Assembly: GCA_017889625.1 (NCBI GenBank)
Contig: JAGGAD010000055.1
Location: 1-41,071, forward strand
Reading direction: 5' to 3'
Source: Bacillota bacterium
GTDB taxonomy: Bacteria; Bacillota; Negativicutes; Sporomusales; CTSoil-080
DNA length: 41,071 bases
The translations under genes were made by a program, and so were the position numbers. Every line of letters begins with the position of its first letter. Position 1 is the first letter of the stretch. Below are positions 1 through 41,071 of the stretch, one piece after another. The notes under the pieces were generated by a model. That model had not been told where the DNA came from. It saw only the letters and a program-made list of their open reading frames with translations, and ran no database searches.

Positions 1-1
1 T

Positions 2-1576
2 GCTGATCATATTGCCAGGACTTTAGGATGGGAGTTGAACCATCCCGATAGAATTAGTGAAGGGGTTCGGTTTGCCTTGTTGCAAACTGCTCAAGGGGGC
101 CACTGCTGCTTGCCGGAGAACGTTTTGATAACGGAAGCAACAAAATTGTTAGAGGCTGAAAGAGCGGAAGTAGCAATGTGCCTGAGTTTAATGATTAAAA
201 ATAATGCTTTGAATACCGAAGAGTTTCAGGGAATGACCATGATTTATCCTAGTTATCTTTATCATGCTGAAAAAATGGTTGCGCAGCGGCTTGCTTTTTT
301 AAAGCTTCATGCTAGACCAACTAGTTCGTCTGACCCGCGTGCCTTGGTGGATAAATGGGAGCAGTCGGCTGAAGTTGTGTTGGCCGAAGCTCAGCGTGAA
401 GCCATGGCTGGTGCGTTACTTGAAGGAGTACTGGTGCTTACAGGAGGTCCGGGAACGGGTAAAACAGTTACGGTTAAAGGTATGTTGGCACTTCTTTCTG
501 AAGAAAAGTTTAAGATCCTTCTGGGGGCGCCTACCGGACGGGCAGCTAAAAGATTAGGCGAAGCTTCCGGTTGTGAGGCAGTAACGATTCACCGAATGTT
601 GGAATCTACTGGCGGGAATGAAGGAGCGCCTTTATTTATGCGAAATGAAGAACATCCGCTTGAGGCTGATGTAATTATCATTGATGAGGCCTCAATGATG
701 GATATTATGCTAATGTACTCGCTTCTGCGGGCGGTGCCTGATGGCTGCAGGGTTATCTTGGTAGGAGATGTTGATCAATTACCGGCAGTGGGGCCTGGGG
801 CAGTACTGAAAGATATTATTCGTTCGGCAACTATTCCGGTCATTCGTCTGACTGAGGTGTTTCGTCAGGCTGGTAAAAGTATGATTGTAGTTAATGCTCA
901 CCGTATTAATCGCGGAAGAATGCCAAAATATAAAGACACCCCTGATTTTCAGTTTCGTGAACTGTGTGATGCTAAGGCAGTTGAGGATGAGATCATAAGA
1001 TTGTGTAAGGAAGAACTGCCAGTAGCAGGATTTGATATTCGTCATGAGGTCCAGGTGCTATCTCCGATGCATCGTCAACTTTGTGGCGTGGAGAGCTTAA
1101 ATAAAATTTTACAGGCCGCGCTTAACCCTCCGATTCAAGGAGCTTCAGAAGCGAAAGGCGTAAATCAAGTGCTCAGGCAGGGGGATAAGGTTATGCAATT
1201 ACGCAATAACTATAATAAAGGGGTATTTAACGGAGACATTGGTTATATTATCAGCGCCGAGCCGGCACAGGTGGTGGTTAGGTATCCCGAAAATGATATA
1301 GTATATGAGCGAAATGAATTGGATGAAATATCATTAGCCTTTTGTATGAGTGTTCACAAAAGTCAAGGAAGTGAGTATCGGGTGGTAATTATGCCCCTGG
1401 TACGTGGCCATTATGTTATGTTACAACGTAATCTATTGTATACGGCGGTTACCAGGGCTAAAGAAAAGGTCTTTTTAGTGGGGGATAAAGCGGCCCTTAA
1501 TACGGCGTTAGCCAATGACCGTACCAGAAGACGCTACACTTTACTGGCGGAACGGCTTAGAGGAGATGAGTTCTAA
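2..1576 (+). CDS. recD2: RecD2-type ATP-dependent DNA helicase, 3' part (5' end outside window)
   Basis: Superfamily 1B 5'-3' DNA helicase of the RecD2/YrrC type, acting in DNA repair outside RecBCD. The frame is open to the left edge, and the residues before the first possible start (TTG at 35) already read like RecD2, so the gene is truncated by the window. About 524 residues are visible; the family is usually 720-850, so the N-terminal OB/HhH part is missing. Visible motifs are Walker A GGPGTGKT near residue 148, Walker B IIIDEAS near 224, motif III VGDVDQLPAVGPG near 254, LTEVFRQ, then the C-terminal SVHKSQGSEY and YTAVTRAKE motifs of the UvrD-like fold. The stop TAA directly abuts the ATG of comFC, suggesting co-transcription. 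Function by family; identity is confident. Confidence 0.93.
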   Translation, partial: ADHIARTLGWELNHPDRISEGVRFALLQTAQGGHCCLPENVLITEATKLLEAERAEVAMCLSLMIKNNALNTEEFQGMTMIYPSYLYHAEKMVAQRLAFLKLHARPTSSSDPRALVDKWEQSAEVVLAEAQREAMAGALLEGVLVLTGGPGTGKTVTVKGMLALLSEEKFKILLGAPTGRAAKRLGEASGCEAVTIHRMLESTGGNEGAPLFMRNEEHPLEADVIIIDEASMMDIMLMYSLLRAVPDGCRVILVGDVDQLPAVGPGAVLKDIIRSATIPVIRLTEVFRQAGKSMIVVNAHRINRGRMPKYKDTPDFQFRELCDAKAVEDEIIRLCKEELPVAGFDIRHEVQVLSPMHRQLCGVESLNKILQAALNPPIQGASEAKGVNQVLRQGDKVMQLRNNYNKGVFNGDIGYIISAEPAQVVVRYPENDIVYERNELDEISLAFCMSVHKSQGSEYRVVIMPLVRGHYVMLQRNLLYTAVTRAKEKVFLVGDKAALNTALANDRTRRRYTLLAERLRGDEF

Positions 1577-2257
1577 ATGTCTAACTGGTGGCTGGCGCTG
1601 TTAGATTTAATTTTTCCGCCTTGTTGTCCGGTATGTGATGCCTTGGTAGAAGATAATGGGCTTATTTGTACTAAATGTTTGGCAGGTATTGTTCATCAAC
1701 GAGAAATCAATGTGACTATCCGTCGGCTAAGTGCTTTAGATGGCTGCCGTGTGCTGTTAGATTATACCGGTGGAGCTAGAATGTTATTGCAAGGTATCAA
1801 ATTCAAAAAAAAAGTAAAATATGCTACACATTTAAGAAGGCTATTAACTGATAAACTGGATATTGCTCGGTTGCCCGTTATTGATGTTGTTGTGCCGGTA
1901 CCGCTTCATGCCAGGAGATTAAAGGAGCGGGGCTTTAATCAGACCACACTTATTTTTGGAAAGTGGGCTGAGAAGGAAGGAATACCGTGGGCTGATGCAT
2001 TAGCAAGGGTTGCAATTACAGTACCGCAGTGGACGTTGGAAGCCAAAGAGCGGCGTAAAAATGTAAAGGGCGCGTTTATAGTAACGCGCCCTGAATCGGT
2101 TAAAGGTAAAACCATATTACTTGTTGATGATATTGTTACAACCGGTATTACACTTAATGAATGCGCAAAAACTTTAAAAGCAAGTGGAGCAAAGGCAGTA
2201 TTTGGCCTGGGGTTAGCTGGTGGAGCAGACGACGGTTCTAGCCAAGAGCTTCGATAA
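1577..2257 (+). CDS. comFC: ComF family phosphoribosyltransferase-like protein
   Basis: 226 residues, full length for the ComFC family. The N-terminus has a small zinc-binding region (CCPVC at 16-20 and CTKC at 32-35). The C-terminal half is a type I phosphoribosyltransferase fold with the PRPP-loop motif LLVDDIVTTG near residues 181-190. ComFC is needed for natural DNA uptake in Bacillus-type competence and is kept in many non-competent bacteria; its substrate is not firmly known. The ATG follows the recD2 stop without a gap and has an AGGAGA ribosome site inside the recD2 end (1561-1566). No comFA or comFB is visible, unlike in B. subtilis. The last 20 bases overlap the 3' end of the convergent HD-GYP gene. 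Confidence 0.92.
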   Translation: MSNWWLALLDLIFPPCCPVCDALVEDNGLICTKCLAGIVHQREINVTIRRLSALDGCRVLLDYTGGARMLLQGIKFKKKVKYATHLRRLLTDKLDIARLPVIDVVVPVPLHARRLKERGFNQTTLIFGKWAEKEGIPWADALARVAITVPQWTLEAKERRKNVKGAFIVTRPESVKGKTILLVDDIVTTGITLNECAKTLKASGAKAVFGLGLAGGADDGSSQELR

Positions 2258-2840
2258 AGGCTTTAATAACGTCCGGGTCAAATGCGGTGCCAGCGTGATC
2301 ACATAGTTCCTTTACTGCTTCATTTTTGGTTTTGACCCAATGCTCTGTGCAAGGGTTAATAAAGCGGTCATAGTAGTTAGCCACAGCAATAATACGGGCT
2401 CCGAGGGGAATATTTACTCCTTTTAGGCGTTTGGGATAACCTTTGCCATCCCAACGTTCGTGATGATAACGAATATAAGGAATTATATCTTGACATGAGG
2501 GGATATTTTCTAACATAGAGCTACCGGCATTGCAGTGGTTTTTATAGGTGCTCATTTCCCGGCTAGAGAGATAAGGTATCTTTGAGAGAATTGCGTTGGG
2601 GACGGTAAGGTGGCCAATATCATGCAAAAGGGCTGCTCCGCGGATACGTTCGATTTCTTCCCGTGGTAAGCGCATTTTAGCGGCAATACTTACAGCGTAG
2701 TTGGCGACTTGATGACAGTGGAGATAGAGCTTGGAATTTTTAAGTTCGACAAGGGGCATAACCATGCTGAGTATTTCGCTAAAGGCTAAACAGTCATTGA
2801 AATCCGCTTTTGCCGGTGGTATCAGAGTTAACATATACAC
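2238..2840 (-). CDS. Divergent single-domain HD-GYP phosphohydrolase
   Basis: 200 residues, almost all of it the HD-GYP domain; there is no sensor or receiver domain. Seen directly: H41, H73-D74 in LLHDIGH, H102, H126-H127 and the signature HHERWDGKGYP (126-136). HD-GYP proteins typically hydrolyse cyclic di-GMP, which would fit a place beside flagellar genes. Two usually conserved positions differ: the Lys of HDIGK is His77, and the Asp of the VADxYDA motif is Asn155 (VANYYDR). The usual RPYR tail of that motif is also missing, so activity is uncertain. The start is GTG at 2840, about 10 nt after an AAAGG site; ATG at 2834 is an alternative. Convergent with comFC, overlapping it by 20 bp with no terminator between. 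Confidence 0.85.
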   Translation of the reverse strand: MYMLTLIPPAKADFNDCLAFSEILSMVMPLVELKNSKLYLHCHQVANYAVSIAAKMRLPREEIERIRGAALLHDIGHLTVPNAILSKIPYLSSREMSTYKNHCNAGSSMLENIPSCQDIIPYIRYHHERWDGKGYPKRLKGVNIPLGARIIAVANYYDRFINPCTEHWVKTKNEAVKELCDHAGTAFDPDVIKAFIEALG

Positions 2841-2977
2841 AACAAAACTGCCTTTCGTCCTGGTATTGTATCTACATTAATTTTGCTATTCGCAATAATT
2901 ATCCTGCTGGATTTTGTAAAAAAATGTCCTGGATTCGAAAAAATATGATTAAGTGTTCTCGAGGTATAGTAAGAGTG

Positions 2978-3002
2978 TGGTATAATTTTTACAGGAAGGG
3001 GG
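2978..3002 (+). promoter_or_regulatory. Extended -10 promoter and ribosome site of yvyF
   Basis: TGGTATAAT at 2978-2986 is an extended -10 element (TGn plus TATAAT). No good -35 hexamer lies 16-18 bp upstream, as expected for an extended -10 promoter. A purine-rich ribosome site (AGGAAGGGGG, 2993-3002) precedes the ATG at 3010. If transcription starts near 2993, the leader would be very short. Confidence 0.5.
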
Positions 3003-3009
3003 CCGAGCA

Positions 3010-3426
3010 ATGAAGCTTGCTAATTGCAATCAATGTGGTGCTGTATATGTTGAAAACCCGCAGGGGTTGTGTTTGAATTGCTTGCGGGAAGAAGAGGAAG
3101 CTGAGGATAAGGTAGCAGGGTTTTTACGGGAAAAAGATCGGGCTTCGTTAGAAGATATTCATCAAGGTACAGGTGTAAAATACAAAATTATTTTGCGTAT
3201 GCTTAAGCGTGGGAGGATTAGTAGTAACGCAGTTATTGAGTATCCTTGTGAAACGTGTGGGAGTCTCATAAGTGAGGGAAGAATATGCGAAAATTGTAGT
3301 AACAATATTACGCAACAGATTAAACATGAAGAATGGCGTCGCCAGGTTGATACTAAGCCTAAACCTAAGGACGATGGTAAAGTGAGGCCGCGGCTTCACA
3401 TAAAGGATTTGTTGGATAATAAGTAG
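3010..3426 (+). CDS. yvyF: YvyF-like flagellar-region zinc protein
   Basis: 138 residues. It matches the small flagellar-operon protein that lies just upstream of flgM in many Bacillota (YvyF, TIGR03826-type). There are three cysteine pairs or more: C6/C9 and C21/C24 form one probable zinc knuckle, and CETC plus CENC around residues 80-98 form another. Between them (about 30-75) is a helix-turn-helix-like stretch rich in charged residues, so a role in nucleic-acid binding or regulation is possible but unproven. Position before flgM matches the B. subtilis comF-yvyF-flgM order. Separated from flgM by a terminator, so it may be its own transcript. Confidence 0.85.
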   Translation: MKLANCNQCGAVYVENPQGLCLNCLREEEEAEDKVAGFLREKDRASLEDIHQGTGVKYKIILRMLKRGRISSNAVIEYPCETCGSLISEGRICENCSNNITQQIKHEEWRRQVDTKPKPKDDGKVRPRLHIKDLLDNK

Positions 3427-3502
3427 ATTAAGATAAGGTGCTATTGCTAGATAATCGACTTAAATTGACGGAATCAGTAGTTAATCTATTAAAATAGCCA
3501 TT

Positions 3503-3531
3503 GGCGGGGATTAAAGTCCCCGCCTTTATTT
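3503..3531 (+). terminator. Intrinsic terminator after yvyF
   Basis: GGCGGGGA (3503-3510) pairs with TCCCCGCC (3517-3524) across a 6-nt loop, followed by TTTATTT. The hairpin also spans the -35 element of the candidate sigma-28 promoter of flgM. Confidence 0.85.
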
Positions 3532-3538
3532 ACGATAC
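3512..3538 (+). promoter_or_regulatory. Candidate sigma-28 (SigD) promoter of the flgM operon
   Basis: TAAA at 3512-3515, 15 nt, then TACGATAC at 3531-3538, compared with the sigma-D consensus TAAA-N15-GCCGATAT. The CGATA core matches. It lies inside and just after the yvyF terminator and 36 bp before the flgM start. A sigma-28 promoter before flgM is expected, since FlgM is the anti-sigma-28 factor. Confidence 0.5.
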
Positions 3539-3574
3539 ACTAATAAGAGGTTTTATGTTAGCGAGGTGTCGACG

Positions 3575-3865
3575 GTGATTATTTCAGGAAAATCAGTTCA
3601 GGGTGTTATCAAGACCTATGCTGAACAAAATAAAGCGGGGAAGATTTCTCAGGTAAAAAAGGCTAGTGTTGGGATGAAACCTGATGAAGTAATCTTGTCT
3701 TCCCAGGGGCAGGAGTTCGGACAAATATATCGGACCTATAAAAATATTCCGGAAGTTCGTCAAAACAAAGTTAAGGACATTAGTGAGCGTATTTCACGAG
3801 GCGACTACAATGTTTCGGCGCAAGAAGTTGCTACAAAGATTATTAATGGTATTACGCCTAATTGA
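3575..3865 (+). CDS. flgM: Anti-sigma-28 factor FlgM
   Basis: 96 residues. FlgM binds and holds the flagellar sigma factor until the hook-basal body is complete, then is exported. The C-terminal half shows the sigma-binding helices (EVRQNKVKDISERI, then GDYNVSAQEVATKII), typical of FlgM; the N-terminal half is low in structure, as in the family. I chose GTG 3575 because GAGG at 3563-3566 sits 8 nt upstream. The upstream in-frame GTG at 3566 overlaps that ribosome site and would add only three residues. First gene of the flgM-flgN-flgK-flgL run; flgN begins 20 nt downstream. Confidence 0.9.
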   Translation: MIISGKSVQGVIKTYAEQNKAGKISQVKKASVGMKPDEVILSSQGQEFGQIYRTYKNIPEVRQNKVKDISERISRGDYNVSAQEVATKIINGITPN

Positions 3866-3885
3866 TACATAAATGGAGGAGTATG

Positions 3886-4383
3886 ATGAGAGATAACTGG
3901 GGAAAGCTCACAGAGCTATTGGATGCTACTATTGAATTATATACCGCTATTCTGGCGTTAAGCAAGGCTAAGCGGGAAGCTTTGGTTGAGGTAAAGACCC
4001 AGAAACTTGAGTCGATAACGCAACAGGAAGAGTTGTTAATTATTAAGGTAGGTAAGTTGGAAGTGGCGCGGGAAAAAATTATGGTAGAGATTGCTCAAGA
4101 AAATGGCCTCGAACTTGAAGTGTTGACCCTTTCTAAACTGGAAGATCTTGCTGAGAATGGTCAGGCTGAACAATTGGCAAAGTTGGCTGGTGATTTTGAT
4201 CGGATTATGACGGAATTGGTTCCGTTAAATCGATTAAATACCGAATTAATCGAGCAAGCGTTGGGGTTTATTAATTTTAATATCAATGTTTTAGCTCAGA
4301 GTACGGCGCTTAGCACGTATGCTCCACAAGGACAAAACCAAAATGGAACAGAGGTGCGTAAATTAATTGATCAAAGGATTTAG
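3886..4383 (+). CDS. flgN: Flagellar export chaperone FlgN
   Basis: 165 residues, predicted almost wholly helical with long heptad-like stretches. FlgN is the cytosolic export chaperone for the hook-filament junction proteins FlgK and FlgL, both of which follow directly. Family assignment rests on length, helical character (KLTELLDATIELYTAILALS at the start, a long charged middle helix, LIEQALGFINFNINVL near 130) and position between flgM and flgK. The GGAGGA site at 3875-3880 is best spaced for ATG 3886; ATG 3883 would also read in frame, and the upstream TTG 3862 is ignored because it precedes the ribosome site. Confidence 0.88.
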   Translation: MRDNWGKLTELLDATIELYTAILALSKAKREALVEVKTQKLESITQQEELLIIKVGKLEVAREKIMVEIAQENGLELEVLTLSKLEDLAENGQAEQLAKLAGDFDRIMTELVPLNRLNTELIEQALGFINFNINVLAQSTALSTYAPQGQNQNGTEVRKLIDQRI

Positions 4384-4440
4384 TTGTAAAAGCAGAAGTA
4401 GTATCCGAAGTGAAAGTGCTTTGGTAGGGAGAGGGTTAGT

Positions 4441-6201
4441 GTGAGGTCTACTTTTTCAGGATTAAATACAGCTACGCGGGGCCTGTATGCTCAACAGATG
4501 GCACTTGATACCACAGGTCATAATATTTCCAACGCTAATACCGAGGGCTTTTCTCGCCAAAGGGTGAATACGGCGACCACTCGTCCTGATACCATTTATG
4601 GCGGTATTGGTTCCATGCAGGTAGGAACAGGGGTTTCAGTGGACACCGTTACCCGTGCCAGAAACACTTTCCTTGATCAGCAGATGTGGAAAGAGTCTTC
4701 GGCACTTGGATATGGTTTGACTTCAGATAATACCTGGGGAAAGGTAGAAGGAGTTTTTAAGGAAGAAGCTCCAGATTTTGGCGTTCAGACAGTATTAAAT
4801 AATTTTTGGAACTCGTGGCAAACTTTGTCTACGTATAGTTCTAATAACAGTTCTCGTACTGCGGTCCGAGAGCGGGGGGCTGAATTGGTAGGTGCTATCA
4901 AACATGCCGGCCAGCAATTAGAAAATTTAGTAAAAGACACCAATGAAAACTTGGTAGTTAAAGTTGCGGATATCAATGATATGTCGTCGCAAATATTTTC
5001 TTTAAATCGTCAAATTAGTAATATTGAAGTTAATGACAGGGATCATGCTAATGACTTGCGAGATAAACGAGATTTGATAGTTGATAAATTATCGCGTATT
5101 GGTAATGTCCGGGTTTATGAAAATAATAATCATGGTTATATTGTTCAACTTGGTAATGTGACGCTTGTTGATGCTAGTCGCGTTACGAAACTAGGCGTAG
5201 CGGCTTCACCGGATCCAGATTATAATTATGAAGTTAGAGACGTTGTGGTAGAGGGAAGTGTTCCTCTTCAAAAAGTTGAAGTTAATTCTGGCGAACTGCA
5301 TGCTATGCAGGAAGCCAATACGACATTAGCTAAAGGTTATATGGATAAGCTGGCAACAGTAAGCCGGTTTTTGTTACAGGAGTTCAATGGTGTTCATCGT
5401 GCTGGTTATGGTAGTGATAATTCTACTGGTCACAATTTTTTTGGAACTGCAAATGTTGATTATAAAGCGGCTTCTCAAATGAAAAATGGCGAATGGATGA
5501 AGGCTTTAAAGATTAATGATGAACTTTATGATGCGAATGGATTAGCTAAAATTGCGGCTAAAACATCCGAAATAAAGTCGGTAATCCAGTCTAACGCTAA
5601 CGGTGGAAAAGGAACAGTAAGTGGTACGTATATACCGTCGGCAGGAAATGCCGATAAGTATATGAATTTTCAATTGAGTATGACGGCCGGTGGCCTTCAA
5701 TATACGATTCGGGATGAAAAAAACAATGTGCTGGAAACTAATCTGGCTACAATTGACGGTGCTGGTTCGTATACTTTGCCGTATGGTTTGACTTTTAGTA
5801 TTGCATCGCCGGGAGCTTCAGTAGGTGATAGTTATAGTTTCAGTGTTCCGCAGGGCAATGCGAGCGGGGATAATGCCACTCTTTTGGCTAATGCATTGAA
5901 AGAGCCAACGGATGCAAATTCATCAGTGCTTAAAGGGGCGGCATTGGATGATTATTACTCGTCAATGATTGCGGACCTTGGAATTAAAGCGCAGTCTCGT
6001 AAACGTCTGGCGGATAATCAGCAAGCGTTGGTAAATCAAATTAATGGCTGGCGGCAGTCAGTTAGTGGTGTTAATATTGATGAAGAAATGACGGATATGA
6101 TCCGCTTCCAGAAAGGCTATAATGCCGCCGCTAGGGTTGTGACCAGTATGGATGAAATGTTGGATAAATTGATTAACGGTACTGGATTAGTTGGACGATA
6201 G
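4441..6201 (+). CDS. flgK: Flagellar hook-filament junction protein FlgK (HAP1)
   Basis: 586 residues. FlgK caps the hook and joins it to the filament through FlgL; exported by the flagellar type III apparatus. The N-terminal flagellar rod/hook signature is clear (FSGLNTATRGLYAQQMALDT, GHNISNANTEGFSRQRV, residues 4-45), as is the C-terminal coiled region (NIDEEMTDMIRFQKGYNAAA, then VVTSMDEMLDKLI). The middle third is the variable domain. GTG start with AGGGAGAGGG about 6 nt upstream. The gap to flgN is 57 bp with no terminator, and flgL starts 13 bp after the stop. Confidence 0.97.
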   Translation: MRSTFSGLNTATRGLYAQQMALDTTGHNISNANTEGFSRQRVNTATTRPDTIYGGIGSMQVGTGVSVDTVTRARNTFLDQQMWKESSALGYGLTSDNTWGKVEGVFKEEAPDFGVQTVLNNFWNSWQTLSTYSSNNSSRTAVRERGAELVGAIKHAGQQLENLVKDTNENLVVKVADINDMSSQIFSLNRQISNIEVNDRDHANDLRDKRDLIVDKLSRIGNVRVYENNNHGYIVQLGNVTLVDASRVTKLGVAASPDPDYNYEVRDVVVEGSVPLQKVEVNSGELHAMQEANTTLAKGYMDKLATVSRFLLQEFNGVHRAGYGSDNSTGHNFFGTANVDYKAASQMKNGEWMKALKINDELYDANGLAKIAAKTSEIKSVIQSNANGGKGTVSGTYIPSAGNADKYMNFQLSMTAGGLQYTIRDEKNNVLETNLATIDGAGSYTLPYGLTFSIASPGASVGDSYSFSVPQGNASGDNATLLANALKEPTDANSSVLKGAALDDYYSSMIADLGIKAQSRKRLADNQQALVNQINGWRQSVSGVNIDEEMTDMIRFQKGYNAAARVVTSMDEMLDKLINGTGLVGR

Positions 6202-6213
6202 GGGATGGTATAA

Positions 6214-7188
6214 GTGCGAATTTCAAATAATATGGTAGTATATAATTTTTTAAACAGCATGGATAAGTCCCAAAATCGGATGAATAATATTCAAGAACAG
6301 CTATCTGATGGGAAACTAGTTCATCGTCCCTCGGACGATCCTATTCGGGCGTACCGTGGTATGCGGTTTAATGTCGATTTAGTAATGAATGATCAGTATC
6401 AACAAAATATGAGAGATGCTTTGGCTTGGATGAATCAGACTGACAGCGCGTTATCAGATTTGAGCGATCTCACTCAGCGGGCTAAGGAACTTGTCATTCA
6501 GGCGATAAGTGCAAACCCGGAAATTGGACAAGAAGCGTTGGGGGCCCAGGTGGATGGCCTGATTAATCAAGCTGTACATGATGGTAACACTCAAATCGGG
6601 GATCGGTATATTTTTGCTGGTCAGCAGGATAAGGTACAAGATGGGCCGTTTAAACGGATGACAATTAATGTGGATGGGGTTCCCAAGGAGTATGTAGTTT
6701 ATCGTGGCGATCTGAATAAGGTTTCAATGTCAATTCAGGCTGGTGGTCATGAGCCTAAACGAGATAGCGTTAACGTTACTGGCGAGGAAGTTTTTGGACC
6801 GATGACTATGGTTACGGATAGCGTTACTGGGCAAACCTATGCTACCGCCAGTTACTTTACTGATATGCTCAATATGAAAAATGATTTGGCAAGTGGCAAG
6901 GCCGATCTTGTGAAATTATCCAATGTAGGTTTAGCTCAAATTGATGCAGCTCATGATCGGTTGCTTTTAGCACAGTCAAAGATTGGCGCACGCGTGGCCA
7001 GCTATCAGATGGCGGAAGGGATGATGCGTGCTACTAATGGCACTATTACAGAAAATGCATCCTCCAACGATGATGTTAATATTGCCAAGGCTACGATTGA
7101 CTTCAAGAATAATGAGAATGTTTATAATGCCGCTCTAGCAATAGGTTCCAAAATTATGCCGCCGTCCTTAGTTGATTTTCTTAAATAA
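6214..7188 (+). CDS. flgL: Flagellar hook-filament junction protein FlgL (HAP3)
   Basis: 324 residues. Second junction protein between hook and filament. The N-terminus (MRISNNMVVYNFLNSMDKSQ, LSDGKLVHRPSDDPIRA) and C-terminus (DDVNIAKATIDFKNNENVY, then NAALAIGSKIMPPSLVDFL) are flagellin-like D0/D1 segments. The centre has the FlgL-specific NTQIGDRYIFAGQQ stretch near residue 123-136. GTG start preceded by GGGGATGG. Same operon as flgK (13 bp gap) and the YviE-like gene (17 bp gap). Confidence 0.96.
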   Translation: MRISNNMVVYNFLNSMDKSQNRMNNIQEQLSDGKLVHRPSDDPIRAYRGMRFNVDLVMNDQYQQNMRDALAWMNQTDSALSDLSDLTQRAKELVIQAISANPEIGQEALGAQVDGLINQAVHDGNTQIGDRYIFAGQQDKVQDGPFKRMTINVDGVPKEYVVYRGDLNKVSMSIQAGGHEPKRDSVNVTGEEVFGPMTMVTDSVTGQTYATASYFTDMLNMKNDLASGKADLVKLSNVGLAQIDAAHDRLLLAQSKIGARVASYQMAEGMMRATNGTITENASSNDDVNIAKATIDFKNNENVYNAALAIGSKIMPPSLVDFLK

Positions 7189-7204
7189 GGGGAGGCGTGG
7201 ATAA

Positions 7205-7507
7205 GTGATTCATGGAAGATTAACTATTGATCAAACACCATGTCGTGCATCCTATGGGATATTGACGCCAACGGCACGTCTTTGGCAAACAGTTGCTGAA
7301 AATCAAACTGAATTTTTAGAGAGTCTTGCTGAAACTAGCGAGAACGGGGATCGTTTGGCTAGAATTTGGAATAAAGCTAATGCTATTGAAGAAATTGCGG
7401 CTGAAGCCTATGGCTATCATCCAAAGGAAGTCGCGGTAAAGTGTATCGAACGACCTATTATCAACTGGGATCCTGAGGGGGGCAATTTAGTTAATATTCG
7501 TGTATGA
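7205..7507 (+). CDS. Small YviE/DUF6470-like flagellar-operon protein
   Basis: 100 residues, no signal peptide or membrane segment. It occupies the place of yviE between flgL and fliW in B. subtilis. Weak sequence resemblance supports the link: an N-terminal RLTIDQTP stretch and a C-terminal PIINWDPEGGNLVNIRV, like the W-x-P-G ending of DUF6470 proteins. At half the usual length of YviE it is either a shortened form or an unrelated small protein. GTG start with GGGGAGG at 7190-7196, 8 nt upstream. Function unknown; co-transcription with flagellar genes is the main clue. Confidence 0.7.
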   Translation: MIHGRLTIDQTPCRASYGILTPTARLWQTVAENQTEFLESLAETSENGDRLARIWNKANAIEEIAAEAYGYHPKEVAVKCIERPIINWDPEGGNLVNIRV

Positions 7508-7545
7508 TTGCAGGAAATTTCTAAACCTAAATAGAGGTGAAACTA

Positions 7546-8004
7546 ATGGTGATCAAGTCAACTCGACTGGGGAAACTTGATGTTCCGAAAGATTTAATTA
7601 TCAAGTTTCCCATGGGATTGCTTGGTTTTAATGACGAAGTGTTGTTTGCTTTGGTACCGCAGGGGGAAAACAGTCCATTTGCGTTTTTGCAATCAGCGTC
7701 GGATCCGGATCTTACTTTTTTTGTAGTTGAGCCGTTTACCTTTTTTTCAGACTATGAGTTTGAGCTAAATGAAGAGTATCAACAAGAACTTGAGTTGGTT
7801 GATTCGTCCCAAGTGAAAATATACAATATCGTAACGATTAAGGATAAAGTGGAGGAAATGACCGCAAATCTCTTGGCACCAGTTATTGTTAATATGGAAA
7901 CTAAAACAGCCAGACAGGTGGTACTGGAGAAGGTTACCTATTCTACTCGTCATCGGATTTTTCCTCAGGGGTTGTCTCACAGCGCAGACGGGGGGGACAA
8001 GTAA
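7546..8004 (+). CDS. fliW: Flagellar assembly factor FliW
   Basis: 152 residues. FliW binds newly made flagellin and also CsrA; when flagellin is exported, freed FliW removes CsrA from the flagellin mRNA. Family motifs: LGKLDVPKDLIIKFPMGLLG at about 7-26, FAFLQSASDPDLTFFVVEPF at about 43-62, and the LLAPVIVNMETKTARQVVL strand region near 110-128. The start is ATG 7546, placed 7 nt after AGAGGTG; the earlier GTG 7537 lies inside that ribosome site. The stop codon overlaps the csrA start by one base (TAATG), so the two partner genes are translationally coupled. Confidence 0.95.
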   Translation: MVIKSTRLGKLDVPKDLIIKFPMGLLGFNDEVLFALVPQGENSPFAFLQSASDPDLTFFVVEPFTFFSDYEFELNEEYQQELELVDSSQVKIYNIVTIKDKVEEMTANLLAPVIVNMETKTARQVVLEKVTYSTRHRIFPQGLSHSADGGDK

Positions 8005-8252
8005 TGCTTGCTCTTACTCGAAAGGTTGGAGAACAGATTATAATTGGTGATAATATTGTAATTACTGTCGTAGACGTTAAGGGCGATGGAGTTCGTTTAG
8101 GAATTGATGCTCCGAGGGAGATCCGGATTTACCGTGGCGAAATTTATCAGGCTGTAGTTGCTGAAAATAAAGAAGCAACGGTGCCGCTTGATGTTGGGTG
8201 TCTCAATGTACTTAAAGATATTGTGAAGATACCTTCTAAAAAGAACGGATAA
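8004..8252 (+). CDS. csrA: Carbon storage/translational regulator CsrA
   Basis: 82 residues. RNA-binding dimer that recognises GGA in hairpin loops and blocks ribosome binding; in Bacillota its best known target is the flagellin mRNA. The family core is intact: MLALTRKVGEQIIIGDNIVI, GVRLGIDAPREIRIYRGEIY. The C-terminal tail is about 10-20 residues longer than the short gamma-proteobacterial form, common in FliW-bearing bacteria. Coupled to fliW (1-nt overlap) and followed at once by a terminator overlapping its stop codon. The candidate target site lies 230 bp downstream, in the flagellin leader. Confidence 0.96.
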   Translation: MLALTRKVGEQIIIGDNIVITVVDVKGDGVRLGIDAPREIRIYRGEIYQAVVAENKEATVPLDVGCLNVLKDIVKIPSKKNG

Positions 8253-8281
8253 ACCTTGCGGCAGCAAGGTTTTTGTTTTTT
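8251..8281 (+). terminator. Intrinsic terminator after csrA
   Basis: AAACCTTGC (8251-8259) pairs with GCAAGGTTT (8264-8272) across a GGCA loop, followed by TTGTTTTTT. It ends the flgM-csrA transcript and uses the last two bases of the csrA stop codon. Confidence 0.9.
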
Positions 8282-8384
8282 GGACAGATAATTTATAAAG
8301 TTAATTATAGCAATAATATTGAGCTTTTATGAGAAAACAGAAGAATATTGAAGACAACTTATAATTATGGCCTAATTTGAAGCT

Positions 8385-8410
8385 TAATTATTGCCCGGAA
8401 TGCTCGATAT
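8385..8410 (+). promoter_or_regulatory. Candidate sigma-28 promoter of flagellin
   Basis: TAAT at 8385-8388, 14 nt, then CTCGATAT at 8403-8410; the sigma-D consensus is TAAA-N14-16-GCCGATAT, so the -10 matches 6 of 8. It predicts a start near 8417 and an untranslated leader of about 107 nt. Confidence 0.6.
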
Positions 8411-8481
8411 AATGTTTGAAGATGTCTAGTATGGCTTTATTACTGGCGGCCGACAGCGATAAGGCCTTAGACATAATAAGA

Positions 8482-8516
8482 GGGGCAAGGATGCCCCCAC
8501 CTAAATTCAAGGAGGA
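8482..8516 (+). promoter_or_regulatory. Candidate double CsrA site in the flagellin leader
   Basis: A perfect hairpin GGGGCA (8482-8487) / TGCCCC (8492-8497) presents the tetraloop AGGA (8488-8491). The CAAGGATG across its top is the CsrA recognition pattern. A second GGA lies in the Shine-Dalgarno CAAGGAGGA (8508-8516), 9 nt before the ATG. B. subtilis hag mRNA has the same two-site layout, one upstream hairpin and one site on the ribosome binding site. Confidence 0.75.
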
Positions 8517-8524
8517 ATAAAATA

Positions 8525-9688
8525 ATGATTATTAATCACAACGTTGCGGCTCTTAACACTTACAACCGTTTGGCTGCTAATAACACGCAGACTAACAAAT
8601 CTCTCGAAAAATTGTCTTCAGGTCTTAGAATTAATCGCGCTGGCGATGACGCTGCAGGCTTGGCAATTTCAGAAAAAATGCGTGGTCAGATTCGTGGTCT
8701 TGACCAAGCAGTTCGTAACTCCCAAGATGGTATATCACTTATCCAAACCGCTGAAGGTGCTTTGAATGAAACTCACAGCATTCTCCAACGTATGCGTGAA
8801 ATAGGCGTTCAGTCTGCAAGTGATACCAATACCAACGAAGACCGTGGCCAACTGCAAAAAGAAATGGATCAGTTGACCAACGAAGTTGACCGTATCGGTG
8901 CTACTACTCAGTTCAATACTAAGAACCTGATTGATGGTAGCCTGAGCGGCGTTAGCACTTCGGTTGAAGGAAAAATGGTTTCAGTTCAATCCAATCAGAA
9001 TATTGATTTTCAAGCTACCCCCGAAGGTGCTAACGCTATAAAGAACATTGCAGATACTGACACCGTACGTATCCGTGCTACTGGTAAAGATGATAAAGGT
9101 GCGCTGCAATTTGAAGTGAAATCTGCTCTGGGTGACGTTAAAGACGTAACCGTTGATGCAGCTGCTGGTACTGTTAAACTTGGAGCGGACACTATTGGTA
9201 CGATCAAGGGTGATAAATGGAATGTTGGTGATACCCTGACCTTGAGCTTTACTAAAGCAGAAGCTGCTAGCGAAACTGACAATGCTTTGCACTTCCAAAT
9301 TGGTGCTAATACTGCTCAGGAAATTACTGTAGGTATTGGCGACATGCGCGCTGCTGCTATTGGTGTAAGAAATAAACAAGGCGAAAGCTTGCGTGTTGAC
9401 ACTCAGTATGGTGCTGAAGCTACCATTGCTCAAATTGATGCAGCTATGACCAAGGTTTCAACTCAGCGTTCGTCTTTGGGTGCTTATCAAAATCGTTTGG
9501 AGCACACCATTAACAACCTCGGCGCTTCTTCTGAAAACTTGACTGCTGCTGAATCGCGTGTTCGCGACGTAGATATGGCTAAAGAAATGATGAGCTTCAC
9601 TAAGAGCAACATCATTAGCCAGGCTGCGACTTCAATGTTGGCACAAGCTAACCAACAACCACAAGGCGTTCTGCAATTGCTCCGCTAA
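8525..9688 (+). CDS. hag: Flagellin
   Basis: 387 residues, the filament subunit. The conserved D0/D1 ends are textbook: MIINHNVAALNTYNRL, LEKLSSGLRINRAGDDAAGL and ISLIQTAEGALNETHSILQR at the N-terminus; AESRVRDVDMAKEMMSFTKS and ISQAATSMLAQANQQPQGVL at the C-terminus. A modest variable domain of roughly 140 residues lies between about 140 and 280. The codon choice differs from neighbours (more AAC, CGT, CTG, GAA), as expected of a very highly expressed gene rather than of transfer. It has its own promoter and terminator, so it is monocistronic, and its leader carries the candidate CsrA sites. Strong AAGGAGGA ribosome site. Only one flagellin gene is seen in the window. Confidence 0.98.
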   Translation: MIINHNVAALNTYNRLAANNTQTNKSLEKLSSGLRINRAGDDAAGLAISEKMRGQIRGLDQAVRNSQDGISLIQTAEGALNETHSILQRMREIGVQSASDTNTNEDRGQLQKEMDQLTNEVDRIGATTQFNTKNLIDGSLSGVSTSVEGKMVSVQSNQNIDFQATPEGANAIKNIADTDTVRIRATGKDDKGALQFEVKSALGDVKDVTVDAAAGTVKLGADTIGTIKGDKWNVGDTLTLSFTKAEAASETDNALHFQIGANTAQEITVGIGDMRAAAIGVRNKQGESLRVDTQYGAEATIAQIDAAMTKVSTQRSSLGAYQNRLEHTINNLGASSENLTAAESRVRDVDMAKEMMSFTKSNIISQAATSMLAQANQQPQGVLQLLR

Positions 9689-9699
9689 TATGGTTCTGT

Positions 9700-9735
9700 C
9701 AGGCCCTCTCGCGTTAAGTGAGGGGGCCTGTTTTA
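9700..9735 (+). terminator. Strong intrinsic terminator after flagellin
   Basis: A 13-bp stem (9700-9712 with 9718-9730, two G-T pairs, GTTAA loop) followed by TTTTATCTT. Confidence 0.93.
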
Positions 9736-10130
9736 TCTTAAGGTGAAACTATGCTGAAGAATTTAAAGCATCGAGTAAAAGAGTGGAAAATGTTGTGAAT
9801 GCTTCTTCTCAATCACAAACTTTGGTGGTTTTAAAAAATTATTTACTAAGCGGACTTATTTTATTGACCTTGGATATACGAATCTATCGGACCCATATTT
9901 ATCGAATTTATTTTGTTAATGACATGCGAAAATTGGTTGAGAATTTCTCACTGACGATAAAATTTGATTACTTTTCATTAGGTAATGATGTGTAGAAAAC
10001 GTTTTTGATCGTTTGATTAAAAATAAAATTCCGTTACGGTATATGGTGTGGGATAATTTCGGCTGGATGTTATTTAAGTAATTTGTAGATATATGTAGAA
10101 AATTAAACATGATAAATATGCTATTTTTTC
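9736..10130. other. AT-rich gap between flagellin and flaG
   Basis: About 395 bp without a convincing gene. It begins with a 15-codon frame at 9751-9798 that has a well-placed AAGGTG ribosome site. A 70-codon frame at 9783-9995 has no ribosome site and no family resemblance. The rest is AT-rich with no repeat I can see. Confidence 0.6.
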
Positions 10131-10158
10131 TAAAGATTTTTTACAAACCATACGATAT
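10131..10158 (+). promoter_or_regulatory. Candidate sigma-28 promoter of flaG-fliD
   Basis: TAAA at 10131-10134, 16 nt, then TACGATAT at 10151-10158 (6 of 8 against GCCGATAT). It lies 35 bp before the flaG ATG and resembles the site before flgM (TACGATAC). Confidence 0.6.
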
Positions 10159-10193
10159 AAGTTATATAAAGTATGTTTGTGAGGTGGCTATAT

Positions 10194-10562
10194 ATGGACG
10201 TTAAAATAGCTGGAGTTTTTGATTCAGTGGGGACCCCTGGCATGGGTGACAATAGTTTAAAGCAGGGAAGTGGTGTTCGCGGTGTAGGTTCACAAGAGGA
10301 TGCTAGCCGGGAAATAAATAATAATAAGCGCGAAATCACGGAACAAGAACTTGATAAAATGACTCAGGATATGAATAAGTTTATGCAGGATTTAAATGCG
10401 GATTTACACTTTAAACTTCACGAAAAGACTCAAAGACTAATGGTACAGTTAGTAGATTCGCGTAGTCAGAGTGTACTGAAGGAGTTCCCTCCACATGAAT
10501 TTTTAGATACTATTGCTAAAATCAGCGAAGCAGTAGGAGCATTTTTGGATAAAAAGGTGTAA
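10194..10562 (+). CDS. flaG: FlaG family flagellar protein
   Basis: 122 residues. FlaG is a small protein encoded upstream of fliD in many bacteria and influences filament length; its biochemical role is unclear. The N-terminal 45 residues are low-complexity (Gly, Ser, Asn). The conserved C-terminal half has DMNKFMQDLNADLHFKLHEK, RLMVQLVDSRSQSVLKEFPP and the helix FLDTIAKISEAVGAFLDKKV. ATG 10194 is placed 6-7 nt after GAGGTGG; the upstream in-frame start at 10173 precedes the ribosome site and is rejected. fliD follows 40 bp later. Confidence 0.9.
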   Translation: MDVKIAGVFDSVGTPGMGDNSLKQGSGVRGVGSQEDASREINNNKREITEQELDKMTQDMNKFMQDLNADLHFKLHEKTQRLMVQLVDSRSQSVLKEFPPHEFLDTIAKISEAVGAFLDKKV

Positions 10563-10602
10563 CCGTATTGACTATGAATAAACGGTTGCCAGGAGGTGTT
10601 GT

Positions 10603-12075
10603 ATGGCTGGACAAAGAATATTTGGTCTGTCCGGGTCAGGTATGGATGTCGACTCTATGGTTAAGCAACTAATGCAAGCCAAGCGTGCGCAATTTAATAA
10701 GTTGTATCAAAACCGGACATTGTTAGAATGGAAGAAATCGGACTACACGGATACAAATAAGAATATTAATGATTTCAGAAATACATTGGTTGGGTATAAA
10801 ATGTCGGGAGCATTATCAATAAGAACGGTATCGTCAACTAAGGCGGAAGTGGCGACCGCAACGGCTAATGCTGAGGCTAATAATATAAGTCATACCTTAT
10901 CAGTAGAACAGCTTGCTACCGGTGTCCAATTGGGTAGTGTCGGAAATATAACTAATGGTGCTAGTAAAGATACTATTGCCAAACAATTTTACGGCGGTAA
11001 TGCACCAACAGAACCAATTACGCTATCGATTGCCAATGGTACCGCATCAGCTAAGCTTACAATAGATCCTAATAAGAGTATTTATGATGTGGTTAATCAG
11101 ATTAATTCTGCTAAAATTAATGTTACAGCGAATTATGATGCGACGCTCGACCGATTCTTTATTAATACTGCGAATACAGGGGCAAACAGCGGCATTGATT
11201 TTTCGGGAAGTGATATTAATGGCTTGGATTTTATAACTAATAAATTAGCTATAAGCAGTGAACCGAAGAATGGGGTAGATGCTAAGTTTAGTTTAGACGG
11301 GGTAGGGATGACTGAGGAATCCAATAGTTTTACTATTTCTGGTGTGTCATATAATCTTTCGGCGTTGGGTGAAACTAAACTTAATGTTGCTACTGATGTG
11401 GATAAGACGGTTGCTAGCATTAAGGGCTTTGTTGATGCTTATAACAAGATGTTAGACTCTGTAAATGACAAATTAGCTGAACCTCGGTATCGGGATTATA
11501 TGCCGCTAACGGATGATCAAAAGAAAGACATGAAGGAAACTGAAATTACCGCTTGGGAAAAGAAAGCCAAAAGTGGAATGTTGGCTAAGGATCCGACACT
11601 ACAAAATTTTGTTTATGGTATGCGCAGTGCGCTGTCGACGCCTGTAGATGGAGTAAGTGGTACTTATAATAGTGCAGCTTCTCTTGGGATAACATCTGGG
11701 GCTTATACTGAGGAAGGGCACGTTTATCTTGATGACTCGAAATTACGGGCAGCGATTACGGCTGATCCTGATGCGGTGTTGAAGGTATTTGGCTCAAATG
11801 GTGGCGCTAAAAACGGTATTGCCTTTAAATTGGATAGTGTAGTTGATACTGTACGGAAACAGATTACTACTGTTGCTGGCAGGTCGGCTGCGAATGATAA
11901 TACTAGTTCAATCGGACGCCAGATTAATAGTTACACTTCAGATATAAAGGAGAATGAACTTAATTTAAAAACGGCGGAAAATCGTTACTACCAAGAATTC
12001 AGCGCAATGGAAAAGGCAATTAATAAGATGAATTCGCAAAGTTCGTGGATTTCCCAGCAGATGAGTGGTAAATAA
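10603..12075 (+). CDS. fliD: Flagellar filament cap protein FliD (HAP2)
   Basis: 490 residues. FliD caps the growing filament and folds incoming flagellin. N-terminal domain: GLSGSGMDVDSMVKQLMQAK (4-23) and the long helix through LLEWKKSDYTDTNKNINDF. Middle: the ANAEANNISHTLSVEQLATG strand region. C-terminal domain: IKGFVDAYNKMLDSVNDKL near 275, then a helical end with SSIGRQINSYTSDIKENE. AGGAGG at 10591-10596 precedes the ATG by 6 nt. Between flaG and fliS in the usual order. Confidence 0.96.
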   Translation: MAGQRIFGLSGSGMDVDSMVKQLMQAKRAQFNKLYQNRTLLEWKKSDYTDTNKNINDFRNTLVGYKMSGALSIRTVSSTKAEVATATANAEANNISHTLSVEQLATGVQLGSVGNITNGASKDTIAKQFYGGNAPTEPITLSIANGTASAKLTIDPNKSIYDVVNQINSAKINVTANYDATLDRFFINTANTGANSGIDFSGSDINGLDFITNKLAISSEPKNGVDAKFSLDGVGMTEESNSFTISGVSYNLSALGETKLNVATDVDKTVASIKGFVDAYNKMLDSVNDKLAEPRYRDYMPLTDDQKKDMKETEITAWEKKAKSGMLAKDPTLQNFVYGMRSALSTPVDGVSGTYNSAASLGITSGAYTEEGHVYLDDSKLRAAITADPDAVLKVFGSNGGAKNGIAFKLDSVVDTVRKQITTVAGRSAANDNTSSIGRQINSYTSDIKENELNLKTAENRYYQEFSAMEKAINKMNSQSSWISQQMSGK

Positions 12076-12106
12076 CCTGGATGGATTATATTAAGGGGGA
12101 CATTAT

Positions 12107-12499
12107 ATGAATGCTGCTACAACGGCGAATGCATATAAGACTCAGCAAATAATGACTGCTTCTAAGGAAGAATTGACCCTGATGCTATATAATGGTGCCA
12201 TCCGGTTTGCTAATGAGAGTTTTAAGGCTATGGAAGCAGGCGACATGGAAAAAGCTCACACTGCAAATTTGCGAGCTCAAGAAATAGTTCAGGAGTTTAT
12301 AGTTACGCTTGATATGAATTATGACATAGCAAAAGACATGTATTCGCTCTATGAATATATAAAGTTTAGATTAGTTCAAGCTAATATTCAAAAGGATAAT
12401 GGGCAACTTAGTGAAGCTCGGGATATGCTTGCTGAGCTTAGAGATGCGTGGTTTCAGGCAATGAAGCAAGTACGGGTTGCGGAGGCTGTAGGAAAATGA
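12107..12499 (+). CDS. fliS: Flagellar export chaperone FliS
   Basis: 130 residues, full length. FliS is the four-helix chaperone that keeps flagellin unpolymerised in the cytoplasm. Signature stretches: NAYKTQQIMTASKEELTLML and YNGAIRFANESFKAMEAGD near the N-terminus, then LDMNYDIAKDMYSLYEYIKF near 75-95. AAGGGGGA ribosome site before the ATG. Its stop overlaps the next start by 4 nt (ATGA), so the following FliT-like gene is translationally coupled. Confidence 0.96.
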   Translation: MNAATTANAYKTQQIMTASKEELTLMLYNGAIRFANESFKAMEAGDMEKAHTANLRAQEIVQEFIVTLDMNYDIAKDMYSLYEYIKFRLVQANIQKDNGQLSEARDMLAELRDAWFQAMKQVRVAEAVGK

Positions 12500-12837
12500 G
12501 CGATAGGTGTCAGCAGGTTTGCGGGCATTGGCAGGATTATCTGTTTTTGACTAAGGAAATTGGTAAGTTCTTAGCCCAGGATAATGTTGGCATGATATTA
12601 AATTTATTGGAACAACGTGAGCGGCTACAGGAAGAAATTGAGCGGGTTGAAGATGGTGAGTATAGGAACTCTGTGGAAGGGCAACAATTTATTAGGCAAG
12701 TTGGGAAGTATAACGACATGTTGAGATTACACATGGAAAAGTTGCGCAATCAGATAGAAAAACAGCAAAAGATAGCGGTGGCTTATGACGGACTGATACA
12801 AGGAGTGCGTGGTAATCAAATGGATCAAAAGGGCTAA
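12496..12837 (+). CDS. FliT-like flagellar chaperone
   Basis: 113 residues, helical and charged, with a probable coiled coil (LLEQRERLQEEIERVEDGE and LRLHMEKLRNQIEKQQKIA). Position directly after fliS and size match FliT/YvyT-type FliD chaperones, which are too divergent to be certain by eye. Start ATG 12496 is inside the fliS stop (ATGA overlap); an earlier in-frame start at 12448 would overlap fliS by 52 nt and is rejected. Last gene of the flagellar block. Confidence 0.75.
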   Translation: MSDRCQQVCGHWQDYLFLTKEIGKFLAQDNVGMILNLLEQRERLQEEIERVEDGEYRNSVEGQQFIRQVGKYNDMLRLHMEKLRNQIEKQQKIAVAYDGLIQGVRGNQMDQKG

Positions 12838-12858
12838 TTTATTTAGCCTTATTTTTTT
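12832..12858 (+). terminator. Intrinsic terminator after the FliT-like gene
   Basis: GGCTAA (12832-12837, including the stop codon) pairs with TTAGCC (12843-12848), followed by TTATTTTTTT. Confidence 0.85.
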
Positions 12859-12860
12859 AC

Positions 12861-12889
12861 TTGCATTTTTAGCGATTGAAACTTATAAT
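12861..12889 (+). promoter_or_regulatory. Strong sigma-A promoter of the structured RNA candidate
   Basis: TTGCAT (12861-12866), 17 nt, TATAAT (12884-12889). The expected start is 12896-12897, exactly where the closing stem of the RNA begins. Confidence 0.8.
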
Positions 12890-12896
12890 GTGGGGT

Positions 12897-13131
12897 AAAG
12901 AACCTTTTGCTTAGGTCTGTGGTTGAAAGTCGAGGCCAGTCGCAGGCGAAACGATCCACATAAGAAGTCCAAGGTGACTTTGAGCATGGTGCGGCTTAGA
13001 TGTAAGTCCTGCCGACCTAGTGTAGATGTAGGTCGAGAGGGGTAGTAGTGAGGAGATTGAGTTCTTAGTAGCAAAACTTCCAGCAGGCGAGTGTGGGGGC
13101 AAAGACCAGGTCGGCTAAGCGATGGTTTTTT
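12897..13131 (+). ncRNA. Structured RNA candidate of about 235 nt, class not recognised
   Basis: There is no coding frame with a ribosome site here, but the two ends pair. AAAGAACC (12897-12904) pairs with GGTTTTTT (13124-13131, one G-T pair) and GCTTAG (12909-12914) with CTAAGC (13115-13120). The right side ends in a T tract that could act as its own terminator. Inside are several local hairpins: TGTGG/CCACA (12918-12922/12956-12960), AAGTC/GACTT (12965-12969/12976-12980), GG-CTTA/TAAG-T-CC (12993-13009) and CGACCTA/TAGGTCG (13013-13019/13029-13035). A consensus promoter fires at the first paired base. The 3' end is 33 nt before the zinc-ribbon ATG, so a leader function is possible. I do not see the signatures of tmRNA, SRP RNA, RNase P RNA or T-boxes. 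6S RNA or the raiA-motif RNA (an hpf/raiA-type gene lies 2.6 kb downstream) are untested options. Confidence 0.65.
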
Positions 13132-13163
13132 AGTATCATGGTAAAGGTGAGGGGATATCGTTA

Positions 13164-13460
13164 ATGGCTTTCGAGGACAAAACGTTAAAGTGCAAAGATT
13201 GTGGAGCTGACTTTGTGTTTTCAGCTGGTGAACAGGAGTTTTATGCTGAAAAAGGGTTTGAAAATGAACCGGCGCGTTGCCGTGATTGCCGTGATGCGAG
13301 GAGACGTAGCCGTGATGGCGGTGAAGCCCGTCCGCAACGCGAAATGCATGAAGCCGTTTGTGCTGAGTGTGGAGTAACAACGCAGGTGCCGTTCCGACCG
13401 CGCAATGATCGTCCGATTTATTGTCGCGATTGTTTTGCTGCGAAGAAGAACGATTTTTAA
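13164..13460 (+). CDS. Zinc-ribbon protein (zf-Tbcl type)
   Basis: 98 residues with four CxxC knuckles: CKDC near 10, CRDC near 40, CAEC near 70 and CRDC near 88. It would bind two zinc ions as two ribbons. The first half (DKTLKCKDCGADFVF, AGEQEFYAEKGF) is the conserved zinc-ribbon family seen across Bacillota; the function is unknown, with nucleic-acid binding plausible from the Arg-rich linker (RRRSRDGGEARPQR). The ribosome site GGTGAGGGG lies 9 nt upstream. No separate promoter is obvious between the structured RNA and this gene, so it may be read through from 12897. Confidence 0.88.
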   Translation: MAFEDKTLKCKDCGADFVFSAGEQEFYAEKGFENEPARCRDCRDARRRSRDGGEARPQREMHEAVCAECGVTTQVPFRPRNDRPIYCRDCFAAKKNDF

Positions 13461-13502
13461 TAAATCTACGAGTATTTCAATTAGTATTATTCCCCAGTTT
13501 AT

Positions 13503-13532
13503 CCCCAAAAAAACCCCCGGTTTTTGGGGGTT
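13503..13532 (-). terminator. Overlapping hairpins, terminator-like on the minus strand
   Basis: Two mutually exclusive stems: CCCCAAAAA/TTTTTGGGG (13503-13511/13521-13529) and AACCCCC/GGGGGTT (13512-13518/13526-13532). Read on the minus strand, the second stem is followed by a T tract, the layout of an intrinsic terminator. On the plus strand no T tract follows, although the position after the zinc-ribbon gene suggests it may still stop that transcript. Confidence 0.5.
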
Positions 13533-13560
13533 ATCCACATAATTATCCACATTATCCACA
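13531..13560 (+). repeat. Cluster of three perfect DnaA boxes
   Basis: TTATCCACA occurs at 13531-13539, 13543-13551 and 13552-13560, all in the same direction, with starts 12 and 9 bp apart. A near match TTATCCCCA lies at 13499-13507. This is the exact consensus DnaA box of E. coli and B. subtilis. No dnaA, dnaN or rnpA-rpmH genes are nearby, so a DnaA-titrating or regulatory cluster is more likely than the origin. Confidence 0.85.
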
Positions 13561-13791
13561 AGTATTTAACAAACTTCGAGGCAACCGAATTTTTAAAATT
13601 TAGAGTCTGATACCATATTCGTGTCTTTGGGATATAGCGGATGAAAAAAGTAAGGACTATATATATGCTTTGCTGTGAGTATTATAAAGTCTGTTGGTAG
13701 CGAGAGGGGGTATATGCAGAAACCCGTAAATTATTAGTGAGACGTTTGGACGATTGATGGTGATATCCCCCTTAATTTGACATAAATTTTA

Positions 13792-13821
13792 TTGACAGCT
13801 TTCTCTGCGTATGTCTATAAT
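13792..13821 (+). promoter_or_regulatory. Sigma-A promoter of the ABC transporter
   Basis: TTGACA (13792-13797), 18 nt, TATAAT (13816-13821). It predicts a start near 13828 and a leader of about 92 nt. Confidence 0.8.
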
Positions 13822-13838
13822 CATATTATGACACTAGG

Positions 13839-13896
13839 GCCGTTGAGAAAGTCTTTTTGCATATTTGCGAAAAGCTTTTTGAACGGCTTCTTTTAG
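13839..13896 (+). promoter_or_regulatory. Leader stem-loop of the ABC transporter mRNA
   Basis: GCCGTT (13839-13844) pairs with AACGGC (13882-13887). Within it CTTTTTGC pairs with GCGAAAAG around an ATATTT loop. TTCTTTTA follows the outer stem, so it could be an attenuator. No known riboswitch or T-box signature is visible. Confidence 0.5.
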
Positions 13897-13919
13897 GAAT
13901 AAACAGGTAAGGAGAGATT

Positions 13920-14585
13920 ATGGAATTTAATTTTGGTCTTATTGCACAGTCATTTCCGCTATTATTAGCCGGCGCGGTTGTTACTATCCAAATAACCGCG
14001 TTGAGTGTTGGGTTTGGATTGTTAATTGGGATGTTTGCTGGCATGGGGCGAATCTCAAAGCTTTGGTTTGTACGGTTTATTTCGACAGTGTATGTCGACT
14101 TTATTCGGGGTACTCCGTTATTGGTGCAAATTTTTCTTATTTATTTTGCACTTCCGATGATTGTCGGTACGCGGATTAATCCTTTTGTGGCTGCAATTAC
14201 TGCTTGTAGTATTAATAGCGGCGCCTATATTGCTGAGATTTTTCGTGCTGGTATTCAGTCTATCGACAAGGGGCAAATGGAGGCAGGCAGGTCGTTGGGG
14301 ATGAGCTGGGGGCAGACTATGTATTATGTGATTTTACCCCAAGCCTTTAAAAGGATTATCCCACCACTTGGGAATGAATTTATTGCTATGTTGAAGGATT
14401 CGTCGCTTGTGTCGGTTATCGGGTTCGAAGAGCTTACTAGGCGTGGCCAACTTATTATCGCTCGCACGTATGGGGCGTTTGAGATATGGATGACGGTAGC
14501 GGTAATTTATCTAGTTATGACGCTTACCATTTCTCGGTTAGTGGATTATCTCGAAAGGAGGTATAAGATTGATGATAAGCATTAA
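13920..14585 (+). CDS. Polar amino-acid ABC transporter permease (HisM/GlnP type)
   Basis: 221 residues, integral membrane subunit with about five hydrophobic segments. The ABC permease EAA loop is clear ([20 protein letters not shown], about 121-140), as is the family start [19 protein letters not shown] and the [16 protein letters not shown] segment near 60-75. Substrate class (polar amino acids, possibly cystine, Gln or Arg) is inferred from family only. ATG with an AAGGAGAG ribosome site 5 nt upstream. The ATPase gene overlaps its end by 14 nt. No solute-binding protein gene is adjacent. Confidence 0.93.
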
Positions 14586-15291
14586 ACAAGTACATAAATA
14601 CTTTGGAAAATTGCATGTCTTAAAAGGGATTGATACTGAGATTAAAGAAAAGGAAGTTGTTGTAATCATAGGGCCAAGCGGTTCTGGAAAAAGCACATTG
14701 CTCAGATGCATCAATTACTTAGAACAATATAGTCAAGGCGAAATAATTGTTGACGGTATTCCTCTTACCGGGGAGGCCAATATAAATAAGATTCGTACCG
14801 AAGTCGGAATGGTGTTTCAACGTTTTAACTTGTTTCCACATATGACAGTGTTGGCTAACATAATGTTGTCTCCGATGAAGGTGCGGAAAATAACTCGCAT
14901 TGAAGCAGAAAAGATTGCCCATGATTTGCTAAAAAAGGTCGGGTTGTCGGATAAGGATAACGCATATCCTGAACAATTGTCAGGCGGTCAGCAACAACGG
15001 GTTGCGATTGCTCGGGCACTGGCAATGCGGCCCAAAGTAATGTTGTTTGATGAGCCTACGTCAGCGCTTGATCCGGAGATGATTAATGAAGTTCTAGATG
15101 TCATGAAGACGCTGGCTAATGAGGGGATGACGATGGTCGTTGTAACTCATGAAATGGGTTTTGCTAGAGAGGTTGGTGATCGGGTTATTTTTATGGATGA
15201 AGGCCGTATTATTGAAGAAGGTACTCCAACAGATTTCTTTACAAATGCCCGGGAGGAAAGGACGAAAAATTTCTTATCTAAGATTTTGTAG
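14572..15291 (+). CDS. Polar amino-acid ABC transporter ATPase (GlnQ type)
   Basis: 239 residues with a complete nucleotide-binding domain: Walker [10 protein letters not shown] (about 32-40), Q-loop [14 protein letters not shown], signature LSGGQQQR near 134, Walker [15 protein letters not shown] near 155-168, H-loop VVTHEMGFA near 187. The [13 protein letters not shown] stretch is typical of the amino-acid importers (GlnQ, ArtP, HisP). ATG 14572 is 10 nt after AAAGGAGG; the neighbouring TTG 14569 is possible. It energises the upstream permease. Confidence 0.94.
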
Positions 15292-15315
15292 GTTTGGTGA
15301 CAAGAGGTGGCAGCA

Positions 15316-15344
15316 TTGACACCATTATCCAGTTATGCTATAGT
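15316..15344 (+). promoter_or_regulatory. Sigma-A promoter of the cold-shock gene
   Basis: TTGACA (15316-15321), 17 nt, TATAGT (15339-15344). The leader would be only about 47 nt, shorter than the thermosensor leaders of E. coli cspA. Confidence 0.8.
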
Positions 15345-15397
15345 AGGTTTTGCATCACACTGTGACTTGCAGTACACTGTTAGGAGGAATTTTGTAG

Positions 15398-15595
15398 ATG
15401 ATCGGCAAAGTAAAGTGGTTTAGTGCGGAAAAGGGTTATGGCTTCCTTGAGAGGGAAGATGGCGGGGACGTTTTTGTTCATTTTTCCGCAATCCAAGATC
15501 AAGGATTTAAAACCTTGGTTGAGGGACAAGAGGTACAGTTTGAAATAGTCGAAGGAGCTCGCGGACCTCAAGCTTCTAATGTAACCAAATTGTAA
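15398..15595 (+). CDS. Cold-shock domain protein (CspA family)
   Basis: 65 residues, a single OB-fold cold-shock domain. RNP1 KGYGFL (14-19) and RNP2 VFVHF (27-31) are intact, and the start [16 protein letters not shown] is canonical. Such proteins bind single-stranded RNA and act as RNA chaperones or transcription antiterminators. AGGAGGA ribosome site 9 nt upstream. It has its own promoter and is followed by a 26-bp palindrome, so it is a single-gene transcript. Which csp paralogue it is cannot be told from the sequence. Confidence 0.95.
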
Positions 15596-15601
15596 TTAAT
15601 T

Positions 15602-15627
15602 ACCCGGCTAGTAGCTACTAGCCGGGT
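15602..15627 (+). terminator. 26-bp perfect palindrome after the cold-shock gene
   Basis: ACCCGGCTAGTAG at 15602-15614 is exactly repeated in inverse at 15615-15627, followed by TTCGAATTT. The T tract is poor, so a terminator is likely but not certain; the symmetry would serve both strands. Confidence 0.6.
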
Positions 15628-15700
15628 TTCGAATTTATAAGCCAGATAATATTTTGAGGTATTGTCAAATAAGGATTATTTTAAAAACATCAAATTTTTA

Positions 15701-15729
15701 ACAGGAATTTTTACCTTTTAAGGGAATAA
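15701..15729 (+). promoter_or_regulatory. Candidate sigma-H promoter of hpf
   Basis: ACAGGAATT (15701-15709), 11 nt, AGGGAATAA (15721-15729). This matches the B. subtilis sigma-H pattern RnAGGAwWW-N11-12-RnnGAATWW at every defined position. It predicts a start near 15735, just before the hpf ribosome site. B. subtilis hpf (yvyD) is also controlled by sigma-H, together with sigma-B. Confidence 0.7.
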
Positions 15730-15762
15730 TACTAAATAAGATTTCTGAAAGGAGCTGGGATT

Positions 15763-16293
15763 ATGGCTATGACTGTACGAGGTAAAAACATCGAAGTTAC
15801 GCCGGCATTAAAAGATTATGTTGAAAAACGTATTGGCAAAATCACCAAGCACTTTGAAACCTTGAATGACATTATTGTAATATTGACTGTGGAAAAAGGT
15901 CGCCATATTGTAGAAGTTACGGTGCCGGTTAACGGTATGCTACTACGAGGTGAAGAGTCAACTACCGATATGTATGCATCTATCGATCTTGTTATTGATA
16001 AGCTTGAGAAGCAAATCGAAAAATATAAAACAAAATTGACTCGAAAATTACGTAACAGTGGTGTGCTTAAAGGTGAGGTTGCTAGCAGTGGACATGATTT
16101 GGAGGTAGATGAGTTTAAGATCGTCAAGACAAAACGTTTTGCTGTAAAGCCGATGACTACTGAAGAAGCTATTATGCAGATGAATTTAATAAATCATGAC
16201 TTTTTTGTTTTTACCAATGCGGAAACTGAGGATGTAAATGTCCTCTATCGGCGTAAAGATGGTAATTATGGGTTAATTGAACCTGAATTCTAA
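15763..16293 (+). CDS. hpf: Ribosome hibernation-promoting factor, long form
   Basis: 176 residues, the long HPF type that alone dimerises 70S ribosomes into inactive 100S particles in stationary phase. N-terminal ribosome-binding domain (about 1-100): VRGKNIEVTPALKDYVEKRI and DMYASIDLVIDKLEKQIEKY. C-terminal dimerisation domain (about 120-175): IVKTKRFAVKPMTTEEAIMQ and NHDFFVFTNAETEDVNVLYR. ATG with an AAAGGAG site. A sigma-H-type promoter lies directly upstream, linking it to the transition to stationary phase and sporulation. In B. subtilis it also lies near secA and prfB, as here. Confidence 0.96.
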   Translation: MAMTVRGKNIEVTPALKDYVEKRIGKITKHFETLNDIIVILTVEKGRHIVEVTVPVNGMLLRGEESTTDMYASIDLVIDKLEKQIEKYKTKLTRKLRNSGVLKGEVASSGHDLEVDEFKIVKTKRFAVKPMTTEEAIMQMNLINHDFFVFTNAETEDVNVLYRRKDGNYGLIEPEF

Positions 16294-16302
16294 AAAAAAT
16301 AG

Positions 16303-16330
16303 GGAACCGGGGATTACTCCCCGGTTCTTA
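16303..16330. terminator. Terminator between hpf and the minus-strand small gene
   Basis: GAACCGGGGA (16304-16313) pairs with TCCCCGGTTC (16318-16327) around TTAC. On the minus strand it is followed by an eight-T run (16293-16300 region), so it also serves the convergent gene. Confidence 0.85.
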
Positions 16331-16371
16331 TCATGTGTATGCCTCTGCATTTTATTATATAGGCTAATATA

Positions 16372-16560
16372 TTAGCTTAACAGCTCTTCAGTCAGACTCA
16401 GTTCATCAAGAACGATGGCTTTGGCAGTAAACTCCTCTTTTGATATTAAGCCTTTTTCCATTAATAACTCTAGGATAACAGCTACTGCCAGGGTGTTTTT
16501 GTAATCAACATCTTTCATATCCGCAATATGACCAGCAATTTCGAGTAATGATGGGTTCAT
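16372..16560 (-). CDS. Small conserved-looking protein of unknown function
   Basis: 62 residues, acidic, predicted helical, no cysteines, signal peptide or membrane segment. The centre (LAVAVILELLMEKGLISKEE) resembles the short helical motif at the end of SHOCT-like and other small regulatory proteins, but I do not recognise a family. The case for a real gene is a well-spaced GGGAGG ribosome site 7 nt before ATG 16560 and a downstream terminator with a T tract in its own direction. It stands alone, convergent with hpf and divergent from secA. Confidence 0.7.
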   Translation of the reverse strand: MNPSLLEIAGHIADMKDVDYKNTLAVAVILELLMEKGLISKEEFTAKAIVLDELSLTEELLS

Positions 16561-16744
16561 AAAGTGCCTCCCTATCAGAATATTAATGCATGTTCAGTCT
16601 CTAATTATTTCCATATTAAGGGCCGTATATTCAAACTGATGGGTAAATAGTGCAAAGTGTTGTGTAAAGAGAATGGTTGTTATAACGACGTTAGGGAAGA
16701 AAAAACGATACCGATTGATTAATCGAACAGATCTGTCCCATTTT

Positions 16745-16773
16745 TTGACTTATTGGTAGCATTCTGCTAAAAT
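16745..16773 (+). promoter_or_regulatory. Sigma-A promoter of secA-prfB
   Basis: TTGACT (16745-16750), 17 nt, TAAAAT (16768-16773). Just upstream is a 10-bp palindrome ACAGATCTGT that could be an operator, with no known protein assigned. Confidence 0.7.
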
Positions 16774-16804
16774 TTTAAGATAGGCATAAAGGAGATGATA
16801 CTGG

Positions 16805-19309
16805 TTGTTAAAATTTCTGAAGAAATTATTTGGTGATGATAATGAGCGGGAAATCAAGCGCTTGATGAAATACGTAGAAGCTATTAATGCGTTTGAACCC
16901 GATATTGAAAGGCTTAGTGATAATTCGCTTGCTACCAAAACAACTGAATTTAAGGAGCGCCTGGAAGCGGGCGAGACTTTAGAAGACATTTTGCCGGAAG
17001 CGTTTGCTGTTGTGCGGGAGGCCTCTAGGCGGGTGCTAGGTATGCGACATTTCGACGAACAGCTTTTAGGCGGTTTGACATTACATGGTGGAAATATTGC
17101 TGAGATGCGTACAGGTGAAGGAAAGACTCTTGTGGCGACTTTGCCAGTTTATCTTAATGCCTTGACCGGAAAGGGAGTTCATGTAGTCACGGTAAATGAT
17201 TATTTGGCTAAGCGTGACAGTGAATGGATGGGTAAAGTATATAGATTCCTTGGCCTAAGCGTGGGTTTGATTGTGCACGGTCTGGATTTTTCAGAACGAA
17301 AAATGGCTTACAATACGGATGTTACTTACGGTACTAATAATGAGTTTGGTTTTGATTACCTTCGCGATAACATGGTAATTCATCCTGACCAAATGGTTCA
17401 GAGGCCACTTAATTACGCTATCGTGGATGAAGTGGATAGTATTTTAGTTGATGAGGCTCGTACACCACTTATTATTTCTGGGCCCGGGGAAAAATCTACA
17501 GAGCTTTATACAGTGCTGTCAAAAGTTGTGCCAAAACTTAATGAAACTGAAGATTATACTGTAGATGAAAAGGCTCATACGGTAGCACCTACCGAAAGTG
17601 GCATTGCTAAGGCAGAACGGATGCTCAATGTTAAGAATCTTTATGAGAGTGAAAATATGGAGTTGTCTCATCACTTTAATCAGGCGTTAAAGGCTTGTGC
17701 GCTTATGAAACGGGATCGCGATTATGTGGTAAAAGATGGCGAAGTTATTATTGTTGATGAGTTTACAGGTCGGTTGATGTTTGGACGACGTTATTCGGAT
17801 GGTTTGCACCAAGCGATTGAAGCTAAAGAAGGTGTGAAGATTGAGCGGGAAAGTCAAACGTTGGCATCTATAACCTTCCAAAATTATTTTCGGATGTATA
17901 GTAAATTAGGTGGTATGACCGGTACAGCAAAGACAGAAGAGGAAGAATTCCGCAAAATTTATGGTTTGGATGTAATTGTTATTCCTACGCATATGTCAGT
18001 TGTCCGGGCAGATTTGCCTGACGTTATTTATAAGAACAAAAAAGCTAAGTATAAAGCCGTTATTCAAGACATTGTTGAGCGAAATGCCAAGGGACAGCCG
18101 ATATTGGTAGGTACTACGTCTATTGTTCAGTCAGAAGAACTTAGCGATTTATTGAAGAAACAAGGCGTGACGCATAATGTACTTAACGCTAAATATCATG
18201 AAAAAGAGGCGCAGATTGTAGCGTTAGCTGGTCAACGAGATGCGGTTACGATTGCTACTAATATGGCTGGCCGTGGTACTGATATTGTTTTGGGTGAAGG
18301 CGTAGATTCGATTGGTGGTTTGCATATTATTGGTACAGAGCGCCATGAGAGCCGCCGGATTGATAATCAACTGCGAGGTCGGTCAGGTCGACAGGGCGAT
18401 CCTGGGTCTACTCGCTTTTATTTGTCACTTGAGGATGATTTGATGCGGCTTTTCGGATCGGATAATATTGCCAGCGTCATGGAAAAATTGGGAATGGAAG
18501 AGAATGAGCCTATTGAGCATAGTCTGATTACCCGCTCAATTGAACAAGCTCAGAAAAAGGTTGAAGCCCGCAATTTTGATATCCGTAAACATGTTTTGGA
18601 ATATGACGATGTCATGAATCAGCAACGGGAAGTTATTTATAGTCAGCGGCGCAAAATACTTATGGGTGGATCAATGCGGGAAAATATTTTCTCTATGATT
18701 GAAAAAATTATAGGTCAGGGAATGGAGTTGTATGCTAACGAAAAGGTATATCCTGAAGAGTGGGATTATCAGGGACTCATTGATTATGCTGAAGGCTTTT
18801 TTGCGCCACAGGGTGAGCTAAAACAGGAAGTTCTGAGCACTTTAAGTCGGACTGAGCTTAGTGAAGCATTATTAACAGCTGCTACTAAGGGGTATGATAT
18901 TCGGGAGTCGGTTTTTGGCTCCGATAATATGCGGGAACTTGAAAAAGTAGTTATGCTTAAGGTTGTGGACGGTAAGTGGATGGAACACTTAGATGCAATG
19001 GATATGTTGCGGGAAGGAATCGGGCTTCGTGCTTATGGACAAAAAAATCCGCTTATAGAGTATAAAATTGAAGCGTTTGATATGTTTCAACAGATGATTG
19101 ACATTATCCAAGAAGAGATCGTCCATTATATTTATCGGGTGAATATTATTACTCAGCCGGAAGATCACTTGCAGAATGCCCATGCTAATCACGGTGAAGA
19201 GGAGACCGGCAAAGCGCCTATTGTAAATTCGGATACTGTCGGGCGTAATGATTTATGCCCATGTGGTTCAGGCAAAAAGTATAAAAAGTGTTGCGGTGCA
19301 GGAAAATAA
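16805..19309 (+). CDS. secA: Preprotein translocase ATPase SecA
   Basis: 834 residues, full length. SecA drives secretory proteins through SecYEG. Visible: Walker A MRTGEGKT (about 101-108), the DEAD-like [14 protein letters not shown] near 207-220, [18 protein letters not shown] near 325, the helicase-like [15 protein letters not shown] near 490 and [20 protein letters not shown] near 525. At the C-terminus is the zinc/SecB-binding tail [13 protein letters not shown]. The TTG start ([11 protein letters not shown]) follows AAAGGAGA by 9 nt and fits the family start. prfB follows 58 bp later, the usual Bacillota pair. Confidence 0.98.
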
Positions 19310-19367
19310 ATTTTCGTTATTTCGCATTATATTGTAAAATTACAAATAAAATTTAGGGGGAAGCAAG

Positions 19368-20478
19368 TTGTTATTGGAGGATTTACGGCGACCAGTGGAG
19401 GATTTGGCAGTTAGATTAGATGAAGTAAGGGCTTCTCTTTGACGTAACGGCTAAAGAGCTAGAAATCGCTGAATTAGAACATAAAATGGCGGCACCTGAT
19501 TTTTGGAATGATCCCGATAGTGCCCAAAAAACGATGCAACAAATGACTAGGCTAAAAGACAGTGTTGGACAGTATTTTGATTTATCTGGTAGGCATAGTG
19601 ACGTGATGGTTTTGTGGCAACTGGGTATGGATGAACAAGATGAAAGGGTTTATCCAGAAGTGGAAGAAGCAATAGTGTCCTTGTCTAAGGAATTGGATTT
19701 GCTGGAAATGACGTTGATGTTGTCTGGTGAATATGATGTCAATAATGCTATCGTTACTTTACATGCCGGGGCCGGTGGCACGGAAGCTCAAGATTGGGTT
19801 CAGATGCTACTTAGAATGTATGTCCGGTGGGCGGAGAAAAATAAATATAAGGTTGAAATGATGGATTTCCTGGCTGGGGATGAGGCTGGTGTAAAGAGTG
19901 CAACTATTTTAGTGTCCGGTATTAACGCCTATGGTTATCTCAAAGCTGAAAAAGGGGTGCACCGCTTAGTGCGGATATCGCCGTTTGATGCTTCTGGCCG
20001 GAGGCATACGTCCTTTGCCGCAGTAGATGTCATGCCTGAAATTGATGATAACATTGAAGTTAATATAGATATGGCTGATGTTCGGGTAGATACGTTTCGG
20101 GCTAGTGGTGCTGGAGGCCAGCACATCAATAAAACTGATTCTGCGGTTCGCATGACTCATATGCCCACAGGTATTGTCGTGCAATGTCAGAATGAACGCT
20201 CACAGATTCAAAATCGCGAGCAATGTATGCGACTTCTACGGGCTAAATTGTTCGAATTAGAGCGGCAGAAGCAAGCGGATATAAAAGGTGAATTAAGTGG
20301 TGATTATCAGGCTATTGAGTGGGGCAGTCAAATTAGGTCTTATGTTTTTCATCCATATAATTTAGTTAAAGATCATCGTACAGGAGCTGAAACTGGCAAT
20401 GTTCAGGCGGTTATGGATGGAGACCTTGGCGAATTTATTGAAGCCTATTTAAAGCAGGAAAAGAGTGCCGAAAAGTAG
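19368..20478 (+). CDS. prfB: Peptide chain release factor 2, with programmed +1 frameshift
   Basis: Release factor for UGA and UAA stops. The reading frame opens at TTG 19368 behind AGGGGGA and runs 24 codons to CTT TGA at 19437-19442. The rest, including the GGQ and SPF motifs, is in the +1 frame from GAC 19441. This is the classic autoregulatory site: a slippery CTT before an in-frame UGA followed by C, with an SD-like AAGGG just upstream. With the shift the protein is about 369 residues, normal for RF2. SPF (stop-codon recognition) is near residue 204 and GAGGQHINK (peptidyl-tRNA hydrolysis) near 247. When RF2 is scarce, UGA is read slowly and the shift is favoured. Confidence 0.97.
19437..19442 (+). 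promoter_or_regulatory. RF2 +1 programmed frameshift site
   Basis: CTT TGA followed by C, with the internal SD-like AAGGG at 19427-19431. The spacing to CTT is about 5 nt, slightly more than the 3 nt in E. coli. Confidence 0.95.
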
Positions 20479-20492
20479 GGAGGCGTTCTTAA

Positions 20493-21185
20493 GTGAGTAA
20501 ACGGTTAAAATGGATTTTTGGCTTAGTTTTGGCCGTAGTTATCATTGAGGAACTTTGTTTGCCTTGGCTGGTAAGTTCTTGTGTGACCCTTGGTATGGCT
20601 GAAATATTGGCGACTGAGCGAGTGACGGTGTCGATAGAAAAACGGCCGGCATTGGCGATGGTCGCTGGACTCTTTGATCGTATAGCTGTAAAAACGGAAA
20701 ACGCTAAAGTCGATAAAATTAATTTTGCTGAATTTGACGTTGTTTTAACTGATGTAAAGCTAGATGCCCAGGCGCTTATCGGTCGGCGTCAGTTGGTAGT
20801 GCAGTCGGCAGGTGATGCTGAGCTTACTGCTGTACTGACTCAGGAGGAACTTAGCCGGTTTCTTAACCAGGCGGTAAAAGGGGTCAAAAATGCGGTTGTG
20901 ACGGTGAGCGATAACCAAGTTAAAGTTAATGGCGATTTTGGCTTGAGCGGTATTGCCAGTGTAGCGGTAACTTTAGAGGGCCGGATTATTGCCGATGGAC
21001 AGAAAATTAAATTTGTAACGGATCGATTTTTGATTAATAATACGCTTGTCGGAAAGCTTGGTGGAGCTGCACTCACAGAAGTGGTTTTAGCAGATTTAAA
21101 AAAACTTCCCTTTGGGGTGACGGTACGGACAATTAGCATGGATAATGGCAAAGTTACTGTTTATGCTGATAACCGTGTTAATTAG
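20493..21185 (+). CDS. DUF2993 (LmeA-like) membrane-anchored protein
   Basis: 230 residues. An N-terminal hydrophobic helix (about 7-27, KWIFGLVLAVVIIEELCLPW) is followed by an extracytoplasmic beta-rich domain of the DUF2993/LmeA family, whose actinobacterial member binds phospholipids. The stretch VTVSIEKRPALAMVAGLFDR and FDVVLTDVKLDAQALI are the recognisable family parts. GTG start with GGGAGG 8 nt upstream, 14 bp after prfB, so probably in the same transcript. Role in this organism unknown; a lipid-binding envelope function is inference. Confidence 0.83.
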   Translation: MSKRLKWIFGLVLAVVIIEELCLPWLVSSCVTLGMAEILATERVTVSIEKRPALAMVAGLFDRIAVKTENAKVDKINFAEFDVVLTDVKLDAQALIGRRQLVVQSAGDAELTAVLTQEELSRFLNQAVKGVKNAVVTVSDNQVKVNGDFGLSGIASVAVTLEGRIIADGQKIKFVTDRFLINNTLVGKLGGAALTEVVLADLKKLPFGVTVRTISMDNGKVTVYADNRVN

Positions 21186-21282
21186 GGCTATAAGTTTTAG
21201 TATAATAAATGGATTGATTAGGAAAGATAAGGTGTCCGGACCTCGGTAGGTAGTGTTATTTTATGGCAAGGTGGAGAGAGGT

Positions 21283-23349
21283 TTGACTGATTTTAAATAT
21301 AATCGTGCGTTATTGTTGTTAATTGTTGTTGGTTTTCTTGCGGCCCTTGTTATTGGTTGGCAGCGGCATATTGTTGAAGTGAATAATTCTTCCGTTGAGC
21401 TTGTGCTTGATTATGAAGATATTATCAGCTTAGCTCAGACCGAGGGGGTTTCTGAGCACCTTTTGATGCAGCAATTCAAGGATGCAGGTATTAATTCATT
21501 GGCGGTGTATGACAAGACACTGGAAAAACTTGAAAAAAATGGTAAAATAACAGTTGCAACTGGTGGGAACTTGCTGGCGCGGTATCGGATGGGAGAAAAG
21601 GCAGGGTTGCCCAACAACGATCAATATAATCCAATTGTTCCATCTTATGTGTATATATTTGCTGCCAGCCAAGAGGCTGGAGGCTTAGCGCTGTTTGAAG
21701 AAGTTAAAGACGATATTATTCGCCGTATTGGTAGCGAGCGGGTTAGAGAAGTGTCCCTTGATGGTGCTGGACGCTGTTTGGCAGTGGCGGCTAATTACGA
21801 AAAGTTATACAAAGATAATTTAGGGTTATCTACTGCGGAAATGCAGGATGTTACCAAGTATGGATATAATATCGTGGCACGACCTAGTAATTACCTTACA
21901 GCACAACCTCAAGACATTGAGAGTGAATTTAACAGGCTTTTGCCGTTTGATAATGTTACCGGAATTATGCCTGTGGGCGAAGCGGTTCTGGGCTATCCTA
22001 ACTTAGTGTCGCTTTCAGCCGGGAAAATGCGGCAGATGGATTTGACATTGTATATGATTGAGCATCCGCTACAGTTGCAATTTTTAAAGCAGGATGGACT
22101 GTTGCCTCTTGCTGCGGATACTGGCTATAATGTTGCCCGAGTTTATGTTATTCCTAAAGATGAACAACCAAAACTCAAGATGAATGAAGCTATTCACCGT
22201 TGGGCAATTACCGTTGATCAGGAGCGCAATATCCGGGTAAATTTGCTACGAAAATATGATAAACCTGCACTGGGCATGTCTTTGATTGAGACTAATCTTA
22301 AATATGTGGCCGGCGTAAAACAGTCGTTGCTAGACCGTGGTTTTGTTATTGGACGAGCTGGCGTTTTTCAGCAGTACTATCCTAGTCGTTGGCTGTTAGC
22401 AATAATTGCAGTAGGTGCAACTGCTGCAGGGGTATTACTATTAACGTTGATTAGGCCGTTAGCATCGCGTTATCAGTATGCTTTATTAGTGCTGTTGTCC
22501 ATAGTTTTAGTATTGCCGATTGTTGGCGGCGGAGGTACTTTGGCACGTCAGGCGATAGCTTTGGCTTGTGCTACAGTTTTTCCTGTATTGGCAATGACAT
22601 GGCAGCTGGATCGTTGGAAAAATTGCCATCCGTTTAAGGGATCTGCAATATCGCGAATTATTGTCGATGGTGTTGGTGGTTTGGTTTTAATTACATTATT
22701 GTCGTTAGTGGGTGGCATATATGTAGGAGCAATCTTAGGTGATATTCGGTTTATGCTTGAGATTGAGATTTTTAGGGGGGTTAAACTGACATTTGTTTTG
22801 CCGCTGATTCTTATGACCATGACATATTTTTCACGATACAACCTTTTTAAAAGTATTGACAATGAAACGGGTGTTAGGGAAAAACTACTTAAAATCCTTA
22901 ATTATCCGATATATCTAAAGACTTTGCTGGGAATTGGTGTTTTGGCGTTAGTCGGTTGGGTGTATGTTGGTCGGTCTGGTCATACTGCGGGGGTACCAGT
23001 GCCGGGTATTGAAGTAAAACTCAGGACTTTTTTGGAAAACGTTATGTATGCTAGGCCTCGCGAAAAAGAATTTATGATTGGTCATCCGGCTTTTCTGTTA
23101 GCGGTTATGGCGCTTTATCGACGGTGGCCGCAGCTGTGTCATTATTTTTTAGTGATTGTTGCTATTGTTGGTCAAGGTTCACTGGTCGAAACATTTGCTC
23201 ATATCCGGACTCCTATCTTTATGTCGCTGGTGCGTGGGGTTGAAGGTATGGTTGTGGGGGCGGCCATCGGTATTGTAGCTGTAATCGTAGTACAGTTGTT
23301 GCATTATCTGTCGTTCATTTTGGGAAGGAGATCTGTCGTTGATGAGTAA
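21283..23349 (+). CDS. DUF5693 polytopic membrane protein
   Basis: About 688 residues. One membrane helix at the N-terminus (ALLLLIVVGFLAALVIGW) leads into a large extracytoplasmic domain of about 350 residues. After it come eight or so hydrophobic segments, including WLLAIIAVGATAAGVLLL and ALLVLLSIVLVLPIVG, ending near VVQLLHYLSFIL. DUF5693 proteins lie directly upstream of csaB across Bacillota, which suggests a part in assembly or export of the pyruvylated cell-wall polymer; this is inference. I prefer TTG 21283, 6 nt after GGAG; GTG 21253 in the same frame has only a weak site. Overlaps csaB by 8 nt. Confidence 0.83.
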   Translation: MTDFKYNRALLLLIVVGFLAALVIGWQRHIVEVNNSSVELVLDYEDIISLAQTEGVSEHLLMQQFKDAGINSLAVYDKTLEKLEKNGKITVATGGNLLARYRMGEKAGLPNNDQYNPIVPSYVYIFAASQEAGGLALFEEVKDDIIRRIGSERVREVSLDGAGRCLAVAANYEKLYKDNLGLSTAEMQDVTKYGYNIVARPSNYLTAQPQDIESEFNRLLPFDNVTGIMPVGEAVLGYPNLVSLSAGKMRQMDLTLYMIEHPLQLQFLKQDGLLPLAADTGYNVARVYVIPKDEQPKLKMNEAIHRWAITVDQERNIRVNLLRKYDKPALGMSLIETNLKYVAGVKQSLLDRGFVIGRAGVFQQYYPSRWLLAIIAVGATAAGVLLLTLIRPLASRYQYALLVLLSIVLVLPIVGGGGTLARQAIALACATVFPVLAMTWQLDRWKNCHPFKGSAISRIIVDGVGGLVLITLLSLVGGIYVGAILGDIRFMLEIEIFRGVKLTFVLPLILMTMTYFSRYNLFKSIDNETGVREKLLKILNYPIYLKTLLGIGVLALVGWVYVGRSGHTAGVPVPGIEVKLRTFLENVMYARPREKEFMIGHPAFLLAVMALYRRWPQLCHYFLVIVAIVGQGSLVETFAHIRTPIFMSLVRGVEGMVVGAAIGIVAVIVVQLLHYLSFILGRRSVVDE

Positions 23350-24445
23350 TATCGTGATTTCCGGCTATTACGGGTTTGCTAACGCCGGTGATGAGGCGAT
23401 GTTGACGGCGATGATCGAAGCGTTGACCGCTGTCGACCCTGAGGTTAAAGTAACGGTTATTTCGGGAAATCCAGCGGACACTAAGCGCCGCCATGGGGTG
23501 GAAGCGGTGTATCGTTTGAACTATCCTGAAATTATGCGTGTTATAGCAAAAAGCCAGTTACTGATAAGCGGCGGAGGAAGTTTACTTCAGGATGTTACAA
23601 GTGATCGCAGTCTGTATTATTATTTAAGTATTATGATGTTGGCCAAAAAATTAGGAATACCAGTTATGTTGTATGCGCAAGGAATTGGTCCGGTTCAGGG
23701 GAATTTGGCCAAGGCGGCTACGCGCTATATAGGTAATACGGTTGATCTTATAACAGTACGCGATGATGAGTCATGTGATGAATTAAAGACATTGGGAGTT
23801 AAAAAACCGCCGATTTATGTTACTGCTGATCCGGTGTTGGCATTGCAACCGGTTGATCGGGAATTTGGGCGCAGGTTGTTAGGACAGTATCAATTAGGAG
23901 AAGCCAAACCTATAATTGGATTGTCGGCACGTGAGTGGAAGGATTGGGCTCATTACAAAAACATTATTGCTAGTGTGCTGGATAAAATTGTTGATGAGTT
24001 TGGGGCTAAGGTGGTCTTGTTGCCAATGCAGTGGCCGGAAGATTTTAGAGTGTCGCAGCTGATAAAAGAGCGAATGCATCGTCCGGCGGTACTTTTGGAA
24101 GAAAAGCTAACCACCAGCGAACTTTTGTCAGTGGTGGGTAATTTAGATATGTTGATTGGCATTAGATTGCATGCGTTGATTTTTGCTGCGGTAATGCATG
24201 TGCCAATGTTGGGAATTTCTTATGATCCTAAAATTGACCGATTTTTGGAAAGTATTAGCGATATACGGGCTGGAGCATTGCATAATATAACTACTGAAGA
24301 GTTAATGGGGCGAGTTAGGGGAAGATGGCCGGAGATTAGTATACCTAATACAAGCCGGGAGGAGCGTATTAGTGAGTTGCGCAGTAAAGCCTTCCGTAAT
24401 GCGGAATTAGCGCTAGAACTAATTCAAAATCGAAGGCGAGGATAA
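23342..24445 (+). CDS. csaB: Polysaccharide pyruvyltransferase CsaB
   Basis: 367 residues. CsaB adds ketal-linked pyruvate to a cell-wall polysaccharide, making the ligand to which SLH-domain proteins attach. Family marks: the N-terminal ISGYYGFANAGDEAMLTAMI (5-24), LLISGGGSLLQDVTSDRSLY near 75-94, ARKLGIPVMLYAQGIGP-like stretch near 105-118, and the C-terminal IGIRLHALIFAAVMHVPMLG near 279-298. ATG 23342 is 11 nt after GAAGGAG; TTG 23339 is a possible alternative. Its presence suggests SLH-anchored surface or outer-membrane proteins in this organism. Translationally linked to the DUF5693 gene. Confidence 0.94.
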   Translation: MSNIVISGYYGFANAGDEAMLTAMIEALTAVDPEVKVTVISGNPADTKRRHGVEAVYRLNYPEIMRVIAKSQLLISGGGSLLQDVTSDRSLYYYLSIMMLAKKLGIPVMLYAQGIGPVQGNLAKAATRYIGNTVDLITVRDDESCDELKTLGVKKPPIYVTADPVLALQPVDREFGRRLLGQYQLGEAKPIIGLSAREWKDWAHYKNIIASVLDKIVDEFGAKVVLLPMQWPEDFRVSQLIKERMHRPAVLLEEKLTTSELLSVVGNLDMLIGIRLHALIFAAVMHVPMLGISYDPKIDRFLESISDIRAGALHNITTEELMGRVRGRWPEISIPNTSREERISELRSKAFRNAELALELIQNRRRG

Positions 24446-24448
24446 TTG

Positions 24449-25291
24449 ATGAAAAAATGGCTAAAAAAATATATCGGAATAACAGTGGGAACGTTGATTA
24501 CTGCAATTGCGCTAAACATGTTTTTAATTCCTAATAAAGTAGCCGCAGGCGGAGTAAGTGGTATGGCTACAGTAGTGCATTACTTGCTGGGCGTACCGGT
24601 AGGGGCCACGATGTTAGTGCTAAATATTCCGCTGTTTTTGGCCAGTGTTAAGGTTTTAGGAACTAAATTTGGGATAAGAACGTTGTATGGAGCAGTATTT
24701 TTGTCGGTATTTATTGATATTACTGCACCGTTTACACCGATATTAACGCATGATTTATTGCTAAGTTCGCTTTACGGCGGAGTTTTATCTGGTATTGGCA
24801 TGGGAATGGTATTTCGTTTTGGAGGAACTACTGCAGGTACTGATTTAGCAGCCGCTATTATAAATAAATTAACAAAAATCAGTGTTGGTCAGGCGTTATT
24901 AATGGTTGATTTTTTTGTTATTGCGGCCGCTGGGCTGGCATTTGAAAGTGCGGAAATTTCTTTGTATGCATTAATCGCATTATTTTTAACTACCCATATT
25001 ATTGATTTTGTTCAGGAAGGTCCTACTTCGGCGAAAGCATTTTTTATTGTTAGCAACCAGAATGAAATTGTAGCTAAGCGAATTATGGAAGAGCTGGGAC
25101 GCGGTGTAACATTTTTTGCAGGCAAGGGTGGCTATAGCGGCCAGGATAAAGAAGTACTCTTTTGTGTGGTAGCTACCGGGGAGGTCAGCCAAGTAAAAGA
25201 ATTAGTCCAGAGTGTTGATCCCAGCGCGTTTGTTATAGTAGCAGATACCCATGAGGTCATGGGCGAAGGCTTTACTTATATGTTAATGTAA
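24449..25291 (+). CDS. YitT family membrane protein (DUF161/DUF2179)
   Basis: 280 residues. Five hydrophobic segments in the first 180 residues (for example ITVGTLITAIALNMFLIPNK and ATMLVLNIPLFLASVKVLG), with the family loop AAGGVSGMATVVHYLLG near 33-50 and FGGTTAGTDLAAAII near 128-142. The C-terminal soluble DUF2179 domain spans about 190-280 (VTFFAGKGGYSGQDKEVLFC). No transport substrate is established for the family. Starts 3 nt after the csaB stop, with a GGCGAGGA site. Confidence 0.92.
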   Translation: MKKWLKKYIGITVGTLITAIALNMFLIPNKVAAGGVSGMATVVHYLLGVPVGATMLVLNIPLFLASVKVLGTKFGIRTLYGAVFLSVFIDITAPFTPILTHDLLLSSLYGGVLSGIGMGMVFRFGGTTAGTDLAAAIINKLTKISVGQALLMVDFFVIAAAGLAFESAEISLYALIALFLTTHIIDFVQEGPTSAKAFFIVSNQNEIVAKRIMEELGRGVTFFAGKGGYSGQDKEVLFCVVATGEVSQVKELVQSVDPSAFVIVADTHEVMGEGFTYMLM

Positions 25292-25319
25292 ATTTTTAAC
25301 TTTAAAAGGAGGACTATTA

Positions 25320-26153
25320 ATGACAACTAGACTCAATAGTGAAAAATTGGCTGAGTTGGCAGACCGAGCTCGGTCTGTTAGGACTAACATTGTAAAAATG
25401 ATTACGGAAGCCCAGTCGGGGCATCCAGGCGGTTCGCTGTCAGCGGCTGATATATTGGTGACGTTGTACTTTGCGGAATTAAAGATAGATTCTAAAGCAC
25501 CGAAGGCTAATGATCGTGATCGTTTTGTGCTTAGCAAAGGTCACGCAGCACCGGTTTTATATGCTACTTTAGCGGAAAAGGGCTTCTTTCCGATGGAGGA
25601 ACTTCTTACTTTGCGAAAAATTGACAGCCGACTGCAGGGGCACCCGGAAATGAAAAATGTTCCTGGGGTGGATATGTCAACAGGGTCATTAGGACAAGGC
25701 CTAAGTGCTGCCAATGGGATGGCTTTAGCTGGTAAAATCGATGGTAGCGACTATCGTGTATATGCTCTTTTGGGTGATGGAGAATTAGAAGAAGGGCAAA
25801 TTTGGGAAGCAGCAATGTTTGCAGCACACAATAAATTGGACAATCTTACGGCGTTTGTCGATAATAATGGTCTCCAAATTGATGGTCCGGTAGCGGAGGT
25901 AATGTCACCTTTGCCAATCCCTGATAAGTGGCGGGCTTTTGGTTGGAATGTCATTGAAATTGACGGGCATGATTATAATGCTATATATCAAGCTATTCAA
26001 ACTGCTAAGACCGTTAAAGGTAAGCCAACAATGGTAGTTGCGGCTACTGTCAAAGGCAAAGGAATTTGTAAAATGGAAAATATGGTTGACTGGCATGGCA
26101 AGGCGCCTTCGCGTGAAGAATGTGAATTATTTTTAGCAGAATTAGATAATTAA
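25320..26153 (+). CDS. Transketolase, N-terminal (thiamine-diphosphate-binding) subunit
   Basis: 277 residues. First half of a split transketolase of the non-oxidative pentose phosphate pathway. It carries the phosphate-binding and Mg-binding part: AQSGHPGGSLSAADILVTLY (29-48), LSKGHAAPVLYATLAEKGFF, STGSLGQGLSAANGMALA near 117-134, and the ThDP motif GDGELEEGQIWEAAMFAAH then NNGLQIDG. AAAGGAGG ribosome site. The partner subunit starts 16 bp downstream, so both halves are made together. Confidence 0.96.
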   Translation: MTTRLNSEKLAELADRARSVRTNIVKMITEAQSGHPGGSLSAADILVTLYFAELKIDSKAPKANDRDRFVLSKGHAAPVLYATLAEKGFFPMEELLTLRKIDSRLQGHPEMKNVPGVDMSTGSLGQGLSAANGMALAGKIDGSDYRVYALLGDGELEEGQIWEAAMFAAHNKLDNLTAFVDNNGLQIDGPVAEVMSPLPIPDKWRAFGWNVIEIDGHDYNAIYQAIQTAKTVKGKPTMVVAATVKGKGICKMENMVDWHGKAPSREECELFLAELDN

Positions 26154-26169
26154 GGGATGGTGAAACATA

Positions 26170-27105
26170 ATGGGAAAAGCAACACGTGAGGCCTACGGCG
26201 AAGCACTTCGTGAGTTAGGCGGTAAAAATAAAGATATTGTTGTATTGGATGCTGATTTATCGAAATCAACAAAAACTAATCTTTTTGCCAAGGTTTATCC
26301 TGAGCGCTTTTTTGATGTTGGTATTGCGGAGCAAAATTTAGTCGGTACAGCAGCTGGACTTGCGGCTGCTGGCAAAATTCCGTTTGTGTCTACTTTTGCG
26401 ATGTTTGCCGCAGGTCGGGCGTACGAACAGATTCGCAATTCAGTTTGTTATCCTAAACTGAATGTAAAAATTGCAGCTACTCATGCAGGTTTGACCGTAG
26501 GGGAGGATGGCGCATCACATCAAGCTATCGAAGATATTAGTCTTATGCGATCTATTCCTAATATGACAGTTATTGTACCGGCTGATGCTACGGAGACTTG
26601 TCAGGCGATTGATTTTGCGGCTCAATACAATGGGCCTGTATATATTCGTTTGGGACGGATGGGTGTGCCGGATATCTTCAGTGATGACTACAAATTTTGT
26701 TATGGCAAGGCAGTTAAATTGGCTGAGGGCAAGGATGTTACTATTATTGCTACAGGTGTTATGGTGTCAGTAGCGAGCGAAGCTGCTAAAGAACTGACAA
26801 AAGCCGGATTAACCGCCAGAGTGCTTAATATTCATACAATTAAGCCTATTGATCATTCAGCAATAATTGAGGCGGCTAAGGATACCGGTGCTATTGTAAC
26901 TTGTGAAGAACACAGCATTATTGGTGGATTGGGCAGCGCGGTTGCCGAGGTACTGGTAGAAAATAGTCCTGTACCTATGGAACGAATTGGTGTACTGGAT
27001 GTGTTTGGGGAGTCTGGTACTCCTAAAGGACTGTTGGTCAAATATAAGCTTACAGTTGCTGATATTGTCAGCGCGGCGCAAAAAGCAGTAAGTCGTAAAA
27101 AATGA
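26170..27105 (+). CDS. Transketolase, C-terminal subunit
   Basis: 311 residues. Second half of the split transketolase: pyrimidine-binding domain with FFDVGIAEQNLVGTAAGLAA (51-70, the catalytic Glu in AEQN) and AAGRAYEQIRNSVCYP, then the C-terminal domain (about 180-310). EDGASHQAIEDISLMRSIP near 110-130 is typical. GGGATGG-type ribosome site. A terminator follows at once. Split transketolases like this are frequent in Clostridia, Negativicutes and archaea. Sequence resembles 1-deoxyxylulose-phosphate synthase distantly, but the N-half partner decides for transketolase. Confidence 0.96.
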   Translation: MGKATREAYGEALRELGGKNKDIVVLDADLSKSTKTNLFAKVYPERFFDVGIAEQNLVGTAAGLAAAGKIPFVSTFAMFAAGRAYEQIRNSVCYPKLNVKIAATHAGLTVGEDGASHQAIEDISLMRSIPNMTVIVPADATETCQAIDFAAQYNGPVYIRLGRMGVPDIFSDDYKFCYGKAVKLAEGKDVTIIATGVMVSVASEAAKELTKAGLTARVLNIHTIKPIDHSAIIEAAKDTGAIVTCEEHSIIGGLGSAVAEVLVENSPVPMERIGVLDVFGESGTPKGLLVKYKLTVADIVSAAQKAVSRKK

Positions 27106-27120
27106 TCAGATGATAAATAT

Positions 27121-27161
27121 AAAAAGACCCGCTGAAACATATGTTTAAAGCGGGTCTTTTT
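27121..27161. terminator. Bidirectional-looking terminator after the transketolase genes
   Basis: AAAAAGACCCGCT (27121-27133) pairs fully with AGCGGGTCTTTTT (27149-27161). The loop contains the palindrome AAACATATGTTT. Confidence 0.92.
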
Positions 27162-27182
27162 ATATTTATTTGGAGGGGTACT

Positions 27183-27926
27183 ATGGGCCAGTGTAGGAGT
27201 AGCCAAATAGGAAAACGGATTTTATGGCGCACAGGTATATTCTTGGTGGGCATAATAACCATGTTCAAGTTAGGTTCGGCTGCGGCAATGCTGTCTACTA
27301 TGTTGGTATCTCTGGCAATTTATGCATGGGCATTTGGCTGGAAGTTCGCGGTAGGATTGGTCATCTTGCTATTTGTACATGAACTGGGGCATGTAATTGC
27401 GGCTGTAATTGTGGGATTAGGGCCATCCACGCCTCTTTTTGTTCCGTTTATTGGAGCGGTTATTAGTTTAAATCAGCCGCCGCACAATGCTAAAATGGCG
27501 GCAAATATTGCTATTGGTGGTCCAGCGTTTGGCACACTGAGTGCATTAATATTTTTGCTTGGTTATCTTTGGACCGATAGTATGTTAATGTTAGTTTTGG
27601 CATATACGGCTTGTATCGTAAATTTATTCAATTTAATACCATACGGTTTGCTTGATGGTGGTCGAATTGCGGCAGCTATCTGGCCCCGCATGTGGTGGTG
27701 GTGGGCTGCTCTAGCCGGAGGGCTATTTTTTTATACGCATAACTTCTTTTTACTTGTTATTCTTACAATTTCGCTTTATCATCTGTGGCGAGGCGGGCAA
27801 GTCAAATATGATGAGCGTTATTACGATCTCAGTCTTAGGCAGCGGATTAGGGTGGCGTGTTGGTACTTTGGTTTGGTGACTATGCTGGGAATATTAACCA
27901 TATATGTAATTAATTTATTGAAGTAG
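27183..27926 (+). CDS. M50 family site-2-type metalloprotease
   Basis: 247 residues, polytopic. The zinc motif HELGH lies near residues 65-69 inside a hydrophobic helix (LLFVHELGHVIAA), and the second metal motif NLIPYGLLDGGR near 151-162 supplies the Asp of the N-x-x-P...D-G-G signature. Intramembrane cleavage of regulators or leader peptides is the family role; the substrate here is unknown. It lacks a PDZ domain, unlike RseP. ATG 27183 follows GGAGGGG by about 5 nt; a longer frame from 27141 would begin inside the preceding terminator and is rejected. Stands between the transketolase and ftsE genes. Confidence 0.9.
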   Translation: MGQCRSSQIGKRILWRTGIFLVGIITMFKLGSAAAMLSTMLVSLAIYAWAFGWKFAVGLVILLFVHELGHVIAAVIVGLGPSTPLFVPFIGAVISLNQPPHNAKMAANIAIGGPAFGTLSALIFLLGYLWTDSMLMLVLAYTACIVNLFNLIPYGLLDGGRIAAAIWPRMWWWWAALAGGLFFYTHNFFLLVILTISLYHLWRGGQVKYDERYYDLSLRQRIRVACWYFGLVTMLGILTIYVINLLK

Positions 27927-28044
27927 TTGATACACTAATACTAAATTTGTGTATTTCAAAAGAGGTTTTTCTAGGCGAAAGTCGAATCTTACATGGTCGG
28001 GTATGCGTCGCAGTATTTATATTAAGTAAAGGAGGAGCGGGTTT

Positions 28045-28731
28045 ATGATAAGTTTTCAGGGAGTATCAAAAGTATATGGCAAGGGTTCAGTTGCCCTCTC
28101 CGACGTAACGGTTGATATTGAAAAAGGAGATTTTATATTTGTAGTCGGCCCTAGCGGTGCAGGTAAGTCTACTTTTATCAAACTATTATTTAGGGAAATT
28201 TTGCCGACAAATGGTCGGCTTGTTATTAATGGCCGCGATATTGGAAAATTGACGCTGGCAGAAGTGCCATATTTGCGTCGTAATTTGGGTATTGTATTTC
28301 AGGATTATCGTTTATTGCCTAATAAAACGGTTTATGACAATATAGCTTTTGCCATGGAAGTCATTGAAGCATCACGACGGGAAATTCAGCGACGGGTTAA
28401 CCACGTACTTAACTTGGTAAATCTGAGTAGTAAGACCGATACGTATCCAAACCAACTTTCTGGTGGTGAGCAGCAACGGGTGGCGATTGCCCGAGCTATT
28501 GTAAATAATCCTCAAGTGGTTATTGCGGACGAGCCTACCGGTAATCTAGACCCTGATACATCATGGGAGATTATGAAAATTTTTGAGCGCATCAATAAAG
28601 GTGGTACAACTATAGTAATGGCTACTCATGACAAACCGGTTGTTGATGCGATGAAAAAGCGGGTTATCGCTATTGAACAAGGCTGTATTGTCCGGGATCA
28701 GCCTAAAGGGGCGTACGGCTATGAAGATTAG
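28045..28731 (+). CDS. ftsE: Cell-division ABC transporter ATPase FtsE
   Basis: 228 residues. FtsE with FtsX forms an ABC complex that does not transport but activates peptidoglycan hydrolases at the division site or side wall. Complete ATPase: Walker A GPSGAGKST (36-44), Q-loop IVFQDYRLLPNKTVYDN, signature LSGGEQQR near 137, Walker B VVIADEPTGNLDPDTS near 156-171, H-loop MATHDKPVVD near 190. AAAGGAGG ribosome site. The ftsX start overlaps its end by 11 nt. Since ftsX is broken, FtsE would have no membrane partner unless the damage is an artefact. Confidence 0.96.
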   Translation: MISFQGVSKVYGKGSVALSDVTVDIEKGDFIFVVGPSGAGKSTFIKLLFREILPTNGRLVINGRDIGKLTLAEVPYLRRNLGIVFQDYRLLPNKTVYDNIAFAMEVIEASRREIQRRVNHVLNLVNLSSKTDTYPNQLSGGEQQRVAIARAIVNNPQVVIADEPTGNLDPDTSWEIMKIFERINKGGTTIVMATHDKPVVDAMKKRVIAIEQGCIVRDQPKGAYGYED

Positions 28732-29573
28732 AACAGTCAAGTATTTTATTAGAGAAGCGATTTCTTCGCTTAGACATAATGGGTTGATGAGTTTTGCTTC
28801 AGTCAGTACAGTGGCATTATCGCTGTTGATACTGGGGCTGTTTTTAGTGATGGTTCTTAATTTAAATAATATAGCATCTACCTTGGAATCTAAGGTTGAA
28901 ATAACAGTATACTTGCAGGATAATCTTGGAGATTACGATAAACGACAAATTGGCACGAAGATTACTAAACTTTCTGGGGTAACGGAAGTAAATTTTGTTA
29001 CTAAAGAAGATGCCCTTAAACGCTTCAAAGACAGACTGGGTGAGCAGCAGGGCTTGCTAAATGCACTGGGTGACACTAATCCGTTGCCAGATGCGTTTGA
29101 AGTTAAAGTAGACAAGCCTGATAACGTTAAGACGCTAGCGAATATGATTAGGTCAAGAGATTATTGAGCAACTTTTTGCTTTAACCAGAATGATTCGTAT
29201 CGCTGGGTTGCTATTGATTGTGTTTTTAGCGTTGGCAGCACTGTTTATTATTTCTAATACTATTCGGATTACTGTGTTTGCCCGGCGCAAAGAAATTGGC
29301 ATTATGAAGTATGTTGGGGCTACAGATTGGTTTATTCGGTGGCCATTTTTGCTTGAAGGAATGATTCTTGGCTTTAGTGGAGCCCTAATTTCGATACTGT
29401 TATTGTTAAAAATTTATGCAATCTTTACTCAACAAGTGTATGAGTCATTAGCTTTTTTGCCGTTGTTACCGCAAGTGGTTGTTACCAATATTAGTATCTT
29501 CCTGTTAGTAGTTGGCGCAGCCATCGGAGCGTTGGGAAGCACAATATCGCTTAGGCGATTTATGAAAGTTTAA
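28721..29573 (+). pseudogene. ftsX: Cell-division protein FtsX, disrupted by a frameshift
   Basis: The first part (28721-29167, 148 residues) has the FtsX start MKIRTVKYFIREAISSLRHN, a first membrane helix, and an extracytoplasmic domain up to DAFEVKVDKPDNVKTLANMI, then ends RSRDY stop. The second part resumes in another frame near 29151 with GQEIIEQLFALTRMIRIAGL and contains the last three membrane helices with FARRKEIGIMKYVGATDWFI. Joining them needs a +1 shift at about 29150. Compared with B. subtilis FtsX, about 11 residues (the stretch before YG-K/Q-E) are missing exactly there, so a deletion of about 32 nt fits better than a single-base error. Neither piece alone would be functional. 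Confidence 0.9.
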
Positions 29574-29585
29574 GGGAGGAAGCCA

Positions 29586-30710
29586 ATGTTTGAATTTAAG
29601 CGCCAGGTTGCGCTTGGCTTAACCTTGTTATTTATTTTTATGACTGTAGGGCAGGTGTCGGCACAAGGAACGCAAGATCAATTAAATGATGTGCGGCAAC
29701 AGATGGAAGCCCAGCAATCCCGAATGAATCAGGCGCAGCAGCAAGTGGATACTTTATCTAATCAGCTGCAAGTCATCCAGAAGGATTTGGACGGAGCACT
29801 TGGTGAGTACAAAGAAATTACGGCTAGACGTAAAGCTACGGAACAGCAAATTGAAAACAATGCCGAAACATTAAAAAAGGCGGAAGAAACGCTTAAAAAG
29901 CGTAATACTGTTTTGAATAAACGAATGCGCGACATTTATGAAAATGGGCAGCTCAGCTATTTGGATGTTTTATTGGGGGCCAGTGATTTTAACGATTTTA
30001 TCACGAGGCTGGAGTTTATAAAACGGATAATTCATCAGGATGTTGTCTTAATCACTACAGTTAAGAACGAAAGGGACATTGTGTTGGAAAAACGGGCCCA
30101 GTTGGAACAGGACAAAGCGACAGCTGTTGAATTGGAAAAAGCGGCCGAAGATAAAAAAAGTATTGTTGAGCAGCGTAAAAGAGAGCGGGAAACGTTGCTG
30201 AAAAAAGCTGTAGATGACCGTGATACCGCCGAGCAGACTTACCAGGAACTGCAGGCGATTTCCAAACGAATTGAAGAAATGTTGCAGCGTACTCAAAATG
30301 GCAGTTCCCAGGCGGTGGGGTCTACAGGGACGATGATGTGGCCGATTAGTGGTCCAATTACATCTGAGTATGGCTGGCGGACTCATCCTATTTTTGGTAC
30401 GCAGCGTTATCATAGTGGCCTGGATATTGGCGCTGATTATGGTGATCCGATTCGGGCGGCGGACAGCGGAGTAGTTGTTTCTGCGGGCTGGCTTGGTGGT
30501 TATGGCAAGGCGGTGATCATTGATCATGGCGGTGGTCTATCTACCGTATATGGTCATAATTCCGAGATATTGGTGAGTGAAGGCGAGCACGTTACGAAAG
30601 GTCAGGTAATTGCGTTAGCTGGAGCTACTGGGTATGCTACAGGGCCGCATTGCCATTTTGAGGTTCGTCAAAATGGTTCGCCGGTTGATCCAATGAGTTA
30701 TTTACCATAA
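29586..30710 (+). CDS. Coiled-coil M23 peptidoglycan hydrolase (EnvC/PcsB-like)
   Basis: 374 residues. A signal peptide (about 1-26, ending VSAQG) is followed by a long coiled coil with Gln/Glu/Lys-rich heptads (about 30-245), then a LytM/M23 domain (about 255-370). Zinc and catalytic residues are present: HSGLDIG with H and D near 276 and 280, YGHNSEI, and GPHCHFEV near 353-360. An intact active site suggests a working endopeptidase, unlike the degenerate E. coli EnvC. The position after ftsEX matches the hydrolases activated by FtsEX through their coiled coil. GGGAGGA ribosome site, 12 bp after ftsX. Confidence 0.94.
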   Translation: MFEFKRQVALGLTLLFIFMTVGQVSAQGTQDQLNDVRQQMEAQQSRMNQAQQQVDTLSNQLQVIQKDLDGALGEYKEITARRKATEQQIENNAETLKKAEETLKKRNTVLNKRMRDIYENGQLSYLDVLLGASDFNDFITRLEFIKRIIHQDVVLITTVKNERDIVLEKRAQLEQDKATAVELEKAAEDKKSIVEQRKRERETLLKKAVDDRDTAEQTYQELQAISKRIEEMLQRTQNGSSQAVGSTGTMMWPISGPITSEYGWRTHPIFGTQRYHSGLDIGADYGDPIRAADSGVVVSAGWLGGYGKAVIIDHGGGLSTVYGHNSEILVSEGEHVTKGQVIALAGATGYATGPHCHFEVRQNGSPVDPMSYLP

Positions 30711-30721
30711 AATGCATATAG

Positions 30722-30765
30722 GGCGGGATTTCTACATATAGTTTAGCTATAAGAGAAATCCCGCC
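30722..30765 (+). other. Intercistronic stem-loop without T tract
   Basis: GGCGGGATTTCT (30722-30733) pairs with AGAAATCCCGCC (30754-30765), with an inner TATAG/CTATA stem. No T run follows, so it may be an RNA-stabilising or processing hairpin between the M23 and CtpA genes rather than a terminator. Confidence 0.7.
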
Positions 30766-30787
30766 AAGAAAAGCGAGGTGTTAGAAA

Positions 30788-31930
30788 TTGTCTGACCGGC
30801 GTAAGCTTATTGCGGGGGCCATCAGTCTGGTGGTCGCCACTTTTCTTTTGACTTGTGGTGGATTTTATTATCTGTTGCATAGTTGGACCGGTGATGCCAA
30901 AGGTGCTATAAAACTTATCAAGGTTATCCAGCTTATTAAAGCCGAGTATGTTGAAGATATTGCGGTGGAAGATTTGATGGCTGGAGCGGTAAAAGGTGCA
31001 GTTAGTGCGTTAGGTGATCCCCATTCTATATATATGGATGCTAAGTTGTACAAAGAATTCATGATTGAAACTGAGGGATCATTTGGTGGTGTGGGGATTG
31101 TTCTTGGGGTCAAAGACAAGGTACTTACAGTTGTTTCGCCAATCGAAGGAACTCCTGGGGAACAGGCTGGTATTAAAAGCGGAGACCAAATTGTCAAGGT
31201 TGATGGACAGGATACAAAAGACATGGCACTTGACGAGGCGGTTAACAAAATTCGAGGCGCTATTGGTACTCAGGTAACATTAACTATTGTACGTGGGCAA
31301 GAAGTAAAAGATTATATGCTTAGTAGATCAAACATCCAAATAAAATCAGTTGCTAGCAAGATGCTGCCTAATAATATAGCCTATATTAGGTTGTCGGCGT
31401 TTAATGAAAATACGGGAAATGACTTTATTCATCAGTATCGGGAATTAGAAAAGGCCGGAATGAAAGGAATTATTCTTGATTTGAGGGATAATCCTGGCGG
31501 TTTGTTGCAGGAAAGTATTAAGGTAGCAAACTTGCTTGTGCCCAAAGGTCCAATTGTCTCGGTGGTAAATCGGGCAGGTGAACGGGAAACTTATGATTCT
31601 ACTCTGGAAACGGTTAAATATCCTTTAATAGTGTTGGTCAATGGCGGTAGTGCCAGTGCTTCAGAAATAGTAGCGGGAGCCGTGCAGGATACTCAAGCTG
31701 GTATTCTTGTGGGCACTAAAACCTATGGTAAAGGCTCCGTGCAAACAATAAAAAGTCTATATGATAAGACTGCGGTAAAATTGACTATTGCTAAATATCT
31801 GACCCCAGCGGATCGCTCTATTAATGGGATTGGTATTGAACCTAATGTGAAGGTTGAGTTTCCGGCTAATGCCACTAATGATGTTCAGTTAGAGCAGGCT
31901 TTGGAAATTATCAAAGGCAAGATACAGTAG
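30788..31930 (+). CDS. S41 family carboxy-terminal processing peptidase (CtpA type)
   Basis: 380 residues. An N-terminal signal anchor (about 10-30) is followed by a PDZ domain (about 95-170, FGGVGIVLGVKDKVLTVVSP, IKSGDQIVKVDGQDT) and the S41 protease core. The catalytic Ser is in NGGSASASEIVAGA near 285-296 and the Lys in TYGKGSVQT near 313. Such proteases sit on the outer face of the membrane and trim regulators or cell-wall enzymes. TTG start after GCGAGGTG. The gene follows the M23 hydrolase by 77 bp and is closed by a strong terminator, suggesting an ftsE-ftsX-M23-ctpA unit, as is common in Bacillota. Confidence 0.95.
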   Translation: MSDRRKLIAGAISLVVATFLLTCGGFYYLLHSWTGDAKGAIKLIKVIQLIKAEYVEDIAVEDLMAGAVKGAVSALGDPHSIYMDAKLYKEFMIETEGSFGGVGIVLGVKDKVLTVVSPIEGTPGEQAGIKSGDQIVKVDGQDTKDMALDEAVNKIRGAIGTQVTLTIVRGQEVKDYMLSRSNIQIKSVASKMLPNNIAYIRLSAFNENTGNDFIHQYRELEKAGMKGIILDLRDNPGGLLQESIKVANLLVPKGPIVSVVNRAGERETYDSTLETVKYPLIVLVNGGSASASEIVAGAVQDTQAGILVGTKTYGKGSVQTIKSLYDKTAVKLTIAKYLTPADRSINGIGIEPNVKVEFPANATNDVQLEQALEIIKGKIQ

Positions 31931-31973
31931 AAAAACTGAGCGGCGAACGAGATGTGTTCGTCGCTCAGTTTTT
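31931..31973 (+). terminator. Strong intrinsic terminator after the CtpA gene
   Basis: AAAAACTGAGCG (31931-31942) pairs with CGCTCAGTTTTT (31962-31973), with additional GGCGAAC/GTTCGTC pairing toward the loop; a T run ends the stem. Confidence 0.93.
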
Positions 31974-32090
31974 GTATATAATACCATTTATAAAATTACG
32001 TTTGACTAGGATAAGTTAATCAAACATGATATACCTGCTACTAATAAATAATATTTATTAAATTATAAATAAATAATCGTTAGCTGCAAC

Positions 32091-32119
32091 TTGTTCGAAC
32101 ATATGTCCTGTGATACAAT
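32091..32119 (+). promoter_or_regulatory. Promoter of uvrBA
   Basis: TTGTTC (32091-32096), 17 nt, TACAAT (32114-32119). A second -10-like TATAAT at 32147-32152 has only a weak -35 with 19-nt spacing. Confidence 0.65.
32096..32109 (+). promoter_or_regulatory. LexA (SOS) box 1, inside the uvrB promoter
   Basis: CGAACATATGTCCT against the Bacillota consensus CGAACRNRYGTTYC, about 12 of 14 positions. It starts in the -35 and fills most of the spacer, so bound LexA would block RNA polymerase. Confidence 0.8.
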
Positions 32120-32125
32120 AATTGG

Positions 32126-32139
32126 AGAACGTTAGTTCT
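32126..32139 (+). promoter_or_regulatory. LexA (SOS) box 2, at the uvrB transcription start
   Basis: AGAACGTTAGTTCT contains the fully symmetric GAAC-N4-GTTC core. It is centred 36 bp after box 1 and just beyond the -10. Confidence 0.7.
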
Positions 32140-32226
32140 TGTTGGGTATAATAATACCATGGTTGTTGCCATAAGTTTACTAATGGCTTGACCAATGGAA
32201 TCATTTTGAGTGAAATGGTGATTAAC

Positions 32227-34293
32227 ATGAGTATGGTGCCAAAGCTTAAGACCGCATATCAGGAAGGTAGTGCTTCATTTCAGGTGAGTGCTCCGTTTGT
32301 GCCTACTGGTGATCAGCCACAGGCGATTGACAAGTTGACTGCAGGAATAAATAATGGCAATTGGGCTCAGGTTTTGTTAGGGGCTACAGGCACTGGTAAG
32401 ACATTTACCATGGCAAAGGTAGTTGAAGCAGTACAAAAACCGACTTTGGTCATTGCGCACAATAAAACTTTGGCAGCTCAGCTAGCCAGCGAATTTAAAG
32501 AGTTTTTTCCGAATAATGCAGTGGAGTATTTTGTAAGCTATTATGACTTCTATCAACCTGAGGCCTATATTGCCCAAACGGATACTTATATTGAAAAGGA
32601 CGCATCAATCAATGATGAAATTGATAAACTCCGTCACTCAGCGACAAGCTCGTTATTTGAACGGCGTGATGTAATTGTGGTGGCTAGTGTGTCTTGTATC
32701 TATGGATTGGGTTCACCAGAGGACTACTACAATCTTGTGTTGTCGATACGGCAGGGGCAGATACGAGACAGAGATGATATCTTGCGGCGATTAGTAGATA
32801 TCCAGTATGAACGTAATGATATTAATTTTGTGCGTGGTACTTTTCGGGTTAGGGGTGATGTTATTGAGGTTTTTCCGGCGGCATATGGTGAAAAAGCTGT
32901 GCGTATTGAATTGTTTGGGGACGAAGTTGAGAGAATCTTAGAAGTTGATACTTTGACAGGTGAGATACTTGCTGAACGTAAGCATATTGCTATTTATCCG
33001 GCTTCGCATTATGTTTCATCAAGGGAGAACCTATTGCGGGCGGCAGCTGATATTGAAAAAGAAATGGAGAATAGACTATCTGAACTTAATTCGGCGGATA
33101 AGGTACTGGAGGCTCAACGGTTGAGTCAGCGGACGAAGTATGATTTAGAAATGATGTTGGAAATGGGCTATTGTTCAGGAATTGAAAATTATTCACGACA
33201 CCTTACTGGTAGAAAGCCTGGTGAAGCGCCATATACGTTGCTTGACTACTTTCCCGATGATTTTCTTATTATTGTAGATGAATCCCATGTCACTATGCCA
33301 CAGCTTAGGGCAATGTATGCTGGCGATCGTTCACGTAAGACCTCGCTAGTGGAGAACGGTTTTCGATTGCCATCGGCATATGATAATCGTCCGCTTAAAT
33401 TTGACGAGTTTGTTGAACGTATCAATCAAATAATTTATGTATCTGCTACTCCGTCGGCGTATGAACTCGAGGTAGCAAATCAGGTAGCTGAACAAATTAT
33501 ACGTCCTACCGGTCTTTTAGACCCAGCGGTTGAGGTACGACCGATAAAAGGTCAGATGGATGATCTTTTAACTGAAATTAAGATTCGGGCAGTTAACAAT
33601 GAACGGGTTCTGGTTACTACACTCACTAAGCGAATGGCGGAAGACCTTACTGAGTATTTGAAAGAAATGGGTGTGAGGGTGCGGTATTTACATTCGGAAA
33701 TAGTTACTATTGAGCGAGTGGAAATTATCCGTTCATTTCGGGCTGGTGACTTCGATGTTTTGGTTGGTATTAACCTTCTTAGGGAAGGCCTTGATTTGCC
33801 AGAAGTGACGTTGGTTGCGATTCTGGATGCTGATAAGGAAGGTTTTTTGCGCTCGGAGACGTCGCTAATTCAGACTATTGGTCGAGCGGCTCGTAATGTT
33901 AATGGCCTGGCTATTATGTACGCTGATCGTATTACCGAATCAATGCGTCGGGCGATCAATGAGACTAATCGCCGACGCGTGGTTCAAGACGATTATAATA
34001 GTAAGCATGGAATTATTCCCAAGACGATTCAGAAGCGGGTTAAGGATTTAATTGAAACAACCAAGGTCGTTGAGGAAAGTGCCGATTATCATAGTGTACG
34101 GATAGAACGGTTGCAGACAATGACTCGCAAAGAGTCTACTGAGCTTATTACTAAGCTTGAAAAGGAAATGCGTCAAGCGTCTAAAATGCTCGAGTTTGAG
34201 AAGGCTGCCGAATTGCGTGATGCTATTATGGAGATTCGGCAGATGGTGGCGGATATGCCTCTTGATAAACAAGAAAAGAAAAAGCGTCGCTGA
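32227..34293 (+). CDS. uvrB: Excinuclease ABC subunit B
   Basis: About 688 residues. UvrB is the damage-verifying helicase-like subunit of nucleotide excision repair, loaded by UvrA and then bound by UvrC. Visible: [16 protein letters not shown], Walker A GATGTGKT (about 55-62), beta-hairpin [29 protein letters not shown] near 355, [15 protein letters not shown] near 460, [20 protein letters not shown] and QTIGRAARN. At the C-terminus is the UvrC-binding UVR motif ([20 protein letters not shown]). The start is not certain: ATG 32227 follows GGTGA, but ATG 32215 and TTG 32188 are in frame. Followed 34 bp later by uvrA. Confidence 0.97.
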
Positions 34294-34327
34294 AAATACT
34301 GCGCAAAGGTTAGTTGGAGGATATGTT

Positions 34328-37159
34328 TTGAAAGATAAAATAATTGTCAAAGGTGCTAGACAAAATAATTTAAAGAACATAGATGTAGAAATTCCCCGGG
34401 ATCAACTGGTGGTTATAACCGGGCTTAGCGGTTCAGGCAAATCATCACTGGCGTTTGATACGATATATGCTGAAGGACAGCGGCGATATGTAGAATCGTT
34501 GTCGGCGTATGCACGCCAGTTTTTGGGGCAGATGGATAAGCCCGAGGTTGACTATATTGAAGGTTTATCGCCAGCCATTTCAATTGACCAAAAGACTACC
34601 AGCCGAAATCCGCGGTCAACGGTTGGAACTGTGACTGAAATATATGATTACTTGCGGCTTATGTTTGCCCGGGCGGGGCGGCCTCATTGTCCTAAGTGCG
34701 GCAATGCTATTAGTCAGCAAACGGTCGAACAGATGGTAGATCAGATATTGGCGTTACCAGAGGGAACCCGTTTTTCAATATTGGCTCCGGTTGTGCGCGG
34801 AAAAAAAGGCGAACATCAGAAATTGGTGGAGTCTATTCGTAAGGATGGCTATGTTCGGGTTCGGGTAGATGGAAGTATTATTGATGTTACTGAAGTCAAG
34901 CTGGAAAAAAATAAGAAACATTCCATAGAGGTAGTGGTAGACCGAATTGTCATTAGAGATGGTGTTTCGCAGCGGTTGGCAGATTCGCTAGAGATAGCTC
35001 TTAAACTGGCTGCGGGGCTAGTAATTATTGATGTTGTTGACGGAGAAGAAATGGTTTTCAGTCAAAATTTTGCTTGTGTTGATTGTGGCATTAGTTTACC
35101 AGAAATAGCGCCCAGAATGTTTTCCTTCAACAGTCCGTTTGGAGCTTGTCCGGATTGTACCGGTTTAGGAAACAATATGGAAATTGACGTTGCGTTGGTG
35201 GTGCCTAATGGTACTAAGACACTAATTGATGGGGCTATTGCACCGTTGAGTAAAAATACTAATTCTTGGTTTATGTGTCAGTTGGATGCGGTACTAAAAA
35301 AATATGGTCAGTCGCTATATGCTGTTTGGAACGAGTTAGCTGAGGATGTTCAGCAGATTATTTTATGGGGCGCGGGGGACGAGAAGTTTACCTTTACATA
35401 TGAAAATATGCATGGTGAACAGCGACAATATAATTCAGCTTTTGAAGGGGCAATTCCTACACTTAATCGTCGTTATCGGGAAACTTCCTCAGAATGGTCT
35501 CGTGAGGAAATAGAAGAATATATGAGTTCAAAACCATGTCCAACTTGTAAAGGAGCCCGGCTGAAGCCGGAAGCGCTTGCTGTCAGGGTTGGTGGAAAAA
35601 ATATTTACCAGATTACTTGTCAAACTGTTGCTCAGTGCCAGAAATTTTTTTCATCTCTTACCCTTACGATGCGGGAACAGACTATCGCGCATCAAATTTT
35701 GAAAGAAATTAATGCGCGACTGGGGTTTCTTATAAATGTGGGGTTGGATTATTTGACGTTAGACCGAGCCGCTGGTACGTTGAGCGGGGGAGAGGCACAG
35801 CGCATTCGGCTGGCTACTCAGATTGGATCAGGCTTAGTAGGGGTACTATATATTCTCGATGAACCAAGTATTGGTTTGCATCAGCGGGATAATCAACGTT
35901 TGCTTGGCACATTGAAAAAATTGCGAGATTTAGGGAATACATTATTAGTAGTTGAACATGATGAGGATACGATGTATGCTGCCGATCATATTATTGATAT
36001 TGGGCCGGCTGCCGGGGCACATGGTGGCTACGTTATTGCTGAAGGACCAGTGGAGGTAATTAAGGCCTGTGAAGCATCGGTCACCGGACAGTATTTAAGT
36101 GGTCGTAAGAAAATTCCGATTCCCGTGGTTCGGCGTCAACCAAGCAAAAAATGGTTAGAAGTTGTAGGTGCGAGGGAGAACAATCTAAAAAATATCTGCG
36201 TTAAGTTTCCTTTAGCGGTGTTTACTGCCGTTACCGGGGTATCTGGTTCGGGGAAAAGTACGTTAGTCAATGAAATTCTATTTAAGGGTTTGGCGGCGCG
36301 TTTAAATGCTGGTCGCCAGCGCCCTGGTGAGCATAAGGAGATTCGTGGGGTTGAGCATGTCGATAAAATCATCGATATCGATCAATCGCCAATCGGTCGG
36401 ACACCGCGTTCCAATCCGGCTACTTATACTGGGTTATTTGACTATATCCGGGAAGTGTTCAGTCAGACCCCGGAAGCTAAAGTGCGAGGCTATAAGCCGG
36501 GGCGGTTTAGTTTTAATGTCAAAGGGGGGCGTTGTGAGGCGTGTAAGGGGGATGGAATTATAAAAATTGAAATGCATTTTTTGCCAGATGTATATGTCCC
36601 TTGTGAGGTATGCAAAGGAGCTAGGTACAATAGGGAGACTCTTGAAGTATGCTATAAGGGGAAAAACATATCCGATGTGTTGAATATGGTAGTAGATGAG
36701 GCGGTGGAATTTTTCCGGAATCAGCCAAGAATTTACCGGAAGCTTGAGATTATCAAGGATGTCGGTCTTGGGTATATAAAACTGGGACAACCGGCGACGA
36801 CGCTTAGCGGTGGTGAAGCTCAGCGGGTTAAGCTAGCAACAGAACTCGCGCGACGCAGTACCGGCAAGACTTTGTATATTCTTGATGAACCGACTACGGG
36901 GCTTCATACCGCTGATATTCATCGTTTATTAGAAGTTTTGCAACGGTTAGTAGATGGTGGGGACACAGTAGTGGTTATTGAACATAACTTGGATGTAATT
37001 AAGACTGCTGATTATATTATTGACTTAGGCCCGGAGGGCGGTAGCCTTGGAGGAACAATAGTTGGACAGGGGACACCGGAGGATATTGCGGCCATTGCAG
37101 GTTCTTATACTGGACAGTTTTTGCAGCCGATATTAGCACGTGACAAGAAGGAAAAATAA
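34328..37159 (+). CDS. uvrA: Excinuclease ABC subunit A
   Basis: 943 residues, standard length. Damage-sensing ATPase dimer with two ABC modules. N-terminal [16 protein letters not shown], Walker [10 protein letters not shown] (about 31-39), zinc-finger [11 protein letters not shown], a second cysteine set (CVDCG ... CPDC), signature [20 protein letters not shown] near 485, Walker [15 protein letters not shown]. The second module has [16 protein letters not shown] near 637, [20 protein letters not shown] with [26 protein letters not shown] and [16 protein letters not shown]. The TTG start at 34328 is 7 nt after GGAGG; upstream in-frame codons overlap the uvrB end and precede the ribosome site. 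Co-transcribed with uvrB under the SOS boxes. Confidence 0.98.
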
Positions 37160-37165
37160 ATAGCA

Positions 37166-37188
37166 AGGCGGGCCAATACGGCCCGCCT
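37166..37188. terminator. Terminator between convergent uvrA and accC
   Basis: AGGCGGGCC (37166-37174) pairs with GGCCCGCCT (37180-37188). On the minus strand it is followed by a T-rich stretch, so it best fits the end of accC; it probably serves uvrA as well. Confidence 0.85.
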
Positions 37189-37193
37189 CATTA

Positions 37194-38528
37194 TCATGAA
37201 TTCATCTGTCGGTTAATAAACTGGGTGTCAATATCACCACTGCAAAATTGGGGATTATCCAATATGCGACGGTGAAAATCGATTGTGGTTTTGATACCTT
37301 CAACGCGAAACTCGGCGAGTGCGCGTTTCATAGTTCGGATAGCTTCGCCACGAGTGCGCCCATGAGATATTACTTTGGCAATAAGTGAGTCGTAGTAAGG
37401 TTGAACGATGCTGCCAGTACATACGCCGCTGTCTACGCGGACATTTGGTCCTCCTGGTTGATGGTAAAAAGTAATTTCTCCGGGGGACGGCAGGAAATTT
37501 AGTGCGGGGTCTTCAGCGTTGATGCGGCACTCAATAGCATGGCCGTTAAATGAAATATCTTCTTGTCTTAAGGACAGTGGCTCGCCGATAGCTAATTGAA
37601 TTTGAGTTTTTACCAAATCAATGCCAGTAACGGCTTCAGTGATACCATGTTCTACTTGGATACGGGGGTTAATTTCCATGAAATAAAAATCTCCGCCATT
37701 TTTATCCATTAAAAATTCTACAGTGCCAATGTTGGTATAATGTACGCTACTTGCAGCACGAATTGCCAATTCACCGACTTTTTGTCGCATAGCATGAGTT
37801 AAGGCGCTTGAAGGAGCTTCTTCAAGTACTTTTTGGTTTCGGCGTTGTAAAGAGCATTCGCGTTCCCCTAAGTGAATAATATGACCATAGCTGTCAGCTA
37901 CGATTTGTACTTCGATATGTCGGGCATCAGCAATATATTTTTCTAAGAAGAATAGGGATTCGCTGTTTGAAGAAGCAGCGATTTTCTCAGCGGCGCGATT
38001 TAAATCTTCTTCAGTATAAGCAACATGAATGCCGCTGCCACCACCGCCAGCGGCTGGCTTAATAATTACCGGGTAACCAATTTCTTTTGCCGCATGACTA
38101 AGATCTGCGACGTTAGTGCTAGGAGCGCTACCCTGAGCCATCGGCAGTCCGGCTTGAAGCATAGCGGATCGGGCCGCATCTTTGTTGCCTACTTTACGGA
38201 TGGTGTCGGCGCGTGGGCCAACGAAAACTAAACCGGCTTGAATGACCATATCTGCAAAGTCCGCATTTTCGGATAGAAAGCCATAACCGGGATGAATTGC
38301 GTCAGCTTGTGAGGCAAGCGCTGCGGCAATAATCGCCTCTCCATATAAGTAACTGTTTTCAGCCGCTGCAGGGCCGATTGGGTAAGCGGCATCAGCCAGA
38401 TGAACATGTAAAGCATCAAGATCGGCGTCGGAATATACGGCAACAGTTTCGATTCCAAGTTCTTGACAAGCTCTTATTACTCTAACGGCTATTTCGCCTC
38501 GATTGGCGATGAGCAGTCGTTTAAACAT
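37194..38528 (-). CDS. accC: Biotin carboxylase subunit (AccC type)
   Basis: 444 residues. ATP-grasp enzyme that carboxylates biotin for acetyl-CoA carboxylase. N-terminus MFKRLLIANRGEIAVRVIRA, YGFLSENADFADM near 84-96, the ATP-binding loop PAAGGGGSGIHVAYTEED near 160-177, IEVQIVADSYGHIIHLGERE and CSLQRRNQKVLEEAPS, then EINPRIQVEH near 285. The loop has Ser where GGGGRGM is usual, and EHGITE replaces EHPVTE/EHTVTE, so this could be a paralogue or the carboxylase of another biotin enzyme. No accB or other subunit gene is adjacent. ATG 38528 lies 8 nt after GGAGG; TTG 38543 is inside that site. Confidence 0.9.
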   Translation of the reverse strand: MFKRLLIANRGEIAVRVIRACQELGIETVAVYSDADLDALHVHLADAAYPIGPAAAENSYLYGEAIIAAALASQADAIHPGYGFLSENADFADMVIQAGLVFVGPRADTIRKVGNKDAARSAMLQAGLPMAQGSAPSTNVADLSHAAKEIGYPVIIKPAAGGGGSGIHVAYTEEDLNRAAEKIAASSNSESLFFLEKYIADARHIEVQIVADSYGHIIHLGERECSLQRRNQKVLEEAPSSALTHAMRQKVGELAIRAASSVHYTNIGTVEFLMDKNGGDFYFMEINPRIQVEHGITEAVTGIDLVKTQIQLAIGEPLSLRQEDISFNGHAIECRINAEDPALNFLPSPGEITFYHQPGGPNVRVDSGVCTGSIVQPYYDSLIAKVISHGRTRGEAIRTMKRALAEFRVEGIKTTIDFHRRILDNPQFCSGDIDTQFINRQMNS

Positions 38529-38571
38529 AACATAGACCTCCAATTACCTTAAATATGTTACTATTAGTTAT

Positions 38572-38586
38572 TAATATCTGGTACTA
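38572..38586 (-). promoter_or_regulatory. FapR-like operator at the accC transcription start
   Basis: Read on the minus strand it is TAGTACCAGATATTA, about 13 of 15 positions against the FapR core TAGTACCTRRTACTA as I recall it. It lies at about +1 to +15 of the accC transcript. FapR represses fatty-acid and phospholipid genes in Bacillota. Confidence 0.5.
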
Positions 38587-38592
38587 TGATTT

Positions 38593-38621
38593 ATTATAAT
38601 ACAAATATTTGGGCAAGGCAA
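38593..38621 (-). promoter_or_regulatory. Sigma-A promoter of accC
   Basis: On the minus strand: TTGCCT (38621-38616), 17 nt, TATAAT (38598-38593). It predicts a start near 38586. Confidence 0.65.
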
Positions 38622-38733
38622 ACGAATTTATGATGTAGTTAATTCACGCTGTATAGTGTTTGAGAAATAAGCGATTTTATGAATAGTGGCGATTATGTAG
38701 TGCTTGGTTAATTTTTGTAAATCGGAGGGTCGT

Positions 38734-40536
38734 ATGACAAGCGAAGTTGAGGAAAAACTTACTCTTTTGCCGGATAATCCTGGCGTATATTTGATGAAGG
38801 ATAGCCAGGATCGTATTATTTATGTTGGCAAGGCGGTTAATCTGAAAAATCGGGTGCGCTCTTATTTTCAAGCTAGCCGTAACCATTCGGTAAAAGTACT
38901 GTCGATGGTGGCGAGAATTGAAGATCTTGAGTATATTGTAACTGCATCAGAGATGGAGGCACTCATTCTTGAATGCAATTTAATAAAAAAACATCGCCCT
39001 AAGTACAATATCAGTTTGAAGGATGATAAAAGTTTTCCTTACATAAAAGTGACGGTGAATGAGAAATTCCCCATGGTTGCGGTGACAAGACGGGTAGTGA
39101 AAGATGGAGCTAAATATTTTGGCCCGTATACAAATGCTGGGGCGGTTTATGAAACTATTAAGTTACTAAAACGCTTGTTCCCATTGCGGAGTTGCCGTTC
39201 ACTTGAGAATGCTAGGCCGTGTCTTCAACACCATATAAAGCGTTGCCTTGCACCATGCACGGGAGAAGTTGAGGTTAATATATATAATGAAATGATTAAG
39301 GCGGTATGCCTCTTCCTTGAGGGGCGCAGTGATGCGGTGGTTAAAGAATTACGGAGGAAGATGTCGGAGGCTGCCGAAAAAATGGAATTTGAACAAGCTG
39401 CGCGGTTAAGGGATCAATTAATGGCAGTAGAGGCAGTGATTGAAAAACAAAATATTGTTACTGGAGCTGGTGATCAAGATGTTATTGGGTTAGCTCGCTC
39501 GGCTGCAGGTAGTTGTGTGCAGGTATTTTTTGTTCGCAGTGGAAAAATGGTGGGGCGTGATTATTATATGATTAGTGGTGGCGAAGACGAAGATGAGGCG
39601 GAAGTAGTAGCGGCATTTATTAAGCAGTATTATAGCCGAGCAACGTTTATACCACGGGAGATTCTATTGCCGGTTAATCTAATGGAGGGGGATCTTTTAG
39701 AAAAATGGTTGAGCGAGCTTAAGGTGGGGCGTGTGATGTTCGAATTTCCTAGGCGTGGGGTAAAGAAAGATTTGGTGACAATGGCCGTAGATAATGCCGC
39801 TATGGTCCTGCGGGAGGCTGCAGTCCGCCTTGAAACTGACGTAGAACGGATGGATGGGGCTGTGCGTGATTTGGCAGAGTATCTTGGGTTGGCAAAGCCG
39901 CCTGACCGCATTGAATGTTTTGATATTTCTCATATTCAAGGCGCTGAAACGGTAGCATCAATGGTGGTATTTGAGAGCGGACGGCCCCAAAAAGATAGTT
40001 ATCGGCGATACAAACTCAAAACTGTGGAAGGAAAACCGGATGATTTTAAATCAATGCAAGAGGTTGTTTCGCGGCGTTATCGCGATAAAACTGGTGTGTT
40101 ACCGGATTTAATTGTTATTGATGGAGGAAAAGGACAGCTTAGTTCGGCGTTAGCGGCCATTCGTGGCGCTGGGGTTAATGAGGTACCGGTGGTTGGCTTA
40201 GCTAAAGAATTTGAACATATTTTTCGTGAGGGAATTAGTGAGCCGCTGATTCTGCCGCGCAATTCTCAGGCCCTTTACCTAATGCAACGTATACGGGATG
40301 AGGCCCACCGTAGTGCGGTCGGCTATCATCGCAAGCTAAGGACTCGGCGAAATATGCTTTCGGTATTAGATCATGTGCCGGGAATTGGTGTAAAACGCCG
40401 CAAAGCGTTATGGGATTATTTTGGTAGTTTGGCTAAAATTAAGGCGGCTCAGATGGATGAATTAGCGGCTGTTCCTGGTATGAACAAGAATGTAGCCGAG
40501 GCTGTGTACGAATTTTTTCGGGGAGGAGAAAAATGA
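38734..40536 (+). CDS. uvrC: Excinuclease ABC subunit C
   Basis: 600 residues. Dual nuclease that incises on both sides of the lesion held by UvrB. The N-terminal GIY-YIG domain (about 10-95) shows NPGVYLMKDSQDRIIYVGKA; the central UVR motif (about 205-235) reads MSEAAEKMEFEQAARLRDQL. Next come the RNase H-like endonuclease domain (about 380-520, ECFDISHIQG, LIVIDGGKGQLSSAL) and two C-terminal HhH units (VPGIGVKRRKALWDYFG, VPGMNKNVAEAV). ATG 38734 is 5 nt after GGAGG; upstream in-frame starts precede that site. No LexA box was seen upstream, in contrast to uvrBA. Ends in an ATGA overlap with mobA. Confidence 0.97.
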   Translation: MTSEVEEKLTLLPDNPGVYLMKDSQDRIIYVGKAVNLKNRVRSYFQASRNHSVKVLSMVARIEDLEYIVTASEMEALILECNLIKKHRPKYNISLKDDKSFPYIKVTVNEKFPMVAVTRRVVKDGAKYFGPYTNAGAVYETIKLLKRLFPLRSCRSLENARPCLQHHIKRCLAPCTGEVEVNIYNEMIKAVCLFLEGRSDAVVKELRRKMSEAAEKMEFEQAARLRDQLMAVEAVIEKQNIVTGAGDQDVIGLARSAAGSCVQVFFVRSGKMVGRDYYMISGGEDEDEAEVVAAFIKQYYSRATFIPREILLPVNLMEGDLLEKWLSELKVGRVMFEFPRRGVKKDLVTMAVDNAAMVLREAAVRLETDVERMDGAVRDLAEYLGLAKPPDRIECFDISHIQGAETVASMVVFESGRPQKDSYRRYKLKTVEGKPDDFKSMQEVVSRRYRDKTGVLPDLIVIDGGKGQLSSALAAIRGAGVNEVPVVGLAKEFEHIFREGISEPLILPRNSQALYLMQRIRDEAHRSAVGYHRKLRTRRNMLSVLDHVPGIGVKRRKALWDYFGSLAKIKAAQMDELAAVPGMNKNVAEAVYEFFRGGEK

Positions 40537-41071
40537 CCGAAAAATTTACAGGAATTGTTTTAGCGGGAGGCCTGAGTACTCGGATGGGCAGAGATAAAGC
40601 CAGTCTGCCGTGGGCAGGAACAAATCTATTGCATACGGTGCTTAACGCGTTGGTGCCAGTATGCCAACAAATTATTGTTGTTACTAATATTGTTAGAGTA
40701 ATTTCTGTTCCGGGCGTGATTGTGGTTAGCGATGAATATCGCGGCTGCGGAGCGTTAGGTGGGATCCACGCCGGCCTTAAGGCATCGGCTAATGAGTATA
40801 ATTTTATTGTTGCCTGTGATATGCCATTTGTTCAAGCGCCAGCGGTTGAATATATGATGCAGTGTGCGGCTGGATATGATGTAGTGGTGCCATACATCGA
40901 TAAACGTTATCATCCGTTACATGCTATATATAACCGACGTTGTTTGCCATATTTTCAGATGATGTTAGATCGGGGCTGCTATCGTATTATTAGCCTTTTT
41001 GAAAATCTAAAAATACGTTTGGTGGAAAAAAGCGAGTTGGCGGCATTCGACTCTTCTTGCATTATGCTGAG
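40533..41071 (+). CDS. mobA: Molybdenum cofactor guanylyltransferase MobA, truncated by window end
   Basis: About 179 residues before the window ends with no stop; the family has about 190-210, so only the tail is missing. The nucleotide-binding start IVLAGGLSTRMGRDKASLPW (8-27) and the metal-binding VACDMPF near 98-104 with GGIHAGL upstream are diagnostic of MobA. It transfers GMP to molybdopterin. ATG 40533 overlaps the uvrC stop (ATGA), with GGGAGGAG 5-10 nt upstream, so expression is coupled to uvrC. It implies a molybdo- or tungsto-bis-MGD enzyme such as formate dehydrogenase in the organism. Confidence 0.93.
   Translation, partial: MTEKFTGIVLAGGLSTRMGRDKASLPWAGTNLLHTVLNALVPVCQQIIVVTNIVRVISVPGVIVVSDEYRGCGALGGIHAGLKASANEYNFIVACDMPFVQAPAVEYMMQCAAGYDVVVPYIDKRYHPLHAIYNRRCLPYFQMMLDRGCYRIISLFENLKIRLVEKSELAAFDSSCIML

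Follow-up and report, generated by a model that had tools for sequence, protein, structure and literature searches.

The 41,071-nt window (the whole stretch of DNA that was analysed) carries a full-length, above-threshold member of the already described raiA (ModT) RNA family at positions 12906–13123 of the + strand. It is very probable that this RNA, the single raiA RNA of its genome, is read from a promoter at 12861–12889, adopts a two-pseudoknot fold, acts in trans and also heads a unit with the adjacent zinc-ribbon gene zf_Tbcl. In the Rfam covariance-model search, the RNA matches the full RF03072 model (E = 7.4e-50), and raiA is the sole Rfam family that reaches its gathering score in the window. 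An earlier note on this DNA had presented the RNA as unrecognised, a label that the match overturns, and had suggested a raiA-motif RNA as worth testing by an Rfam search, a guess that proved right. A genome search finds the single copy in the source genome; one raiA RNA per genome is also found in 83 of 100 relatives (80 above the cut-off), nearly all from the same class. The features of the locus are as follows.

1577–2257, + strand: comFC-like gene (Pribosyltran and DZR_2), the usual upstream neighbour
12861–12889, + strand: RNA promoter, TTGCAT (12861–12866), 17-nt spacer, TATAAT (12884–12889)
12897–12904, + strand: 5' strand of the outer closing stem, AAAGAACC (P1 extension), pairing with 13124–13131
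12906–13123, + strand: raiA (ModT) RNA, RF03072 model positions 1–209, 193.8 bits against a gathering score of 101.3 bits
12938–12944, + strand: 5' strand of pk1 (P3 loop AGUCGCA), pairing with 12990–12996
12987–12988, + strand: 5' strand of pk2, pairing with 13100–13101
12990–12996, + strand: 3' strand of pk1 (pk-loop, UGCGGCU), pairing with 12938–12944
13008–13087, + strand: P4 (100% paired) and the branched domain of P6, P7 and P8 (covarying, 89–100% paired)
13124–13131, + strand: 3' strand of the outer closing stem, GGTTTTTT, with a T tract absent in most relatives, pairing with 12897–12904
13144–13166, + strand: conserved zf_Tbcl leader and ribosome site, AGGTGAGGGGATATCGTTAATG, with a GAGGG-type site in nearly all 70 relatives that share the gene order
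13164–13460, + strand: zf_Tbcl gene, 98 aa (PF13451 and PF23477; Pfam E-values 8.8e-25 and 3e-20)
15763–16293, + strand: raiA/hpf protein gene (PF02482 and PF16321), the usual downstream neighbour

The fold was examined in an alignment of 61 Negativicutes copies, on a structure that combines the Rfam model with the published cryo-EM description. Across the 54 base pairs of the raiA fold, including both pseudoknots, 97.2% of the pair cells are paired, and 27 of the 54 pairs show compensatory (two-sided) changes. None of 500 shuffled controls pairs as well, and sliding the partner columns by one lowers the pairing to less than 45%. All variable helices among P1, P3–P8 and the two pseudoknots covary. 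By comparison, single-sequence folding gives −74.6 kcal/mol (z = −1.99), which is mildly better than chance and would prove little alone; the comparative evidence, namely the Rfam E-value and the covariation, is decisive for a structured RNA. In addition, no open reading frame of at least 60 aa lies on the + strand inside the RNA; the earlier note had seen no coding frame with a ribosome site there.

These data bear on whether the element might be 6S RNA, belong to some other Rfam family or fold by chance alone. It shares with 6S RNA (RF00013) the length range of stable RNAs and a long-range closing stem, and the modest folding z-score is all that speaks for any of these readings. The covariance-model search, however, returns no RF00013 match at the gathering score, nor any up to E = 10 around the RNA, and the fold is branched with pseudoknots where 6S RNA is a rod, as the earlier note had pointed out. 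Together with the strong covariation and with raiA as the only family at its gathering score in the window, this leads us to reject 6S RNA and the other Rfam families, and the probability of the whole group of readings is negligible.

Both pseudoknots are well conserved. In pk1, 98.8% of the cells are paired, with C–G replaced by U–A in 10 sequences and A–U by G–C in 4; in pk2, the figure is 95.9%, with U–A to C–G changes in 5 sequences and G–C to A–U changes in 2. The two-pseudoknot fold of the raiA RNA from Clostridium acetobutylicum has been determined by cryo-EM (PMC11751092), and the RNA described here resembles it in having a 7-pair pk1 between the P3 loop and the pk-loop and a 2-pair pk2 at equivalent places, both covarying. 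It differs in that, in this lineage, pairing of the strands AAAGAACC and GGTTTTTT lengthens its closing stem outward. The closing stem is present as first described from the letters, with GCTTAG (12909–12914) pairing with CTAAGC (13115–13120) inside this extension. Its inner part is 95.9% paired with compensatory changes, whereas the outer extension, which lies beyond the Rfam model and consists of two helices (70% and 53% paired), covaries less strongly than P1. The transcript would form the compact raiA core with its two pseudoknots, which P1 closes together with, in this class, a less well conserved outer stem. The earlier note also remarked on three AGGTC copies (12913, 13030 and 13108) with a single GACCT partner (13014). 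The count stands, but the alternative pairing or pseudoknot proposed from it does not, since 13014 and 13030 form hairpin P6 and the other two copies belong to P1; the actual pseudoknots lie elsewhere.

The RNA has its own promoter. A TTGCAT-17-TATAAT element had been predicted to fire at the first base of the closing stem and is found there, the stem beginning at 12897, 7 nt past the –10 box. Nearly all 61 relatives have a promoter in a similar position before the RNA (mean match 9.3/12 versus 7.8 in shuffles). From the –10 spacing, transcription from this housekeeping-type promoter likely starts at 12896–12897. The position-conserved promoter and the covariation of helices and pseudoknots uphold the view of a real, branched, structured RNA with its own promoter. 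The predicted 3' end fared differently. Only 19 of the 70 relatives with zf_Tbcl downstream have at least six T in a run of eight after the closing stem, and most relatives show GGTCCTTAA or a similar sequence there. The T tract is thus not conserved in most relatives, so the suggestion that folding itself defines the transcript end is weak, and we rejected a self-terminating closing stem. The mature end may instead arise by partial termination or by trimming at P1.

The next gene, zf_Tbcl, begins about 33 nt past the RNA, as noted before for a zinc-ribbon gene. It lies directly 3' of the raiA RNA in 43 of the 61 Negativicutes copies and in 26 of 43 fetched hits from a 398-genome phylum-wide draw that was not selected by zf_Tbcl; in another, independent collection, for which the protein served as query, raiA RNA lies upstream of 49 of 80 zf_Tbcl loci. 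The gap between the model end and the zf_Tbcl start codon is 31–46 nt in 67 of 70 adjacent cases, and conservation of the GAGGG(G)AT ribosome site is striking. The two also occur apart, so their association, though frequent, is not obligatory, and we discarded zf_Tbcl as an obligatory partner: raiA RNA is found in genomes with no zf_Tbcl at all (e.g. G072, G076 and G088), and family f18 of the same class (e.g. G037, G054 and G063) keeps zf_Tbcl with the RNA absent, suggesting RNA loss in that family.

Our scans for transcription signals suggest that zf_Tbcl may be read from the promoter of the RNA. No hairpin terminator was found in the gap between RNA and gene in any of the 70 adjacent pairs, whereas 18 of the 33 raiA RNAs not followed by zf_Tbcl have one within 100 nt, a contrast inflated by the gap being far shorter than the 100-nt control search (within about the first 45 nt, the figures are about 8/33 versus 0/70) and drawn from relatives that, here as in the adjacency counts, are not independent. 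Likewise, the promoter signal just before zf_Tbcl is at the shuffled level (7.00/12 versus 7.17), as compared with 9.12 before the RNA. Gene order, the lack of a hairpin terminator in the gap and the lack of a promoter signal before zf_Tbcl together point to a shared transcript, in which transcription probably runs on into zf_Tbcl and the RNA heads a two-gene unit. This is distinct from ModT of C. difficile, which has two termination sites and is followed by a PTS antiterminator gene (PMC11706538); here, zf_Tbcl follows at about 33 nt with no recognisable terminator.

Such an arrangement could also mean that the RNA is a riboswitch-like leader controlling zf_Tbcl in cis, with no free RNA made in this lineage. 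The constant short gap with neither terminator nor promoter found in it, the conserved ribosome site and the typing of the raiA family by Rfam as 'Cis-reg; riboswitch' would fit this reading. However, the zf_Tbcl ribosome site is predicted to be equally accessible whether the RNA is present or absent (median 0.30 versus 0.31), which gives no sign of a simple translational switch, and we dropped occlusion of this site by the RNA. The gap holds no conserved expression platform, many raiA RNAs are not next to a zf_Tbcl gene, and ModT mutants are complemented in trans (PMC11706538), which argues against a cis-only role. We regard a purely cis-acting leader as unlikely.

Published work, on C. difficile and C. 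acetobutylicum only, describes ModT/raiA as abundant, stable and acting in trans, with a role in how cells leave exponential growth and with growth-transition, sporulation, aggregation and c-di-GMP phenotypes (PMC11706538); mutant phenotypes and cryo-EM structures are available (PMC11706538, PMC11751092, PMC12286853). By homology, the RNA described here would likewise be stable and abundant and act in trans, helping to time the exit from exponential growth. The earlier question of a free RNA or a leader was well put, and both probably hold: the gene layout speaks for zf_Tbcl and the RNA sharing a transcription unit, and the RNA of relatives is free and trans-acting. We give most weight to a free RNA with the added role of heading the zf_Tbcl unit, less to an RNA–protein particle and less again to a purely cis-acting leader.

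In the case of a particle, the RNA and the neighbouring zf_Tbcl protein would form a ribonucleoprotein, with co-transcription keeping both in step. The adjacency in all three collections, its retention even where the RNA is short (see below) and chemical probing that suggests protein binding by ModT in cells (PMC11706538) are consistent with this. Against it stand the genomes with RNA and no zf_Tbcl, the f18 genomes with zf_Tbcl and no RNA, and the multi-copy nature of the gene, five copies of which occur in the source genome. The predicted protein structure lends no help either: the AlphaFold model of zf_Tbcl (pLDDT 84.9, pTM 0.43) has no match in the PDB at E ≤ 0.001, and the best Z-score, 3.3, is tied among several unrelated zinc fingers, an uninformative outcome that we set aside as a functional hint. 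We consider such a particle unlikely, and a free RNA heading the zf_Tbcl unit remains our preferred reading.

The phylum-wide draw also yielded a half-length form of the RNA, seen as ten short raiA hits of 113–120 nt that score 42–59 bits, below the Rfam cut-off. In the nine loci that were read (L218–L220, L222–L224 and L228–L230, about 3995–4125 in each), the short RNA retains its promoter, P1 (including its 3' side), a P3 whose GCCG loop has a CGGC partner downstream, and a hairpin resembling P5; P4 and P6–P8 are absent. In all nine, zf_Tbcl is the next gene, and the syntenic position is unchanged. A model made from the nine sequences matches 20 of the 22 genomes of their order; L231–L240 are further loci. 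The sequences are so alike that covariation among them is thin (one pair), and a pseudoknot in the short form is only suggested. Two apparent cases are of another kind. In G058, the shortening is an assembly gap of N. In G033 (L226, RNA at about 4001–4105, minus strand), an internal deletion runs through P3–P7 with the promoter and zf_Tbcl intact; being confined to one genome, it was not counted as a short variant, and the RNA is possibly a decaying copy or an assembly error.

A wider proposal, which we hold as doubtful, is that in much of Bacillota raiA RNA and zf_Tbcl constitute a single functional unit expressed as one transcript, as an RNA–protein particle or through control of the zinc-finger gene by the RNA, and that the P4/P6–P8 half is dispensable, one order keeping only the P1/P3/P5 pseudoknot core beside zf_Tbcl. 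What our analysis adds to the known raiA family is the placement of zf_Tbcl and the half-length variant; neither is mentioned in the raiA/ModT literature searched, a search outside which Soares 2024, the main raiA paper, falls. A conserved neighbour that apparently shares the transcript is a candidate protein partner and a way into the molecular activity of raiA/ModT, and a natural half-length raiA offers a minimal core to probe and to complement with.

The wider neighbourhood is also that of a raiA RNA. PMC11706538, citing Soares 2024, gives the commonest neighbours of raiA RNA as comFC on the upstream side (74%) and, downstream, the gene for the raiA protein (66%). The present RNA agrees with the family in its full-length model match, P1 and P3–P8, both pseudoknots, a promoter of its own, and the flanking genes for comFC (upstream) and the raiA protein (downstream); it differs in that a flagellar block separates comFC from the RNA. 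The local order is comFC, the flagellar block (flgN, fliW, flagellin, fliD and fliS), the RNA, zf_Tbcl, an ABC transporter pair, csp, raiA and secA, and the comFC-to-secA order recurs through the class with variations. The flagellar block, inside 1577–12837, apparently splits the usual comFC–raiA neighbourhood in many Negativicutes. At its comFC end, a gene on the minus strand (2238–2840) encodes an HD-GYP type protein with an intact HHExxDGxGYP motif, likely a c-di-GMP phosphodiesterase; ModT has been tied to c-di-GMP levels (PMC11706538).
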